Below the pieces are notes generated by a model. It saw only the letters and a program-made list of their open reading frames with translations, was not told the origin of the DNA and ran no database searches. DNA of 64,000 bases from Paraburkholderia flava. GTDB taxonomy: Bacteria; Pseudomonadota; Gammaproteobacteria; Burkholderiales; Burkholderiaceae. This document shows positions 1 through 64,000 of this stretch, piece after piece (positions within the stretch are counted from its first letter, which is position 1; each line of letters starts with the position of its first letter). The DNA is taken from the NCBI RefSeq assembly GCF_004359985.1, contig NZ_SMRO01000004.1:434001-498000 (forward strand), read 5' to 3'. The translations under genes and the position numbers were made by a program.

Positions 1-384
1 CCGCTCCGGACCGTTGCCGCTCGCGACCGCTTCGAGCACATCTTTCGACGTGGTCATTTCGAGGCCGCCGGGCACCGACATCGACGACGTATAGGTGCTG
101 CCTTCGGCGGGATCGTGCAGCACGAAGCCGCGCTCGGTCTGCACCGGGCCGCCGAAATAGACGGGCACGTGCAGCAGCGGTTCGATTTCGAGCTTGAGGT
201 CGATGCGGTTGAAGAGCGCCTGCAGATCAATATCGGTCGGCCGGTTGATGACGAGGCCGAGCGCGCCGCGCTCGCTGTGATCGCAAAGGTAGACCACCGT
301 TCCTGAAAACGTGGGGTCCGCCATGTTCGGCATGGCGATCAGGAACTGGTTGGTCAGATTGATGCGATCGGTACTCTTGGACAT
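1..384 (-). CDS. yqgE: YqgE/AlgH family protein (partial, C-terminus off the window)
   Basis: The minus-strand frame opens at ATG 384 (MSKSTDRINLTNQFLIAMPN) and runs uninterrupted off the left edge, giving 128 residues. The opening LTNQFLIAMPNMADPTFSGTVVYLC, here quoted in part, then HSERGALGLVINRPT, FGGPVQTERGFVLH and a following serine/glycine stretch are the hallmark blocks of the UPF0301/DUF179 (YqgE/AlgH) family. These are cytosolic proteins of about 190 residues with no settled biochemical role; AlgH was named for an effect on alginate synthesis in Pseudomonas. Roughly the last third is missing here. Its neighbours in the same orientation are the Hpt-like scaffold and rubredoxin. The family call is firm; the function is not known. 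Confidence 0.93.
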   Translation of the reverse strand, partial: MSKSTDRINLTNQFLIAMPNMADPTFSGTVVYLCDHSERGALGLVINRPTDIDLQALFNRIDLKLEIEPLLHVPVYFGGPVQTERGFVLHDPAEGSTYTSSMSVPGGLEMTTSKDVLEAVASGNGPER

Positions 385-593
385 AGTTCGGATTTTAGCA
401 AAGACGATGCGCGGCGGCGGCCCTTCGACGTACCCACGGGCACGCATTCCGGACGACCGCGCCCCGGAGAAAAGCGGATCATTTGCGCACACTCTATCAC
501 GCGCCCCGCCGCCGTCGGCGACGCCGTTCGCGGCTGCATAAAGTATGCGCAAACGAGGGGCGGAAACGGCGCCGGATGGCCAGGCCGGATGGA
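385..593. other. intergenic spacer before yqgE
   Basis: About 210 bases without a convincing gene separate yqgE from the next minus-strand gene. An 8-bp inverted pair TTTGCGCA (about 482-489) and TGCGCAAA (about 545-552) is present but widely spaced. It could hold the yqgE promoter; no clear -35/-10 pair was recognised. Confidence 0.4.
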
Positions 594-2009
594 CTAGGGA
601 TTGCCGCGCTCGATCGCGCGGGTCAGATCGGCGAGCGCGGCGCTGCCGTCGCCCGGCGGGATGCCTGCCGCGATCTTGTGCAGCATCGCGCGCAGCGCTT
701 CGGCAGCCTGCTCGAGCACAGATGGTTCCGGCGCATCGACGACGACGTGCGCGCGCACCGCCGGTGTCGCGACGCCCGCATGCGCGCGCCGCCGCCATGC
801 GACGCCGAGCGCATCCGCCAGTAGCCCCACGTGACCGAGCCCGAGCGCGGACGCCGATGCGCCCAGCCGGTACGCGGCATCGCCGGCCTGTAGCGCAGCA
901 CTCGGGTCGGCTTTTTCCGGTTGCACGGCCGCGCGCGCGTGATCGGACAGCGCAGCGATCGATGCGTCCGCGGTCTGTAGAAAATCTTCGAACGCGTGGG
1001 CGTTGACGGTCAGCAAGCCGACCTCGCGTGTAGAGGCACTGCCTGCCGGCAGCGCCGCGTCGGCACCCGCGCCCGCCTCCCACAGCGCTTCGGAGGCCTG
1101 CGTGCCGGCGACGTGCCAATCCGTAGTCAAACCATAGTTGCGCAGCAGCTCGACGTGATCGGCATCCTCTGCCGCGGCGCCGAACAGCGCGTAATCGCGC
1201 CAGAGCAATGCGAGCGCTGCTCGCACCAGCGAGCGTGGCGCAAGCGGCAGGCCCTGCACATGATCGGCAAGCGCGAGATTGCAGCGCGCGTGGAAGCGTC
1301 GCACGTCGGCTTCGGCTGCGGTGTGTCCGCTGCGACGAAGTGCCTCCGCACAGGCTGCGGCAAGCCGCCATAAATCGTACGGATCGGGACCGGCGAGCTC
1401 CGTGAGACAGGCACCGAGCGTATCGAGCGCCACGGACGACGCATCGCTCTGCCCCGCCTCGCCCGACGGCGCACGCAGCACCGGCAACAGCGCCGCCTCG
1501 TAGCGGGCGCGCAGATGCGCGACGCGCTCCGCCGATTGCGGACGCAGCGTGACGGGCGGAATCGGTCGACCAGCAAGCGCCAGATCCTCGAACGCCGCGT
1601 TCACGCCCGACGCGCGCTGCGCGAGCAACGCATTGAGCGCGCGATAGTGATCGAACAGCGTCGGCGAACAGGACAGCTCGCGGAGATTGCGCCGCTCGAC
1701 GGCCGCGCGGAACGCATCGAGCGCGGCGCCGAAGACGTCGTGGGCGTTGTCGGGGGAAGCGGCATCCGGTTGCGCATGCGCGGCGGCGAGCGGCGACACC
1801 AGCACGAGTGCATCGGCAAAGCGCAGCGCGGCGAGCCAGCCCGCCTCGCGCAGTGCGCGCACCGCATGCAGCAGCGGCGTAGCGAGATCATCATGCCGCG
1901 CCAATGCGTGCGCGGCGTCGGTCAGCGCGGATTCCGCGGCACGCACCGCGCCGCCGCGCGGATTGGGCAGCGCATCGAACGACGGGGACGTAGCGGTGGG
2001 AGGCATCAT
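594..2009 (-). CDS. PilL/ChpA-like scaffold with a degenerate Hpt domain
   Basis: A 471-residue alanine-rich, mostly helical soluble protein. Near residue 380 it has AYRLGASASALGLGHVGLL, which lines up with the histidine-phosphotransfer (Hpt) helix of CheA/PilL/ChpA proteins (consensus AH.LKGSA..LGL..L..LA). The phosphoacceptor His is Tyr and the Lys-Gly after it is Gly-Ala, so phosphotransfer is unlikely. No kinase (CA) or CheW-like domain follows. The start is chosen at tandem ATGs 2009/2006; an upstream in-frame ATG at 2051 would add 14 low-complexity residues. It sits between rubA and yqgE, a neighbourhood where pilus-chemotaxis genes occur in relatives (recalled, not checked). Scaffold or decoy function is inference. 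Confidence 0.7.
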   Translation of the reverse strand: MMPPTATSPSFDALPNPRGGAVRAAESALTDAAHALARHDDLATPLLHAVRALREAGWLAALRFADALVLVSPLAAAHAQPDAASPDNAHDVFGAALDAFRAAVERRNLRELSCSPTLFDHYRALNALLAQRASGVNAAFEDLALAGRPIPPVTLRPQSAERVAHLRARYEAALLPVLRAPSGEAGQSDASSVALDTLGACLTELAGPDPYDLWRLAAACAEALRRSGHTAAEADVRRFHARCNLALADHVQGLPLAPRSLVRAALALLWRDYALFGAAAEDADHVELLRNYGLTTDWHVAGTQASEALWEAGAGADAALPAGSASTREVGLLTVNAHAFEDFLQTADASIAALSDHARAAVQPEKADPSAALQAGDAAYRLGASASALGLGHVGLLADALGVAWRRRAHAGVATPAVRAHVVVDAPEPSVLEQAAEALRAMLHKIAAGIPPGDGSAALADLTRAIERGNP

Positions 2010-2199
2010 GGATGGTCTGCAGGAACGCTGACGGGCCGCGCCGCGGCCCACGGTTCGGCCGGCCGCGCCGTTCGGCGAGCCGGCCCGCGACTATACGAGC
2101 GACACACTACCCTTGCGACACAGTCTTGACGCTGGCGTTCCGCCGGTGAAACCGGTAGCGGCAACGCACGCCGTCCGGCCCAGGGGCCGCCGCGACGCG

Positions 2200-2370
2200 T
2201 CAGATCTGGACCATCTCGAAGTCTTCCTTGCGCGCGCCGCATTCGGGGCACGTCCAGTTGATCGGGACGTCCTCCCAGCGCGTACCCGCTGCGATTCCCT
2301 CGTCCGGCAAACCGGCTTCTTCGTCATAGATCCAGCCGCAGATCAGGCACATCCAGCTCTTATATTCCAT
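2200..2370 (-). CDS. rubA: rubredoxin
   Basis: A 56-residue protein starting MEYKSWMCLICGWIYDEEAG and carrying the two rubredoxin iron ligand pairs, CLIC (residues 8-11) and CPEC (about 41-44), around the conserved Y-D-E and W-P core. Four Cys bind one Fe in a small cytosolic electron carrier, which in proteobacteria can feed alkane hydroxylase or detoxifying reductases. The length is normal for the family. It is divergent from thiD (2581) and upstream of the Hpt-like gene on the same strand. Its physiological partner cannot be read from the window. Confidence 0.97.
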   Translation of the reverse strand: MEYKSWMCLICGWIYDEEAGLPDEGIAAGTRWEDVPINWTCPECGARKEDFEMVQI

Positions 2371-2580
2371 TCTTGTGTCGCGTCGAAAAGTCCGTTGAAT
2401 CGGGAGCCATGATGGTACCGTGTTGCCGCCCTCGTGCCTAGCAATCGGGCCTCCACACGCAAGCTCGTGAAAAAATGCCCCACCGGCGGATTAGGCCGCA
2501 TAATTGAGCCGACTGCCGGGTCGTTGCGCACGCGGCGCGCGGCGACCTCTCCGATCATCCGCTCACTCCTGCCCGATTTC

Positions 2581-3441
2581 ATGCCCAGCGACACCCCTCC
2601 GATCGTATTGACCTTCGGCCTGTCCGACCCGACGGGCGGCTCGGGCCTGCAAGCGGATTTGATGACGCTCGCCAGCATGGGCTGCCATGGCGTAACCGTG
2701 CTCACCGGCTACACGGTGCGCGATTCGGCGAACTGCGACGAAGTGACTGGCCTCGATCCCGAGACCGTCGCGACGCAGGCCCGGATGCTGCTCGAAGACA
2801 TGCCGATCGCAGCGTTCAAGGTCGGCGCGGCGACGCGCGCGGAAGTGGTCAGCGCAATCGCCGAAGTAGTCGCCGACTACGACGACATTCCGCTGATCCT
2901 CGCACCCGACTTCACGCTCGACGACGAACACGTGCTCGCCGCCGACGAACTCCGCGAGGCGATCGCCGATCTGCTCGCGCCGCAGACCACCTTGCTCGTC
3001 GCCGATCACGCAACCTTGCTCGCGCTCGCGCAACCCGACGGCGATGCCGAGGCACCGAGTCTCGACGCGGCGATCTCGCATCTGCTGTCGCAAGGGTGCG
3101 AATACATCCTGTCGACGCAAACCGGCACGCACCGGCTCGTCAATACGCTGTTCAGCGAAGATGGCCAATTGCGCGAAGATCGCTGGGATCGTGGTCAGCA
3201 TCGCATCATGGGACTGACCGATACGCTCGGCGCGGCGATCGCTGCGCTGCTCGCGAACGGTCAGGAGCCGGCTGAAGCCGTGCGCGAAGCGCAGGAGTAT
3301 CTGTATCAGGCAACGCAAAGCGCGTTTCGGCCTGGGATGGGGGCATATCTGCCGGACCGGTTTTTCTGGGCGCGTAGTAGCGAAGAGGATGCGCCAGTGG
3401 CGAGTGGGAAGGATGTGGCGCCGGGGGAGGCGCGGCATTAG
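2581..3441 (+). CDS. thiD: hydroxymethylpyrimidine/phosphomethylpyrimidine kinase
   Basis: 286 residues from ATG 2581 (MPSDTPPIVLTFGLSDPTGG); the frame stays open further upstream but homology starts here. ThiD phosphorylates HMP and HMP-P to HMP-PP in cytosolic thiamine biosynthesis. Visible features are the ribokinase-fold entry GLSDPTGGSGLQADL near residues 13-27, the G.HG...TGYTVRDS segment and a C-terminal G.TDTLGAA.AA anion-hole/catalytic-Asp region (residues about 217-227). The anion-hole segment reads DTLGAA where many ThiD proteins have DTFGAG-like sequence, and ADHATLLAL stands where 'TPN..EA.L' is usual, so the protein is a somewhat divergent ThiD. No TPP riboswitch was recognised upstream. 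It converges on groEL. Confidence 0.88.
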   Translation: MPSDTPPIVLTFGLSDPTGGSGLQADLMTLASMGCHGVTVLTGYTVRDSANCDEVTGLDPETVATQARMLLEDMPIAAFKVGAATRAEVVSAIAEVVADYDDIPLILAPDFTLDDEHVLAADELREAIADLLAPQTTLLVADHATLLALAQPDGDAEAPSLDAAISHLLSQGCEYILSTQTGTHRLVNTLFSEDGQLREDRWDRGQHRIMGLTDTLGAAIAALLANGQEPAEAVREAQEYLYQATQSAFRPGMGAYLPDRFFWARSSEEDAPVASGKDVAPGEARH

Positions 3442-3492
3442 GTTCGCCGGCAGGCTCGCCTCCACGCGGGCGCCTTTCCGTGCCCTGACAAC

Positions 3493-3520
3493 AAAAAACC
3501 CGCATCGCTGCGGGTTTTTT
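3493..3520. terminator. bidirectional rho-independent terminator between thiD and groEL
   Basis: A perfect 12-bp stem: AAAAAACCCGCA (3493-3504), loop TCGC, TGCGGGTTTTTT (3509-3520). Because the stem begins with a run of A and ends with a run of T, it gives a U-tract in both directions and should end both the thiD transcript (plus) and the groES-groEL transcript (minus). Confidence 0.93.
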
Positions 3521-3578
3521 GTTTTTGAAGAGCACGCCTCGCAGCGCGCCCTTCGCATGTCTTCCGGCTGACGCCGAA

Positions 3579-5222
<1,644 letters not shown>

Positions 5223-5260
5223 CTAACTCCTTGAATTCTGGGAATAACCGGACGCAAAAA

Positions 5261-5551
5261 TTACTTCTGCACCACGGCCATGATGTCTTCTTCGCGCATC
5301 ACGAGCAGTTCGTTGCCGTCGACCTTGACGGTCTGGCCTGCGTACTTGCCGAACAGGACGCGGTCGCCGACTTTCACGTCGAGCGCGATCTGGGCGCCCT
5401 TGTCGTCACGCTTGCCCGGGCCGACGGCCAGAATTTCGCCTTGATCCGGCTTTTCCGCTGCGGCTTCGGGGATCACGATGCCCGACGCGGTCTTGGTTTC
5501 CTGATCCAGACGCTTGACGATCACGCGATCATGCAAAGGACGAAGGTTCAT
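5261..5551 (-). CDS. groES: co-chaperonin GroES
   Basis: 96 residues starting [18 protein letters not shown], the standard GroES N-terminus, with the mobile-loop segment [14 protein letters not shown] at about residues 17-30 and the Gly-rich roof region behind it. The heptameric GroES lid caps GroEL in the cytosol. The start at 5551 is preceded by GAGAGGAGTGTT (a strong Shine-Dalgarno); an in-frame ATG ten codons earlier lies nearer the promoter and is not used by the family. First gene of the groES-groEL operon. Confidence 0.99.
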
Positions 5552-5617
5552 AACACTCCTCTCATTGAGACTGAAGAACACCGAGAAACCCGACTGGCGG
5601 GCCAGCCGGCAATGTTG

Positions 5618-5644
5618 TTAGCACTCTCGTGCAGTGAGTGCCAA
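5618..5644 (-). promoter_or_regulatory. CIRCE element (HrcA operator) upstream of groES
   Basis: TTAGCACTC (5618-5626), nine-base spacer, GAGTGCCAA (5636-5644): the classical CIRCE inverted repeat TTAGCACTC-N9-GAGTGCTAA with one mismatch. HrcA binds it and represses chaperonin transcription until unfolded protein titrates HrcA/GroEL. It lies directly downstream of the -10 hexamer, so a bound repressor would cover the start site. Confidence 0.95.
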
Positions 5645-5673
5645 TTATATGGACGAGGGATGACAAATTCAAG
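5644..5673 (-). promoter_or_regulatory. overlapping sigma-70 and sigma-32 promoter of groES-groEL
   Basis: On the minus strand TTGAAT (plus 5667-5672) and TATAAT (plus 5644-5649) are separated by exactly 17 bases, a strong sigma-70 promoter. The same DNA reads CTTGAA (5668-5673), a 15-base gap, then CCATATAA, a fair match to the heat-shock (RpoH) consensus CTTGAA/CCCATNT. The promoter therefore probably answers both sigma factors, with HrcA repression through the adjoining CIRCE. Confidence 0.8.
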
Positions 5674-5782
5674 AACTGGGTGAGGGGTGGGGTCTGCTGA
5701 GGCTGGAACCCTGTTCGCCCGGGTTTGAACTCGCAAGACGGGCAAACGCGCGAATATGCTGAATAACTTCCCGCAAAAACAA

Positions 5783-5800
5783 TGATTTACCGGTAAATCA
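5783..5800. promoter_or_regulatory. perfect 18-bp palindrome, unknown operator
   Basis: TGATTTACCGGTAAATCA is a perfect palindrome (9-bp arms, no spacer) in the otherwise gene-free 5.7-6.4 kb gap. It is AT-rich at the arms, as repressor operators often are, and lies about 110 bases upstream of the groES promoter and about 670 upstream of the glycosyltransferase start. No regulator gene is adjacent, so its reader is unknown. Confidence 0.5.
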
Positions 5801-5850
5801 ATCGGTTACTTGCCCACATCACCGGCCGAAAGCGAAACCCGTCCCGATGC

Positions 5851-5922
5851 GGGCCATCCGCGAAAGCGGGCCCGTCCAGACTCCCCAGGGGAAACCCTGG
5901 CAGCCCGATCGAATCGAGTCTG
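5851..5922 (+). other. hairpin-rich segment, possible structured leader RNA
   Basis: Three nested or adjacent perfect pairings are visible. GGGCC (5851-5855) pairs with GGCCC (5869-5873), enclosing CGC-GAAA-GCG (5859-5868). CAGACTC (5877-5883) pairs with GAGTCTG (5916-5922), enclosing CCAGGG-GAAA-CCCTGG (5885-5900). Both inner hairpins close with a GNRA tetraloop, which favours RNA rather than DNA-binding function. I could not match it to a riboswitch or tRNA that I know. It lies about 545 bases before the glycosyltransferase, so it could be a leader or an independent small RNA. Confidence 0.4.
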
Positions 5923-6467
5923 TACGTTGCGGTTCGATACTCGCCCCCTACCCAGACACCAGAGTCACCGTTTCTTATGTGCTCGGATTCGGCCCCACGC
6001 GCGTCGTGTCCACCGACATCAAGCGCAGCGATCAGCGATGACGTCATTCAACTAGCCCGACCTTTGCGCACGCGATCCGCTTAACCAGGCGTGACCGCGG
6101 ATCACATCACGCACGCACGTTCAAAGAACCGCACGAGCATCGTGCGATCGATGCCGAACACAATTCACCGCAGCAGGACCTACAGGCTCTTGTCGACACG
6201 ATGACGACGTCGAGAATTTACGTTCGACGCGCAGACTCATCGCGAAAGCAACACCGCCCTTCCATCGAAGAAACAGCGTCACTTCCCTGCGGTTCATCCG
6301 AAAGCCTGGTTGTGAAAAACATGTGACTCCAGCGTCGCAAGTTCACGGGCAAAGAAAGCGGAATAACTCACCCAGCCCAGATGTTTAACGATGGAGCCCG
6401 CAGCGCCGACGCCGGCTGCGACTTCATCAACATTGCCGGCTATCGAGCCGCATGTTCAAGGAACACC
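5923..6467. other. non-coding gap upstream of the glycosyltransferase
   Basis: No open frame here has coding character. The stretch contains ordinary-composition DNA; no clear promoter or further hairpin was recognised apart from a Shine-Dalgarno-like AAGGAACACC immediately before the ATG at 6468. Confidence 0.4.
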
Positions 6468-7793
6468 ATGAAAGTTCTTCTTGCCTCAGCCCCTGTTACC
6501 GGGCACGTCAATCCATTGCTGGTGGTCGCGCGAATGCTGAAAGACGCGGGACACGAAACCGCGCTTTACACCGGCTCGATATTCGGTAAAAAGGCGCGGG
6601 CTGCGGGGATCGGTTTCTACTCGCTCCCCGCCGACGTCGATTTCGATCTGACCGACGTCGACGCAGCCTTCCCGGAATTGCAACTACATCCGCCCGGCTT
6701 GCAGCGAGTGCTTTACGCGTTCAAGCACGTCTTTGCCGACGCGATACCGTCGCAGTTCCGTGGACTCGAAGCCGTGCTGCGCGAGTTCCCCGCCGATCTG
6801 ATCGTGCACGAAACGGCCTTCTTCGGCGTGCTGCCGTTATTGCTCGGCGCGCGCGCTTCGCGTCCCGCCAGTGCGTGTCTGAGCATCTCCACAACTCCAC
6901 TGTCCCGCGAGGACGGCGCTCCCTGGGGACCAGGCCTGCCCCCGGCCGCGAATGCTGCTCAACGCGAACAGTACCTGGCGACCGCAGCGCACGTCGACAG
7001 CGTATTGACCACCCCGTCGCGGGAACACACCGACCGCATTCTCGACGATCTCGGCGTACACAAGAAGCTCCCTGCGTCGCTGCTGGAATCTTCGGCCTTG
7101 CTCTCCGATCTGATTCTTCAACCGTGTGGTCCAGGTTTCGAATTTCCGTATCGCGAGCCGTCCGGAAAGAAGGTGCACTTCATCGGCCCGCTGCTTCCGG
7201 ATGGCGTCGGAGACATTCCGCCGCAGGTGGAAGAAGCGCGCAAGGCGGGTCGTCGCATCGTGCTCGTTAGCCAGGGAACGATTGCCAACTACGATCTCGG
7301 GCTGCTCGCCGCACCGGTGATTCAGGCGCTCGGCAACGACGACGACAAGCTCATTCTCGTGACGACGGGCGGTCTGCCGGTCGACCGCATACCGTGCCCG
7401 TTGAGCTCGAATACCGTAGCGATGACGCACCTGAATTTCCAGAAGATTTTTCCGTACGTCGATGTACTCGTCGCGTTGGGCGGGTATGGAACCGTGACGC
7501 AGGCCCTCAGTTGCGGCGTGCCGATGGTGCTGGCCGGCGTCACGGAGGACAAGCCGGAGATCGCTGCACGCGTCGCGTGGACAGGCAGCGGCATCCGGCT
7601 CGACACCGCGACGCCGAGCGTAGCCGATTTGCGTGAATCGATTGCGCGCGTGTTGTCGGATCCTGCGTATCGCGCGAACGCGAAGCGGCTTGCGCTTGAA
7701 TTCACCGCGCTCGATGGAGCACGTGAAGTGCCGCGTCTGCTTGAAGCGCTGGTGGCTGATCGTCTGTCTGCCGCAGATAGCGTTACATCTTAA
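6468..7793 (+). CDS. MGT/RhlB-type glycosyltransferase (GT1 superfamily)
   Basis: 441 residues from ATG 6468 (MKVLLASAPVTGHVNPLLVV) behind an AAGGAACACC ribosome-binding site. The N-terminal acceptor domain begins with the GHVNP motif of macrolide/flavonoid-type glycosyltransferases. The C-terminal donor domain has VLVSQGTIANYDLG (about 259-272) and the nucleotide-sugar binding GGYGTVTQALSCGVPMV block, which replaces the usual GG.GS..E....G.P. A cytosolic transferase of sugar from an NDP-sugar to a small lipid or polyketide-like acceptor is likely. Substrate cannot be told: no rhlA, polyketide synthase or efflux gene is adjacent. Apparently monocistronic. Confidence 0.85.
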   Translation: MKVLLASAPVTGHVNPLLVVARMLKDAGHETALYTGSIFGKKARAAGIGFYSLPADVDFDLTDVDAAFPELQLHPPGLQRVLYAFKHVFADAIPSQFRGLEAVLREFPADLIVHETAFFGVLPLLLGARASRPASACLSISTTPLSREDGAPWGPGLPPAANAAQREQYLATAAHVDSVLTTPSREHTDRILDDLGVHKKLPASLLESSALLSDLILQPCGPGFEFPYREPSGKKVHFIGPLLPDGVGDIPPQVEEARKAGRRIVLVSQGTIANYDLGLLAAPVIQALGNDDDKLILVTTGGLPVDRIPCPLSSNTVAMTHLNFQKIFPYVDVLVALGGYGTVTQALSCGVPMVLAGVTEDKPEIAARVAWTGSGIRLDTATPSVADLRESIARVLSDPAYRANAKRLALEFTALDGAREVPRLLEALVADRLSAADSVTS

Positions 7794-7840
7794 CGGGTCC
7801 TGCATCGGCGACGATTAGCGTCACTGCATGCGCGACACGT

Positions 7841-7875
7841 ACCTCGGTGTAAACCTGGCGACAGGTCACCGAGGT
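7841..7875 (+). terminator. perfect two-tier hairpin after the glycosyltransferase
   Basis: ACCTCGGTG (7841-7849) pairs with CACCGAGGT (7867-7875). Inside, after a three-base TAA bulge, ACCTG (7853-7857) pairs with CAGGT (7862-7866) around a GCGA tetraloop. It starts 48 bases after the stop codon but has no T-tract, so it may be a rho-dependent/stabilising 3' end or a separate RNA element rather than a classical terminator. Confidence 0.6.
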
Positions 7876-8270
7876 CGATCTCTGCACCCTCGATGCCGCA
7901 CTACGCGCGCGTTGACTCTGCACGTTCGGTCATGCGCGTCGTTCATGTACACGCTTCATTTTTCTTCGCCATCGCTCGCGGTCCTTCATCGAAATTTTCG
8001 CCGCCCCAGGCATCGCATCGCTGAATTCACGCAGCCCTCTCTACAGTGGAAGCAAGTCAATCCGTCGGTCGTGCTGTCCACTTTCAATGCGTTTCGAACA
8101 CAAACATTTCTCGTCGAAAAGAAGGATCCATCGCGCCTTCTCCCCCTCACGAAATAACACGACATCGCTGGAATAGTATCGACGCGCTGGCTGTTAACCG
8201 AAGCAATCCGAAATGCATCGTCGACGATTCACGTCGCCACCGACACCGATAGCTTCGAGGTAACGCGAGC
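7876..8270. other. gap with no recognisable gene
   Basis: Open frames occur on both strands but none shows codon bias, a ribosome-binding site or a recognisable protein. GC is lower than the neighbours. It presumably holds the promoter of the small membrane protein that follows. Confidence 0.4.
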
Positions 8271-8744
8271 ATGAAGCAGACACATCGCAGCAACTCAGGC
8301 GCGACCTGTTCAACTCATAGATTCAGTCATCCATTTCATGACGACATGTCCTGGCTACCCAGGATCCCAAATTTTTTCGCGAAGTCTTCGGATCTGGAAA
8401 TAGCGTCCAAACGCGCAGGCCGCCTGATCCTGATCGCAACGATCGTTTGGGCATTCGTCGAGCTTCCATTCGAATTGCTTGCTGCGCAAAACTCGAGCTC
8501 GGCTGCGTTGCTGCTGCTCGAAACGGTCCTGTCTGCATTGGTCGGTTTGCTGACGCTTCACGAGGTCGCATGGGCAAGGTTGGCATTCCTGTTCGTATGC
8601 GGCACGAGCATCGTGGTCATCGCGTCGGGTCTCGCAACGGAGATCCGGTTCTTCCCCGTCTGGTCCACGCTCTCGCTCATCGAACTGATCGCAAAGATCG
8701 GCTCGTTCGTTCTGGTTTGTCGCAACAGAGCTGGATCGGCATAA
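8271..8744 (+). CDS. small four-helix membrane protein, unknown function
   Basis: 157 residues if translation starts at ATG 8271 (GAGG ten bases upstream); 132 if at ATG 8346 (MSWLPRIPNFF). After a soluble N-terminus there are about four hydrophobic segments: LILIATIVWAFVELPFELLA, the ALLLLETVLSALVGLLTL stretch, LAFLFVCGTSIVVIASGL, and TLSLIELIAKIGSFVLV. I recognise no family. It precedes the ECF sigma-factor gene by 216 bases on the same strand, so a sensory or anti-sigma partnership is possible but purely positional; it has no zinc-finger anti-sigma motif. Confidence 0.6.
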   Translation: MKQTHRSNSGATCSTHRFSHPFHDDMSWLPRIPNFFAKSSDLEIASKRAGRLILIATIVWAFVELPFELLAAQNSSSAALLLLETVLSALVGLLTLHEVAWARLAFLFVCGTSIVVIASGLATEIRFFPVWSTLSLIELIAKIGSFVLVCRNRAGSA

Positions 8745-8960
8745 CTCGTCCCATTGTCCGATTCCCCATGCAGGACCGATCGTGCTCGCTACGTGTCGTG
8801 GCGTCATGAGTCCTCATGCCTCTTGTTGCATCGAGCAACAGGATCGATCGCAAGCATTGCGCAGCTTGCGAACCACTGCGGACGACACCAAGCGACGCAC
8901 GAATACGCGCTCCCGCTTGCACCGGTTGACGGTACAAAAGACGCGCAAGGAACGGTGTAG

Positions 8961-9503
8961 ATGACGACCGAAGACGACTTCCATCAATTGCTCGCCCGTC
9001 TGCGACCGAGGCTCCGTTCATACGCATTACGCCTGTGCAACGATCGTCACGACGCCGAGGATCTGCTGCAACGGAGTTGCCTTCGAGCACTGGAACGCCC
9101 GCATCAGCTTCGCCCGAATACCACGCCGTTACACTGGATGATTTCGATCATGCACACCACGTGGATCAACGAGTTGCGGTCGCGCAAGATCCGTGGCCGC
9201 AGTCGCGTCGAATGGAACGACATGCTGATCGACACGATCGCCGATACGGTCACGCCTTCGCCTGAACAGAACCTGATGATGCGTCAGGCCATCGAAGCGG
9301 TTGCGCGGCTGCCCGCGACACAACAGACCGTCATGGTCCTGGTCGTCTTCGAGGGATTCAGCTATGGCGAAGCGGCGGAGAGGCTGGGTGTGCCGGTCGG
9401 CACGATCATGAGCAGGTTATCGCGCGCACGTCGGATGCTGGCTCGCACGTCGGCAAGCCGTACGGCTGGAGTCAGCGTTCTTCGTTCGGCAGTCGGGAAG
9501 TAA
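8961..9503 (+). CDS. ECF (extracytoplasmic function) sigma-70 family factor
   Basis: 180 residues with a region 2 helix set (HQLLARLRPRLRSYALRLCN, then DAEDLLQRSCLRAL and WMISIMHTTWINELR) and a C-terminal region 4 helix-turn-helix (LPATQQTVMVLVVFEGFSYGEAAERLGVPVGTIMSRLSRAR). It recruits RNA polymerase core to alternative promoters in the cytosol. The start ATG 8961 has AAGGAACGG upstream. No anti-sigma factor with a recognisable domain follows; the membrane protein upstream and the small minus-strand frame at 9529-9840 are the only nearby candidates. Target promoters are not apparent. Confidence 0.93.
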   Translation: MTTEDDFHQLLARLRPRLRSYALRLCNDRHDAEDLLQRSCLRALERPHQLRPNTTPLHWMISIMHTTWINELRSRKIRGRSRVEWNDMLIDTIADTVTPSPEQNLMMRQAIEAVARLPATQQTVMVLVVFEGFSYGEAAERLGVPVGTIMSRLSRARRMLARTSASRTAGVSVLRSAVGK

Positions 9504-9528
9504 AACGTGTGAACGCGGCATTACGAAA

Positions 9529-9840
9529 CTATCGCTCGTCCTCTACGGAAGAGACCGGGCCTCGCGCGTAGACCGGTCGACGTTCTGCCGATGCCTCGCC
9601 GCAGCTATCGACAGCGGTGTATCGCTCCACTCGCGCAATACCCACTTCTTCGGCAACCTGATCATTCTGAACGTCCTCGTCGACGCTCGCCGCTAACGGA
9701 CAGATCAACGCAATCCATTCAGGCACAAGATGACCATGCGACACGACATGATGCAACTCGACACCAATCCATATCCAGATCAACGCGATGGCGGCCAGAC
9801 TTCCAAGACAAATGAAAATGACGAACGGATCTATCACCAT
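9529..9840 (-). CDS. possible small membrane protein, convergent with the sigma factor
   Basis: A 103-residue frame with one strong hydrophobic helix at residues 6-27 (FVIFICLGSLAAIALIWIWI and following), then a His-rich turn and an acidic tail. It has no recognised family and no good Shine-Dalgarno before its ATG. The clean transmembrane helix argues for a gene, the rest is unconvincing. It converges on the ECF sigma gene. Confidence 0.33.
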   Translation of the reverse strand: MVIDPFVIFICLGSLAAIALIWIWIGVELHHVVSHGHLVPEWIALICPLAASVDEDVQNDQVAEEVGIARVERYTAVDSCGEASAERRPVYARGPVSSVEDER

Positions 9841-9995
9841 GGATCACCAGAACAGTCGAGGACGGCACGTGCAACTTCTGCCATCGAGTAAGGGGCGTGT
9901 CTGCTGCATATAACAACTGCCCGCTCTCAACTATTCCCACGAAATTTCTTACGATCAGCCACGCCAGTACCCACACAAGCCACGCAGAATGCACA

Positions 9996-10026
9996 AAGCC
10001 GATGCGTTCAAACAACGCATCGGCTT
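9996..10026 (-). terminator. hairpin terminator of the autotransporter gene
   Basis: A perfect 13-bp stem, AAGCCGATGCGTT (9996-10008), five-base loop, AACGCATCGGCTT (10014-10026), sits 72 bases beyond the autotransporter stop codon. On the minus strand it is followed by TTTG, a short U-tract, so termination of the long autotransporter transcript is the natural reading. Confidence 0.75.
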
Positions 10027-10097
10027 CGCTTAAACCACCATCATCCCGCGCTACGCAAACAACTCCACGCAATCCAGGGCAACCGATCCCTAAACGA

Positions 10098-13000
10098 TCA
10101 GAACCGGTAATTCACCCGCACACTCCCCTGCTGCGCCGACGCATGCGTCGTATTGATCAGCCCATCGTAGTTCAACGACACATCGAGACCCGCATACGGA
10201 TGCAGCGTCACGCCGGCACCCGCAGTCAGATATCCACGCGGCAGCGTAGTCCCCGGCGCAGTGAACAGCGTCCCATCCTGCGCGGAAACGCTGACCGCGC
10301 GATTCGCATCAAGCACTTCGTGCGCGTAGCCGACCCGCACCTCGACCTGCACCGGCCGGAACGCATCGCCGAACGCATGATCGAACGCGATCTGCGCATA
10401 CGGTTGCAGACTGCGGACGTTGTCCGAACCGACCTGCAGATCCTGGCCGCCCGCACCGCTTTCGCCGAAGCTGTTCGCATGGAAGTACGCAAAGCGCAGC
10501 CCGAGGCTCGGTGTCACCGTGACGCTGCCCAGTTGCAGCGGCATGCTCGCCTGGCCACCGAGGTTGAACTCCTGCCCCGTGTGATCGCCTTCGGCATTGA
10601 CCGTGCCGAACGGACGCTTCTGCGACAGGAAGTCGAGGCCCGCGCCGATCGTCGCGGCGAGATTCACCGGACCGACACTGCGTCCGCCGTACAGCGCGGC
10701 ACGCAGCGTATCGGTGGTGCCTGAGTCGCCGGTGTTCTGCTCGCTGATGTCGGCGTGGTCGTAACCCGCGGCGACGCCCACCGAGTAGTCGCCAAGCTTG
10801 CGTTCGAGGCCAGCGAGGAAACCATAGCGGTTGCTCTGGAAGCCCGGTGCACCGCTCGTACCGCCGACGGTCGTCTGGCTACCCGTCGCCGTGATCCAGC
10901 CGGACGGTGTCGCTGAAACCGCCGACGTCTGGCTCAAGCGTCCGAGCAGTGCACTGCCCTGCGCCTGCGCGCCGAGTATCGCCGTCGTGCCGAGCGCCGT
11001 GTAGATGCTCGTATCGACCGGCGCGACGACGGTCGGCGACGTACCGCCGGTACCGCCCGTGCCCGTTGCGGCATTCGCCAGTGCCAGCTCGACCGAATTC
11101 GCGCCGTAACTGACGTTCGGCGTCAGTCCGCCGAGAGTCGACGTGCCGGTGTTCGTCGTGCTGCTGAACGTGCCCTGCACACCGCCGGCCGCCGACACCA
11201 CCGTGTACGACTTCGCGGAGTACGTGCCCGGGTCGTAGGTAATCGCGAGCACGCCGTTGAGCGTCGCGCTGCCGTTCACCTTCAGTTGCGATGCAGCCGT
11301 CGGACTCACTTCGACCGACAGCGTCCCGGCGCTTGCCTGCGAATAGTTGCCGCCGATCGTCAGCGTGCCGATCGAACCGCCCGGCATCACGATGCCGCTG
11401 TTCGTCACGTTGCCGCCGACGATGCCGTGACCGCGCAACGTCGCGGCCGCATCGACCTGGACGTTGCCGCCGAGCGTTGCCGTCGACGTATTCGCATCGC
11501 CGACTTCGAGCAGCCCGGACGCGAGTTCGGTCGATCCGCCGAACGCGCTGCTGTCACCGGTGAGCAGCAGTGAACCATTGCCTTGCAACAGCAGCTTGCC
11601 GGTGCCGTTGAACGCGCCTCCGAACGTACCGTTCGCATTCGCCAGCGTCAGCGCCTGGCTGCCGAGCTTCACCGTACCGTTGCCGGAGAGCGCGGCGATC
11701 GTCGCACCGTTCGTCGTGCCGGAGATATCGAAGGTGCCGGCGTCCGCGACGCCGCTCGACGACGCGATGCTGCCCGCGCCGGCCAGCGACAACGTCGCAC
11801 CGCTCGCGATCGACGTTGCGCCCGTGTACGTGTTCGCACCAGACAGCGTTTGCTGACCGCCGGTCACCGTGAAGCCACCGGTGCCGGCCAGCGCGCCGCC
11901 GAAGTTCGCCGTGCCGTTGCCTGCCACGCTCAACGTCTGCGCGCCCAGCTTGACGGTGGTGCCGGTCACGCCGCTCAATGCGCCGATCGTCTGATTGCCG
12001 GCGGCGGAGATATCGAAGTTCACGCCCGTCGCGGCAAGCGTCACCAGGCCGTTCGCAGCGAGGCTGCCGCCGGTGCCAAGTGCGAGCGTGCCTGCGTTGA
12101 TCGTCGTGCCGCCCGTGTAGGTGTTCGCGCCGGTCAGCGTTGCGGTACCGGTGCCCGCTTTCACGATGCTGCCGGTGCCGCCGATCGCACCGCTGAACGC
12201 GGCGTCAGTTGAATCGCCGAACGTCAGCGCGTTCGCACCGAGCGCGACTGCGCCGGCGCCGGTCAGCACGCCGATCGTTTGCGCGCTTTGTGCCGCCGAC
12301 AGATCGAAGGTCGCACCGCTCGCGATGTTCATCGCACCGCTCGACGCCAGGCTGCCGGTCGTGCCGAGCGCGAGCGTACCGGCGTCGATTTGCGTGCCGC
12401 CGGTGAACGTGTTCGCACTGTTCAGCGTCAGCGTCGCGGCACCGTTCTTCGTGAGCGAACCGGTGCCCGACATGCCGCCGCCCAGCGTCAGGTTGTTCGA
12501 GCCCGCCACCGTCAGGCCCGCGTTCAGCACGACGTTGTTGCCGAGTGCGACGGCGGTACTGCTGTCGAGCGTGGTCGCGCCGTTCACGGTCAGCGCGCCG
12601 ACACCCAATGCCGTATTGCTGCCGACGATCAACCCACCCGCATTCAGCGTCGTGCCGCCGCTATACGTGCTGTTGCCGCTCAGCGTTTCGACGCCCGCAC
12701 CCTGCTTGACGAGACCGCCTGTGCCCGACACGTTGCCGGCGAGCGTCTGGTTGGTCGCATCGCCGAACGTCAGCGTGTTGCCGCCCAGCGCGACCGCGCT
12801 GCCCGCGACGCCCGACAGCGCGCCGACCGTCTGACTTCCCACCGATGCGCTGATATCGAATGTCGCACCCACGCCGTTCAGCGTTACGTTGCTGCCGGCC
12901 GCGAGGCTGCCGGCACCAGCGAGCGCAAGCGTACCGGCGTCGATCGTCGTGCCGCCGGTGTACGTGTTCGTGCTGGTCAGCGTCTCGGTGCCGCCCCCTT

Positions 13001-16000
13001 GTTTGACGATGCCGGCGGTACCGCTGATCGTCCCGCCGAACGTATGATTCCCTCCGTCGCCGAAAGTCAGCGTATTGGCGCCGAGCGACACATCGCCGCC
13101 GCTGCCCGCGAGCGCGCCGATGGTCTGATTCGCGCCGGACGCGCTGATGTCGAACGCAGTGCCCGGGCCGTCCAGCGTCACTGTGCCGGTGGCCGCCAGA
13201 CTACCGCCCACGCCGAGCGCGAGCGTGCCTGCGTCGATCGTCGTGCCGCCGGTGTACGTGTTCGCGCCGGTCAGCGTTTCGGTGCCGGTGCCAACCTTGT
13301 CGACGTTGCCGCCACTTCCGCCGATCGAGCCGCTGAACGTGCCGTCGTTCGCGCTGCCGAGCGTCACCGTATTAGCGCCGATATCGAGCGTGCCATTGCC
13401 GACCAGCGTACCGACCGTCTGCGCACCGTTGCCCGCCGACAGATCCAGCGTCGCGCCGGTCGCGATGTTCACGACGCCGGTTGCCGCGAGGCTCGCGTTC
13501 GCGCCGAGCGCGAGCGTGCCTGCGTCGATCATCGTGCCGCCGGTGTAGGTGTTCGTGCCGTTCAGCGTCAGCGTGGCGGCACCTTGCTTCGTCAAACTGC
13601 CGGTGCCGGACAGCGAGCCGTCGAGCGTCAGGTCGTTCGAACCGTTCACCGTCAGGCCCGCGTTCAGCACGACGTTGTTGCCAAGGGCGACGGCGGTGCT
13701 GCTGTCGAGTGTCGCGTTGCCGTTCACAGTCAGCGCGCCGGTGCCCAGCGCGGTATTGCTGCCGACGATCAGACCGCCCGCGTTCAGCGTGGTGCCGCCG
13801 GTATACGTGCTGTTGCCGCTCAGCGTCTCGATGCCGGCGCCGTCCTTGATAAGACCACCGCCGCCCGTCACGTTACTGGCGAGTGTCTGGTTGGTCGCAT
13901 CGCCGAACGTCAGCGTGTTGCCGCCCAGCGCGACCGTGCTACCGCCGTTGCCCGACAGTGCGCCGACCGTCTGGGGCGCCGCGGCCCCGCTGATGTCGAA
14001 GCTCGCGCCGTTGCCCGCGACGCTCACGGCGCCCGTCGCCGCGAGACTGCCGTTGCCGGAGATCGCCAGCGTGCCGGCGTTGATCGTCGTACCGCCGGCG
14101 TAGGTGTTCGCGCTGGTCAGCGTTTCGGTCCCGCTGCCTTGCTTGACGATGCCGCCGGTGCCGCCGATCGTCCCGCCGAACGAGCCGTTCGCGGTGTCGC
14201 CGAGCGTCAGCGTGTTGCTGCCGAGCGTGACGTTCGTGCCACCCGCGCCGCTGAGCGCGCCGATCGTCGGGGCCGAGGTCGCGCCGCTCACGTCGAGTGA
14301 CGCGCCGGCGTTCGCGAGGTTCACGTCGGTCGACGACGTCAGGTTGCCCGCGCCGGACAACGCGAGCGTGCCGGCATTGACCGTCGCCGTGCCGGTGAAC
14401 GTGTTCGCGGCGGTCAGCGTTTGCGTGCCGCTGCTTTGCTTGGTGATGCCGCCGGTGCCGCTGATCGTGCCGCCGAACGTTTGATCCGCCGCAGTGCCGA
14501 AGGTCAGCGTATTCGCGCCGAGCACGACGCTGCCGGCCGTGCCGGACAGGTCGCCGATCGTCGGGTTGCCGCCCGCGCCGCTGATGTCGAACGTCGCGCT
14601 CGCGTTGGTCAGCGTCACCGGGCTGCCGCTCGCGAGACTGCCGCCCGCGCCGAGCGCGAGCGTGCCCGACTGGATCGTCGTGCCGCCCGTGTATATATTC
14701 GTGCCGGTCAGCGTTTCGGTGCCGGTGCCTTGCTTGACGAGACCACCAGTGCCGCCGATCGTGCCGGCAAACGTGCCGTTGTCGACATCGTCGAGCGTCA
14801 GCGTGTTGACGCCGAGCATCACACTCGTTCCGGCGACGCCGGTGAGTGCGCCGATCGTCGGCGCGGTCACGCCGCTCACATCGAGGCTCGAGCCTGGGTT
14901 CAGCAGATTCACATCGTTCGCTGCGGACAACGCATTCGCGTTGGCGAGCGCGACGGTTCCGGCGTTGATCGTCAGCGCGCCGGTGAACGTGTTCGCGGCT
15001 CCGAGCGTCAACGTCGCCGCGCCGCTCTTGATCAGACTGTGCGTCCCGGACAGCAGTCCGCCGAGCACGACGTTGTTCGAGCCGACGACGGTCAGGTTCG
15101 CGCCCAGCGCGATCGCGTTGTTCAGTGTGAGACTCGTGGTCGTGTCGAGCGATGCATTGCCGCTGACCGTCACCGCGCCCGTGCCGAACGCGTTGGTATT
15201 GCCGGCGACCAGTGTGCCGCCGCTCAGCGTGGTTGCGCCATAGCTGTTGTTGCCCGACAGCGTCAGCGACCCCGGACCGGCGAGGTTCAACGTGCCGCCA
15301 CCGGCAACCCCGCCGCCGAGCGTCAGCGCATCGGCACCTTGCACGGTGAGCGTATCGCCCCCGCCGATCAGGACCGTGTTGGTCAGATCGACCCCGTTCG
15401 CGCTTGCGGAGAGCGTCGTTGTGCCGTTCACGCTCAGCCCACCGCTGCCGAGCGCCGCGTTGTTGCCGACCGCCAGTCCGCCCGCATTCAACTGGACACC
15501 GCCGTTGAACACACTCGCGCCACCCAGCGTCTGCGTGCCCGTGCCGTTCTTGATCAGGCTGCCGAGCCCCGCGATCGCGCCGTCGTACTCGGTATTGCCG
15601 AGGCCGTTGAGCGTGAGCGTATTGACGCCGAGATTCACCGTGCCGCCCGTACCGCCCAGCGAGCCGATGCTCTGATTGCTGCCCAGCGACATATCGAGCG
15701 TCGTGCCGGAAGAAAGCGTGAACGCGCCGGTCGGCGACAGCGAGCCGCCCGCGCCGACCGCCAGCGTGCCGTTGAGCAAGCTGAAGCTGCCCGCCAGCGA
15801 ATCGGCACTCGACAGGTTCAGCGTGCCGGCCCCGCTCCACGAAGCATTCCCGGCGCCGCTCAACCCGCCCGCGAGGGTCATCGGGTTCGAGCCCTGTAGC
15901 GCAAGCGTGCCGCCTCCGCTGACCTGTACTGCGTTCGACAGTGCGAACGCGGATTCGGTGTCGAGTGTCGCGGAGCCCGTGACGGTCAGCGTGCCCGTGC

Positions 16001-17315
16001 CGATCGCATTCGCGTTGCCGAGTATCACGCCGCCGCTCGCCAGCGTGACGCCGCCCGTGAACGTATTCGCGTTGTTCAGCGTGACCGGGGCGGTGTTGGT
16101 GATGTTCAGCGAGCCGCTACCGGCGATCGAGCCGCCGAGCGTCAACGCGTTGGTGCCCCCGATCACAAAATTGGCGCCGTTCAGCGCGATCGCGTTGGGG
16201 ATCGACAGGCCCGCCACCGACGACTCGACGCCGCCACCGTTCGCCGTCAGCGTGCCGCTGCCGAACGCGGTCAGGTTGTTCACGTTGACGAGACCGTCGT
16301 TGATCGTCGCGCTGCCGCTGATCATATGGCCCTGCAGATTCCACGTGCCGCTATTGACGACGAGATTCTGGAAATGGAGGTAGTTGCTCGCACTGATAGT
16401 GGTGACCGCCCCGCTCGTGCCGGACCCGGGGCCGGTCGCGGAATTCTGCAGAACGAGCGTGTTGCCGCTGCCCGTGCCCGCATCGACGATCCCCGCCGCC
16501 GCGAACTTGATGGTCGAGCTGCCGGCCGTCATCGTGCTCGCGGTCCCGACGCCTGCGTTGTTGACCGACGACCCGGACACCGCGGTGAACGTGTTGCCGG
16601 CAGCGGTGTCGCCGAGATACACGCTGCCGTTGATCGTCCCGGCATTGATGACACCGTTCTGCTGACCGGCACCCGTAGCAGGAGCAAGACCGATCCGGCC
16701 GGTAATCGTCCCGGTATTGATGAGCTGGGTCGCGCCGCCGCCATAGCTCAGGATGGCGGGCGCATCGGCCGTGGTGAACGTGCCGACGCCGAAGATCGAC
16801 ATGCCGATCGAGCCGGCGTTCTGGATCGTCGTGCTCGCGCCGCTGCCGTTCTGGACGATGAGCGCCTGGCCGCCGAAGCCCATGATGCTCGCGATATTGA
16901 CGAGCCCGTTGAGCACGCCCCCCGCTTGATTGTTGACGTTGATCGGATTGGCCGTGCTGTTGCCGAGCATCGCGCCCGTCGCCGCCAGGCTCAGGCCGCC
17001 GTTGATCGTCGGGTCGATCTTTCCCGAGTTGTTCAGCGCGATGCCGTTGCCGTTCAGCGTCAGCGACGAGCCGCCGACGATCGGCGGCACGCTGACGACG
17101 GCGCCGCTGTCCACGTCGAACGTCACGTTGTTGAGGGAGCTGGAGAAGCTGTTGGTGTTCGAGCCGGTCGCACAATCGATCGTCGTGCCCGCCGTCGTAC
17201 AGGTCGCGAGCGCGTCGCGGCTCGCGCCGAGCAACAGCACCGGCGGTGCGAAGGCTAAAAGAAGGCTCGCGGCCAGACGCGTCATGCGTGGGCGCTGCAT
17301 GTGTTTGCGGTGCAT
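10098..17315 (-). CDS. giant autotransporter (type Va) with beta-strand-repeat passenger
   Basis: 2405 residues from ATG 17315 (MHRKHMQRPRMTRLAASLLL), behind GGGGGGAG; an in-frame ATG 46 codons earlier gives no signal peptide. The signal peptide ends about ...SRDALA, followed by TCTTAGTTIDC. The passenger is Gly/Ala/Thr/Asn-rich and made of tens of passenger-associated beta-strand repeats of the form TLTGANTYTGGTTIDAGTLAL, typical of a long beta-helix exposed at the cell surface. The last roughly 275 residues (from about TPSGWITATGSQ) are the 12-strand outer-membrane beta-domain, ending VRVNYRF with the terminal Phe expected for BAM recognition. Adhesion or biofilm function is likely by family; no protease or lipase motif was seen. 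Monocistronic. Confidence 0.95.
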   Translation of the reverse strand: MHRKHMQRPRMTRLAASLLLAFAPPVLLLGASRDALATCTTAGTTIDCATGSNTNSFSSSLNNVTFDVDSGAVVSVPPIVGGSSLTLNGNGIALNNSGKIDPTINGGLSLAATGAMLGNSTANPINVNNQAGGVLNGLVNIASIMGFGGQALIVQNGSGASTTIQNAGSIGMSIFGVGTFTTADAPAILSYGGGATQLINTGTITGRIGLAPATGAGQQNGVINAGTINGSVYLGDTAAGNTFTAVSGSSVNNAGVGTASTMTAGSSTIKFAAAGIVDAGTGSGNTLVLQNSATGPGSGTSGAVTTISASNYLHFQNLVVNSGTWNLQGHMISGSATINDGLVNVNNLTAFGSGTLTANGGGVESSVAGLSIPNAIALNGANFVIGGTNALTLGGSIAGSGSLNITNTAPVTLNNANTFTGGVTLASGGVILGNANAIGTGTLTVTGSATLDTESAFALSNAVQVSGGGTLALQGSNPMTLAGGLSGAGNASWSGAGTLNLSSADSLAGSFSLLNGTLAVGAGGSLSPTGAFTLSSGTTLDMSLGSNQSIGSLGGTGGTVNLGVNTLTLNGLGNTEYDGAIAGLGSLIKNGTGTQTLGGASVFNGGVQLNAGGLAVGNNAALGSGGLSVNGTTTLSASANGVDLTNTVLIGGGDTLTVQGADALTLGGGVAGGGTLNLAGPGSLTLSGNNSYGATTLSGGTLVAGNTNAFGTGAVTVSGNASLDTTTSLTLNNAIALGANLTVVGSNNVVLGGLLSGTHSLIKSGAATLTLGAANTFTGALTINAGTVALANANALSAANDVNLLNPGSSLDVSGVTAPTIGALTGVAGTSVMLGVNTLTLDDVDNGTFAGTIGGTGGLVKQGTGTETLTGTNIYTGGTTIQSGTLALGAGGSLASGSPVTLTNASATFDISGAGGNPTIGDLSGTAGSVVLGANTLTFGTAADQTFGGTISGTGGITKQSSGTQTLTAANTFTGTATVNAGTLALSGAGNLTSSTDVNLANAGASLDVSGATSAPTIGALSGAGGTNVTLGSNTLTLGDTANGSFGGTIGGTGGIVKQGSGTETLTSANTYAGGTTINAGTLAISGNGSLAATGAVSVAGNGASFDISGAAAPQTVGALSGNGGSTVALGGNTLTFGDATNQTLASNVTGGGGLIKDGAGIETLSGNSTYTGGTTLNAGGLIVGSNTALGTGALTVNGNATLDSSTAVALGNNVVLNAGLTVNGSNDLTLDGSLSGTGSLTKQGAATLTLNGTNTYTGGTMIDAGTLALGANASLAATGVVNIATGATLDLSAGNGAQTVGTLVGNGTLDIGANTVTLGSANDGTFSGSIGGSGGNVDKVGTGTETLTGANTYTGGTTIDAGTLALGVGGSLAATGTVTLDGPGTAFDISASGANQTIGALAGSGGDVSLGANTLTFGDGGNHTFGGTISGTAGIVKQGGGTETLTSTNTYTGGTTIDAGTLALAGAGSLAAGSNVTLNGVGATFDISASVGSQTVGALSGVAGSAVALGGNTLTFGDATNQTLAGNVSGTGGLVKQGAGVETLSGNSTYSGGTTLNAGGLIVGSNTALGVGALTVNGATTLDSSTAVALGNNVVLNAGLTVAGSNNLTLGGGMSGTGSLTKNGAATLTLNSANTFTGGTQIDAGTLALGTTGSLASSGAMNIASGATFDLSAAQSAQTIGVLTGAGAVALGANALTFGDSTDAAFSGAIGGTGSIVKAGTGTATLTGANTYTGGTTINAGTLALGTGGSLAANGLVTLAATGVNFDISAAGNQTIGALSGVTGTTVKLGAQTLSVAGNGTANFGGALAGTGGFTVTGGQQTLSGANTYTGATSIASGATLSLAGAGSIASSSGVADAGTFDISGTTNGATIAALSGNGTVKLGSQALTLANANGTFGGAFNGTGKLLLQGNGSLLLTGDSSAFGGSTELASGLLEVGDANTSTATLGGNVQVDAAATLRGHGIVGGNVTNSGIVMPGGSIGTLTIGGNYSQASAGTLSVEVSPTAASQLKVNGSATLNGVLAITYDPGTYSAKSYTVVSAAGGVQGTFSSTTNTGTSTLGGLTPNVSYGANSVELALANAATGTGGTGGTSPTVVAPVDTSIYTALGTTAILGAQAQGSALLGRLSQTSAVSATPSGWITATGSQTTVGGTSGAPGFQSNRYGFLAGLERKLGDYSVGVAAGYDHADISEQNTGDSGTTDTLRAALYGGRSVGPVNLAATIGAGLDFLSQKRPFGTVNAEGDHTGQEFNLGGQASMPLQLGSVTVTPSLGLRFAYFHANSFGESGAGGQDLQVGSDNVRSLQPYAQIAFDHAFGDAFRPVQVEVRVGYAHEVLDANRAVSVSAQDGTLFTAPGTTLPRGYLTAGAGVTLHPYAGLDVSLNYDGLINTTHASAQQGSVRVNYRF
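12121..14360 (-). repeat. 1.14-kb in-frame super-repeat inside the autotransporter passenger
   Basis: Blocks at about 12180-13210 recur at about 13320-14350 with a constant offset of 1140 bases (380 codons). Examples are 12541 and 13681, 12661 and 13801, 12961 and 14101, 13021 and 14161. Offsets change to 1137 and 1143 at the edges, which marks the ends. The duplication is diverged by scattered, mostly third-position, differences and sits above the basic 50-60-residue beta-strand repeat. Confidence 0.85.
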
Positions 17316-17936
17316 GTCTCCCCCCAGGGATGTTCTTGTGTGTGACTTTGTGTTCGGCATCGCGGCGATCGGTCGGGCCGCCGCGTATGCGTGTTGTCTG
17401 GTCTGTAGCCGTTTGAAGCCGGATTCGACGGATCGCGCGCGCAGCCACGTCACCCTGCGATGCCGGGTTCGGGCGGAAAGGATGCGCGGAAAAATCGACG
17501 ATGCCGTCGAGCGTCGTCAGTAATTGAGGTTTGTCATGATGGCCCCTCGGCCGGCTTGTCTCTCGTCGTTAACAACTCGCATTTTTCTGGCCTGTGTTCT
17601 CGTTTTTCTGGCTTGCACGCTTGATTTCGCGGGAGTGTAGCGCATGGAAAAAGTAGTTGCTACAGGGAATTACCAATGCTTTCTGGATGAAAGTATTTTC
17701 GGGAATAAGGGCCGATGCGTACCCGGTTTGCCGCTCGCGCCGCCATCTTCGCGTCATGCGTAGCGATTGACGAGCTGCTGGAAACGCCGTCGATTTGTCG
17801 CCTTCGGATCGACAGTACGCAAACGTTTGTCCACAAAACTCGACAGCGCCGTGATGGTCTCGCTGCCTAGAATCCGGACGGCAAATCGCGCATCAAGCCC
17901 CGTCGGTTCCAGATCCTCATACCGGAGATTGCTCTC
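17316..17936. other. divergent intergenic region, autotransporter / GH114 lipoprotein
   Basis: About 620 bases with no convincing gene. It must hold the autotransporter promoter (minus) and the lipoprotein promoter (plus). Two copies of TTTTTCTGGC lie 21 bases apart (17582-17591 and 17603-17612), a two-helical-turn spacing suited to a dimeric regulator. The DNA around 17570-17710 is noticeably AT-richer than its surroundings. Confidence 0.45.
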
Positions 17937-18839
17937 ATGACACCTGGACGTACCCTTTCCTCCATCGCGACGATCCTGCTGTGTGCGTTCTCACTCGCTG
18001 CCTGTGGCGGCGGCTCGTCGGATTCGTCGGCAGCGGGACCCGTTGCGCTCAAGAGCGATGCCCAGGCGCCCGCGGTCGCTCGCTGGACCCCGATTGCGTC
18101 GGACACCTGGCAGTGGCAGATAAAAGGCAAGGTGAACACCTCGTACAACGTCGCCATCTACGATATCGACCTGTTCGACGTCGACGCCGCAGCGATCGCG
18201 CGGTTGCAGCAGGCGGGACGCAAGGTGGTCTGCTACTTCTCGGCGGGCAGTTCCGAAGACTGGCGGCCGGACTACGGCAAATTCAAGGACGCCGACAAAG
18301 GCAATCCCGTGAAAAAATCGGATGACGACGGAAACTGGGACGGAGAGAACTGGCTCGACGTGCGCTCCAGCAACGTGCGCTCCATCATGACCGCTCGTCT
18401 CGACCTCGCGGTTTCAAAGGGATGCAATGGCGTCGAGCCCGACAACGTCGACGGCTACCAGAACGACTCAGGCTTCCCGCTCACGGATGGAAATCAGGCC
18501 GACTACAACACGTTCATCGCGAACGAAGCGCACAAGCGGAATCTCGCGGTGGGTCTGAAGAACGACGTCGATCAGCTGGCGCTGCTTGCGCCGTTGTTCG
18601 AGTTCGCGGTCAACGAGGAATGTCACGACCAGGGCGAGTGCGATAAGTACAGCGTCTTCACGTCGAAGAACAAGCCGGTGCTGAATGCCGAGTACGCGGA
18701 TCAATATCGCACGGCCAACGGACAGCGCACGCTCTGCGCCGATGCCCGCGCGAAGAATCTTCGAACGCTGGTGCTGGCTCTGGATCTCGACGACAGCTAC
18801 CGGTTCAGTTGCGATGCGCCGGGGACAGGTAGCTCGTGA
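17937..18839 (+). CDS. GH114-like (endo-alpha-1,4-polygalactosaminidase family) lipoprotein
   Basis: 300 residues: a lipoprotein signal MTPGRTLSSIATILLCAFSL followed by the lipobox LAAC (Cys about 23) and a Gly/Ser linker, so it is probably anchored in the outer membrane or periplasm. The catalytic TIM-barrel is recognisable from WQWQ, the early YDIDLFD strand, VCYFSAGSSEDWRPD, and the family signature GVEPDNVDGYQN with its acidic catalytic pair. Family members hydrolyse galactosaminogalactan-type polymers, but most bacterial homologues are untested. Context (next to a surface autotransporter, convergent with a ThDP enzyme) gives no substrate. Confidence 0.88.
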   Translation: MTPGRTLSSIATILLCAFSLAACGGGSSDSSAAGPVALKSDAQAPAVARWTPIASDTWQWQIKGKVNTSYNVAIYDIDLFDVDAAAIARLQQAGRKVVCYFSAGSSEDWRPDYGKFKDADKGNPVKKSDDDGNWDGENWLDVRSSNVRSIMTARLDLAVSKGCNGVEPDNVDGYQNDSGFPLTDGNQADYNTFIANEAHKRNLAVGLKNDVDQLALLAPLFEFAVNEECHDQGECDKYSVFTSKNKPVLNAEYADQYRTANGQRTLCADARAKNLRTLVLALDLDDSYRFSCDAPGTGSS

Positions 18840-18860
18840 CGGCTGACGCTGGCCCTGGTC

Positions 18861-20561
18861 TCAAGCCTCGGCGGCCAGCGCATCGAACCGCTCGGTCGGC
18901 GTCGGGTAGTTGCCAGTGCGCACGTCGATCACGACCGTCGTGCCGGCTGCAAGAGCCTGCTCGAACGCGGATGAAAGATCCTCAGTGGAGTCGACGGTAA
19001 TGCCCAATGCACCGAGCGACTGCGCGAACTTCGCCCAGTCATGCGTCGGCAGCGCGTGCAGTTGCCCCATCGCCGGACTGATACGGTCGGCACGCAGCTT
19101 CGGATTGCCGAACGCCGAGTTGTTGAACACCACGCAGATCAGCGGCACGCCATAGCGCGCGGCGGTCTGGATTTCGATGCCGTGCATCAGCATGCAACCG
19201 TCGCCCGTGACGACCACACAGGGTTCGTTTGGGCGCGCCAGTTGTGCGCCCATCGCAGCCGCGATGGCCCAACCCATCGCACCCGTGTATTTGATCGACG
19301 TGAAAAACTTCGCGGGTTCGTAGGTCGTCCAGTAGTGGCCAGCAAAGAACGCATGTGCGCCGCTGTCGACGAACAGCGGCGTCGAACGGGGCATCACGCG
19401 ACGCAGTGCCGCGACCGCGTCGGCGGGATGGATGGGTCCTGATGCAGCGTGTGTGTCGTGTGCATCGCGCGGCACGTCCCCCTCTTTCACGCGGGCAATC
19501 CAGTTGCGTCTGGCTACGCTGCTTGCCTGCAAGCGCGCGACCGACTCCTGCGGCGCGTCGTTCAACACCTCAAGGCAGGCCCTCGCATCGCCGGTTATCG
19601 GCAGGCTCACGTGGTAATCGCGAAACACGCCGGACATGTCGATGTCGTTCACGATCAGCGCATGCCGTGGCTTGAAACCGCCGGTCCAGATCAGCGTGTC
19701 GAGCATGTTCAGACGTGACCCGAGCACGAACAGCACATCGAGTTCGCCCGACGTCAACGCGTTCAGCGCCGCGTGATTGCCGAACCAGCCGACGACCCCC
19801 AGGCTCAACGGATGATCTTCGGGAAACACGCCTTTTGCAGCGAGCGTCGTCGCCACCGGCACATCGAACCGGTCGGCGAACCGCTTCAGTTGCCGCGACG
19901 CGCCCGACTGCACGCATCCGCTGCCGGCGAGAATCGCAACCTTCGGCTTCGCGCCCACGTGATCCCAGAACGCGTGACACCCTTGAGTATCGACAAAGCG
20001 CGGTTGATACACACGTTTGTCGAGCGTCGACCAGTCGCCCGTCGCTTCCTCGCGCTGAACGTCGGCGGGAATCGACAGATGCACCGGCCCACGCGACGCA
20101 TGCCCCAACATGCTGTGCAGCAGACGGTCCAGATGCCGATAGGTCAGCGACGGCGAACCCAGTTCGAGCTGCAACGCGGTGACGGGCGTTGCCATGCTCG
20201 CTGCGCGCATACCCGCCTGACTCGAATCCTGGAAGCCGCCGCGCCCCATCCAGTCGCGTCTGACCTCGCCCGAAATGACCAGCACAGCAGACCGGTCGGT
20301 GCTGGCCGTCGCCAGTGCGGTCAACGTGTTCGTGAAGCCTGGGCCGCTGGTCGTCGCCACCACGCCGAACCGACCGCTCGCGCGGCTGTATCCGTCCGCC
20401 GCGTAGGCCGCGCCCGCTTCGTGCGCACACACGATGGGCTGCACATCCTGCTGACGCGATAACGCCTCGAGCAAAGGATCGATCGCCGCGCCCGGCACAC
20501 AAAAGACGTGACGTATGCCTTCCAGACGCAGCACATCGACGATCGCATCGGCGACTTTCAT
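18861..20561 (-). CDS. ThDP-dependent enzyme, acetolactate synthase-like
   Basis: 566 residues from ATG 20561 (MKVADAIVDVLRLEGIRHVF). Three ThDP-enzyme domains: N-terminal Pyr domain with the catalytic Glu48 in CAHEAGAAYAADGYSR, a central Rossmann-like domain, and a C-terminal PP domain with the ThDP/Mg motif starting GDG at 453 and ending VFNN at about 481. Acetolactate synthase, benzoylformate decarboxylase, sulfoacetaldehyde acetyltransferase and cyclohexane-1,2-dione hydrolase share this layout, so the reaction is open: C-C bond making or breaking next to a carbonyl. Last gene of the minus-strand operon, its ATG overlapping the stop of the preceding gene (ATGA), indicating translational coupling. 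No regulatory small subunit is adjacent, which argues against a biosynthetic IlvB. Confidence 0.88.
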   Translation of the reverse strand: MKVADAIVDVLRLEGIRHVFCVPGAAIDPLLEALSRQQDVQPIVCAHEAGAAYAADGYSRASGRFGVVATTSGPGFTNTLTALATASTDRSAVLVISGEVRRDWMGRGGFQDSSQAGMRAASMATPVTALQLELGSPSLTYRHLDRLLHSMLGHASRGPVHLSIPADVQREEATGDWSTLDKRVYQPRFVDTQGCHAFWDHVGAKPKVAILAGSGCVQSGASRQLKRFADRFDVPVATTLAAKGVFPEDHPLSLGVVGWFGNHAALNALTSGELDVLFVLGSRLNMLDTLIWTGGFKPRHALIVNDIDMSGVFRDYHVSLPITGDARACLEVLNDAPQESVARLQASSVARRNWIARVKEGDVPRDAHDTHAASGPIHPADAVAALRRVMPRSTPLFVDSGAHAFFAGHYWTTYEPAKFFTSIKYTGAMGWAIAAAMGAQLARPNEPCVVVTGDGCMLMHGIEIQTAARYGVPLICVVFNNSAFGNPKLRADRISPAMGQLHALPTHDWAKFAQSLGALGITVDSTEDLSSAFEQALAAGTTVVIDVRTGNYPTPTERFDALAAEA

Positions 20562-20950
20562 TGCGTTGCCTCCAGTTCGGATTTGACGACCTGGATCGCA
20601 TTCAGCGTACGCGGCACACCGACGTACACCGCGAGCAAGATGATGCATTCGATGATCTCTTCGACACGCATCCCGCGCTTGACCGCTGTGTGCACGTGCT
20701 GTCGAAGCTGGGTTTCCGTGTCGCCCTGCGTGATCAGCGAAGAAAGTACGACGAGCTCTTTCTCGCGCGCAGAGAACATCGGCCGCTGCCACAGGTTGCC
20801 GAGACCGAACGCTTCGATGATCTCGAAGTAGTCCGGGCAAAACAGTTTCACTGCTCTGAGCGATGCCGCGTGTGCCGGGTGATAGACCGTATCGAGTTCT
20901 TTCTGCCCGGCCGCCGCTTGTGCTGCATGGCTGATGTTTTCGTGTTCCAC
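20558..20950 (-). CDS. carboxymuconolactone decarboxylase-like (AhpD superfamily) protein
   Basis: 130 residues, all-helical, matching the CMD fold: FCPDYFEIIEAFGLGNLW, the AREKELVVLSSLITQGDTET segment, QLRQHVHTAVKRG, then EEIIECIILLAVYVGVPR. It lacks the CxxC of AhpD peroxidases, so it is closer to gamma-carboxymuconolactone decarboxylase, which decarboxylates a lactone ring without cofactor. Its role here is unknown, but it lies between the cupin and ThDP genes in one operon and its stop overlaps the ThDP start, so it probably acts on the same pathway intermediate. Confidence 0.85.
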   Translation of the reverse strand: MEHENISHAAQAAAGQKELDTVYHPAHAASLRAVKLFCPDYFEIIEAFGLGNLWQRPMFSAREKELVVLSSLITQGDTETQLRQHVHTAVKRGMRVEEIIECIILLAVYVGVPRTLNAIQVVKSELEATQ

Positions 20951-20994
20951 GAATGGCGCTCCTGAATGACGATTGCAATCAACCGCTGACAGGC

Positions 20995-21375
20995 TCAGCG
21001 CTTCCTGAAGTAGTCTTCGCCGCCCGGCTGCAGCCAGTCCTTGCGCGGCGGTGTAAAGATGTCGAGATCGACGGTGTCTTCGAGCGCGAACGCACTGTGC
21101 GGGACGTTGGCCGGAATGTGCAGGACCTCGCCGGCCCTGACGGTGGCCGAATGTTCGAGATCCTCACCCATGCGAAACTCGAGCGCGCCTTCGAGAATGC
21201 ACGTGAACTGCTCGTTCGGATGAGCATGCCGGCTCACCTGCGCGCCTGCTTTCAGAACCAGGCGCGACAGCATCATGTCGTCGCCTTGCATGATCTGCTG
21301 GACGATCTTCGGGTTCAGTGTCTTGACCGGAAGGTCGGACCAGATCTGATGAGATGCGGTGTTTCTTTTGACCAT
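20995..21375 (-). CDS. cupin-fold protein
   Basis: 126 residues with a complete cupin motif 1 (G.QVSRHAHPNEQFTCILEGALEF, ligands His-His-Gln/Glu) and motif 2 (GEVLHIPANVPHSAFAL), so a single-domain metal-binding beta-barrel. Such small cupins are dioxygenases, isomerases or sugar-acid-binding accessory proteins; the sequence does not say which. Middle gene of the operon, 59 bases after the aldolase and 44 before the CMD-like gene. Confidence 0.88.
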   Translation of the reverse strand: MVKRNTASHQIWSDLPVKTLNPKIVQQIMQGDDMMLSRLVLKAGAQVSRHAHPNEQFTCILEGALEFRMGEDLEHSATVRAGEVLHIPANVPHSAFALEDTVDLDIFTPPRKDWLQPGGEDYFRKR

Positions 21376-21434
21376 GTTGTGCTCCAGATCGAATGCTTTG
21401 GGGATCGCTTCGTGATGACGTCGTCGTTATGTTG

Positions 21435-22460
21435 CTATGCGGCCGCGCGACTGCTCTCCGCAGCGAGGCGGTGTGCCTCTTCGACGATCGTGTCCTCCTG
21501 TCCGGCCACGAGCTTGCGCGCGGCGAGCCGTTCGCATAGCACGAACGCATCGATGTTCAGTTGCTTCGCAAGGCGTTCGATATGCGGCACGAACCCGGAG
21601 AAAAGACCGAATACGCCGGTCGTGATATTCGCGATCGGAATGTGTGGCGTCGGGACCGGTAGAAAACCCTCGGTGAGCCGGGCAAGCGTCGCGACGCGCG
21701 CGAAGTTGGTTGTGCTCGAATAGCCGTATCGCTCGAGCACCGCCACCAGCGTTTCGAGCTGGGTATTGCCCGCACCTGCACCGAAGCCGCGGACGCAAGC
21801 GTCGAGTATCGTGGCGCCCGTTTGCACGGCGACAATCGAATTCGCGACTGCGAGCCCAAGATTGTTGTGCGCGTGATAACCCACCGCGAGCGGCAAATCT
21901 TCGACGAGCCGCGCGACCTTTTCGGCAACGAGATCGGGTGTCGAGAAACCCGCGCTGTCCATCAGCACAATCGCGTCGGCGCCGTATGACGACATCAAAC
22001 GCGCCTGCTTCAGCAGTTCGTCCGCATCCGCCATGTGCGACATCATCAGCACGCCGTATGCGGTTCGTCCCGCGTGTTTGACGTGCTCGATGTACTGTCG
22101 CGTGATATTCGCTTCGGTGCAATGCGACGCGACGCGCACCACGTCCACCCCTATTTCGAGCGCACGCTCGATGTCGACGATCTTCCCAAAGCCGGGAATG
22201 AAATGCACGCACAGCTTCGTGTTCCGCAGATTCTCACGGGCTGCGGCCAGCATCTCGGTGTCCGTGCCGGTCGCCTTGCCGAGCAGACACGACGACGCGC
22301 CAAGCCCATTGCCGTGCCCGACTTCAACGATATCGATGCCGGCCTGCTCTGCTGCACGGGTGTAGGCTGCGATCTGTGCCGCGGTGAGTTGATGGCGAAC
22401 CGCATGGTTGCCGTCGCGCAGTGTCGCGTCGCTCAATGTGATGGTGTTCGTCATGTTCAT
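21435..22460 (-). CDS. mhpE: 4-hydroxy-2-oxovalerate aldolase
   Basis: 341 residues from ATG 22460 (MNMTNTITLSDATLRDGNHA). This is the class II pyruvate aldolase (MhpE/BphI/DmpG) that cleaves 4-hydroxy-2-oxovalerate to pyruvate and acetaldehyde. Seen: the DATLRDGNHAVRHQ active-site strand (Arg15, Asp16, His19), the metal-binding YHAHNNLGLAVANS near residue 200, and the C-terminal communication domain through which it joins acetaldehyde dehydrogenase. It overlaps the upstream dehydrogenase gene by an ATGA, fitting the obligate complex that channels acetaldehyde. A later ATG two codons in is a possible alternate start. Confidence 0.95.
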   Translation of the reverse strand: MNMTNTITLSDATLRDGNHAVRHQLTAAQIAAYTRAAEQAGIDIVEVGHGNGLGASSCLLGKATGTDTEMLAAARENLRNTKLCVHFIPGFGKIVDIERALEIGVDVVRVASHCTEANITRQYIEHVKHAGRTAYGVLMMSHMADADELLKQARLMSSYGADAIVLMDSAGFSTPDLVAEKVARLVEDLPLAVGYHAHNNLGLAVANSIVAVQTGATILDACVRGFGAGAGNTQLETLVAVLERYGYSSTTNFARVATLARLTEGFLPVPTPHIPIANITTGVFGLFSGFVPHIERLAKQLNIDAFVLCERLAARKLVAGQEDTIVEEAHRLAAESSRAAA

Positions 22461-23335
22461 GCTCTCGCGAGATGGCTGTGCCGACGCTTCGCGACTTCGA
22501 TCGCGGCGCAGTTGATGATGTCGAGATTCCCCGCATACTTCGGCAGATAGTGACCGCTGCCGCGCACCGTCACGCTCACGGTGATCCTGCCCGCATCGAG
22601 CACGGGCGCGAGGACGATCTCGAAGCCGGGCACGTAATCGCGTACCGATTCCGCCGCCTGCTCGATCGCCTGCCTGATCGCATCGAAATCGTCGAAATCC
22701 GCGTACGCATAGAGGGTGGTTTGCATCGCCACGCCGGGCTCGGCGGGGTTGATGTTCAGGATTGCCTTGACGTCGGACGCGCCGCTGAATTTCGACAACG
22801 CGTGTTCGGTCGTTAGAAGGTACTGGTTGATGTTCTCGCGTGTGGCGAGACCCGCACTCGCGGCGGCAATCGTCGATACGACCTCGATGTAGTCGATACG
22901 ATGCGTCGTATTCTTTAGCGCGTGTACCAGCGGCAGACTCGCCTGGCCGCCGCATGTAATCAGGTTGATGTTCTGCGCGCCCCTTACGTCGTCGAGATTG
23001 ATCGACGGAACGCAGATTGCACCGAGACGTGCCGGGGTGAGATCGACTGCGAACTTTCCTGCAGCAGAGAAGAACGCGTTGTGCTGCATGTGCGCGTATG
23101 CCGAGGTCGCATCGAACACGATGTCGTAAGCGTCGGCATGTGTTTTCATGAAGTCGATTCCGTCTGCCGACGTATCGATGCCGCGCTCCTTTGCGATCGC
23201 CAGGCCGCGACTCTTTGCATCACGGCCGACGATGAAAGCGAGATCGAATTCCTTCGTCTCGATGACCTTGCACATCAGGTCGGTCCCGATCGTTCCGGAA
23301 CCGATGATGGCAACTGTTGTACGTGGATCTGCCAT
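22457..23335 (-). CDS. mhpF: acetaldehyde dehydrogenase (acylating)
   Basis: 292 residues from ATG 23335 (MADPRTTVAIIGSGTIGTDL). NAD-binding GSGTIG at residues 12-17 and catalytic Cys128 in NLITCGGQA mark the MhpF/BphJ/DmpF family, which converts acetaldehyde, NAD and CoA to acetyl-CoA. It forms a heterotetramer with the aldolase whose gene overlaps its end. First gene of the operon; the usual third partner, 2-hydroxypentadienoate hydratase, is absent from the window. The upstream 200 bases carry several inverted and tandem repeats (see 23413-23544). Confidence 0.96.
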   Translation of the reverse strand: MADPRTTVAIIGSGTIGTDLMCKVIETKEFDLAFIVGRDAKSRGLAIAKERGIDTSADGIDFMKTHADAYDIVFDATSAYAHMQHNAFFSAAGKFAVDLTPARLGAICVPSINLDDVRGAQNINLITCGGQASLPLVHALKNTTHRIDYIEVVSTIAAASAGLATRENINQYLLTTEHALSKFSGASDVKAILNINPAEPGVAMQTTLYAYADFDDFDAIRQAIEQAAESVRDYVPGFEIVLAPVLDAGRITVSVTVRGSGHYLPKYAGNLDIINCAAIEVAKRRHSHLARA

Positions 23336-23412
23336 TGCATGTACCCGCTTATTTTTCCAGTCACTCGTTGAGCTTCGAGATGGAAATGCCTCCGTCGGGT
23401 AATGACGTGGAG

Positions 23413-23544
23413 GTGTGGAGTTCCACACGGGACAGGCAGGCGACCATCGCTGATACGTCGTGTCACACGACAACTGCGCGATGATCTTCGCTCGTTTTTT
23501 TCTTAACGTTTATCAACTTTGTTGAACTATTAACTTTTCTGAAC
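23413..23544 (-). promoter_or_regulatory. operator-like repeats upstream of the mhpF operon
   Basis: Three elements lie in the promoter region. GTGTGGA-GT-TCCACAC (23413-23428) is a perfect 7-bp inverted repeat. GTCGTG-TCA-CACGAC (23457-23471) is a perfect 6-bp inverted repeat. TATCAACTTTGTTGAAC (23511-23527) is followed directly by TATTAACTTTTCTGAAC (23528-23544), a 17-bp tandem repeat with 14 matches. The tandem repeats are AT-rich islands in GC-rich DNA and are likely transcription-factor sites. No regulator gene is adjacent. Confidence 0.6.
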
Positions 23545-23809
23545 TCGCGTGGCTTATCAAACGTAGGTCATCGAAGTAGATGCGACTGCGCGGCGAAGTT
23601 TGTACGGCAGCGCTATGCCCAAAGCCGTGCGGTGGCTCCAGGTCATAATGACGTCCGGTCCATTGCGTGCTTGAAGTGCAGCCAGATTCGCGCCACTCCT
23701 GTCCACGATAACTATCTCGAGCTCGCCGTTCTGTTCACCTTCTCGAAGTAACAGCGAGCGACTTGACCGCGCTAACGCGACAAAGCCTATCGAACCCGTT
23801 CGCCACATC

Positions 23810-25198
23810 ATGACCACAACAAGAAACCTGGCGCTCATTCTGGCAAGCGTGTTTGCCTTTTCCCAGCACGGCCACGCGCAATGTGTCGACCTCGTGGCCA
23901 GTCTTGACGATGGTCAGTTGATGCAGTCGCGGATTGCGCTGATCGACCGAGCGACGCCCGCCGAGCAGATCCGCATCCTCGCCTACATTTTCCAGATCGA
24001 TCAGACCGGTGGCCTGCTGTTGCGTCATCTGGTCGACGCTGCGCGCCGGGGCGTACCGGTCAAGCTGCTGATCGACGGCATCGGCCCCGAGCCACACTTT
24101 CCGATCGAGGACGAACTCATCGTCGCTCTGCACGAGGTGGCTCCCCGCCTCGAACTCCGAATATTCCATCCACGATCCGATCTCGTCGAGATTGCGCATC
24201 GCATGCACGACAAGCTGTTCCTGGTGGGCAACACGGCTGTGATCGGCAGTACCTCGATCTGGGACGAGAGCTTCCGCAACTGGCTCAGCGAGCGTGATCT
24301 GATGGTGTCGGGCGACGCCGGTCAGGATGCTTCCTCCTTGCACGCCATGTACCAGCATTTCGCGTTGTTCTGGAATAGCCCCGAAGTGGTTCGCCCCGAG
24401 CCGGAAAAATTCCTCAAGGTCGCGAGTCCTTATCGCATCTCGCAACGTGGCGCGACGCTGGACCCGGCGCGCATCCATTATTGGCGCGAATGGCTGCTGG
24501 CCCCGCTCGACGCTGCAGCCCCGGCGACGAACCTGGCCGCTACCGATACACCGCCTGCGTCCGATACGCCCGATGATCCCGCCTGGACGCCGATCGCCTG
24601 CGATCGCCTGCGCTATGTCCACGACTGGCCCGACAAGCGCTCGCCGGGCACGTTGCAGGACATGCTACAAGCGTTCGATACGGCGCAGCACGAGATCCTG
24701 ATCATCAACCCCTACCTGATCCTGGTGCCGGAACTGCGCGAGGTGCTTGAACGCAAGCAGCGCGAAGGTGTTCACGTGATCATCGTGAGCGCCTCGCTGG
24801 CGAGCCTCACGCAGGAATTTCCCGCAGTCGCGCGTGCCTATGCCGACGATCTGCCCGGCCTGGTGAATGCCGGGATCGAGGTGCGTGAATATGCCGATCG
24901 AGAGAATCGCATGATGCACGCGAAGCTGATTCTCATCGACGGCCATCGATACTATCTCGGCAGTTTCAATTTCGATTCGCTGTCGGCTCGCCTGAATACC
25001 GAGAACGGCCTTTGGATAGATATCCCTAAGGACGGGCTCGATCCCTTGCAAGACAGCGTGGCGTACTTCCTGCGCAACTCGAGTTCGATGAGCGATGCCA
25101 ATGGTCACCTTCTTGCGGATCCCGATGCGCGCTGCCGTGCCGTCGGTTGCGGCGGGGCGTGGCGGTGGGTGACGGGGTTGATCAGGGGCTTTCTGTGA
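23810..25198 (+). CDS. exported phospholipase D-like protein, one HKD motif altered
   Basis: 462 residues with a signal peptide (MTTTRNLALILASVFAFSQHGHA) and two PLD-like halves. The C-terminal half has a complete HKD motif (H370, K372, D377 in MHAKLILIDGHRYYLGSFNF). The N-terminal half has H133 and K135 but Gly at the Asp position (HDKLFLVGN), followed by the normal IGS strand. Phospholipase D and cardiolipin-synthase enzymes need His from both halves, so activity may survive. The product may act on phospholipid or nuclease substrates in the periplasm or outside. It is monocistronic, next to a low-GC orphan. Confidence 0.85.
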   Translation: MTTTRNLALILASVFAFSQHGHAQCVDLVASLDDGQLMQSRIALIDRATPAEQIRILAYIFQIDQTGGLLLRHLVDAARRGVPVKLLIDGIGPEPHFPIEDELIVALHEVAPRLELRIFHPRSDLVEIAHRMHDKLFLVGNTAVIGSTSIWDESFRNWLSERDLMVSGDAGQDASSLHAMYQHFALFWNSPEVVRPEPEKFLKVASPYRISQRGATLDPARIHYWREWLLAPLDAAAPATNLAATDTPPASDTPDDPAWTPIACDRLRYVHDWPDKRSPGTLQDMLQAFDTAQHEILIINPYLILVPELREVLERKQREGVHVIIVSASLASLTQEFPAVARAYADDLPGLVNAGIEVREYADRENRMMHAKLILIDGHRYYLGSFNFDSLSARLNTENGLWIDIPKDGLDPLQDSVAYFLRNSSSMSDANGHLLADPDARCRAVGCGGAWRWVTGLIRGFL

Positions 25199-25357
25199 GG
25201 GCGGTGTGCGCTGTCGCTGAACTACGTGGTCCGTTCGGGGCATCGCCCGAGTTGTGTCGTGCGGGCGTCGGCCAAGAAGCGACGCTCGACGGCGCTTCGT
25301 GCATCGTCAACAATCAGACAATGGTGCTCGTCCAGCCACTGTGATTTCGCTGTCCCG

Positions 25358-25918
25358 TTACGCAGATTTTGTTGGTCCGTCCACATCGAAATTGACGCCA
25401 CGTAGTCGAAGTGCTTTACATACCTTGTCCAACACGGCGTCGTTATCGCTAGCACCTACGAAATAACGCTCATTGCCGAGCGCGTCCAGGCCGGACGGGA
25501 GTGCAAATATAGGAGAAATTTGGTTTCTCACTGTTCCTTCGAAATAGTAGCTATACCTGTTGGTCTGGTCATTGGATGAGTAGACGCACTGAAATCCGTT
25601 GAGCCAAGTAGCAAATTCCTGACTGATGCGATATAGAGCGGGATAGAGCCTTCGAACGGCGCTGGTACGAAAATGCACCTCACCGACCGTCCATAGCATT
25701 TCGCGGGTCCTACGCGGAGCGGCGACTGTGACGATTGGTGATTTCTCAGCATCGACGGAACCGTCCGCCGCATATTGCAGCACTCCAAGATCAGCAAAGT
25801 ACAGAACGACGTGGGTTGCCGTTGCCACTTCCCGCGGTGGTTCCTTCAATTGCCGAAACCATGCTAGTACGGCGGCACTATCCGCCGGATCAGCGATGAA
25901 TCGATAGGAGTTACCCAT
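25358..25918 (-). CDS. uncharacterised protein in a low-GC patch
   Basis: 186 residues, soluble, mixed alpha/beta (MGNSYRFIADPADSAAVLAW at the start). The sequence has protein-like composition and an uninterrupted frame, so I believe it is real, but I recognise no family. Codon use and base composition are clearly AT-richer than the flanking genes, as is the 325-base gap upstream, which suggests recent transfer. Immunity-protein or phage-accessory origins are possible but unsupported. Confidence 0.65.
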   Translation of the reverse strand: MGNSYRFIADPADSAAVLAWFRQLKEPPREVATATHVVLYFADLGVLQYAADGSVDAEKSPIVTVAAPRRTREMLWTVGEVHFRTSAVRRLYPALYRISQEFATWLNGFQCVYSSNDQTNRYSYYFEGTVRNQISPIFALPSGLDALGNERYFVGASDNDAVLDKVCKALRLRGVNFDVDGPTKSA

Positions 25919-26243
25919 ATGGAGCGTTGTTTTGGGGTGACGGTCGATGTTATCAGGCGTGAGACACAGCGATTTAGACTGAATGTCTGTTGTCGGGATC
26001 GCTCATTGACCGCTATGGGTCGACTACGGACGATCGCACACGAAAAGCTGCTACAACTCAGGCTCGAACGCTGGCCAGTTTCAAGAACTCTGAAGTACTG
26101 ATCCAGGCACTCGCGCCGCGACCACAAGTAAGCACCTGATCTTTTACGCGCGCCGTCGCGATAACCGTGACGCTTTACGTCAACGCACTGCAATGATCGG
26201 CGGCGCGCGATCGTGTGTGCCACTTCTTCGACCGACCGCCCCC
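25919..26243. other. low-GC gap, no recognisable gene
   Basis: Continues the AT-richer patch of the orphan gene. Open frames on both strands here are short, overlap each other and lack ribosome-binding sites. It may hold remnants of the transferred segment. Confidence 0.4.
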
Positions 26244-26990
26244 TCAAGGCACCTGACGCGTAGGCCGAAACAGAATCTCGTTCACGTCCATGTCCTCGGG
26301 TTGATCGATCGCGAACGCAACCGCGCGCGCAAACGACTCCGCCGAAATCGCAGTGGCCTCGTAGAAACCCCGCGTGCCCTCTGCGATATCGGGCTCGACG
26401 ATGCTGTCCTTCAGTTCGCTATCGACGGCACCCGGCGACACGATCGTCGTGCGGATATTCCACTGCTTGCTCTCCTGCCGTAGCCCTTCCGAAATGGCCC
26501 GCACCGCGTACTTGGTCGCGCTATAGACGGTTCCATTGACCATCACCTTATGCCCTGCCACCGACGACACGTTGATCACCTGTCCGGACATCTGCCGCTG
26601 CATGTGCGGCAGCGCTGCCGCGATGCCGTACAGCACGCCCTTCACATTCACGTCGATCATGCGATCCCATTCGTCGACCTTCAATCGATCGAGCGGAGCA
26701 AGCGGCATGAGTCCCGCGTTGTTGATCATCACGTCGATGCGTCCGAAGGTCTGCACCGCCGTGTCGACGAGACGCACGAGGTCGTCGCGCACGGTCACGT
26801 CGGTTGCGACGGCGAGCGCGCGCTGCTCATCGCGATTTAGTTCGTTGGCCAGTTGCTGCAGCCGGTCGATGCGTCGCGCGGCGAGCACGACACGCGCGCC
26901 GCGCTCGCTCAGAAGACGCGCAGCCGCTAGACCGAGCCCGCTGCTCGCGCCGGTGATAACGATGACCTTGCCTTTGATGTTGTCGCTCAC
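26244..26990 (-). CDS. short-chain dehydrogenase/reductase (classical SDR)
   Basis: 248 residues from GTG 26990 (read as [20 protein letters not shown]), preceded four bases earlier by GGAGAG; ATG starts 4 or 17 codons upstream lack a site and family members begin near here. Cofactor motif [12 protein letters not shown] (after VMI), catalytic Ser in VSSVAG and YxxxK in YSATK are all present, so it should be an active NAD(P)-dependent alcohol/ketone oxidoreductase. The ARRIDRL stretch after strand 2 suggests NADPH preference. Divergent from a LysR gene that probably controls it. Confidence 0.92.
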
Positions 26991-27022
26991 GAGACTCTCC
27001 ATTGATGATGTCGAGCTCGATT

Positions 27023-27065
27023 GTAGGCAGTGGATTATCAAGCCACTAGTAGCCTACGGCTTGAT
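27023..27065. promoter_or_regulatory. inverted repeats between SDR and LysR genes
   Basis: ATCAAGCC (27037-27044) and GGCTTGAT (27058-27065) form a perfect 8-bp inverted repeat with a 13-base spacer. Overlapping it, GTAGGC-AGTGG (27023-27033) is mirrored by CCACT (27043-27047) and GCCTAC (27052-27057). The position between divergent genes suits binding by the LysR protein. Which of the overlapping dyads is the true operator is not clear. Confidence 0.55.
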
Positions 27066-27141
27066 CCATACGCAAGATCAAGTTGATACTGCGAGCTTGC
27101 GCATTAACTCACGCATCATTCACGCATTCCAGGAGAGCGCC

Positions 27142-28110
27142 ATGCCGATCAGCGATTTCCGCGCGATCGAAATTTTCACGAAGGCCGTCGAACTCGGCAG
27201 CATCCGGCGCGCTGCCGCGGCGCAAGGCATTAGCCCGCAGGCGGCAAGCCAGGCGCTCGCCGCGCTCGAGGCACGCCTGGGCGTACGCCTGCTTCATCGC
27301 ACGACGCGCAGCATCGCGCTCACGTTCGAGGGACACCGCTTCCTCGACACCACTCAACCTGCGGTGGCGGCACTGGAACGCGCGATCGAATGCGTGCGTA
27401 TCGCGAAGGACGAGATTGCCGGGCCGCTGCGCATCGTTGCGCCGAGGTATTCATTCCTGCCGTTGCTGTGGCCTTTGATCGACGAGTTTTGCCGGCGCCA
27501 TCCCGAGATTCAACCGGATGTGAAACTCGACGATCGCATCGGCAACTGGGTGCAAGACCGAACCGACGTCGGCTTTCGCATCGGCACGGCACCGGAGGAT
27601 GGCGTCGCCGCTCGACGTCTGTTCGCGATGCAGTTGATTGTCTGCGCGGCACCGGCCTACATCGCGGCATACGGTGCACCGGACTCGATCGCGCAGCTTG
27701 CCTCGCATCGATGCAGCGTCTTCCGGCAACCCGATACGGGCCGCGTGCTGCCCTGGCTGCTCAAGGTCGACGGCGAGGTGATCTCTCATCACCTGTCCCC
27801 TGCGCTGTCGACGAACGATGCGCAGCTCGAGACCGAAGCGGTGCTGTCGGGTCATGTGATCGGGTTGCTGTCGGGTCTGTCGGCAGCACCGTTGATTCGC
27901 TCGGGGCAACTCGTGCCGCTGCTCGTGGATCACGTCACCGACCACATGGGCGTTCACGTCTATTACGGCAGCCGCACGGCGCAGCCTTCGCGGGTTCGAG
28001 CGTTTATCGATCTGGCGGTGGAGCGGCTCGGCGATTCGTCCGCGTACGTGCTGGATGCGCGCGAACTGGCTGCGGCGGAGGCGAAGGGGCGCAGAAAGCG
28101 GCGGCGGTGA
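27142..28110 (+). CDS. LysR-family transcriptional regulator
   Basis: 322 residues from ATG 27142 behind AGGAGAGCGCC. N-terminal winged helix-turn-helix (MPISDFRAIEIFTKAVELGS, AAAAQGISPQAASQALAALE, LHRTTR) and a C-terminal substrate-binding domain. The C-terminus is a basic tail, GRRKRRR. The protein is transcribed away from the SDR gene and probably regulates it and itself through the dyads at 27023-27065. The effector is unknown. Confidence 0.93.
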   Translation: MPISDFRAIEIFTKAVELGSIRRAAAAQGISPQAASQALAALEARLGVRLLHRTTRSIALTFEGHRFLDTTQPAVAALERAIECVRIAKDEIAGPLRIVAPRYSFLPLLWPLIDEFCRRHPEIQPDVKLDDRIGNWVQDRTDVGFRIGTAPEDGVAARRLFAMQLIVCAAPAYIAAYGAPDSIAQLASHRCSVFRQPDTGRVLPWLLKVDGEVISHHLSPALSTNDAQLETEAVLSGHVIGLLSGLSAAPLIRSGQLVPLLVDHVTDHMGVHVYYGSRTAQPSRVRAFIDLAVERLGDSSAYVLDARELAAAEAKGRRKRRR

Positions 28111-28177
28111 TGGCTGCGTTTGCGTTTGGTGCGCTAGATCCTGCTGCGGAGTAGAGAAACAAATCTCGACAGCAGGC

Positions 28178-29458
28178 TCACCGCCCTGCCATCACATCCG
28201 CAAGCGCCGCCGTCACCTTGTCGACCGCAGTAGCCGATCCATTGGCTCCGTGCCGAAAGAGGTACATGTCCTTCGGATACCACACGGACTGATTGCCGCT
28301 GCGCTGCCACCGCCAGTCCGTGCCGGTGCGCGGCAACATCAGCCAGCATGCAACGCCGAGCGCACCGGCGACATGAGCCACCGCCGTATCGACGCAGATG
28401 ACGAGATTCAACTGAGCCACGATCGCCGCCGTGTCGGCGAAATCGCGGATCTCGTTCCCGACGCACAGAATCGGCTGCTGTGTTTCGCAGCCCGCTACCT
28501 CACGCTCCGCATCGCCCACCTGCAAGCTGACGAAGCGAACGCCTTCTACAGACCACAGCGGCAGCAGATCGGAGAAATGCCGCAGCGATCGTTCTCTATC
28601 GTTGTCGTGTTCGGGGTTGCCTTTCCACACGAGTCCGACACGCACGCCATCACGCGGCAGACGTTCGCGCCATGCATCGAGCCGGTTCGTGAACACGCCG
28701 ACGTACGGGATCTCCGCAGGAATCGATTCGAGCGTCGTGCCGACGTGGTAAGGCACGCTCATCACGGAGTCCCAGTAGTCGTGAGCATGCAGCGCCTGAG
28801 GATCCGTGACGACAGCGTCGATGCCCTGCACCGTTCGCAATAGCGCCGCGAGTTCAGGCTTGCAGACCATCGTCAGCGTCCGCACTCCTCGCGCCTTCAG
28901 CAGCGACGCATAACGCGCGAACTGGATCGTGTCGCCATAGCCCTGCTCCGGCAGCAGCAACAACGTCTTGCCGTTCAGATCCTCGCCGTTCCAGCGCGGA
29001 AACGGCAACGTGCCGTGCTCCCGAAAAACCTGCAGACGCGCTTCGTAAAGCGGCCAGCCTTCCGCATAACGCCCGGCGGCCAGCAGGAACAATCCGAAGT
29101 CGAAACGCGCCTCGTCGAAATCGGGCCGCAGTTCGAGCACACGACGATATTCGGTTTCCGCGCGATCGTATTCGCCCAGCGCGTCGAGAGCGCCCGCGAG
29201 GTTTTGCCGGATCTCCGCCGAGTCGCGTATCAGTTCGAGTGCATGTTCGTAGTGCTGTTGCGCTTCGCTGTTGCGGCCGGACTGCCGCAAGAGGTTCGCG
29301 AGGTTGTTGTGCGCGATGCCGTGGCGGCTGTCGGTTGCGAGCAGCCCCCGGTAGAGGGCTTCGGCCTGCATCGGATCGCCGCGTTCATGCGCGGCCAGCG
29401 CGGCCTCGACGAGCGCGTGTCCGGCGTTGGGCGGCTGGATGAGAATCTTCGGTTGCAT
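28178..29458 (-). CDS. TPR-containing glycosyltransferase (GT9/GT41-like)
   Basis: 426 residues. Residues 1-130 hold about three tetratricopeptide repeats (AEALYRGLLATDSRHGIAHN, EAQQHYEHALELIRDSAEIR, RAETEYRRVLELRPDFDEAR). The C-terminal half has the heptosyltransferase-like donor fold: LLLLPEQGYGDTIQFARYA, GLVWKGNPEHDNDRERSL and VAQLNLVICVDTAVAHVAGALG. Such proteins glycosylate proteins or surface glycans in the cytosol. No neighbouring glycan-biosynthesis genes help. It is 34 bases after a secreted hydrolase gene on the same strand. Confidence 0.85.
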   Translation of the reverse strand: MQPKILIQPPNAGHALVEAALAAHERGDPMQAEALYRGLLATDSRHGIAHNNLANLLRQSGRNSEAQQHYEHALELIRDSAEIRQNLAGALDALGEYDRAETEYRRVLELRPDFDEARFDFGLFLLAAGRYAEGWPLYEARLQVFREHGTLPFPRWNGEDLNGKTLLLLPEQGYGDTIQFARYASLLKARGVRTLTMVCKPELAALLRTVQGIDAVVTDPQALHAHDYWDSVMSVPYHVGTTLESIPAEIPYVGVFTNRLDAWRERLPRDGVRVGLVWKGNPEHDNDRERSLRHFSDLLPLWSVEGVRFVSLQVGDAEREVAGCETQQPILCVGNEIRDFADTAAIVAQLNLVICVDTAVAHVAGALGVACWLMLPRTGTDWRWQRSGNQSVWYPKDMYLFRHGANGSATAVDKVTAALADVMAGR

Positions 29459-29492
29459 GGGGCGAGTTTAATCGTCGCGGTGAAGGGCGAGC

Positions 29493-30572
29493 TTACTGTA
29501 CCTGCGGACACGTGGACGGCACCGTCTCGCCGAACAGCACCGCCAGCCCGCACGCCGACGTGAACATGCCGCGATTGTCGTGCCCCACACCCGGCACTTC
29601 GACTACATGTTGTGCAAGCGCCGCATGACGATGCTTCAGATAATCGAAATACGACAGCCCGCGCGCGAGGCGATATGGACCTTGAGCCATCCCCGCACAC
29701 GATCGATCGATGAAATGCGTGTACGGATTCGTATCGACCATACCGAGCAGGTACACGACGTTGCGCTGCGCGTACCGCGCTTCGACTTCATCCAGAGGCT
29801 GCGATGTGACGTACGCGGGCGCATCGTTCATTCCATACTTCCATTGATCGACCTTCGGGCATGCAGCGACATCGGCCGGCTGAAAAGTCCCTTGCGTGGG
29901 CCGCTGGTTGTCGAAGTACAGATAGCTCGATGCATTCGCGACCACATATCGAACGTCGATGCCGCGCTCACGCAGCATCGTCTCGCCATGGCCCATCACC
30001 GCGTAACGTTGAACGACCTGCGCACCCGCCGAATGACCCGCGACGACGACCGTTTTCAGCGCCGGGTAGAGACGGCGGTCGGCGAAATGTTCGAGCAGTG
30101 CGTCGAGTGCGGAGAAAGAACTGATCGGCGCCGGACTGCGCGCGGCGCTGCCGCCTTTCCAGCCTTCCTGAGTCCATGCGAGTGTGTCGGGCGGCAACTT
30201 GAACTGCGTGACGTCGAAGGACGTCAGAAACTGCGGCGCGACGATCATCGTGTTTTGCCCGGCTGCGCCTGCGCCCTGCACTACTTCACGTCCCGACTCG
30301 AAGTAAACGTCCGCGTTGCGCAGCGTTCCGTGCACGATCAGCAGCACGCGTTGTACGTCGGATGCCGGTGCGTCGATCGGACGATCCGCGTATACCGGCA
30401 ATTGTCCCGTGCCTTCCGGTGTCGTGACGGTGACGCGTTGATCCGCTACCCGCGCAACGGGCGCGTTTGGTCCGGCTTTCTTCGTGCTATCTGCTGCGTG
30501 GGCAGTGCCGCACCAGGACGCGATGGACACGACTAAAACCCATAACACCGACAACACTCGATTCGTCGACAT
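29493..30572 (-). CDS. exported alpha/beta hydrolase
   Basis: 359 residues from ATG 30572 (MSTNRVLSVLWVLVVSIASW), with a signal peptide ending about ...TAHA; an upstream in-frame start would bury it. The hydrolase fold shows RVLLIVHGTLRNADVYF (oxyanion region HGT), nucleophile Ser in VVVAGHSAGAQV (G-H-S-A-G) and a C-terminal His in VPGVGHDNRGMF. Probably an extracytoplasmic esterase or depolymerase. The gene precedes the TPR-glycosyltransferase, perhaps in one transcript. Confidence 0.85.
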   Translation of the reverse strand: MSTNRVLSVLWVLVVSIASWCGTAHAADSTKKAGPNAPVARVADQRVTVTTPEGTGQLPVYADRPIDAPASDVQRVLLIVHGTLRNADVYFESGREVVQGAGAAGQNTMIVAPQFLTSFDVTQFKLPPDTLAWTQEGWKGGSAARSPAPISSFSALDALLEHFADRRLYPALKTVVVAGHSAGAQVVQRYAVMGHGETMLRERGIDVRYVVANASSYLYFDNQRPTQGTFQPADVAACPKVDQWKYGMNDAPAYVTSQPLDEVEARYAQRNVVYLLGMVDTNPYTHFIDRSCAGMAQGPYRLARGLSYFDYLKHRHAALAQHVVEVPGVGHDNRGMFTSACGLAVLFGETVPSTCPQVQ

Positions 30573-30718
30573 AGGCTGGAAGCTCTCAGGAAATCCCGAT
30601 GGTCGGGATGCGTTAGTCACGCAGGGTCGCGCAGACGCAAGCACGATAGCCCACGACACATAAGGCTATGCACGATCTCAAGCAGGCTCACTCTAGCAGC
30701 ATGCAGTTGCCGCATGCA

Positions 30719-30750
30719 GATCGGCCATCCGGATCGGCCATCCGGATCGG
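30719..30750. repeat. 13-bp tandem repeat, 2.5 copies
   Basis: GATCGGCCATCCG (30719-30731) is followed by an exact copy (30732-30744) and GATCGG of a third. It lies 74 bases upstream of the small membrane-protein gene. Slippage-prone DNA or a binding-site array are both possible. Confidence 0.75.
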
Positions 30751-30823
30751 AATACATTTAGTATGACGCAGCATGACAGCGGGCTTCCATTGAGCCGTCG
30801 AGATCGTCAGGAGGGGTTCAGGT

Positions 30824-31324
30824 ATGCAATCGGATACGCAGAACGGCACAGCGTGGCTGGGCGCCGTGCCACTGGGCATGCTCGTTGTGCTGGTCGTCGG
30901 GCTGATCGCGCTGACGGCTCTCTTTTTCTTGCGCCGCAAATTGAACGCCCGCGCCACGCCGCTAACCGTGCGTGCCGACGGCGGCGTCGCAGTCCCACTG
31001 ATCGCGGCCTTCGGCGGCTGGAAAGGGATTCCGTGGATCACCACCACCCAGTCCAATATCGCTCCGCTGCTCGTGCTGCACGAGACGGATATCGAGTACC
31101 GCATCGTCCGGCTAAAACGCCGGGCCTACACGGATATTTCGAACGTCGATGTGCGGACGGCAATCGGCACGGTCAACGTCGTGCTCGAGTTTCGCGACTC
31201 GATCAAAAGCTTCGCGGGAAACACGGCGAACCGGGACAACGCGCGCAACGCATTGAACATGCTCGCGAGCAAAGGCTGCCCGCTGAGTACGCGAGCGCAG
31301 GCGTTTCTGTCGACCACCGCGTGA
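30824..31324 (+). CDS. single-pass membrane protein, unknown function
   Basis: 166 residues, start ATG 30824 with CAGGAGGGGTTCAGG upstream. One strong transmembrane helix (LGMLVVLVVGLIALTALFFL, residues about 17-36) is followed by RRK, then a cytosolic or periplasmic soluble domain with GGWKGIPWITTTQSN and LHETDIEYRIVRLKRRAYTD. No family is recognised. Convergent with the ACT-like gene. Confidence 0.75.
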   Translation: MQSDTQNGTAWLGAVPLGMLVVLVVGLIALTALFFLRRKLNARATPLTVRADGGVAVPLIAAFGGWKGIPWITTTQSNIAPLLVLHETDIEYRIVRLKRRAYTDISNVDVRTAIGTVNVVLEFRDSIKSFAGNTANRDNARNALNMLASKGCPLSTRAQAFLSTTA

Positions 31325-31375
31325 ATTCCAGCGGCTACGTAGAGGCTAAACCGGTCTCTCGTACTCGCCGCAGAC

Positions 31376-31735
31376 TCAAGACGGCAAACCGCCCGACGGC
31401 GACTCCGAACCGGCATTACCTCGAACAAACCGGTGCTCCAGACGAACGCGCAGCACGTCCTCGAGCTTCGACAGCTGCTCGCGCAGTGCCCGCGCCTGTT
31501 GTTCGTCGATATCGTCCAGAACGATTTTCTGCTCGAGGAGGTTGCCGCGAGGGACCATCGTCCAGTGCGTGACCGACGCCTGCCCGTTCTTCAGATGCGC
31601 GGCAGCGCGAGCGACGACATCCAGATTGATATCGGAGACGAGATGGATGGTGTGGGTCAATCGAAAGCCCGGCAGACACTGCGACCAGCTGTCTTCGGAT
31701 TTCAGTGCGGGGGACGGTGACGTATCTTGATGCAT
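31376..31735 (-). CDS. small protein with a possible ACT-like domain
   Basis: 119 residues starting MHQDTSPSPALKSEDSWSQC, ATG preceded by GGAGTCGCT. The middle (TIHLVSDINLDVVARAAAHL ... VTHWTMVPRGNLLEQKIVLDDIDEQQARALREQLSKL) has the beta-alpha-beta-beta-alpha rhythm and HxV/D start typical of ACT-type regulatory domains such as the acetolactate synthase small subunit, but no ligand motif is conserved. I regard the fold as likely and the ligand as unknown. Isolated from any amino-acid biosynthetic operon. Confidence 0.6.
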   Translation of the reverse strand: MHQDTSPSPALKSEDSWSQCLPGFRLTHTIHLVSDINLDVVARAAAHLKNGQASVTHWTMVPRGNLLEQKIVLDDIDEQQARALREQLSKLEDVLRVRLEHRFVRGNAGSESPSGGLPS

Positions 31736-32011
31736 AGCGACTCCGGATAAACATTAAATTCGAACCGGTGCCAGCTATGCTGCTCCCGCTTCGTTGCCGA
31801 CCATCGGCCGCATCGCCTTGAGGCAGCCACCTTGCCCGGGGAGGCAGGTTGGCGTTCGTACCGTGAGGTACCAACTCTGGATGCAGGCGTAAGTCTAGCA
31901 GATTGATTCGCAGCGTGCGTTGGCCCGCGAACCGAACGGAATAAAGCCGAAGCTGGGACGTTATCTGCCATTGAACGTCTCAGTCGAACGCTTTCGCATG
32001 GAACTTACAGG
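31736..32011. other. divergent spacer, ACT-like / RidA genes
   Basis: 276 bases with no gene seen. Must carry the promoters of the two flanking genes; I recognised no strong hexamers or operator. Confidence 0.4.
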
Positions 32012-32467
32012 ATGAAATTTTCCGACCGTCTGGCGCAGCTCGGCCTGACCCTGCCCGCGCCGATCTCGCCGCTCGGGTCCTATCGAACGGTGTCGGTGTC
32101 CGGCAATCAATTGTTCGTGTCGGGACTCGGCCCGTTCGAGAACGGCAAGCCGATGGTGGGCATCGTCGGCGACGATCTGTCGCTCGAACGTGCGCAGGAA
32201 GCAGCGCGTCTGACGATGCTGATGATCTTCGCGTGTGTGGATCGCGCGTATGGGATGGATAACGTCGAGCGTTGCAGCAGACTCACCGTCTACGTGCGCG
32301 CGGCGCAATCGTTCACGCAGCATCCGCGTGTTGCGGACGGTGCGAGCGATCTGCTGCTCGCACTGTTCGGCGACGACGCATTGCCGGCGCGCAGCGCGCT
32401 CGGTGTGTACACGCTGCCGATGGGTATTCCGGTCGAGATCGACAGCGTCTTCGAATTGAAGCGTTGA
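32012..32467 (+). CDS. RidA/YjgF/TdcF-family protein
   Basis: 151 residues with the RidA fold: LFVSGLGPFENGKPMVGIVGDD, LTMLMIFACVDRAYGMDNV, and the C-terminal ARSALGVYTLPMGIPVEIDSVFELK, in which the Arg of the active-site pocket (P-x-R-S) is kept as LPARSALG. RidA proteins hydrolyse reactive 2-aminoacrylate/imine intermediates; this longer subgroup often has other deaminase-like roles in catabolic gene sets. It converges on the class II aldolase gene. Confidence 0.9.
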   Translation: MKFSDRLAQLGLTLPAPISPLGSYRTVSVSGNQLFVSGLGPFENGKPMVGIVGDDLSLERAQEAARLTMLMIFACVDRAYGMDNVERCSRLTVYVRAAQSFTQHPRVADGASDLLLALFGDDALPARSALGVYTLPMGIPVEIDSVFELKR

Positions 32468-32482
32468 CTGACGCGCTTGGCG

Positions 32483-33271
32483 TTATCGATCGAACGCGAT
32501 TCCGCGTCGGCGTAATTCGCGCATCCCGCTGTCGAGATGCGCACGCGCACTCTCCGGATCGCCGATGCGCATCTGTTCGTACGCGCGTTGCGCGATGTCG
32601 TGCGGCACCGGTTTCAACGGACGGTTCGCGCTCATCGCCTTCAACTGCACCTCGGCTGCTCGCTCGAGGTAATACAGATCGTCCCACGCTTCGGCGATCG
32701 TCGGCCCCGCGATCATCACGCCGTGATTCTTCAGGAACAGCACGTCCGCATCGCCCATCGCGGCGGCGATGCGATCGCCCTCCGATGCGTCGAGCGCGAG
32801 ACCGTTGTAGTGCTCGTCAACGGCGGTGCGTCCGTAGAACTTCAACGCGGTCTGTCCGAGCCACAGCAGCGGCGTCCCTTCCAGCAGACACAGCGCGGTG
32901 GCGTTCGGCATGTGCGTGTGGAAAGCCGCTTTTACACGCGGCATCTGCCGGTGCACCCGTGCGTGAATGTAGAACGCGGTTGCCTCAGGTCGGCCCTCGC
33001 CCGCGACGACACGTCCATCGAAATCGCACACCAGCAGCCGCGACGCGGTGATTTCCGAAAACGCGTAGCCATACGGATTGACGAGGAACAGATCGTCATG
33101 ACCCGGCACAACCGCCGAGAAGTGATTGCACACGCCCTCTTCGAACCCATGCTGCGAGGCAAGCTGGAAGCACGCGGCAAGCTCGATGCGCGCCTGCGCA
33201 ATCGCGTCGCTGTCCAGATGAAGATGCAGCGACGGCGCTGCTGTGCTGTCGATCGAAAGCGTGTGAGCCAT
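32483..33271 (-). CDS. class II aldolase/adducin-family protein
   Basis: 262 residues. Zn-binding histidines are visible in AAFHTHMPNATAL (HTH) and further on in LKNHGVMIAGPT, and the acidic residue lies in GFEEGVCNHFSAV. Family members act as sugar-phosphate aldolases, epimerases or decarboxylases; this subgroup is common in catabolic islands with no tested substrate. It is the second gene after the HAD phosphatase (18-base gap), and a divergent LysR gene lies beyond. Confidence 0.92.
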   Translation of the reverse strand: MAHTLSIDSTAAPSLHLHLDSDAIAQARIELAACFQLASQHGFEEGVCNHFSAVVPGHDDLFLVNPYGYAFSEITASRLLVCDFDGRVVAGEGRPEATAFYIHARVHRQMPRVKAAFHTHMPNATALCLLEGTPLLWLGQTALKFYGRTAVDEHYNGLALDASEGDRIAAAMGDADVLFLKNHGVMIAGPTIAEAWDDLYYLERAAEVQLKAMSANRPLKPVPHDIAQRAYEQMRIGDPESARAHLDSGMRELRRRGIAFDR

Positions 33272-33289
33272 GTTCTCCGCTCCTGAAAT

Positions 33290-33994
33290 TCACCAGCCTG
33301 CCGATGCGAACAACGGCGGCACATGATCGAGTGCCGGCAGCGTCGCGTCGGGCGTGTAGTCGGGCAATAACGTGCGACCTGTGCCGCGATCGATCCATAC
33401 GCAGCGGAACCCGATGTCGCGCGCGGCCGCGTGATCCAGATGCGGACTCGCGCAGATATGCACGACGTCGTCCTTCGATACACCCAGTTGCCCGTGCGCG
33501 TAATCGAACAGCCGCCGATCCGGCTTGTACGCGCCGCCCTGCTGCGCCGTCACCACGCGATCGATGGTGCCGCCCAGCTGTGCGACGTTGCCCGCGATGA
33601 TGTCGTCGTCGGTATTCGACACGATACACAAACGATAACCGCTTTCCTTCAAGCGCCGCAGACTGTCGACCACTTCGGGAAACGGCGGCATCGCCGATAT
33701 GCTACCGGTCAACAGTGCGGCGTCGATAGCGTCGCTGCGCACGCCGAATTCGTCGAGCGCGAGACGCAGGCCCTCACCGGCGAGTTGCCGGAACGCGCGC
33801 TGCGGCCACAGACGCTCCAGCTCGTGCTCGTACCGGTCATAGGCCGTGAGCAGTTGTGCGGCGTCGATATCGTCGCGCCCCTTGCGACGCAGAATCTCGC
33901 CCACTGCAGCGAGCAGCCCTTCGTCCCATTGAATAAGCGTGCCGTAGCAATCGAATGTGAGCCACTGCGGGCGCGGAGTTCCTGGAAGCGACAT
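33290..33994 (-). CDS. HAD-superfamily haloacid dehalogenase type II-like hydrolase
   Basis: 234 residues from ATG 33994 with AGGAG about seven bases upstream. HAD motifs: TFDCYGTLIQWDEG (nucleophile Asp and the Y typical of type II dehalogenases), LCIVSNTDDDII (motif II), K in YKPDRRLFDYA (motif III) and VHICASPHLDHAAARDIG (motif IV, modified). Either a 2-haloacid dehalogenase or a small phosphatase. Co-transcribed with the class II aldolase, so a linked phosphorylated or halogenated sugar-like substrate is possible. Confidence 0.88.
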   Translation of the reverse strand: MSLPGTPRPQWLTFDCYGTLIQWDEGLLAAVGEILRRKGRDDIDAAQLLTAYDRYEHELERLWPQRAFRQLAGEGLRLALDEFGVRSDAIDAALLTGSISAMPPFPEVVDSLRRLKESGYRLCIVSNTDDDIIAGNVAQLGGTIDRVVTAQQGGAYKPDRRLFDYAHGQLGVSKDDVVHICASPHLDHAAARDIGFRCVWIDRGTGRTLLPDYTPDATLPALDHVPPLFASAGW

Positions 33995-34102
33995 GCGTGT
34001 TCTCCTGATCAAGCGTTCAGGTTAGCGATGTCGTCCGATATCGGGAAATTAAATTATCATCTCGACATCAGTTGAATCCTGAATAAGCGCCCTTCTGCTC
34101 CC

Positions 34103-34960
34103 ATGCTCGATCTCGATCTGTTGAACACCTTCGTCTGCGTGATCGACGAGGGCAGCTTTACCCGCGCGGGCGAACGCGTGCATCGCACGCAATCGACGGT
34201 CAGCCAGCAGATCCGCCGGCTCGAAGAGCTGGTCGGCCACACGCTGCTGCTGCGCGATCGCGCGGGCAGCCACGTGAGCCCGACCGAGCACGGCGAACTG
34301 CTGTCGCAATACGCGCGGCGTTTGCTGGCATTGTCGTCGGAGGCGCAGGATGCGCTCGCGAGCGACGTCGAGATCGCGCCGGTGCGCGTCGGTGTGCCGG
34401 AGGATTTCGACGCGCGCCGCATGTCGTCGATCCTCGCCGGCTTCGTGCGCAGCCAGCCCGGCGTGCGGCTGGAGACCGTCGCCGGCATGAGCACCGACCT
34501 GAGCCGCAAGCTGGCGGCCGGCGACATCGAGATCGCGCTCGTGAAGCGCGAGCCGGGCAGCGGCGAATGCATCGCGAGCTGGCCGGAAACGCTGGTGTGG
34601 GTGCGCGGCAAAACCGCTCGCGCGCCCGAAGCCACGACAAACGAACCGCTTCCGCTCGCGCTGTTTCCGCAGGGCTGCGTCTATCGGCAGCGCGCAATCC
34701 GCGCACTCGACCGCATCCATCGACCGTGGCGCATCGCGTTCGGTAGCCACAGCCTGACCGGGATCCAGGCGGCGGTCGCGTCCGGACTCGGACTCTCCGT
34801 GCTGCCGACGACCGCAGTCCTCACCGGACATCGCGTCTGCACCGGCCTGCCCGATCTGCCACCGACCGAACTGGCGCTCGTCGCCGGAGAGAAAGCGCTC
34901 AACCGGACCCAGAAAGCGCTGGTCGATTTTCTGGAAACGGAGCTGGCGACGCCTGACTGA
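34103..34960 (+). CDS. LysR-family transcriptional regulator
   Basis: 285 residues: N-terminal HTH (LLNTFVCVIDEGSFTRAGERVHRTQSTVSQQIRRLEELVG) and a periplasmic-binding-protein-like effector domain. It is divergent from the HAD-class II aldolase genes across a 108-base spacer, the classical arrangement for a regulator of that pair. The spacer is AT-rich around 34048-34060 and probably holds the binding site. Confidence 0.93.
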   Translation: MLDLDLLNTFVCVIDEGSFTRAGERVHRTQSTVSQQIRRLEELVGHTLLLRDRAGSHVSPTEHGELLSQYARRLLALSSEAQDALASDVEIAPVRVGVPEDFDARRMSSILAGFVRSQPGVRLETVAGMSTDLSRKLAAGDIEIALVKREPGSGECIASWPETLVWVRGKTARAPEATTNEPLPLALFPQGCVYRQRAIRALDRIHRPWRIAFGSHSLTGIQAAVASGLGLSVLPTTAVLTGHRVCTGLPDLPPTELALVAGEKALNRTQKALVDFLETELATPD

Positions 34961-34995
34961 CAAGGCTTTCCACCGCCCAGCGCATGGCCTCGATA

Positions 34996-35040
34996 AATTT
35001 ACCCGGATAATATTGCACTTCAATTTATACCCGGGTATTA
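34996..35040 (+). promoter_or_regulatory. palindrome and direct repeat before DUF2239
   Basis: ATACCCGGGTAT (35027-35038) is a perfect 12-bp palindrome. The half TACCCGG also occurs at 35000-35006, and the flanks repeat (AATTTACCCGGATAATATT compared with AATTTATACCCGGGTATTATT), so there are two tandem AT-flanked sites just upstream of the GTG start. Probably an operator; the regulator is unknown. Confidence 0.6.
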
Positions 35041-35070
35041 TTCGCCGACATCATCACGGCGGAGCCTCTC

Positions 35071-35700
35071 GTGGCCGAACACCTGCAATCCCCCTCCTAC
35101 ACCAGCTTCGACGGCGCACGACGCCTCGCGGCCGGACCGCTGTCGACGGTCGCCGTCGCGGTCAAACATGCAGTCGAGCGCGGCGCGAATGGCCCGGTGC
35201 TGATCTTCGACGATCGCACCGGCCGCTCGATCGACATCGACATGCGCGGTTCCGACGACGACATGCTCGCGCGTCTCGCTGCATCGACGTCGGCTGGCGA
35301 CGGCAACACCGCGCCTGTTGAAGAAGCGGAAGTTGAAACGGCAGCGCCGTCGCGAGGTCGTGGCAGACCAAAGCTCGGCGTTGTGCCCCGCGAAGTCACG
35401 CTGCTGCCGAGACACTGGGAGTGGCTCGCCACGCAACCAGGCGGCGCATCGGTTGCGCTGCGCAAGCTCGTCGACGAAGCGCGTCGTGCACGCGGCGACC
35501 GCGATCGCGAACGGCAGGCACAGGAACGCGCGTACCACTTCATGTCCGCGATGGCCGGCAACCTGCCCGGCTTCGAGGAAGCGACGCGCGCGCTGTTCGC
35601 CGGCGAGACGACGCAGTTCTACGCACGCATCGCCACGTGGCCCGAAGACATCCGCGATCACGCGATCAAGCTCGCATCGACGGACGATCTGCAAGGCTGA
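35071..35700 (+). CDS. DUF2239-family protein
   Basis: 209 residues from GTG 35071 (M-AEHLQSPSYTSFDGARRLA), with GGCGGAG about ten bases upstream. The family hallmarks are the opening SFDG.R..A.G, DDRTGRSIDIDMRG, and the C-terminal VTLLPRHWEWLATQPGGASVALRKLVDEA and FYARIATWPEDIR. A Ala/Glu-rich linker with GRGRPK resembles an AT-hook. The function of DUF2239 is unknown. Followed by a MATE exporter, 102 bases on, possibly in the same transcript. Confidence 0.88.
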   Translation: MAEHLQSPSYTSFDGARRLAAGPLSTVAVAVKHAVERGANGPVLIFDDRTGRSIDIDMRGSDDDMLARLAASTSAGDGNTAPVEEAEVETAAPSRGRGRPKLGVVPREVTLLPRHWEWLATQPGGASVALRKLVDEARRARGDRDRERQAQERAYHFMSAMAGNLPGFEEATRALFAGETTQFYARIATWPEDIRDHAIKLASTDDLQG

Positions 35701-35802
35701 AGCGACGCGTCCGTTTTCTCGCGTCGCATCGTTCATTTTCAATCGCCCCGTTCCGGCCGCACGTCGTGCCGGAAGGGACTTCCTTTGCCCAGGAAATTCA
35801 TC

Positions 35803-37164
35803 ATGTCCGACACCGTCACGCTTGCGCCCACCGCATCGAAGCCTTTGTGGAAGACCTATTTCGCGCTGCTGCTGCCGATGATGCTCACCAACGTGCTGCA
35901 ATCCGCGGCCGGCACCATCGACGGCATCTACCTCGGCCAGATGATCGGCGTCGATGCGATTGCGGCCGTGTCCGCGTTCTTTCCGGTGTTCTTCTTTCTG
36001 CTCGCGATCATCATCGGGTTGAGTACCGGCGCGACCGTGCTGATCGGGCATGCGTGGGGCGCGGGCGATCGAGCGAGAGTCCGCGCGATTGCGGGTACCG
36101 CGCTCGCGATGATGATGTGCGCGGGTCTCGTCATCGCTGTAATCGGTGGCATTTTCGCGGGTCCGTTGATGCATGCGCTCGGCACACCGACGAACGTCGT
36201 CGACGATGCAACGCGCTACGCGCGGCTGATGCTGGTCGGCATGCCGGTCGTCTTTCTGCTGTGGCTGACGACGTCGATGAGTCGTGGTGTCGGCGATGCG
36301 ATGACGCCGCTATGGACGCTCGCGCTCGCGACGGCGATCGCGCTCGTCTGCACGCCGACATTGATTCGCGGATGGTTCGGTCTGCCGCGACTCGGCGTCG
36401 CGAGCCCGGCCGTGTCGACGCTGATCGCATTCGCGCTCGCGATGCTGTGGACGGCGCTGCGCTGGCGTCGCACCACGCATCCGCTCGCGCCCGATGCGGC
36501 ACTGTGGCGCACGATCCGTATTGATCGCGGCATCGCGCGAAAAATTCTGCGGATTGGCGTGCCCGCGTCGTTGCAGATGCTGACGATGGCGATCGCCGAG
36601 ATCGTGCTGCTCGGACTCGTGAACCGTCACGGCTCGCATGCGACGGCCGCTTACGGCGCGGTCAATCAGGTGATGAGCTGGATGCAATTGCCGGCGATGT
36701 CGCTGGGCATTACCGCATCGATTCTCGCGTCGCATGCGATCGGTGCGGGTCGTGTGGAGCGGCTCGGACGCATCGTGCAGACAGGGCTTGTCGTGAACGT
36801 TGTGGTCACGGGTCTGTTCGTTGCCGCCGCTTACGCGCTCGCGCCGACGATCCTCGGCTTCTTTCTCGCGGACGGCACGGTGATCGCGCTCGCGTTGCGG
36901 TTGCTGCATATCGTCGCGTGGAGCGTCGTCGTGCTGGGGCTCGCGAACGTGCTCGTCGGCACGATGCGCGCGAGCGGTGCGGTGTTCGCGCCTACAGCGC
37001 TCGCGATGTTCGCGATCGTTTGTATCGAGTTGCCGGTGGCGTACTGGCTGAATGCGCGCGTCGGTATGCAGGGGATATGGTGGGCGTATGCGCTGACGTT
37101 TGTGGCGATGTTGGGGTTGCAGGCGGGGTATTGCAGGGTGTGGTGGTGGAGGCGGTGGGGTTGA
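35803..37164 (+). CDS. MATE-family multidrug/toxin exporter
   Basis: 453 residues from ATG 35803 (AGGAAATTC upstream; an earlier in-frame TTG is less likely). Twelve predicted membrane helices in two six-helix halves, beginning WKTYFALLLPMMLTNVLQSA with the GTIDGIYLG segment of MATE proteins and a second-half repeat ILRIGVPASLQMLTMAIAEI. MATE proteins export cationic drugs or metabolites by Na+ or H+ antiport in the inner membrane. Ended by the hairpin at 37191. Confidence 0.95.
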   Translation: MSDTVTLAPTASKPLWKTYFALLLPMMLTNVLQSAAGTIDGIYLGQMIGVDAIAAVSAFFPVFFFLLAIIIGLSTGATVLIGHAWGAGDRARVRAIAGTALAMMMCAGLVIAVIGGIFAGPLMHALGTPTNVVDDATRYARLMLVGMPVVFLLWLTTSMSRGVGDAMTPLWTLALATAIALVCTPTLIRGWFGLPRLGVASPAVSTLIAFALAMLWTALRWRRTTHPLAPDAALWRTIRIDRGIARKILRIGVPASLQMLTMAIAEIVLLGLVNRHGSHATAAYGAVNQVMSWMQLPAMSLGITASILASHAIGAGRVERLGRIVQTGLVVNVVVTGLFVAAAYALAPTILGFFLADGTVIALALRLLHIVAWSVVVLGLANVLVGTMRASGAVFAPTALAMFAIVCIELPVAYWLNARVGMQGIWWAYALTFVAMLGLQAGYCRVWWWRRWG

Positions 37165-37190
37165 CGTTACATACGGTGGAACACCGTGAT

Positions 37191-37225
37191 CGAGGGTAGG
37201 CGCGTTTCGTCGCGCCTAGTCCTCG
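37191..37225 (+). terminator. terminator after the MATE gene
   Basis: TAGGCGCG (37197-37204) pairs with CGCGCCTA (37211-37218) around TTTCGT, and the outer CGAGG (37191-37195) pairs with CCTCG (37221-37225). TCTTTTC follows. It lies 27 bases after the MATE stop and also serves the convergent O-methyltransferase gene poorly. Confidence 0.8.
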
Positions 37226-37268
37226 TCTTTTCGAATGATTCATGTCGCCCCAGCGACAACATCGCGCC

Positions 37269-37934
37269 CTAACCCACCCGCATCGACAACTCGACATCAT
37301 CACCAAACGGCGTCGACAGATACCCCTTCACCGGCGACCGAACATACGCGAGATACTCGGGGCTGTAGTCCGCGTTATCGGCAACAACGAACGCACCCGG
37401 CCGGAGGCGGCTTTCCACCAGCGCCAGAATCTCCGGATACAGCGCCTTCGCCCCATCGAGCAACAGCAGATCGATCGAGTCCGGCAGATCGACGCTCAAC
37501 GTCTGCAGCGCATCGCCTTCGCGAATCTCCACGAGATCGATCAGACCGCCTGCCGTCAGATTGCCGCGTGCCCGCGCGACCTTCGACGGCTCGAACTCGC
37601 TGGTGATCAAGCGACCGCCGCCGTTGTCGCGCAACGCGGCCGCGAGATGCAGCGTCGAGATGCCGAACGACGTTCCGAACTCGACGATCGTCCGCGCTCC
37701 GCCGTTTCTCGCGAGCATGTAAAGCAGCATCCCCGTCTCGCGCGAGACGGGAAGCGGAACGTCCTTCAAGCGTGCATACAGGTCGCGGTACGCGGTCTTG
37801 CTCTGCATCAACTGCGTACGCTCTTCGCTCGACATCGCCGCGACGGCGGGGATCGACGCCGGCGACAACGCGTCGGCCTCTTCGAACAAACGGTCCAGTA
37901 GCGGTGCAAGCGGATGGGTAGTGAGTGTGGTCAT
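37269..37934 (-). CDS. class I SAM-dependent O-methyltransferase
   Basis: 221 residues from ATG 37934 with GGAGATTTGC upstream. The Rossmann SAM site is visible in ARTIVEFGTSFGISTLHLAAAL (motif I E-F-G-T-S-x-G), the acidic residue after strand 2 in LITSEFEPSK and the D-L-L-L-L-D-G-A-K-A block at motif post-I. It resembles small-molecule O-methyltransferases of the catechol/CoA-ester type, without a domain that fixes the substrate. Followed on the same strand upstream by a VOC gene (35-base gap), so the pair may be co-transcribed. Confidence 0.9.
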   Translation of the reverse strand: MTTLTTHPLAPLLDRLFEEADALSPASIPAVAAMSSEERTQLMQSKTAYRDLYARLKDVPLPVSRETGMLLYMLARNGGARTIVEFGTSFGISTLHLAAALRDNGGGRLITSEFEPSKVARARGNLTAGGLIDLVEIREGDALQTLSVDLPDSIDLLLLDGAKALYPEILALVESRLRPGAFVVADNADYSPEYLAYVRSPVKGYLSTPFGDDVELSMRVG

Positions 37935-37968
37935 GCAAATCTCCATTCGGGTTAGCGTGTCCGTTCGA

Positions 37969-38373
37969 TCATTCGAACGTGCCGCGAAATTCCGCCGACG
38001 CATCGCTGCGCGTGTTCAGTTCGAACATCACGCCGCCCGGCGCGCGGCAAAAGAAGCGCGAACCGCGTCCGTTGTTGAAGATCCCCGTTTCGATCTCGAC
38101 GCCCTCCGCGCTCAGGCGCTCATACAGCGCGTGCACATCGTCGAGCGTCGGCAGTTCGAAGCCCACATGAAAATTCTTCGGCCACGCGGGAACACCGTCG
38201 CCGATGTGTTCTATCACCACATCGAAGCCAGGGCGCTTGAGGATGAAGGATTCGTCCCACGTGCCCGCGATCGTGAAGCCCAGATACTGCTCGAAGAATT
38301 TTGCGGTCGCAGGTGTGTCGGCTGAGGGGAAGCTCAGGTGATTCAGTTTCATGCTGACAGTCGTGTCGGTCAT
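37969..38373 (-). CDS. VOC (glyoxalase/bleomycin-resistance/dioxygenase) family protein
   Basis: 134 residues from ATG 38373 behind a GAGAGAACGACG site; the frame extends upstream but without homology. Two beta-alpha-beta-beta-beta modules: KLNHLSFPSADTPATAKFFEQYLGF and NFHVGFELPTLDDVHALYERLSAEGVEIETG, ending CRAPGGVMFELNT with the metal-ligand Glu. A single-domain VOC protein, so probably dimeric; isomerase, lyase or dioxygenase action cannot be chosen. First gene of the pair with the O-methyltransferase. Confidence 0.9.
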   Translation of the reverse strand: MTDTTVSMKLNHLSFPSADTPATAKFFEQYLGFTIAGTWDESFILKRPGFDVVIEHIGDGVPAWPKNFHVGFELPTLDDVHALYERLSAEGVEIETGIFNNGRGSRFFCRAPGGVMFELNTRSDASAEFRGTFE

Positions 38374-38754
38374 CGTCGTTCTCTCGTTCTCTCGTTCTTT
38401 CGTACTCTGGCGGCGGCCCCATGCCGTTTCCGCCCAACGACGCCAGAATATAAGCAAATGCTCACATTCAACAACTCGCATTGGAAGTGCACATAGACCG
38501 GCCTTGAAACCCCCATGAGGCCGCTGGTTGCGGACATAGGTGAACCTTGCCCGGACCCGGGTTGCTCACATTCGAGGGATTTCGTCGGATAGACCGGTAT
38601 GCAGAACTGCAGTGACCTTGAGACTCCAGACTGGGTCAGGTCGGTATCGCAACGGCGGGCGCCGTGCGGTTGTCGATTGGAGAATCGAACCGGCGAAGCA
38701 TTTACGGCATGTCTCGCCGGCCCGATGAATCATGGGCCGCGCCGGCCCCGCAGG

Positions 38755-39576
38755 TCAGCTGGTCAGAAACGCCAGCAGATCAGCATTGACCTGATCCGCA
38801 TTCACGACGCACATCCCGTGCGACGCACCCGCATAGACCTTCAGCGTCGCATTCTTGACGATCTTTGCCGACAGTCGCGCCGAATCGTCGATCGGTACGA
38901 TCTGGTCGTCGTCGCCGTGCAGGATCAGCGTCGGTACGTCGAACTTCTTCAGATCTTCCGTGTAGTCGACCTCCGAGAACTGCTTGATGCACTCGTACTG
39001 GGCTTTGATCGATCCGAGCATGCCCTGCCGCCAGAACTCGTCGATCGTCCCTTGCGACACCTTCGCGTCCGGCCGGTTGAAGCCGAAGAACGGAAGCGCG
39101 AGATCCTTGTAGAACTGCGAGCGATTCGCGACGACGCCCGCGCGGATGCCGTCGAACACGTCCATCGGCAAACCGCCGGGATTCGCTGCGGTTTTCAGCA
39201 TCAGCGGCGGCACGGCGCTGATCAGCACAGCCTTCGCGACGCGTGCCGTTCCGTGACGTCCAATGTAGTGCGCGACTTCGCCACCACCCGTCGAATGTCC
39301 AACGAGTGTCGCGCCCTTCAGATCGAGCGCATCGATGACTGCGGCGAGATCGTCCGCGTACGTGTCCATGTCGTTGCCTTCCGACGACTGCCCCGAGCGA
39401 CCATGTCCGCGGCGATCGTGTGCGATCACGCGGAAGCCCTTCTGCACGAGGAACAGCATCTGCGCATCCCAGGCATCCGCGTCGAGCGGCCAGCCATGCG
39501 AGAAGACCACGGGCTGTCCTGTGCCCCAGTCCTTGTAGTAGATCCCGGTGCCGTCTTTTGCTTTAACCGTGCTCAT
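38755..39576 (-). CDS. alpha/beta hydrolase, cofactor-free haloperoxidase type
   Basis: 273 residues starting [36 protein letters not shown] (oxyanion), nucleophile Ser in [15 protein letters not shown], Asp in [12 protein letters not shown] and His in [10 protein letters not shown] form the catalytic set of the non-heme chloroperoxidase/esterase subfamily. These are cytosolic esterases with peroxidase side activity, often induced by organic peracids. Divergent from a TetR gene which probably represses it. Confidence 0.95.
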
Positions 39577-39814
39577 CGAATGTGCTCCTGTGCGACGAGG
39601 TTGAACGAATTCGACATCATGCCCTTCGCTATCGGCGCACGCAGCGAAGTGAACATGCTCAACGCGTGAGTCTGTCGCGAGTCAGCTTGCGCTGCGATTG
39701 CGACGGGGCGGTGACCGCATTTCTTCGGCGATGGTATGCGAAGATTTTCAACGCACCATCTTCCGCATCGACTCGCTTGCTTTCCAGAACGATCAGTCCT
39801 AATATCCGCACATC

Positions 39815-40444
39815 ATGAGACGATCCCCACGCGCCGCCGCTGCTTCCCCGTCTTCGCCCGATCGCGGACGGCCTCGAGAATTCGACCTCGCCGAGGTAAC
39901 GGAGGCGGCGGGCCGGGTCTTCTGGGAACAGGGCTATCACGCAACGTCGATCGAGACGTTGTGCCAGTCCACAGGCCTCTTTCGCGCCAGCCTCTACAGC
40001 ACGTTCGGCGACAAACGCGGTTTGCTCGTTGCCGCATTCGATCACTACGCGGAAGGAGCAATCGCCCGCCTGAAACAAAAGCTCGAAGTGCCTGGGCCGC
40101 GTCGCGAAGTATTGCGACAGGCGTTGATGCACTACACCGAGATCGCCGCAAAGCTATCCGGGCGGCACGGATGCTTCATCACGAACACCGCCATCGAGTT
40201 GCTTCCTGCGGACGAAACGCTGCGCCCGCATATCGAAACGGCATTGCGCCGGATCGCGGCTCATCTCGCCACCGCAGTCGCGCGCGGCCAGCAGGCCGGC
40301 GAATTCGATGCGACGCTCGACGAGCAGGCCGTCAGCACTTATCTGCTATGCGTCATCCAGGGTCTGCGGGTGCTCGGCAAAGCGAATTTCCGTCAGCAGG
40401 ATCTCGTCGATGTCGTCGACATGACGATGCGGGTGCTGGTCTAA
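39815..40444 (+). CDS. TetR/AcrR-family regulator
   Basis: 209 residues. N-terminal HTH (FDLAEVTEAAGRVFWEQGYHATSIETLCQSTGLFRASLYSTFGDKRGLLVAAF) and an all-helical ligand domain. It is divergent from the haloperoxidase and 31 bases upstream of a DMT exporter, so it may control both. The ligand is not deducible. Confidence 0.93.
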   Translation: MRRSPRAAAASPSSPDRGRPREFDLAEVTEAAGRVFWEQGYHATSIETLCQSTGLFRASLYSTFGDKRGLLVAAFDHYAEGAIARLKQKLEVPGPRREVLRQALMHYTEIAAKLSGRHGCFITNTAIELLPADETLRPHIETALRRIAAHLATAVARGQQAGEFDATLDEQAVSTYLLCVIQGLRVLGKANFRQQDLVDVVDMTMRVLV

Positions 40445-40475
40445 AAATTTTTGTTTGTTTCTGGAACGATCATTC

Positions 40476-41492
40476 ATGAATAAGCGGATCGAATTGCCCG
40501 CTGTCGCAGCCGGCGTGCAGGCATCGCCTGTTGCGGCGGGCGTTGCAACACCACGCAGCGAATACGGTCGAGGCGTATTGTTCTGCGTGATCGCGACGGT
40601 ACTGATGGGCGTCATGTTTCCGGTGATGACGAATGCGCTGACGCACATCGATCCGTTCACGTTCACATCGCTGCGCTACCTGATTGCGGGCACTGCGTTT
40701 CTCGTGCTGCTGTCGATCAAGGAGGGGCCCGGCGCCTTGCGCGCGAACGGGGAATCGATGTCGCTTGCATGGTTGCTGGGGTCGGTCGGCTTCTGCGGGT
40801 TCGGTTCGTTTGTATTTCTCGGGCAGCAGCTTGCCGGCGCAGAAGGTGCGCTAACCGCCTCGATCATGATGGCCACACAGCCGATGATGGGCCTGATCGT
40901 CAACTCAATCGTCCGTCGCAGCAAGCCGCCTGTGTTCTCGCTGCTGTTCATCCTGATGTCGTTTGCAGGCGTGTCGCTGGTCGTCACGAAGGGGAACATC
41001 GCCGCCGCGCTGAACGAGCCGCAGCATTACTCGGCCAACCTGCTCATTGTTGTCGGGGCGTTATGCTGGGTGATCTACACGTTCGGCGCGTCGCATTTCA
41101 AAAACTGGTCTGCGCTCAAATACACGACGGTGACGACGTGGCTCGGGCTCACGACGATTATCAGCCTCAACGTGCTGCTGTTCGCGTTGCACGTCGTCCC
41201 GGTGCCGACGCCATCGGCGTTGCGCGCGATCGTGCCGCATCTGCTTTACATGGGACCGGTGGCGGGCTTCGTCGCAATCCTGTTCTGGAACATGGGCAAC
41301 CGGATCCTGACGCCGCTCAACGGTGTGCTGTTCATGGACGTATTGCCTGTGACGACCTTCATCGTGTCGTCGCTCACAGGCGTCATTCCGGGGAAGGTTC
41401 AGATCGTCGGTGCATGCATGACCGGCGCGGCACTGATCTTCAACAATATCTATCTGCGGCGCCGCGCATTGAAGGTTCGGGCAAAAAACTGA
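40476..41492 (+). CDS. EamA/DMT-superfamily transporter
   Basis: 338 residues from ATG 40476; an upstream in-frame TTG is ignored. About ten transmembrane helices in two EamA repeats, the first starting LFCVIATVLMGVMFPVMTNA, the second near SANLLIVVGALCWVIYTF. Members export amino acids, purines or drugs across the inner membrane. It follows the TetR gene in the same direction with a 31-base gap, so it is probably co-transcribed with its regulator. Confidence 0.93.
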   Translation: MNKRIELPAVAAGVQASPVAAGVATPRSEYGRGVLFCVIATVLMGVMFPVMTNALTHIDPFTFTSLRYLIAGTAFLVLLSIKEGPGALRANGESMSLAWLLGSVGFCGFGSFVFLGQQLAGAEGALTASIMMATQPMMGLIVNSIVRRSKPPVFSLLFILMSFAGVSLVVTKGNIAAALNEPQHYSANLLIVVGALCWVIYTFGASHFKNWSALKYTTVTTWLGLTTIISLNVLLFALHVVPVPTPSALRAIVPHLLYMGPVAGFVAILFWNMGNRILTPLNGVLFMDVLPVTTFIVSSLTGVIPGKVQIVGACMTGAALIFNNIYLRRRALKVRAKN

Positions 41493-41896
41493 CCCAACGC
41501 CTCACTCAACCCGCCGCCGCGAAGTAATCACCGCCGTCGTAGAAATTCTCAGGTCCGCAAAGCACCGTTCACCACGGCACGTCCGCCTGCGCGACTGCAT
41601 CACCGCAACGTTCGCCGGAACGGTCATCGAACCTCGCAGCAAACACGAAACCGCCATCACATGCGCGTCGAACGCGTTGCGGCTCACTGCCCGTGACATG
41701 AGCACGATATCCGTGTCGCCCAGCATAGCCAGGCTGCCCCTCCGTTTCCCATTTGAGTGGTCGCAGACAGGGCCTGATCCGGGCTCGTTGGTTTCAGTGA
41801 ATACGCTTACATCAATCGCATTCCGATTAATTGCATTTCAATGCAATTTTTTTATCCCTATGCTTTTCTCACACACCGCCGCATCGGGAACCGGGA
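41493..41896. other. gene-free region upstream of the 2-hydroxy-acid operon
   Basis: 404 bases without a convincing gene. Its downstream end carries the paired operator at 41814-41848, 49 bases before the oxidase ATG; no hairpin terminator for the transporter gene was seen. Confidence 0.45.
41814..41848 (+). promoter_or_regulatory. two tandem operator sites of the 2-hydroxy-acid regulon
   Basis: Site 1 is AATCGCATTCCGATTAATT (41814-41832). Site 2, overlapping it, is ATTGCATT-TC-AATGCAAT (41830-41847), a perfect 8-bp inverted repeat. Both share the core A-T-Y-G-C-A-T-T-N-C-R-A-T. The same core in reverse occurs at 49265-49273 between the IclR and FMN-oxidase genes. Proximity to IclR genes suggests the IclR protein as the reader, by inference. 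Confidence 0.7.
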
Positions 41897-43324
41897 ATGA
41901 ACGACGTCGCATCCTTGCTGGCCGCACTGAAAACCGCGCTCGGAGACGATGCGGTGCTGACCGCCGCTGCCGATCTCGAAGGCTTCACCGAAGACTGGCG
42001 CGGCCGCTATAAGGGCCCCGCGACGTGCGTCGCGTTACCGTCGAATACGGCACAGGTGGCCGCAGTCGTACGCCTGTGCGCAGAACACGGCGTCCCCGTA
42101 TTGCCGCAGGGCGGCAACACCAGCCTGTGCGGCGGCGCCGTGCCGCCCAATGAAGGCGTGCCGCCGGTGATCGTCAATCTCGCGCGGATGCGGCGCATCC
42201 GGCACATCGACGAAGCCAACGGTTCGATGGAAGTCGAAGCCGGCTGCGTGCTGAAAACGGTGCAGGACGCAGCCGCTGCCGTGCAACGCCTGTATGCGGT
42301 GAGCCTCGGCGCCGAAGGGTCGTGCCAGATCGGCGGCACGCTGTCGACGAACGCGGGCGGCACGGGTGTGCTGCGCTACGGCAATACGCGCGACAACGTG
42401 CTCGGTCTCGAAGTCGTGCTCGCCGACGGCACCGTCTGGAACGGTCTGCGTGCGCTGCGCAAGGACAACACCGGTCTCGATCTGAAACATCTTTTCATCG
42501 GCACGGAAGGCACGCTCGGCATCATCACCGCTGCGACGTTGAAGCTGCATCCGCTGCCGACGCATCACGCGCTCGCGTGGTTCGCGCCGCGCGACCCCGC
42601 CGCCGCGCTGCAGGTATTCGGCTTGTTCCAGGCAGCTGCCGGTTCACGATTGAACGCGTTCGAGATGATCAACCGGCGTCAGCTGGAACTCGTGATCGAA
42701 CACGTCCACGGGCGGCGCAATCCGTTCGACACGCCGTACGAATGGGACGTGCTCGTTGAGCTCGCGGACACGCAAGGCGGCGACGAAATGACCGAGCTGT
42801 TACAACGAACTCTCGAGCAGGCTAGCGAAGCGGGCCTCGTCGCGGACGCGGTAGTCGCGAGCAACGACACGCAGCGCGCGACGCTCTGGGAGATTCGCCA
42901 CAGCGTGTCGGAAGCGAACAAGAAAGGCGGCGTGGGTCTGACCACCGATTGCGCCGTGCCTGTGTCCGCCGTGCCCGCGTTCATCGAACGGGCGACGCGC
43001 GCCGTGCATGACATCGTCGACGGACTGGACATCCTCGTCGTCGCGCATCTCGGCGACGGCAACGCGCACTTCATTCCGTTCTTCGACTTCGACGCGTGGC
43101 ACAAGCTGCCCGATCCCGCAGCGACGGCCGCCGCACTGCGCCGCTGCGTCAACGACGTCGCGCACGAACTGCGCGGCACGTTCAGCGCGGAACACGGCGT
43201 CGGGCAGACGGGCTTGAGCGAGATGGCGCACTACAAGTCCGACGTCGAACTTGCGCTGATGCGCAGCGTGAAGCGCGCGCTCGATCCTAACGACCTGTTC
43301 AATCCGGGCCGTCTGCTGCCCTGA
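41897..43324 (+). CDS. FAD-linked 2-hydroxy-acid dehydrogenase/oxidase (GlcD/LDH-D/D2HGDH type)
   Basis: 475 residues from ATG 41897 (MNDVASLLAALKTALGDDAV). The PCMH FAD-binding fold is shown by VLPQGGNTSLCGGAVP, LGAEGSCQIGGTLSTNAGGTGVLRYGNTRDNVLGLEVVLADG and LKHLFIGTEGTLGIITAATLKL. C-terminal FAD-linked oxidase domain has VVAHLGDGNAHFIPF and TFSAEHGVGQTG, which supply the metal/substrate histidines. Substrates in this family are D-lactate, glycolate or D-2-hydroxyglutarate. First gene of the operon that runs to the DapA-like aldolase. Confidence 0.93.
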   Translation: MNDVASLLAALKTALGDDAVLTAAADLEGFTEDWRGRYKGPATCVALPSNTAQVAAVVRLCAEHGVPVLPQGGNTSLCGGAVPPNEGVPPVIVNLARMRRIRHIDEANGSMEVEAGCVLKTVQDAAAAVQRLYAVSLGAEGSCQIGGTLSTNAGGTGVLRYGNTRDNVLGLEVVLADGTVWNGLRALRKDNTGLDLKHLFIGTEGTLGIITAATLKLHPLPTHHALAWFAPRDPAAALQVFGLFQAAAGSRLNAFEMINRRQLELVIEHVHGRRNPFDTPYEWDVLVELADTQGGDEMTELLQRTLEQASEAGLVADAVVASNDTQRATLWEIRHSVSEANKKGGVGLTTDCAVPVSAVPAFIERATRAVHDIVDGLDILVVAHLGDGNAHFIPFFDFDAWHKLPDPAATAAALRRCVNDVAHELRGTFSAEHGVGQTGLSEMAHYKSDVELALMRSVKRALDPNDLFNPGRLLP

Positions 43325-43356
43325 TCACTCGATACATCCCTTCTCCTGGAGCCGAC

Positions 43357-44454
43357 ATGAAACAGCCACCCGCATGCGATCAGATCCAACAGCCCGGCCG
43401 TCGCACGGTCATCAGGACTGCTCTTGCCGGCGCGGCCAGTGTCGCGTTTCCGTTCGTCTGGACGCCGTCGCGCGCGGCGAACAAGCGGATCGTCATCCGC
43501 GACGACGGCGGCATCTACACGAAGGCCTACGGTGCGGTGTTCTACAAGCCGTTCACCGAAAAGACCGGCATCGAGGTAATCGGCGTGCAGGCCAACGCGG
43601 AGCCGACCGCGCAGATCAAGAGCATGGTCGAGACCGGCAGCTACACGTGGGACATGGCGAAGATCAGCCAGCCCGCGATCCTGCTGCTCACCGGCGGCGG
43701 CAAGGAATACCTCGAGAAACACGGGCTCGAAGCCGATCCGGTCATCGCGAAGATTCCGAAGCAGTACATGTCGCCGTTCGGCGTGGGCACCAACGTCTAC
43801 ACGACCGTGCTCGCGTATCGCACCGACGCGTTCAAGGGCCGCAAGGCGCCCGGCTCGTGGGCCGACATGTGGAACGTGAAGGACTTTCCGGGTCGTCGCG
43901 GGTTGCGCAAGTATCCGTTCGATACGATGGAAGAAGCATTGATGGCCGACGGCGTACCGACCTCTCAGGTCTATCCGTGCAGCTTCGATCGCAGCTTCGC
44001 GAGTCTCGACAAGATCTCGAAGCACGTCGACGTGTGGTGGACGACGGGCGCGCAGGTCGAGCAGATGCTCGGTTCGGGCGAGGTCGACATGATCAGCACG
44101 TGGGTATCGCGTGCGCAGTCGGCGATCGCGAACGGCGCGCCGGTTGCGATCGTGTGGAACCAGAACATCTGGGGCTGCGACAACTGGTCGATCCTGAAGG
44201 GCACGCCGAATGCGAATGCGTGTCGCGAGTTCATCAAGTTCGCGTCCGATCCGAAGCGCCAGGCGTCGCTCGTCGAATACTTCCCGGCCGGCGTCACGCA
44301 ACCCGAAGCGTTCAGCTTCATCAAGCCCGAGATCGCGAAGAACTGCCCGACGTTCGAAGCGAACATCAAGACGGGTCTGCATATCGACGCGAAGTACTGG
44401 CAGGAACAGCAAAGCGCCGCACTCGAACGCTTCAACCGCTGGGTGTTGACCTGA
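43357..44454 (+). CDS. ABC transporter substrate-binding protein (PotD-like), Tat signal
   Basis: 365 residues. The N-terminus carries a twin-arginine pair, Arg15-Arg16 (GRRTVIRTALAGAASVAFPF), then a hydrophobic stretch and cleavage near SRA-A, so export is likely by Tat. The body resembles spermidine/putrescine-type binding proteins (FTEKTGIEVIGVQANAEPTA, LAYRTDAFKGRKAPGSWADMWN, EAFSFIKPEIAKNCPTF). It should deliver the operon's substrate to the importer encoded next. Polyamine specificity is not implied, because this class also takes up organic acids and phosphonates. 33 bases from the oxidase gene. Confidence 0.92.
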   Translation: MKQPPACDQIQQPGRRTVIRTALAGAASVAFPFVWTPSRAANKRIVIRDDGGIYTKAYGAVFYKPFTEKTGIEVIGVQANAEPTAQIKSMVETGSYTWDMAKISQPAILLLTGGGKEYLEKHGLEADPVIAKIPKQYMSPFGVGTNVYTTVLAYRTDAFKGRKAPGSWADMWNVKDFPGRRGLRKYPFDTMEEALMADGVPTSQVYPCSFDRSFASLDKISKHVDVWWTTGAQVEQMLGSGEVDMISTWVSRAQSAIANGAPVAIVWNQNIWGCDNWSILKGTPNANACREFIKFASDPKRQASLVEYFPAGVTQPEAFSFIKPEIAKNCPTFEANIKTGLHIDAKYWQEQQSAALERFNRWVLT

Positions 44455-44504
44455 GCGTCGGAGTCAAACACCCGACACGCCGTCACTTCAAGGATGCCGT
44501 CTCC

Positions 44505-45590
44505 ATGTCCGCCTCGAACCTTCAAATCACCGGCCTCGGCAAACGCTACGGCGATTTCGTCGCGCTCGCGCCGACCGATCTCGACGTCGCCAAAGGCGAA
44601 TTCCTGACGCTGCTCGGACCAAGCGGCTCGGGCAAGACGACGCTGCTGAGTCTGATCGCCGGGCTCGCGCAACCCGACTCGGGGCAGATTCATATCGATG
44701 GTGTCGACGTGACGTGGGGCGCACCGTACGAGCGCGACATCGGCATGGTGTTCCAGAACTACGCGCTCTTTCCACACATGACGGTCGCGCAGAACATCGC
44801 GTTTCCGCTGCAGATGCGCAAGACCGATGCGAAGACCGCGCGCGACAAAGTGATGCAGGCGCTGGAGATGGTGCATCTTCCGCACGTCGCGGACCGCTAT
44901 CCGCGCGAGCTGTCCGGCGGCCAGCAGCAGCGGATCGCGCTCGCGCGCTGCATGGTCTACCGGCCGTCGATCATCCTGATGGATGAACCGCTCGGCGCGC
45001 TCGACAAGAAGCTGCGCGATCACATGCAGCTCGAAATCAAGCGCATTCACCGTGACCTCGGCACGACGATCGTCTACGTCACGCACGATCAGGAAGAAGC
45101 GATGACGATGTCCGATCGCATCTGCCTGATGAACGCCGGATCGATCGCGCAGCTGGGTACGCCGGCCGATCTGTACTTCCGACCGAAGAACGTGTTCGTC
45201 GCGGATTTTCTGGGCGAGTCGAACCTGCTCGATGCGACCGTGACCGGCCGCGCCGGCAACCAGGTGCAGATCAGCGTACGCGGCACGCCGCAGGGCCGCG
45301 CGATGGTCTATGACCCGGCCATCGCCGACGGCAAGACGGTCAAGCTGATGCTGCGTCCGCAGAACCTGAAGGTGCATGACGGCGCCGACGAAAGCAGCAT
45401 GCTGTCCGCGAAGCTCACCGACATCATGGTGACCGGCAGCATGACGCGACTCTATCTGCAGCCGCGCGAGGTCGATACCGCGCCGCTCGTCGCCGCATTC
45501 CCCACCAATCGGCTCGGCAGTGATTACGAGGTTGGGCAGACGCTCGGCCTGTCGTGGCTCGCCGCCGACGCCGTCGCGATCGCGGGCTGA
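44505..45590 (+). CDS. ABC transporter ATP-binding protein (PotA-like)
   Basis: 361 residues from ATG 44505 (MSASNLQITGLGKRYGDFVA); AAGGA lies upstream. Walker A GPSGSGKTT, signature LSGGQQQR and Walker B IILMDEPLGALD are all present, with the H-loop HDQEEAMT. The C-terminal TOBE domain (about 240-361) matches spermidine/putrescine and iron importers. Cytosolic energy-coupling subunit for the adjoining permease and binding protein. A long open frame spans back into the preceding gene in another phase; homology marks 44505 as the true start. Confidence 0.96.
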   Translation: MSASNLQITGLGKRYGDFVALAPTDLDVAKGEFLTLLGPSGSGKTTLLSLIAGLAQPDSGQIHIDGVDVTWGAPYERDIGMVFQNYALFPHMTVAQNIAFPLQMRKTDAKTARDKVMQALEMVHLPHVADRYPRELSGGQQQRIALARCMVYRPSIILMDEPLGALDKKLRDHMQLEIKRIHRDLGTTIVYVTHDQEEAMTMSDRICLMNAGSIAQLGTPADLYFRPKNVFVADFLGESNLLDATVTGRAGNQVQISVRGTPQGRAMVYDPAIADGKTVKLMLRPQNLKVHDGADESSMLSAKLTDIMVTGSMTRLYLQPREVDTAPLVAAFPTNRLGSDYEVGQTLGLSWLAADAVAIAG

Positions 45591-45593
45591 CCG

Positions 45594-47408
45594 ATGACCC
45601 GCTCCGCTCTTACCGCACAAGCACCACGCGCGACATCGTCGTCCGCACCGAGGCCCCCGCGCTGGCGCACGTGGCTGAACCCCGGCGCGAAAGGCGCGCC
45701 GATCGTCGTGCTGCTGCTCGCGATGCTCGTCTATCCGGTCGGCCAGTTGCTGCTGCTCAGCGTGCACAACGGCACTGGCTTCACGTTGATCGAATACCGG
45801 CGCCTCTTCGCATCATCGGTGTATGTCGACGTGCTGTGGATCACGCTGAAGATCTCGCTGTGGACGACCTTCTTCTCCGTGCTGACCGGCTACCCGATCG
45901 CCTACCTGATCTCGTCGCTCACGCGCGAGCGCAAGAACCGGCTGCTGTTCTGGGTGTTGCTGTCGTTCTGGACGAGCTTTCTTGTGCGCACGTTCGCGTG
46001 GGTCGTGCTGCTCGGCCGCAACGGCGTGATCAACAAGCTGCTGCTCGCGCTCGGCATCATCGATCAGCCGTTGAGCCTGCTGTATCACTTCTCAAGCGTG
46101 ATCGTCGGGATGGTGCATGCGCTGATGCCGCTCGCGGTACTGACGATGCTGTCGGTGATGGAGAACATCGACCGACGTCTGCCTAGCGCAGCGGCAACCC
46201 TCGGTGCGCGTCCCGGCACGGTGTTCTGGAAGGTCTACTTCCCGCTGTCGCTGCCCGGCGTCGCAGCCGGTGCGCTGATGGTGTTCGTCACGGCGATCGG
46301 CTTCTTCATCACGCCGACGCTGCTCGGCGGACGCCATCAAACGATGATCACCCAGCTGATCATCGATCAGGTGATGCAGGCGTTGAACTGGGGCTTCGCC
46401 GGCGCGATCTCGGTGCTGCTGCTGGCGGTGGTGCTGATCGTGTTTCTCGTCTACGACCGGATGGTGGGTCTGTCGACGATGGCCGGCGGCACAAGCACGC
46501 GCAAACCGGGACGCGCGGGCCAGTGGAACCGCAAGCTCGGCGACGCGGTGCTGACGTTGCTCGGCAACGTGACGGACGCTTTGATCAGCGTGTTCCCACG
46601 CCGACGCCGATCCGCACGCACTTCTGGACACAACGAAAGCCTGACACTACGCATCGTCGTGATCCTGCTGCTCGTGTTCCTCAGTGCGCCCGCGTTCCTG
46701 ATGATCCCGCTGTCGTTCGATGCCGGCTCAGGCCTTTCCTGGCCGCCGCATGGTTTCTCGCTGCAGTGGTATCAGCAGATCGTCGATTCGCCGTTGTGGA
46801 TGCAGGCGATCACGCGCTCGATGCTGGTCGGCATCGGCACCGGCATCCTGTCGATGCTGATCGGCACGCCCGCCGCGTTTCTGCTGGTGCGTGGCGGCAT
46901 GGGCGGCAAGGCAGCAATGCTTGCGTTCGTGCTCGCACCGATCGTCGTACCGCGGATGATCATCGCGGTCGGCGTGTTCTATTTCTTCGCGAAGATCGGG
47001 CTAGTCGGTTCGTCTCTGGGACTGGTACTCGCACACACCACCGTGGCGGTGCCGTACGTCGTCATCACGATGATGGCCGTGCTGCGCAACTACGACACGC
47101 GGCTCGATCAGGCGGCGCACAGCATGGGCGCGCGGCCGTGGGCGACGCTGCGCCGCGTGACGTTCCCGATTCTCGGCGCCGGTCTGATGTCGTCGTTCCT
47201 GTTCGCGTTCGCCACCTCGTTCGACGAACTGACCATCGCGCTCTTCACGTCGGGCGGCATAAGCACGACGTTGCCCAAGCAGTTCTGGGACGAAATCACG
47301 ATGCAGATTTCGCCGGTCATCGCCGCCGTGTCGACCTGCCTGTTCGCGTTCATCGCCGTGCTGATCTGGGTGGCCGATCGCCTGCGGCGTCGCAGCCTCG
47401 CTTCCTGA
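45594..47408 (+). CDS. fused ABC permease (PotB-PotC-like, two permease domains in one chain)
   Basis: 604 residues with two successive binding-protein-dependent transport permease units, each about six helices. The first EAA loop is ENIDRRLPSAAATLGARPGTVFWKVYFPLSLPGVAAG; the second is RNYDTRLDQAAHSMGARPWATLRRVTFPILGAG. Between them lies a hydrophilic linker with GRAGQWNRKLGDAVL and an Arg-rich piece. Normally PotB and PotC are separate proteins. Inner-membrane channel of the importer. Starts three bases after the ATPase stop. Confidence 0.95.
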   Translation: MTRSALTAQAPRATSSSAPRPPRWRTWLNPGAKGAPIVVLLLAMLVYPVGQLLLLSVHNGTGFTLIEYRRLFASSVYVDVLWITLKISLWTTFFSVLTGYPIAYLISSLTRERKNRLLFWVLLSFWTSFLVRTFAWVVLLGRNGVINKLLLALGIIDQPLSLLYHFSSVIVGMVHALMPLAVLTMLSVMENIDRRLPSAAATLGARPGTVFWKVYFPLSLPGVAAGALMVFVTAIGFFITPTLLGGRHQTMITQLIIDQVMQALNWGFAGAISVLLLAVVLIVFLVYDRMVGLSTMAGGTSTRKPGRAGQWNRKLGDAVLTLLGNVTDALISVFPRRRRSARTSGHNESLTLRIVVILLLVFLSAPAFLMIPLSFDAGSGLSWPPHGFSLQWYQQIVDSPLWMQAITRSMLVGIGTGILSMLIGTPAAFLLVRGGMGGKAAMLAFVLAPIVVPRMIIAVGVFYFFAKIGLVGSSLGLVLAHTTVAVPYVVITMMAVLRNYDTRLDQAAHSMGARPWATLRRVTFPILGAGLMSSFLFAFATSFDELTIALFTSGGISTTLPKQFWDEITMQISPVIAAVSTCLFAFIAVLIWVADRLRRRSLAS

Positions 47409-47429
47409 CTAACAACACAGAGACACTTC

Positions 47430-48335
47430 ATGCTTTCAGCCCAACACCTGAGCGGCGTCCTGCCGGCGATTCCCACTCCCGTCCATGCCGACGACACGAT
47501 CGACGTCGACGCCACACGCACGCTGATGCGCTATCTGCTGAAACAGGGCATCGACGGCGTCGTGCCGCTCGGCGGCACCGGCGAGTACGGTGCGCTCGCG
47601 CGCGCGGAGCGCATCCGGATGGCGGAACTCGTCGTCGATGAAGTGGCGGGCGCGGTGCCCGTGATTCCGGGCGTGCTCGATCCGGGGTATCACGATGCGC
47701 TGCAGGCCGGCAAGGAATTCGCGGCGGCAGGCGCCGACGGTCTGCTGGTGCTGACGCCGTACTACACGAATCCGACGCAGCAAGGCATCCGCGATTACTT
47801 CATGCGTTACGCCGACGAATCGCCGCTGCCGATCCTGATCTACGAGATCCCGTATCGCACGCGCATCGCGATCGCGCCCGAGGTGCTGCACGAACTGTCG
47901 AAGCACGAACGGATCATCGGCATGAAGGCGTGCAACACGGACATGTGGCATTTTCTGCGGACGGTCGCCGGCGTCAGCGAGTCGTTCTCGATACTGAGCG
48001 GCGAAGACACGCTGTTTCCGCTGCACGTCGCGGCCGGCGCGCGCGGCGGCATCGTCGTCACGGCGACGATGCTGCCGACCGCATGGCGGACGATCCACCG
48101 GTTCGCGAGCGAAGGCCGCACCCAGGACGCGCTCGCGCTGCATCGCTCGCTGATCCCGTTGATCAACCTCGCGTTCGCGGAGACCAATCCGGGTCCGATG
48201 AAGTCCGTGATGGACCTGATCGGCGTTCACGCGCCTGCGATGCTCGCGCCGCTGGTGCAGCCCGCGACCGATCTGTCGGCGAAGCTGCGCGTCGAAGTCG
48301 AGCGGCAACTCGATCGCTTCGAGTGGCCGCAGTGA
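47430..48335 (+). CDS. DapA/NanA-family class I aldolase
   Basis: 301 residues, TIM-barrel, with the Schiff-base Lys166 (GMKACNTDM), Tyr138 (IYEIPYRT) and the GGTGEYGAL substrate loop (residues 48-56). Dihydrodipicolinate synthases have G-T-T-G-E there, so the first Thr is Gly and this is not a lysine-pathway enzyme. Family members add or cleave pyruvate at a keto acid: N-acetylneuraminate, 2-keto-3-deoxygluconate, hydroxybenzylidenepyruvate or 4-hydroxy-2-oxoglutarate. As the last gene of the importer/oxidase operon it probably cleaves the 2-oxo acid made by the oxidase. Confidence 0.94.
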   Translation: MLSAQHLSGVLPAIPTPVHADDTIDVDATRTLMRYLLKQGIDGVVPLGGTGEYGALARAERIRMAELVVDEVAGAVPVIPGVLDPGYHDALQAGKEFAAAGADGLLVLTPYYTNPTQQGIRDYFMRYADESPLPILIYEIPYRTRIAIAPEVLHELSKHERIIGMKACNTDMWHFLRTVAGVSESFSILSGEDTLFPLHVAAGARGGIVVTATMLPTAWRTIHRFASEGRTQDALALHRSLIPLINLAFAETNPGPMKSVMDLIGVHAPAMLAPLVQPATDLSAKLRVEVERQLDRFEWPQ

Positions 48336-48348
48336 AACTCACAGACGT

Positions 48349-49206
48349 TCAGCGCGGATAACCCGACAGCCGCGATTTCGAAATCGACGTCGCGGCCACC
48401 TGCACGTGCTGCGCGAGTTCCGCTTCGACGCGTTCGCGCGACCAGCGCGACGTCGGCACCGAGATGTTGATCGCGGCGACGCCCATGCCGCCGTGGTCCG
48501 TCACCGGCGCCGCAACGGAAATATCGCCGAGCACGGTTTCGTTTTCGATCACCGCGTAGCCGCGTCGCGCGACCTTGCGCACGCGTTCGAGCAGCTTGTC
48601 GGGATTGGTTTCGGTGTAGTGCGTGAGCGGATCGAGGCGCGTTTGCGCGAGTACGTCGCGCACGCGGTCGTCGGACAGGCGCGACAGGATCGCGATGCCC
48701 GCCGCCGTGAACATCGCGGGCAGACGCGCGCCGACCACGATGTCGATGTTCACCAGATGCTGGCCCGGAAAGCGCGCGACGAACACGATGTCGGCGCCGT
48801 CGAGTTCGAGCAGATTGGTCGTCTCGCCGAGCCGTCGACTGATGTCGAGCAGGTACGGCGACGCCTTGTCGATCAGTTCGTTCGCGCGGACGTAGTTGTA
48901 CGAGAACTGCAGCAGCTTGGTGGTGAGACCGTAGTTGCGCGTGTCGGGCACGCGGTACAGATAGCCGAGCACTTCGAGCGTGTGCACGAGACGCTGCGTC
49001 GCGCTGCGGTCGAGGCCGGATGCGCGTGCAATGTCGACGAGCGTCATGTGGCGGCTCGGACCGTCGAATGCGTGCAGCACCTGGAAGGCTTTTTCGGTCG
49101 AGCCGACGAAGAGCGAAGAACGGGGCGCGGGTGTCGGCTCGCTGGCCGCTTTGGTTTTGCGGGGCGCGTGGGTAGCACGTGGGGCACGTTGAGAACGTTC
49201 TGGCAT
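48349..49206 (-). CDS. IclR-family transcriptional regulator
   Basis: 285 residues; N-terminal basic Ala/Arg-rich tail, then the IclR wHTH (VGSTEKAFQVLHAFDGPSRH, MTLVDIARASGLDRSATQRLVHTLEVLGYL) and a C-terminal effector domain. Convergent with the DapA-like gene (14-base gap) and divergent from the FMN-oxidase gene. The 110-base spacer to that gene contains the AATCGCATT site at 49254-49273, so autoregulation is plausible. Confidence 0.94.
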   Translation of the reverse strand: MPERSQRAPRATHAPRKTKAASEPTPAPRSSLFVGSTEKAFQVLHAFDGPSRHMTLVDIARASGLDRSATQRLVHTLEVLGYLYRVPDTRNYGLTTKLLQFSYNYVRANELIDKASPYLLDISRRLGETTNLLELDGADIVFVARFPGQHLVNIDIVVGARLPAMFTAAGIAILSRLSDDRVRDVLAQTRLDPLTHYTETNPDKLLERVRKVARRGYAVIENETVLGDISVAAPVTDHGGMGVAAINISVPTSRWSRERVEAELAQHVQVAATSISKSRLSGYPR

Positions 49207-49253
49207 GGCGGAACCGGTGTCGGGGCGTTTATCTGAATTATTGGATAGCAGTT

Positions 49254-49273
49254 ACGTCAATTGTAATGCGATT
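49254..49273 (-). promoter_or_regulatory. operator site shared with the upstream operon
   Basis: On the minus strand AATCGCATT (plus 49265-49273) is followed by AC and AATTGACGT. This matches site 1 upstream of the 41897 gene at AATCGCATT-NC-RAT. It lies between the divergent IclR and FMN-oxidase genes. Only one half of the dyad is strongly conserved. Confidence 0.6.
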
Positions 49274-49315
49274 GAATCGTCTGGCGGGTGCCGATTCGAT
49301 ACGCGCGGAGCCTTC

Positions 49316-50467
49316 ATGCTTTCATGTGTGGCCGATTACCGGATCGCCGCGCGCAAACGTCTGCCGCGCCTCGCGTTCGATTATCTCGACGGCGGTGCGG
49401 AAGACGGCGATGCGTTGCGACGCAACGTCGACGCTTATCGGCAGTGGCTCTTCAAGCCGCGCGTGCTGACCGACGTGTCGCACGGTTCGATCGCGACGCG
49501 GTTCTTCGAACGCGATACGGCGGCGCCGCTGATCGTCGGCCCGACCGGACTCAATGGTCTCTTCTGGCCACGCGCGGACGAACTGCTCGCACGTGCCGCG
49601 AGCGATGCGGGACTGCCGTTCGTGCTGTCGACCGCGTCGACGTCGCTGCTCGAAGACGTACGCGCCGCCGCACCGGACGGCGACCTGTGGATGCAGCTGT
49701 ACGTGTCCGACGATCGCCGCATCGCCGAGGACCTGATGCGGCGCGCAAGCGTCGCCGGTTTTTCGACGCTGGTGCTGACCGTCGACGTGCCGGTACACGG
49801 CAAGCGCGACCACGACACACGCAACGGTTTCAAACTGCCGCTGCGCGTGTCGCCGAAACTTCTCGCCGACTGCATCGCGCATCCGCACTGGTGCTGGCAG
49901 ATCGCGCGGCAAGGTTCGCCGCAACTGAAGAACATTGCGCGCAGTGTCGGCGAACGCGACGACCTGTCTCGCCACGCAGCGATGCTCAGTCGACAGATGG
50001 ATCTGACGCTCGCGTGGAGCGACCTCGACTGGGTACGGCGGCACTGGAGCGGCAAGCTGATCGTCAAAGGCGTGCAGAGCCGCGACGATGCGCGGCTCGC
50101 GGCAACGCACGGCGCGGATGGGATCGTGCTGTCGAATCACGGCGGACGGCAACTCGGCAGCACGTTCGCGCCGCTCGAGCTGTTGCCCGATATCGCGGAT
50201 GAACTCGGCGACCGGCTCGCGATTTTCATCGACGGCGGCGTGCGGCGCGGCAGCGATGCGTTGAAAGCGGTTGCGTTGGGTGCGCGCGGTGTGTTGCTGG
50301 GGCGTGCGCCGCTGTATGGTCTTGCCGCACGCGGCGGCGCCGGTGTCGAACACGTGCTCGCTTTGATGATGGACGAGATGCGGATCACGATGCGGCTGCT
50401 TGGGTGCAATGAGATTGCGAGGTTGGGGGTGGAATTTGTGGGGCGTGGCTCGGTTCGCCGCGAGTGA
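49316..50467 (+). CDS. FMN-dependent alpha-hydroxy-acid dehydrogenase (lactate/mandelate/glycolate oxidase family)
   Basis: 383 residues from ATG 49316 (MLSCVADYRIAARKRLPRLA). The FMN barrel shows the FDYLDGGAEDG opening, VGPTGLNGLFWPRADELLAR, KGVQSRDDARLAATHGADGIVLSNHGGRQ with the catalytic His275, and IFIDGGVRRGSDALKAVALGARGVLLGRAPLYGLAARGG. It oxidises an (S)-2-hydroxy acid to the 2-oxo acid. Together with the FAD enzyme at 41897, of opposite stereo-preference by family, it would let both enantiomers enter the pathway. Divergent from the IclR gene. Confidence 0.94.
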   Translation: MLSCVADYRIAARKRLPRLAFDYLDGGAEDGDALRRNVDAYRQWLFKPRVLTDVSHGSIATRFFERDTAAPLIVGPTGLNGLFWPRADELLARAASDAGLPFVLSTASTSLLEDVRAAAPDGDLWMQLYVSDDRRIAEDLMRRASVAGFSTLVLTVDVPVHGKRDHDTRNGFKLPLRVSPKLLADCIAHPHWCWQIARQGSPQLKNIARSVGERDDLSRHAAMLSRQMDLTLAWSDLDWVRRHWSGKLIVKGVQSRDDARLAATHGADGIVLSNHGGRQLGSTFAPLELLPDIADELGDRLAIFIDGGVRRGSDALKAVALGARGVLLGRAPLYGLAARGGAGVEHVLALMMDEMRITMRLLGCNEIARLGVEFVGRGSVRRE

Positions 50468-50653
50468 TACGGTTGTGTTCGGCGTGAATTGCTCTCTATC
50501 TGCCAGGCTGGTAGCGTCGGAACAACTGCTTGCGGTTGCCTACCGCACTGCCGATTGACCGCGATGCAGGTTCAAGCGACGATTCGGACTCCGCTTCGAA
50601 GTCGACGCCGGGCACAGGCCGGCACCACATCGCCACTCAAGGAACGCTACCCG

Positions 50654-51946
50654 ATGCCACGCGCACTCTTCAGCTCACTCCCGGCACTGGTCTTCGCCGC
50701 AACCGCCATCACATTCACTGCGCTGTCGACCACCGCGCTCTCCGCCGAATCCCAACCCGTCACCGAAGACGGCGGCGTCCCCGCGTTCTACATGTGGACC
50801 GATGCGATCCCATCGACGCCCGGCCACATGCTGCGCACCGAACCGCTGACGTCCGAACAAAGTCTCGCGGACGCCGCGCAAAACATCCGCATCCTGTACA
50901 CGTCGACCGACGGTATCGACAACCACACGCCGATCGTCGTGTCCGGTGCGCTGTTCGTGCCGAAGGGCACACCGCCACAAGGCGGCTGGCCGTTGATGGC
51001 GTGGGCGCACGGCACCGTCGGCAGCGCCGACGTGTGCGCGCCGTCGTTCAAGCATCGCAGCCCGCGCGACTCGCGTTACCTGAACTACTGGCTCGCGCAC
51101 GGCTACGCAGTCGTCGCGACCGACTATCAGGGACTCGGCACGCCGGGCCTGCATCCGTACGGGCTCACGCGTCCGCTCGCGTACGGTGTGCTCGACAGCA
51201 TTCGCGCGGTCGAGGGTGGCAGCTTCGACGTGTCGAAGCGGGTCGTCGTGTTCGGACAGTCGCAAGGCGGACGCGCGGCGTTCGCGACGGCCGTCTATGC
51301 AAAGGACTACGCGCCGGAGCTGGACGTCGTAGGCGTGGTCGCGACGGGCACGCCGTACGCGGCTCCACACGAACGCGCGGACGATGCAGAGGTTGCGAAC
51401 GCGCACCGCTCCGTCGTGCCGACTTTCGCGTACGACATGCTGCGCCTGAGCACCGCGTCGATGCTCGACCCGTCGTTCGTTCCCGCCGACTACCTGAACG
51501 AGCGCGCGATGCCCGCGTTCGAACTCAGTCAGCGCGATTGCCTGCACGCGATCGAACAGCGCATCGTCGCGGACAAGCTGACGTTCGACAGCAGCTTCAA
51601 GCGCTCGCCGAAACCGATGTTGCACAAGATCAGCGAACAAGCCGCATACCCGACGCTGAAGTCCGGCATCCCGATCTTCGTCGGCACCGGTGGCAAAGAC
51701 CGCGACGTGTTCGTGCCGGGCCAGGTCGCGCTCGTCAAGCATGCGTGCGAAGCGGGTGACCGGATCGAATGGCATCTCTATCCGGCGCTCGATCACTCGG
51801 CGACCGTCAACGGTTCGCTGCCCGACTCGACGCAGTTCGTCGCGCGGGCATTCGCGGGCGAGCGCATCGGCGGCAACTGCGCGTCGCTGCCGGCGTGGCC
51901 GGTGAATGCGTCGCAGGACAGCGCGTCCGCTGCCGGCGGAAACTAG
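50654..51946 (+). CDS. secreted lipase-like alpha/beta hydrolase
   Basis: 430 residues from ATG 50654 (MPRALFSSLPALVFAATAIT), with a signal peptide ending about ...TALSA. The fold has WAHGTVGSADVCAPSF (oxyanion), nucleophile Ser in VVVFGQSQGGRAAFATAVY (G-Q-S-Q-G) and a C-terminal His in LYPALDHSATVNGSL, as in the secretory-lipase family. Exported esterase or lipase; substrate unknown. A long frame in the same strand begins at 50489, but the signal peptide marks 50654. Confidence 0.88.
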   Translation: MPRALFSSLPALVFAATAITFTALSTTALSAESQPVTEDGGVPAFYMWTDAIPSTPGHMLRTEPLTSEQSLADAAQNIRILYTSTDGIDNHTPIVVSGALFVPKGTPPQGGWPLMAWAHGTVGSADVCAPSFKHRSPRDSRYLNYWLAHGYAVVATDYQGLGTPGLHPYGLTRPLAYGVLDSIRAVEGGSFDVSKRVVVFGQSQGGRAAFATAVYAKDYAPELDVVGVVATGTPYAAPHERADDAEVANAHRSVVPTFAYDMLRLSTASMLDPSFVPADYLNERAMPAFELSQRDCLHAIEQRIVADKLTFDSSFKRSPKPMLHKISEQAAYPTLKSGIPIFVGTGGKDRDVFVPGQVALVKHACEAGDRIEWHLYPALDHSATVNGSLPDSTQFVARAFAGERIGGNCASLPAWPVNASQDSASAAGGN

Positions 51947-52350
51947 CGCCCCCCTCTCTTCATCAAGCCGGCCGGCAAACGATTCGCGGTTTCGCATTTA
52001 ACTTCGCATACCCGAGCAAATCGTTTCGCGGGCCGCGCTATAAAGCCAGTGTGCGCGCGACCCCGTCAACCTTACCCATCGAATCGCATCGATCGGTAAG
52101 ACCGAACGCAGCGTCATCGAAAAAACCGCACCGAACGGTCTGTTCAGCCACGGCCTTTCGACACACGCGTTTCGCGACACCCTATCCGATCGACATCATT
52201 TGCCGGTCAGCGCATTTTCGTCTTGAAATTAACGCAATGCACTGCCAGGCTATGCGCCGGGCGCGTTTCAGCAGGAGCCCTTAGCTGTCACCCCACTCAT
52301 CGCGATGGCCACGCTAGCTGTCGCGAGATCACAGACGAGGAACGTCCAAT
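51947..52350. other. intergenic region before pilM
   Basis: 404 bases, no convincing gene. It contains the hairpin at 52071-52100. A Shine-Dalgarno-like GAGG precedes the pilM ATG. Confidence 0.45.
52071..52100 (+). terminator. hairpin in the lipase-pilM gap
   Basis: CTTACC (52071-52076) and GGTAAG (52095-52100) pair, with ATCGA (52078-52082) and TCGAT (52089-52093) inside, one C-C mismatch and a six-base loop. No U-tract follows, so it is a weak terminator or a dyad site. Confidence 0.45.
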
Positions 52351-52821
52351 ATGTGGGCAATCTGGATCATGATTGCCGGCGCGGCGCTCGCTTCTTTTTA
52401 TGCGTTGTTGCCGGATGCCAATCTGGCCGGCCCGCCACCCGACATGCCCGCCGCGCTGGCAGGCGACATGGCGACCTACCGCAGCCAGCTCGAGAACTAC
52501 GTACTGCAGAATCCGACGACGGTGGGTGCGGTGCCGCAGACGCAGTTCGTGCAGCCGGCCAACTGGAACTACACGTCGTCGCGCTGGCAGAACTACGTCA
52601 ACAACAAAGTCCTCGTCGTGTACCCCGCCACGGGCGGCGTACCGTTGCCGCCCGGATTCCTCGGCGCGATGCTCAGGCAGGCCGGCTACTCGGTCGAAGC
52701 CGGCTCGTCGCAGAGCGGAGAGATCGTCAATCCACTGAACAACGGCGGCAACGTCACACTGCCGGCCGGCATGCCCCCACTCACCGACGGAACGCCCGTA
52801 TGGATCGCACAAGTTTCCTGA
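52351..52821 (+). CDS. pilM: PilM-like minor protein of an R64/IncI1-type IVb pilus
   Basis: 156 residues. An N-terminal hydrophobic helix (MWAIWIMIAGAALASFYALL) is followed by a soluble domain with MATYRSQLENYVLQNPT and a WNYTSSRWQNYV segment, the pattern of PilM in thin-pilus (R64, TraBIL-linked) clusters. PilM there is an accessory inner-membrane pilus-assembly protein. It is coupled to pilV: its TGA overlaps the pilV ATG (TGATG). The rest of the type IVb machinery (pilN-U, prepilin peptidase) is not in the window. Name is by similarity of pattern and position, so moderate. Confidence 0.68.
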   Translation: MWAIWIMIAGAALASFYALLPDANLAGPPPDMPAALAGDMATYRSQLENYVLQNPTTVGAVPQTQFVQPANWNYTSSRWQNYVNNKVLVVYPATGGVPLPPGFLGAMLRQAGYSVEAGSSQSGEIVNPLNNGGNVTLPAGMPPLTDGTPVWIAQVS

Positions 52822-54452
52822 TGCGCCGCGCTGCTGCGCGACCGGCTCGATACGCTCGACCCGCTCGACGACAACGCGGCATCACGTTGCTCGAAACGCT
52901 CGCCGCGCTGCTGATCGGCGCAATGGTGATCGCAGGCATCGCGACGATGATCAACAGTTCGTTGAAGGACAGTCGCGATCAGCAGGTTGCCGAGTATCAA
53001 AAGCAGCTTGCGAATGCGGTGAATCAGGCGATTAATCTGAATTACGCGACGGTTCTCGACAACGTTCCGGCCGGGCAGATCACCACCTGGTCCACTGCCG
53101 ACATGGTGACGCAAAAGCTGATCCCAGCCAGCTACGCGAATGCCCAAAACGCGTTCGGGCAATCTTATTGTCTGCTGTTGCAGCAGCCGGTCGTCGGACA
53201 GATCGACGCGCTGCTCGTCAGCACCAACGGCACCCCAATTCCCGACGCCGATATCGGTTATATCGCGGCGAACTCGGGTGTTGGCGGTGGCTTGATCAAG
53301 GCGGGCAATCCAGTTACCGCGATTGGCGCCTATGGCGGCTGGAGCACGCCGGTCTCGACCTGGAACTCGCAGACGTGCGCGGGCACGCCGGGCCATCTCG
53401 TCAGCCAGGTATTCACGAACGGTCCGGGCAATTCACCGGCCGACGATTTTCTGTATCGCAATGCGGTGCCGAACCGGCCGGATCTGAATGCGATGAATGT
53501 GCCGATCGGGTTAAGCATGGTCACGGCCGGCACCGGCTGTGCCAATTTCACCGCCACGTCCGCGCCCTTCGCGGCCGATACGAGCAATCACTTGCTGACG
53601 TGCATCGGGGGATTCTGGACGCCGACGTCGTGGCGCGAGCCGGTCGCCAATGTTGCCGCGTTGCAGACGCTGGCAGGCCAGGTGCCGGCCGAGACGCGTG
53701 TCACACTCGACAGCAAGCTGCCTTATACGTGGAACGGGACTACGTGGGTGCCGGTTGCGATCGACGACAATGGCGCGCTGAATTTCCCGAAAGTCGTTGC
53801 TGCGGGTAACCAATGCGGACTAGGACTCGACGGCAAAGCCCAAACAGACCCAGCCGCATTGCAGATCGGTGTGAATTCGAACGGCGAGGTGCTGTCCTGT
53901 CAAAGCGGTCTATGGGCAAGCACGGCAACTATTGTGCTCGGCACGATGGACGCCAACTGCCAGATCATCTACCCGGCCAGCGGGCCGCCGTATGACTACC
54001 CCAACTGCCTCGCGCCGAACAACGCGAATTCATGGGATTCAGTCTCCGGCACGATGAACAATTACGTCTACCGAAACGTGTCGCTCAAACGCAATGCGCT
54101 GATCACCGTAACGAGCTACGCACATATGAACTATGCGCAATGCGGCAAGTCGGGATGGCTGGGGCAACTGGCGCAGTATCTGGACATCATGGACTCGTCG
54201 AAAACGACGTCGTACGCGCACACGGAAATGCAGACACCTAATATCTCCGATGCTTCCGGAGGCGTGAGCATGTCGCTGAATCAGCCGTTACCGCCTGGCA
54301 ATTACGTGATCAGTATCAAGACGAACTGGGGGGCATTCACGGGGCCGGGTACGAACGGAGCAACGTGGTTTTCCAGCTACTGTCCGGCGGGGGGTGGAAC
54401 CGTCATCAATACGCCGCTAGAGATGGGGTGGAACGTGAGTACCGTGTATTGA
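52821..54452 (+). CDS. pilV: PilV-like minor pilin (type IVb, shufflon-type adhesin tip)
   Basis: 543 residues. The prepilin-peptidase site is clear: RQRG|ITLLETLAALLIGAMVI, Glu at +5, then a 20-residue hydrophobic helix. The passenger is long for a pilin, with paired Cys (CQIIYPASGPP, NCLAPNN, SYCPAGGG) and a SWREPVANVAALQTLAG linker typical of R64 PilV before its variable C-terminus. PilV sits at the tip of thin pili and recognises recipient lipopolysaccharide; in R64 a recombinase swaps its C-terminus. No rci recombinase gene or 19-bp sfx repeats were seen, so this one is probably fixed. An alternative ATG at 52800 adds seven residues. Confidence 0.8.
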   Translation: MRRAAARPARYARPARRQRGITLLETLAALLIGAMVIAGIATMINSSLKDSRDQQVAEYQKQLANAVNQAINLNYATVLDNVPAGQITTWSTADMVTQKLIPASYANAQNAFGQSYCLLLQQPVVGQIDALLVSTNGTPIPDADIGYIAANSGVGGGLIKAGNPVTAIGAYGGWSTPVSTWNSQTCAGTPGHLVSQVFTNGPGNSPADDFLYRNAVPNRPDLNAMNVPIGLSMVTAGTGCANFTATSAPFAADTSNHLLTCIGGFWTPTSWREPVANVAALQTLAGQVPAETRVTLDSKLPYTWNGTTWVPVAIDDNGALNFPKVVAAGNQCGLGLDGKAQTDPAALQIGVNSNGEVLSCQSGLWASTATIVLGTMDANCQIIYPASGPPYDYPNCLAPNNANSWDSVSGTMNNYVYRNVSLKRNALITVTSYAHMNYAQCGKSGWLGQLAQYLDIMDSSKTTSYAHTEMQTPNISDASGGVSMSLNQPLPPGNYVISIKTNWGAFTGPGTNGATWFSSYCPAGGGTVINTPLEMGWNVSTVY

Positions 54453-54464
54453 GAAGGGTAAAGG

Positions 54465-54511
54465 CGGCGCGACCGTGGCGGTACGTCGCAGCACGTATCG
54501 CCGTCGCGCCG
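54465..54511 (+). terminator. strong terminator-like hairpin after pilV
   Basis: CGGCGCGAC (54465-54473) pairs with GTCGCGCCG (54503-54511). Inside, GGCGGTACGT (54477-54486) pairs with ACGTATCGCC (54493-54502) with one mismatch, around a six-base loop. It begins 12 bases after the pilV stop. The run TTTCTC follows, so a rho-independent end for pilM-pilV is likely. Confidence 0.78.
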
Positions 54512-54737
54512 ATCACTTTCTCTCCCGCGACGCGTCACTGAAACACCAGGTAACAAACTCTTGCGTCAAATCGACGGAATAGCACCACCCCGCGACACGT
54601 TCTGACTACAGCAGGCGCATTTCGTCGAGCCTTCATGTGCTCCGGCTATGCGTCCTGCCAGGCGAACCGATGGGGTCTACACGGTGTCGGCGCGGCGCCC
54701 CGCGTCGCGATACCGGACCGTCGAGCAGGACGAATTC
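54512..54737. other. gap before the His-rich lipoprotein
   Basis: About 225 bases with no gene recognised; it probably contains the promoter for the lipoprotein-DUF1571 pair. Confidence 0.4.
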
Positions 54738-55259
54738 ATGCGCAATTTCATTGGACTCGGCATCGTGGTGTGCAGCTGCGTCGCATGCACGACGGCGGTC
54801 GTGCCGCAACCCGCCACGCAGTCATATTCACCGACCGCAGCAGCCGTGTCGCCCACGTGCCGGCCGGTCAACGCCACCGCGAATGTCGACGGCAGCCCGC
54901 AGAACCTGACCGGCCTCGCATGCAAACAGCCCGACGGCACCTGGCGGATCCAGCAGCCGGACGCAGGCGTCGACGTGCTGCCGCCATACGCGAACGATGC
55001 GGACTATGCGGACGACTATCCGTACTACCCGTATTACGACCCGTGGTTCTACGGGCCGCTCGCCTTCGGCTTCGGCGGATCGATCATCTTCGTGAATCAT
55101 TTTCACCATTTCCATCATGGGGATCATGGTCACTATGGCGGACACGGCGGCTTTCATAACGGCTTTCACGGAGGCCACAGCTTTCATGGCGCTGGATTCC
55201 ACGGAGGCAACAGCTTCCCTGGCGGCGGTGGATTTCACGGCGGCGGCGGACGTCGATAG
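54738..55259 (+). CDS. His/Gly-rich lipoprotein
   Basis: 173 residues from ATG 54738 (MRNFIGLGIVVCSCVACTTA), where the lipobox-like C-V-A-C precedes TT. The mature chain has a Tyr/Asp-rich patch (DYADDYPYYPYYDPWFYGP), then a tail from HFHHFHHGDHGHYGGHGGF onward in which His and Gly alternate for about 60 residues to GGGRR. Such tails bind transition metals or act as flexible spacers. Exported and membrane-anchored by inference. Its stop is four bases before the DUF1571 gene, so the two are probably one operon. Confidence 0.75.
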   Translation: MRNFIGLGIVVCSCVACTTAVVPQPATQSYSPTAAAVSPTCRPVNATANVDGSPQNLTGLACKQPDGTWRIQQPDAGVDVLPPYANDADYADDYPYYPYYDPWFYGPLAFGFGGSIIFVNHFHHFHHGDHGHYGGHGGFHNGFHGGHSFHGAGFHGGNSFPGGGGFHGGGGRR

Positions 55260-55262
55260 TTC

Positions 55263-56243
55263 ATGCAGCGAGAAGCCTCACGCAACCGTCGATGCAACCG
55301 CCGATGGAACCTCCACACCTCCGTCAGAGACGCGATGTGGTCGGCGGTTGTGTGGCTGACGATCGCGAGCGCCCTGTCGCTGTGGATCGCATGCGACGCT
55401 CGCGCCGCAGAAACGGAAACGGAAGCGGGCGCATCAGCGGCCACAGCGGAACGAAGCCCCGGCGTTCCACCGACGCAGGTCGGCAAGCTGCCAGTCGATC
55501 AGCAAGTCCGCTGGCTACGTCACGCCGCACAAACCGGCGCGCTTGAAAAACTCGACGACACCCAGCTGCTCGCGCTGTTCCAGTCGCTCGATCCGCTGAC
55601 CGTACCGCGCTATATCGAAGCGGGACCAAACGGCTATCCGTCGTACGAGTTCACGATGATGCGTCGCGAGCGCATTCGCGGCATCTGGCCGAAGCGCGCC
55701 GATCACATGCTGGTGCGACTCACACGAGAGCCCCTGCGGATCTACGCAAAATGGCTGCCCGACGGCGCGCATGCGGGCCAGGAAATCATCTATGACGAAT
55801 CCCGGCGCAGCAACGAAATCTACGGCCACCTGGGCGGCCTGCTGAACGTGATGCCAATGTGGGCCTCGATGAACGGCGCGCTCGCGCATGCGCAGTCGAA
55901 TCATCAGGTGCGCGACCTCGGCACCGAGTTCATCGCGAGCCAGTTTCTCGCCGAAGGCAAAAAGTTCTCGGAGTCCGGCGTCATGCGTCCGGAGCGGATC
56001 GACGTGCAGACGATCGACGGTGTACGCGTCGTCGCATTCACGTACGAAACGCCCACGGGCCAGCCCGAGTTCTACGCGAAGAAGGAAACGCTTGGACTCG
56101 ATCTGCGGCATCCGTGGTTTCAGACCGCCGAGTCCTACGACAACGAAGGCCGCCTCTTCGAAAAGATCGTGTTCGAAACAGTCACGCCGCAAACCTTCGA
56201 CGACTCGACGTTCGATCCGAAGAACCCCGCATACCGCTTCTAG
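55263..56243 (+). CDS. DUF1571-family exported protein
   Basis: 326 residues. The Arg-rich start (MQREASRNRRCNRRWNLHTS) leads into a hydrophobic signal segment (MWSAVVWLTIASALSLWIAC) ending ...ARA; a start at ATG 55335 would lack a basic n-region, so 55263 is preferred. The mature protein has DHMLVRLTREPLRIYAKWLPDGAHAGQEIIYD and YETPTGQPEFYAKKETLGLDLRHPWFQTAESYDNEGRLFEKIVFE, the DUF1571 hallmark blocks. It probably binds lipid or polysaccharide in the periplasm. Function is unknown. Its TAG stop begins the left direct repeat of the insert. Confidence 0.85.
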   Translation: MQREASRNRRCNRRWNLHTSVRDAMWSAVVWLTIASALSLWIACDARAAETETEAGASAATAERSPGVPPTQVGKLPVDQQVRWLRHAAQTGALEKLDDTQLLALFQSLDPLTVPRYIEAGPNGYPSYEFTMMRRERIRGIWPKRADHMLVRLTREPLRIYAKWLPDGAHAGQEIIYDESRRSNEIYGHLGGLLNVMPMWASMNGALAHAQSNHQVRDLGTEFIASQFLAEGKKFSESGVMRPERIDVQTIDGVRVVAFTYETPTGQPEFYAKKETLGLDLRHPWFQTAESYDNEGRLFEKIVFETVTPQTFDDSTFDPKNPAYRF

Positions 56244-56339
56244 GCCGCGCGCAACACCGCGCTTCCCGCGCAAAATCCGGCGCGCCGGTAGAATGCCCTG
56301 ATCCCCGCAGCCCACACCACGACGAACAATCTCGACTTC
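56241..56339 (+). repeat. left copy of the ~95-bp direct repeat flanking the insert
   Basis: Starts TAGGCCGCGCGCAACACC and ends CTCGACTTC. It matches 61088-61180 over its whole length with a few substitutions and short gaps; the core GGCGCGCCGGTAGAATG and CTGATCCCCGCAGCCCACAC are identical apart from one base. It holds the ykgJ upstream DNA and a broken copy of the ykgJ start (ACGACGAACAATCTCGAC for ACAATGAACGATCTCGAC), so no ATG remains. Confidence 0.88.
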
Positions 56340-56396
56340 TACAGGGACGGGGAGTCGCCAGCGCCTGGCCGCGGACCCCGACGGAGGTAGCGAGTA

Positions 56397-57191
56397 GTGA
56401 CCACCAGTGAACGAAAGCCTGGAACGGCAGCGGGTGTTTCTTCCAGTCGGCTCCCATCGATGACGCCGTCGCTGCCCGCGCGGCCCCTGCGCATTCTGCT
56501 CGTCGAAGACGATGTCGACATGGCGCGCCTCATCGGCCAGACCATTGCCGAGAACGGGTTTTCGCCACGGTTCGCCGCCTCGGCAACGGAGATGGATCTT
56601 CAATTGCGCGATGGCGACATCGATCTGATTCTTCTCGACAACATGCTTCCCGGCGAAGACGGACTTGAAATTTGCCGTCGCTTGCGAACCGTGTCGAGCC
56701 TGCCGATCATCATGCTGACAGCGTCCGATGATGACGGCGATCGCATCAACGCGCTCGAGCTTGGCGCTGATGACTACATCACCAAGCCCTTCAACTCGCG
56801 CGAACTGGTCGCGCGCCTTCGGACCGTCATGCGGCGGAGCCAGCTCGGACGAGGCGCCGACGCTGTGCGCCCTCGGACCTTTCGATTCGCCGGCTGGTGC
56901 GTCCATACCGTCGAACGTCAGCTCTATAACCCGGATGGCGCGCGCATAACGGCAACGAGTGCCGAATTCGATCTTCTTGTCGCCTTCTGCCTTAACCCGG
57001 GCCAGGTCATTTCACGGGAGCAACTGCTCGACCTGACTTATGGTGGCGCGGCCGGCCCTACCGAGCGAACCGTCGATGTTCATGTCAGCCGCATCCGTCA
57101 GAAAATCGAGGCCGATCCCCGAGAGCCGACGCTAATCAAGACCGTGCGGCTTGGAGGCTATCTGTTCACTCCACCGGTGGACGCGTCGTGA
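56397..57191 (+). CDS. OmpR-type response regulator
   Basis: 264 residues from GTG 56397 with GGAGGTAG nine bases upstream; an ATG 21 codons later is the alternative. Receiver domain has Asp38-Asp39 (VEDD), phosphoacceptor Asp81 (LLDNMLPGEDG), Thr in MLTASDDD and Lys130 (YITKPF). The C-terminal winged helix (TATSAEFDLLVAFCLNPGQVISREQLLDLTYGG ... VDVHVSRIRQKI) binds DNA. Cognate kinase follows with a four-base overlap. First gene of the insert between repeats. Confidence 0.96.
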   Translation: MTTSERKPGTAAGVSSSRLPSMTPSLPARPLRILLVEDDVDMARLIGQTIAENGFSPRFAASATEMDLQLRDGDIDLILLDNMLPGEDGLEICRRLRTVSSLPIIMLTASDDDGDRINALELGADDYITKPFNSRELVARLRTVMRRSQLGRGADAVRPRTFRFAGWCVHTVERQLYNPDGARITATSAEFDLLVAFCLNPGQVISREQLLDLTYGGAAGPTERTVDVHVSRIRQKIEADPREPTLIKTVRLGGYLFTPPVDAS

Positions 57192-58585
57192 TCGACAGCC
57201 TCAAACGATATTTGCCGAAGAGCATCGCGGCCCAACTGACCACTGTCGTTCTCGTGTCCGTTCTGCTGGGGGTGTTGCTGACGACAGCCACATTGAGCAT
57301 CGTCGTCACGCGTTCGGGGATGCGAATGGATCCGGAAGCAAAGGCCGCGTCGGAAGCGGCCCGCATCGCGACCATCGTCAAAGAGGCGGCGAACGCCCGC
57401 TCGCCCGAGCAATTGGCGAATGTGATCGCCGGTGCGCAATCAAGCACGGGCTCTGTCCGGCTGGTGTCAAAACGGGAACTGCCTGACGCCTCGGGCGAGG
57501 CGAGCAGCTACGTGAAGCGAGTGTCCGCCGGCTTGCGGCAGAGCTGGCATATCGATCCCATTGCGATGGCCACGCATTCGATCGCCGTCGATATTGGCGA
57601 CGGGCGAGCGCTCCTGTTTCAGGAATCCGAACGGCAATTGCTGCAGACGTTTATCACCGTCCAGGCGATCGTCGGTATCGGCTTGATTGTCGTCGTCGTT
57701 CTGGCACTTTCGATCTACGCGATCGGTTGGGTCACAAGACCCTTGTCGACGATCGCCCGGGCAACCCGGGCATTTGGGCAATCCCCGCACAACGACGACC
57801 CGCTGGACACCAGCGGCCCCGCCGAAATTGCACAGGTTGCGGAAGCGCTCAACGACATGCGCCGACGCATCCGCAAGCTCGTCGACGATCGAACCGGCAT
57901 GCTGGCCGCGATCAGTCATGACCTGCGCACGCCGCTGACGCGTCTCAAGCTCCGTTCCGAGCGCGTGACGGATGCCGGGACACGCGCCGCCATGTTGAGC
58001 GATATCTCTGCCATAGACGGCATGGTCCGCGGCGCATTGACTTACTTGCGTGATGGAGGAACGTCGGAGGCATTGCAACTTGTCGATCTTCCAAGTCTGT
58101 TACAGACGATATGCGATGCGTACAGCGACATCGGATCGGATGTCGTTTACTCCGGCCCGGCGCGCCTGAATTTTGTCTGCCGCCCGGAGGGGCTGACCCG
58201 CGCAGTCATGAACATCATCGATAACGGCGTAAAGCATGGAACTCAGGTCGGGGTTTCCCTTGAACAACGAGGTCCGGGTGCAGTCGGAATCGAAGTCTGG
58301 GACAACGGCCCCGGCATTCCCGCAGACCTGCGGGAGAAGGTATTCGAACCGTTCTTCAAGGTTGACAGCGCACGCTCGGTGGCGAAGAGCGGGTTCGGGC
58401 TGGGCCTTTCCATTGCGAAAGATATTGTTGATCGCCAGGGCGGCACGATCACCTTGTCCGACAGGTCGCCATGTGGATTGTGCGTGCGCCTATCCCTCAG
58501 AGCAGATTTTCATCAGAGCGGCAGCGATGATTTGCCAGCTAGCAGACTGAAGATGCCGCCGTCGACAACACACGTTTCGGCATAG
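57188..58585 (+). CDS. sensor histidine kinase
   Basis: 465 residues from GTG 57188, overlapping the regulator stop (GTGA). Two membrane helices (about 19-41 and 157-180) flank a periplasmic sensor of about 110 residues with no recognised fold. HAMP follows, then the H-box with phosphoacceptor His244 (LAAISHDLRTPLTRL). The ATPase has N (MNIIDNGVKHG), G1 (VWDNGPGIP), F (FEPFFKVDS) and G2 (SGFGLGLSIAK) boxes. It should phosphorylate the partner regulator in response to an unknown extracytoplasmic signal. Possible ligands are those of the exported MBL and GlcG-like proteins downstream. Confidence 0.96.
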   Translation: MIDSLKRYLPKSIAAQLTTVVLVSVLLGVLLTTATLSIVVTRSGMRMDPEAKAASEAARIATIVKEAANARSPEQLANVIAGAQSSTGSVRLVSKRELPDASGEASSYVKRVSAGLRQSWHIDPIAMATHSIAVDIGDGRALLFQESERQLLQTFITVQAIVGIGLIVVVVLALSIYAIGWVTRPLSTIARATRAFGQSPHNDDPLDTSGPAEIAQVAEALNDMRRRIRKLVDDRTGMLAAISHDLRTPLTRLKLRSERVTDAGTRAAMLSDISAIDGMVRGALTYLRDGGTSEALQLVDLPSLLQTICDAYSDIGSDVVYSGPARLNFVCRPEGLTRAVMNIIDNGVKHGTQVGVSLEQRGPGAVGIEVWDNGPGIPADLREKVFEPFFKVDSARSVAKSGFGLGLSIAKDIVDRQGGTITLSDRSPCGLCVRLSLRADFHQSGSDDLPASRLKMPPSTTHVSA

Positions 58586-58772
58586 CAGCCGTCGGCTTGA
58601 GGCATCGGCCGGATTCCCCGTGCGCACGTCCCGCAGCACGCTGCAACATCTCTAAATATCACTAAACATCCGGCAGCATGTGCTCGCTCTACATTAGGAG
58701 CGCTTGCTTCCGTGATGTCGGCCGGCTGCGCCGGGGTCCGGAATGTCACGTTGACGCTCAAGGACTCATGCC

Positions 58773-59375
58773 ATGCAAAAAGCTATCAGGCGAAACGCCT
58801 TTCGTACCCTTCTCTTATTTCATTTCCTCGGTATTGCTCTGTCAGTCGGATCGCGCTTCGTCGACTTCGTGATCGAGAAGCAGACCGAAGATTCCAGTCT
58901 GCAAATGCTCACGTTCGGTCGCGATCTCACCGGCGTCACCGCGCGAACGCTCACTGCCCCTGGGTTCTGGCTGGTTATCGTGACAGGCGTAGCGATGACC
59001 CTCCTGCGATACGGGCGCCGACCACCGATCTGGGTGTGGATAAAAATAGGGCTGACGGTCGTGGGCCTGGTCGTAGCCTCCGCGCTTGTCGCACCTGCGT
59101 TGCAGGCTTCGAGGCAGTGGGCTCACTGGAGCGTTGATCACAATCAACTGGCGCAACAGTTTGTGCAGAGCGCGTCCCACGCGTCCTTTTACGGGGCAAT
59201 AGTCTTCACGCTGTTTCTCATCAATCTTCCCGTCGCGATCTGGAAGCCGTTCCTGTCGGTCAAGCCGCCATTTTCAGGCAGCAAAAAAAGCGAAGCCCAA
59301 GCGATCGTCGAACAGGCAGGCGGCACGGCTTCGAACTCAATCCCTTCTGTCAAACAAGTCAACCTCGGGAAGTAA
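58773..59375 (+). CDS. four-helix membrane protein (DUF2269/CopD-like)
   Basis: 200 residues with four transmembrane helices: RTLLLFHFLGIALSVGSRFVDF, FWLVIVTGVAMTLLRYG, WIKIGLTVVGLVVASALV, and ASFYGAIVFTLFLINLPVAIW. The LFHFLGIALSVG start and a Thr/Pro-rich turn before helix 2 recall DUF2269/CopD-type integral membrane proteins, some of which bind haem or copper. Tail of about 50 residues is hydrophilic. Five bases upstream of the MBL gene, so co-transcribed. Family call is tentative. Confidence 0.75.
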   Translation: MQKAIRRNAFRTLLLFHFLGIALSVGSRFVDFVIEKQTEDSSLQMLTFGRDLTGVTARTLTAPGFWLVIVTGVAMTLLRYGRRPPIWVWIKIGLTVVGLVVASALVAPALQASRQWAHWSVDHNQLAQQFVQSASHASFYGAIVFTLFLINLPVAIWKPFLSVKPPFSGSKKSEAQAIVEQAGGTASNSIPSVKQVNLGK

Positions 59376-59379
59376 AAAT

Positions 59380-60372
59380 ATGCTTCGCAAGACCCTGCTG
59401 CTGCCCTTCTGCATCACTGTCATATCAACCGTCGCCTCCTTCGCACACGCGCAGGGAATCGATTTCGACAAGACGGCTTTTACGGCTCAACAACTCGCGC
59501 CGAATGTCTATACCCTGACAGGCTCGCCAGGTACCGACCCCGGACATCCCGAGGCCGCTGGAGGACGCATCGGTTTTATCGCCGGTCCCGATGGTGTGTT
59601 GATGGTTGACGCGTCCTATGCGCCGCTCGCACCGAAGGCACTCGCAGCGATCCGCAAGATCACTCCGGGGCCGATCCGCTATCTGGTCGACACCCATTCG
59701 CACCCGGACCACACCGGCGGCAACCCCTTTTTTGCCAGACAGGGCGCGTTGATCATTGCGCGGGAAGAAGCATGGCAAGACCTGAACCAGCCGCCACCAC
59801 CCGCTTTGCTCGCGGCGATCGGCCGCGCGGCGTCTTATACCGATCCGGCCCGGCTGCCGACCATCACCTATGGGCCGAACTCGATGCTGAAGATCCGGAT
59901 GGATGGCGAGACGATCGATATCATCGCCGCGCCGCCCGGCCACACGAACGGGGACACCCTCGTGCGGTTTGAGAACGCGGACGTCATGATGATCGGTGAT
60001 ATCTATCGGAATTATGGCTATCCGTTTGTCGATCCTGCTCATGGCGGCACGTTCAAGGGCATGCTCGCGGCGATCGATCTCACGCAGAAGATTGCTGACT
60101 CAGGAACGAAGCTGGTGCCTGGCCACGGCGGCATCATTACGCGGGACGACCTGGTTCCGTACCGGGAAATGATCGTGGCCGTTGCCGCGCGTGTGCAGGC
60201 GATGATCGCCGCGGATCGTTCGCTCGATCAGGTCCTGGCCGCAAAGTTGACGGCTCCCTACGATGCTCGCGTCCGCGGGGGACTCGATCCCCTGCCAGCA
60301 GGCCTTGGCAACAGCGCTGACCGCTTCATTGGCGCCATATATGCCGAGATCAAGAAGAACGGCCCGCTTTAA
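59380..60372 (+). CDS. exported metallo-beta-lactamase-fold hydrolase
   Basis: 330 residues with a signal peptide MLRKTLLLPFCITVISTVAS cleaved near AHA-QG (24/25). Zn-binding motif H106-S-H108-P-D110-H111 in VDTHSHPDHTGGN, later APPGHTNGDTL, MIGDIY and PGHGG. This places it in the extracytoplasmic MBL group with quinoprotein-relay and other periplasmic hydrolases rather than classic beta-lactamases. Substrate unknown. Fourth gene of the insert. Confidence 0.92.
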   Translation: MLRKTLLLPFCITVISTVASFAHAQGIDFDKTAFTAQQLAPNVYTLTGSPGTDPGHPEAAGGRIGFIAGPDGVLMVDASYAPLAPKALAAIRKITPGPIRYLVDTHSHPDHTGGNPFFARQGALIIAREEAWQDLNQPPPPALLAAIGRAASYTDPARLPTITYGPNSMLKIRMDGETIDIIAAPPGHTNGDTLVRFENADVMMIGDIYRNYGYPFVDPAHGGTFKGMLAAIDLTQKIADSGTKLVPGHGGIITRDDLVPYREMIVAVAARVQAMIAADRSLDQVLAAKLTAPYDARVRGGLDPLPAGLGNSADRFIGAIYAEIKKNGPL

Positions 60373-60522
60373 AGCGCACACAGGAAGTTTCGATGGGGGT
60401 GCCGACATGCGCGCAGTGATGTTGCGAATCGCCCGCTTCGCAGCTGACTCGAGAGCGCTCGCTCCCGCAAACGCTCGCATGACGGAGTGGTCCATTTCAA
60501 CGTCGGCCTGGGAGATCACGGC

Positions 60523-61038
60523 ATGGGTTACCGCCGCAGCTGGAAGCAAATCGTGTTGAGCAGTTCGCTCCTGTTAGTGGCGACTCCAAAGCCCGCATTC
60601 GCCGTTGACCTTGTCCTGAATCACCGCATTTCCGCCGCGCTGGCCAATGAAGCGGTGGCCGCTGTCGTGTCCACCTGTGCAGTCAGGGGCTACACGGAAT
60701 CCGCAACCCTCGTGGACATCGATGGCGTCCCCGAAGCTACGTTGCGCGGCGACGGAGCGGGAGTACATACGCAGGAAAGCGCGAGCGACAAGGCGTACAC
60801 GAGCGTCAGCTTGAAGATCGACACCTTGACGCTCAAGGGGCAGGTGCAGAACACGGTCGCCCCCGGGGGACCCTTCTCGAAATTGCCTCATCTTCTGCTG
60901 TTCGGCGGTGGCGTCGTCATCAAGCTTGGATCTGAGACCATTGGCGCAATCGGCGCCGCTGGAGCGCCGGGAGACAAGATCGACGACGCCTGTGCTCACG
61001 CGGGTTTAGACAAGATCAAGGATCGCCTGGTCCCGTGA
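60523..61038 (+). CDS. exported GlcG/HbpS-family (haem-binding-like) protein
   Basis: 171 residues from ATG 60523 (GGAGATCACGGC upstream), signal peptide MGYRRSWKQIVLSSSLLLVA ending about ...PAFA. The mature part (LVLNHRISAALANEAVAAVV, LKIDTLTLKGQVQNTVAPGGPFS, LFGGGVVIKLGSETIGAIGAAGAPGDKIDDACAHAGLDKI) matches the GlcG/DUF336 fold, of which HbpS binds haem and signals to a sensor kinase in Streptomyces. By analogy it could present a ligand to the kinase at 57188. The characteristic C-terminal GAPG...D..CA..G motif is kept. Confidence 0.85.
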   Translation: MGYRRSWKQIVLSSSLLLVATPKPAFAVDLVLNHRISAALANEAVAAVVSTCAVRGYTESATLVDIDGVPEATLRGDGAGVHTQESASDKAYTSVSLKIDTLTLKGQVQNTVAPGGPFSKLPHLLLFGGGVVIKLGSETIGAIGAAGAPGDKIDDACAHAGLDKIKDRLVP

Positions 61039-61087
61039 TCTTCTTCCGCCACCTCGGAGGCGCTTGCGATCGGTGTCGAGATTCACT

Positions 61088-61180
61088 TAGGCACCGCGCG
61101 CCACACCCCGCGCAAAACCCGGCGCGCCGGTAGAATGCCTGATCCCCGCAGCCCACACCACAATGAACGATCTCGACTTC
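61088..61180 (+). repeat. right copy of the ~95-bp direct repeat; native ykgJ upstream region
   Basis: Starts TAGGCACCGCGCGCCACACC and ends ATGAACGATCTCGACTTC, which are the promoter-proximal DNA and first codons of the YkgJ-like gene. It is the functional copy because its ATG is intact; the left copy at 56241-56339 is a duplicate that has lost it. Confidence 0.88.
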
Positions 61181-61933
61181 AACTGCACGATGTGCGGCAA
61201 ATGCTGCCACGGCCTGCGTCTCGCATTGACCGTCGACGAAGCGCGCGCGTGGCTCGCGCGCGGCGATCGCGTGGAGCTGATGTGCGAGGCGATTCCGTGG
61301 CCGGTCGAACCGGACGCGGACAACCGCGAGGCGAACTACCGTCGCGCGCGCTCATTCCCCGCCACGAGCGGCACGTTGCCAGTGCGCATCGCGGTGCTGC
61401 TCACCGGTACGTTCGACGGTCCTTGTCCGAATCTCGGCGCGGACATGCGCTGCGGCATCTACGAAACGCGGCCGCACGTGTGCCGCATCTATCCGGCGGA
61501 GATCAATCCGTTCGTCACGCTCGATCCCGCGAACAAGGGCTGCCCGACCGATGCGTGGCACGGCGAACCGATGCTGCGCGAAGGCAGGCTCGTCGATAGC
61601 GAAGTGCAGGCGGTGATCGATAGCGCGCGCGCAGCCGGCGAGCGCGACGTGCCGGCGAAGGCGCATCTGTGCGCGACGCTCGGCATCGATCGCGCGGCGC
61701 TCGCGAACGAGGGCTTCGTTACGTACACACCGGAACCGCGCGCGTTGCTCGATGCGTTATCCGATGCAATCGATGCAGCGAAAGCGCACGCCCAAACGCA
61801 CACGTCACATCAATGGACGTTCGTATCGAACCGCCGCGAAACCATCGGCACGCTCGAATCGGTCGGCGCACAGGCGAACGTACCGGACGCGACAAACGCA
61901 TACGGCTACCTCGGATTCTTCGCAGCGACGTAA
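61163..61933 (+). CDS. YkgJ-family cysteine-cluster protein
   Basis: 256 residues starting MNDLDFNCTMCGKCCHGLRL. The N-terminal C-x2-C-x2-CC motif (FNCTMCGKCC) and the later GPCPNLGADMRCGIYETRPHVCRIYP and NKGCPTDAW supply the zinc or Fe-S cluster ligands of UPF0153/YkgJ proteins. Function is unknown. A neighbouring DUF1571 gene is interrupted from it by the 4.8-kb insert. Confidence 0.9.
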   Translation: MNDLDFNCTMCGKCCHGLRLALTVDEARAWLARGDRVELMCEAIPWPVEPDADNREANYRRARSFPATSGTLPVRIAVLLTGTFDGPCPNLGADMRCGIYETRPHVCRIYPAEINPFVTLDPANKGCPTDAWHGEPMLREGRLVDSEVQAVIDSARAAGERDVPAKAHLCATLGIDRAALANEGFVTYTPEPRALLDALSDAIDAAKAHAQTHTSHQWTFVSNRRETIGTLESVGAQANVPDATNAYGYLGFFAAT

Positions 61934-62010
61934 TCGAAGCAACGCATTCGCTCACTGCGCCCGCGATACATCACGTAAAATCGGCACATCATTCGCCAAC
62001 CCTCGCACGC

Positions 62011-62757
62011 ATGTCCGCGGATCCCTCACCACGCAACCAGGAAGGCGTCGCCGTCATCGACCGCGCATGCGCGATCCTGTTCGCGTTCAAGCCGACCGAC
62101 AATGCGCTCACGCTCGCCGAACTCGCCGCGCGCACCGGCCTCTACAAGAGCACGCTGTTGCGTCTCGCGGGCGCGCTGATCCAGCATCGTCTGCTGGTGC
62201 GTCTCGACGACGGCCGCTATCAGTTAGGACCCGCCACTTTTCTGCTCGGTGCGCTGTATCAGCGCAGCCTGAATCTCGGCGACGTCATGTTGCCATTGAT
62301 GCGCGAACTCGCCGAAGCGAGCGGCGAGAGCGTGTCGTTCTATGTGCGCGACGGTGCCGTGCGCGTGTGCCTGCATCGCGTCGATTCGAAACACGCGGTG
62401 CGGTTTCATGTGCATGAAGGCGATGTGCTGCCGCTCGAAAGCGGGTCGGGTGGTCAGACGCTGCTCGCGTTCGGCGGCGAACCGGGTGCGGCATTCGAGC
62501 GGATTCGTCAGGATTTCTATTGCGTGTCGATCGGCGAGCGCGATCGCGACACCGCCGGCATCTCGACGCCGGTGTTCGGCATCCAGCAGACGCTGCGCGG
62601 CGTCGTCACGCTCGCGGGTCCGAGTTCGCGCATCGACGATGCGTTCGTCGCGAACAATCTCAATGCGCTGTTCGATTGCGCGGCGCGCGCGACCGAAGCA
62701 CTCGGTGGCGACGCGCGTGCGTTGCGTGATGCGCAGCGGGCACAGCGATCGAAGTAA
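62011..62757 (+). CDS. IclR-family transcriptional regulator
   Basis: 248 residues from ATG 62011 (MSADPSPRNQEGVAVIDRAC). N-terminal wHTH (LTLAELAARTGLYKSTLLRLAGALIQHRLL) and a C-terminal effector domain containing VCLHRVDSKHAVRFHVHEGDVLPL. Convergent with the citryl-CoA-lyase-like gene (nine bases), so it probably controls that cluster or another transcript. An upstream in-frame start is Arg-rich and unconvincing. Confidence 0.93.
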   Translation: MSADPSPRNQEGVAVIDRACAILFAFKPTDNALTLAELAARTGLYKSTLLRLAGALIQHRLLVRLDDGRYQLGPATFLLGALYQRSLNLGDVMLPLMRELAEASGESVSFYVRDGAVRVCLHRVDSKHAVRFHVHEGDVLPLESGSGGQTLLAFGGEPGAAFERIRQDFYCVSIGERDRDTAGISTPVFGIQQTLRGVVTLAGPSSRIDDAFVANNLNALFDCAARATEALGGDARALRDAQRAQRSK

Positions 62758-62766
62758 TCGCGCGCA

Positions 62767-63591
62767 TCACCCCAGGTGCCGTTCCGCCTCACCGGTATAA
62801 CGATACGCAACCTGCCTTGGCATAGGCCCCTTGTTCCGCTCATGACGTCCGCGCTGCTCCCACGCATGCGCGAGAATCCCGACCGCACGCGACAGACAGA
62901 ACACGCCGCGCGCCAGCTCTGCCGCAAACCCCAACTCTGCGTAAATCACCGCGCTCACGCCGTCGATGTTCATCGGCACCGGCTTGCCCTTGCGCGCGTT
63001 TAACAACGCTTCGATGCCACGCGCAATCGCTGCATAACGCCCGACGACGACACCCGCCTCCACCTGTTCATCGACGAGCGCCAGCAAGCGCGGCGCACGC
63101 GGATCGACCGGATGAAAGCGATGCCCAAAGCCCGGCAGATATTTGCCGCGCGTCTCGATGAACGCATCGACGCCCTGCTCGATCGCTGCATCGAACGGCG
63201 TGCCCGCATCGATGCGTTGCGCGATCTCGTCGTACAGTTCGACGGCCTGCTGTCCGGCGCCGCCGTGCACGTCGTCGAGTGCGTTGATCGCCGAGGCCAT
63301 CGCGCCGTTCAGCGGCAGCCCGCAACTCGTCGCCATCCGGGAGATCGCGATCGACGGTGCCTGCGGCCCATGATCCACCGATGCGACGAGCGCCGCTTCG
63401 AACAGCTTCGCCTGCGCGTCGCCGGGCAGTTCGCCGCGCAGCATCAGCCAGATCATCTGCGGAAAACTCACGTTGCCGATCAGCTCCTGCACCGGATAGC
63501 CGCGCATGCGGATCGAGCCCGGATGGATGTCGATGATCGACGTGCTCCAGTAGTCCGCGCACAGCGCAGCGGCGTCGAGTTTCTCGGTCAT
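62767..63591 (-). CDS. citryl-CoA lyase/citrate synthase-like enzyme
   Basis: 274 residues, markedly shorter than citrate synthase (about 430). Contains the citrate-synthase active-site strand GFGHRFHPVDPRAPRLL with the catalytic His and an Arg, and the substrate loop near INALDDVHGGAGQQAVELY, where the first catalytic His (DDVHGGAG) is retained. Acts on an acyl-CoA with an oxo-acid or aldehyde leaving group; citryl-CoA, citramalyl-CoA and similar are all possible. Partner of the CoA transferase gene next door, from which it is separated by one base. Confidence 0.85.
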   Translation of the reverse strand: MTEKLDAAALCADYWSTSIIDIHPGSIRMRGYPVQELIGNVSFPQMIWLMLRGELPGDAQAKLFEAALVASVDHGPQAPSIAISRMATSCGLPLNGAMASAINALDDVHGGAGQQAVELYDEIAQRIDAGTPFDAAIEQGVDAFIETRGKYLPGFGHRFHPVDPRAPRLLALVDEQVEAGVVVGRYAAIARGIEALLNARKGKPVPMNIDGVSAVIYAELGFAAELARGVFCLSRAVGILAHAWEQRGRHERNKGPMPRQVAYRYTGEAERHLG

Positions 63592-63592
63592 A

Positions 63593-64000
63593 TCAAATCA
63601 CTCCTTCAACATGCAGCCGGTCGATGTGCGCGTCGTCATAGCCGAGCTGACCGAGAGCCTCGCGCGTATGAGCGCTAAGTTCAGGCGCCGGCGTCGCAGG
63701 CGCGGCATCCGCGCCGCTCACGCGGAAGCCCGCACGCGTCACGCGCTGCGGCGCTTCGCCAGGTTGTGCGGGCAGCTCGCGGATAAAACCACGCGTCGCG
63801 AGATGCGGATGCGCAAGAATCTCCGGCACCGACAGCACGCGACCACCCGGCACGCCGCGTTCGAGCAGCTTCGCGTCCCAGTTCGTCGCGCTGTCGTGTG
63901 CGAGCGCCGCTTCGATTTCGACCTTCAATGCCGCGCGATTCTGCTTGCGCACATCGCGTGCGGCGAAGCGTTCGTCGGTCGGCAGATCGGGACGGCCGAT
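63593..64000 (-). CDS. CaiB/BaiF-family CoA transferase (partial)
   Basis: The frame runs from beyond the right edge of the window to the stop at 63593; 135 residues are visible. IGRPDLPTDERFAARDVRKQ and the helical NRAALKVEIEAALAHDSATNWDAKLLERGVPGGRVLSVPEIL ending AHPHLATRGFIREL are the C-terminal large-domain signature of family III CoA transferases. It should activate the substrate of the citryl-CoA-lyase-like enzyme as a CoA thioester. The catalytic Asp lies in the missing N-terminal part. Confidence 0.88.
   Translation of the reverse strand: MGRPDLPTDERFAARDVRKQNRAALKVEIEAALAHDSATNWDAKLLERGVPGGRVLSVPEILAHPHLATRGFIRELPAQPGEAPQRVTRAGFRVSGADAAPATPAPELSAHTREALGQLGYDDAHIDRLHVEGVI

Follow-up and report, generated by a model that had tools for sequence, protein, structure and literature searches.

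Five genes in the genome of Paraburkholderia flava, flanked by two diverged copies of a sequence of about 95 bases, are probably an ordinary horizontal acquisition that left a scar, and the route by which they entered is uncertain. As a tentative reading, which we hold to be the most plausible single account, horizontal transfer brought in the set, and recombination at a short shared sequence, rather than transposition, built it into the genome; a single crossover of a circle would be the simplest form. The window, by which we mean the whole 64 kb stretch of DNA analyzed here, is part of a 523 kb contig in a genome of 6.97 Mb. The features of the locus are collected in Table 1.

Table 1. Features of the five-gene locus and its flanks, in window coordinates
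Feature	Position	Strand	Basis
DUF1571 protein gene (PF07608)	55263..56243	+	Pfam
Left repeat copy with relic of ykgJ codons 1-7, ACG for ATG	56241..56342		Alignment, genome search
OmpR-type response regulator	56397..57191	+	Pfam
HAMP histidine kinase	57188..58585	+	Pfam; HisKA just under its cut-off
DUF2269-like integral membrane protein	58773..59375	+	Alignment members match DUF2269
MBL-fold metallohydrolase, signal-like N-terminus (by eye)	59380..60372	+	Pfam PF00753
HbpS-like protein (PF03928)	60487..61038	+	Pfam
Right repeat copy	61088..61183		Alignment, genome search
ykgJ-type cysteine cluster protein (PF03692), intact	61163..61933	+	Pfam
IclR gene	Starts at 62011		Reading frame

The repeat was examined by local alignment. 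The left copy is 102 nt long and the right copy 96 nt; they share 94 aligned columns, of which 88 are identical and 6 are mismatches, with gaps of 2, 7, and 1 nt. The pair scores 129, whereas 500 block-of-two shuffles average 17 and never exceed 28, indicating that the duplication claimed in the preliminary description is real and lies at nearly the positions given there. The left copy runs from the TAG stop of the DUF1571 gene to ykgJ codon 7, and the right copy consists of the ykgJ leader and the first seven ykgJ codons. The loss of the ykgJ start codon from the left copy is likewise borne out, as the ATG at 61163 corresponds to an ACG at 56322. In this relic, as read from the alignment, three of the seven codons differ from the right copy, and every change alters the residue. 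A second aligner, MAFFT, held the register from about 56265 onward but lost it over the outermost 20-odd bases of the left side, which makes the exact left edge of the repeat uncertain.

Divergence between the copies is uneven. The repeat middle (56265-56320 versus 61107-61161) differs by a single substitution over 55 columns and by a one-base gap, and the ykgJ-codon part by 4 substitutions over 22 columns. The copies had been called diverged and hence not recent; the divergence stands, and as to age the event may be either old or one between partners that were already diverged. A search of the genome itself with the right copy returned the right copy, the left copy (86% identity over query bases 10-99), and otherwise pieces of at most 32 bases, with no further full-length copy. 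Both copies contain a 12-base perfect palindrome (56277-56288 and 61119-61130) followed directly by TAGAAT, and the motif CGGTARAAT occurs within the window only at the two copies.

At E 0.01, some match to the repeat was found in 19 of 141 genus genomes, our own included; the longest outside our own genome covers 69 bases at 72% identity, pieces of 20-32 bases recur in other genus genomes, and the full-length repeat is absent from the 140 others. Nor does any relative searched carry the full leader; the matches in 53 other genomes start at a query base of at least 70, where the ykgJ ATG is base 76. Inspection by eye of the sequence upstream of ykgJ in 31 relatives, of which two entries (L061 and L177) are the same place, also revealed no leader.

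Between the copies lie the genes that the preliminary description had listed there; Pfam identifies the response regulator, the histidine kinase, the MBL-fold protein, and, for the protein described there as GlcG-like, an HbpS-like one (PF03928). The membrane protein itself lacks any Pfam match, DUF2269 included. DUF2269 is matched at E 0.01 by 19 of the 31 aligned members of the family of this protein, and the family alignment contains three invariant residues, H17, W119, and H123; compared with solved structures, the profile gave no match at E 1. The kinase gene overlaps the response regulator gene by 4 bases. For the regulator, OmpR was best among the 25 NCBIfam models listed, all of which scored below their cut-offs. 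The best NCBIfam model for the MBL protein was TIGR04559 (SoxH-related PQQ metallohydrolase), at 90 bits and thus below its cut-off of 280. An Rfam scan of 54000-63000 returned no match.

We then asked how foreign these genes appear. Both codon likelihood (Mann-Whitney p 0.002) and GC (p 0.015) are lower in the five genes than in 36 other ORFs picked automatically within the window. The two groups overlap: 9 of the 36 are no more typical than the most typical of the five genes. The comparison of codon use and GC with the flanks that had been proposed as a check thus sets the five genes apart as a group. The MBL protein is matched at E 1e-20 in 9 of the 143 other genomes of the genus (32-35% identity throughout), at E 1e-60 in 2 of 398 other genomes of an order sample (both at 44%), and at E 1e-80 in 0 of 397 other genomes of a phylum sample. 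Among the best 120 of its 3350 relatives (8000 candidates scored), most are unnamed metagenome proteins, and the named ones come from Granulicella, Devosia, Aliidongia, and a gammaproteobacterial MAG. For the membrane protein, Aliidongia and Bradyrhizobium supply the named relatives; for the kinase, these include Telmatospirillum, Methylocapsa, Roseiarcus, an Acetobacteraceae, and a Xanthobacteraceae bacterium. These names suggest a source outside Burkholderiales, perhaps among soil Alphaproteobacteria, as judged from the lineages and habitats of these organisms rather than from a tree. One database protein, P0001, with a contig of 4856 bases, is identical to the MBL protein at 322 of 330 positions; the first 25 residues, the signal-like part, contain the single gap and five of the seven mismatches.

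In a plasmid collection, the membrane protein had no relatives, relatives of the MBL protein occurred in 199 records, and relatives of the HbpS-like protein occurred in 25 records, 7 of them Paraburkholderia; all of these relatives are below 60% identity. Because relatives of the HbpS-like protein at this level of identity occur on Paraburkholderia replicons, we do not extend foreignness to all five genes. Overall, at least part of the set was apparently acquired from distantly related bacteria, and by these comparisons a foreign origin is best supported for the MBL gene, within the genus as sampled.

The kinase, the DUF2269-like membrane protein, and the MBL protein probably travel together elsewhere. 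We counted equal sizes of the longest contig per protein cluster among the listed relatives, from which sharing of a contig is inferred. Contig sizes in common numbered 10 for MBL and membrane protein, 8 for MBL and kinase, and 11 for membrane protein and kinase (one being the contig of the window itself), compared to offset controls that averaged 0.9, 1.0, and 0.6 and reached at most 5, 5, and 3, respectively. Six values are common to the relatives of all three. P0002, P0122, and P0202 are assigned to a contig of 41393 bases. Clusters P0121 and P0199 comprise two contigs each, indicating that nearly the same genes are also present on a second contig. In P0008, a relative of the membrane protein (63% identical, N-terminal part) is fused to an MBL domain, and in P0024 a cytochrome b561-type domain (PF01292) is fused to an MBL domain. 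A related two-component pair in Neorhizobium galegae (70% DNA identity over 10% of the query) adjoins a cytochrome b/b6 domain gene and MipA/OmpV genes. Counting against linkage, a 36% identical MBL relative in Phyllobacterium is without such neighbors.

From gene order, fusions, and families, the most likely reading of the five genes is a two-component system in control of a predicted redox-type envelope unit made up of the DUF2269-like protein, the exported metallohydrolase, and the HbpS-like protein. A literature search on DUF2269 and metallo-hydrolase returned no description of this gene set. To our knowledge, the combination of a two-component system, a DUF2269-like protein, and an MBL-fold hydrolase has no name; what our locus shares with its counterparts elsewhere is the same three families, probably on the same contigs, and in P0008 the fusion of membrane protein and MBL domain. 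The locus thereby points to a recurrent gene set.

The site was also sought in relatives. The DUF1571 gene is matched in 137 of 144 genus genomes, own included, and ykgJ is patchier, being found in 23 of the 59 genomes of a first sample, own included; the best genus matches to ykgJ over its whole length are 75-76% at the DNA level (G097 and G059). An IclR-citrate synthase block is present in many genus genomes. Outside the window, we fetched 95 loci for ykgJ, 59 for DUF1571, and 31 for IclR at E 1e-10, counts that are a subset of all matches and include some places more than once. None of these loci combines any two of the three genes, and the genes of the module occur in none of the 95 ykgJ and 59 DUF1571 loci, most of which carry about 1.5 kb of flank (38 ykgJ and 4 DUF1571 loci are at least 9 kb). 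Weak kinase and regulator matches near some relatives (28-36% identity, E 1e-4) were taken as generic, and the counts use E 1e-10. In P. acidicola (L061) and in G097, ykgJ, DUF1571, and the IclR block are located apart from one another. Our own genome carries a second DUF1571 gene (G000:C2:2197438-2198334) that is 66% identical to the window copy, which is itself closer to the genes of G115 (80%) and G087 (75%).

As the fetched loci never combine these genes, the DUF1571-ykgJ neighborhood is seen in this genome alone, and the direct adjacency of DUF1571 and ykgJ that had been predicted for relatives did not appear in any fetched locus. A search for the empty site with proteins, DNA, and the repeat across the genus, a family sample, and named genomes yielded no syntenic comparator. 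The preliminary description would have taken the absence of an empty site anywhere as evidence against its proposal; as far as searched, the fetched loci include neither an empty nor an occupied relative, a result that reflects a lacking comparator more than a disproof. Of the insertion or replacement proposed there, the foreign component gains from the atypical composition of the group and from the MBL gene being foreign to the sampled genus, whereas a DUF1571-ykgJ neighborhood as the target is not borne out, given that none of the fetched ykgJ loci outside the window contains DUF1571.

Taken together, several features point to recombination at a short shared sequence: the genes look foreign, the direct repeats are long and linked to ykgJ, ykgJ itself is intact, and the scanned proteins include no recombinase, with neither a tRNA nor convincing inverted ends found. 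In the simplest form, a circular DNA made up of the module and about 95 bases of ykgJ leader would have undergone one crossover with the resident leader between DUF1571 and ykgJ, which would formerly have been adjacent. The product would be an insert flanked by two copies of the shared stretch, with ykgJ kept intact behind its leader on the right and a truncated ykgJ start on the left. Direct repeats are present on both sides, as a single crossover requires, and we infer their resident status from the link to ykgJ. Several points weigh against such a crossover. Neither an empty site, nor a donor molecule with the leader beside module genes, nor a relative with the full leader was found among the fetched loci and genus genomes, and a donor whose share of the site spans exactly from the DUF1571 stop codon to the seventh ykgJ codon calls for an explanation. 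The overlap in composition with 9 of the 36 background ORFs also counts against it, and an inverted match just inside the repeats, described below, leaves some room for inverted ends.

Products of this kind are described in a study of Escherichia coli conjugation (PMC3240628), where a PCR product diagnostic of duplication was obtained in 56 of 60 clones and 14 sequenced clones had duplications of 109-950 bp beside the insert. Those authors explain the duplications by a circular molecule that integrated through one crossover after losing part of its homology; the remaining 4 clones were ascribed to homology-facilitated illegitimate recombination (PMC3240628). The likeness to our locus lies in an insert beside duplicated resident sequence for which a transposase is unnecessary; that case concerns a laboratory plasmid, whereas in P. 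flava the copies are diverged and a donor is not seen. In architecture, the E. coli single-crossover case is the closest match, followed by the illegitimate recombination proposed for Vibrio (discussed below). A literature search returned nothing on this site or mechanism beyond PMC3240628 and PMC5361080. If the single-crossover reading is true, the locus would be an old case from nature of an outcome known to us mainly from laboratory crosses, in which a foreign operon entered the chromosome without a mobile element and left the neighboring gene intact.

Homology-facilitated illegitimate recombination is an unlikely route, albeit one to be taken seriously. Here, a linear fragment carrying the module ahead of a donor ykgJ would have recombined normally on the ykgJ side and joined non-homologously inside the resident ykgJ on the left, leaving the seven-codon relic. 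Such a join would fit a left copy that stops within the ykgJ coding part, and the difference between the copies could be that between donor and recipient. A similar route is proposed for the insertion of an effector-immunity module in Vibrio (PMC5361080), where a foreign module likewise sits beside resident genes with old sequence left adjoining; other Vibrio strains show simpler intermediates, whereas here none was found. The usual products of this process carry a deletion of similar size, according to PMC3240628. As for loss of resident DNA in our genome, ykgJ is intact on the right, and the fetched loci offer no comparator. The lack of module genes at all 95 fetched ykgJ loci also argues against this route.

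Slightly less likely still is that a tandem duplication of the DUF1571-ykgJ junction came first, with a separate insertion into, or replacement of, the left ykgJ copy. The relic-like left copy, with its residue-altering codon changes, would be consistent with this order of events. It requires two events, however, and a tblastn search of our own locus (L184) with ykgJ at E 1e-4 detected the intact gene only.

An unrecognized mobile element using the leader as its attachment site seems improbable. Direct repeats at both ends and compact cargo resemble such an element, as does an imperfect 12-base inverted match (11/12, score 19) just inside both repeats at 56355-56366 and 61057-61068, a score equaled in 19 of 500 shuffles. 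In agreement with the preliminary description, neither a transposase nor an integrase was found by Pfam among 18 scanned proteins encoded between 45594 and 63952, and ARAGORN detected no tRNA in the 64 kb window that could have served as an att site of an integrative element or genomic island. Target duplications of transposons usually span from a few to about 14 bases, and the repeat here is far longer than that. In viral contigs, peptide patterns yielded no confirmed relative of the MBL protein and none of ykgJ, and the repeat middle had no exact copy there. That two similar promoters arose independently, with no duplication, is scarcely credible: pieces of the repeat do recur in the genus, one weaker match among them spanning 69 bases, but the full-length match, ykgJ codons included, is far above shuffles.

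Returning to the favored crossover, we considered what the left copy might do. The left leader sits just upstream of the response regulator gene, and the near-identity of the repeat middle suggests that it may be a putative promoter of that gene. It is a doubtful further step, which we would hold with little confidence, that the insertion gave the foreign regulator a resident promoter, ykgJ and the two-component genes each receiving a copy of the leader of which selection would have kept the middle while the rest decayed. Substitutions differ between the middle and the ykgJ part (Fisher p 0.02); for the middle versus both outer parts the difference is not significant (p 0.08), gaps being uncounted in both tests. 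A sigma-70 consensus scan of 56100-61300 returned no promoter-like site, so conservation is what the promoter reading draws on. If this is true, foreign operons could acquire a host promoter by recombining at short leaders.

A separate observation concerns the region upstream of DUF1571, where 52305-54449 encodes a protein with a shufflon-type pilin N-terminal region (PF04917) that overlaps a PilM-like ORF at 52351-52818. This region is a possible site of DNA inversion.
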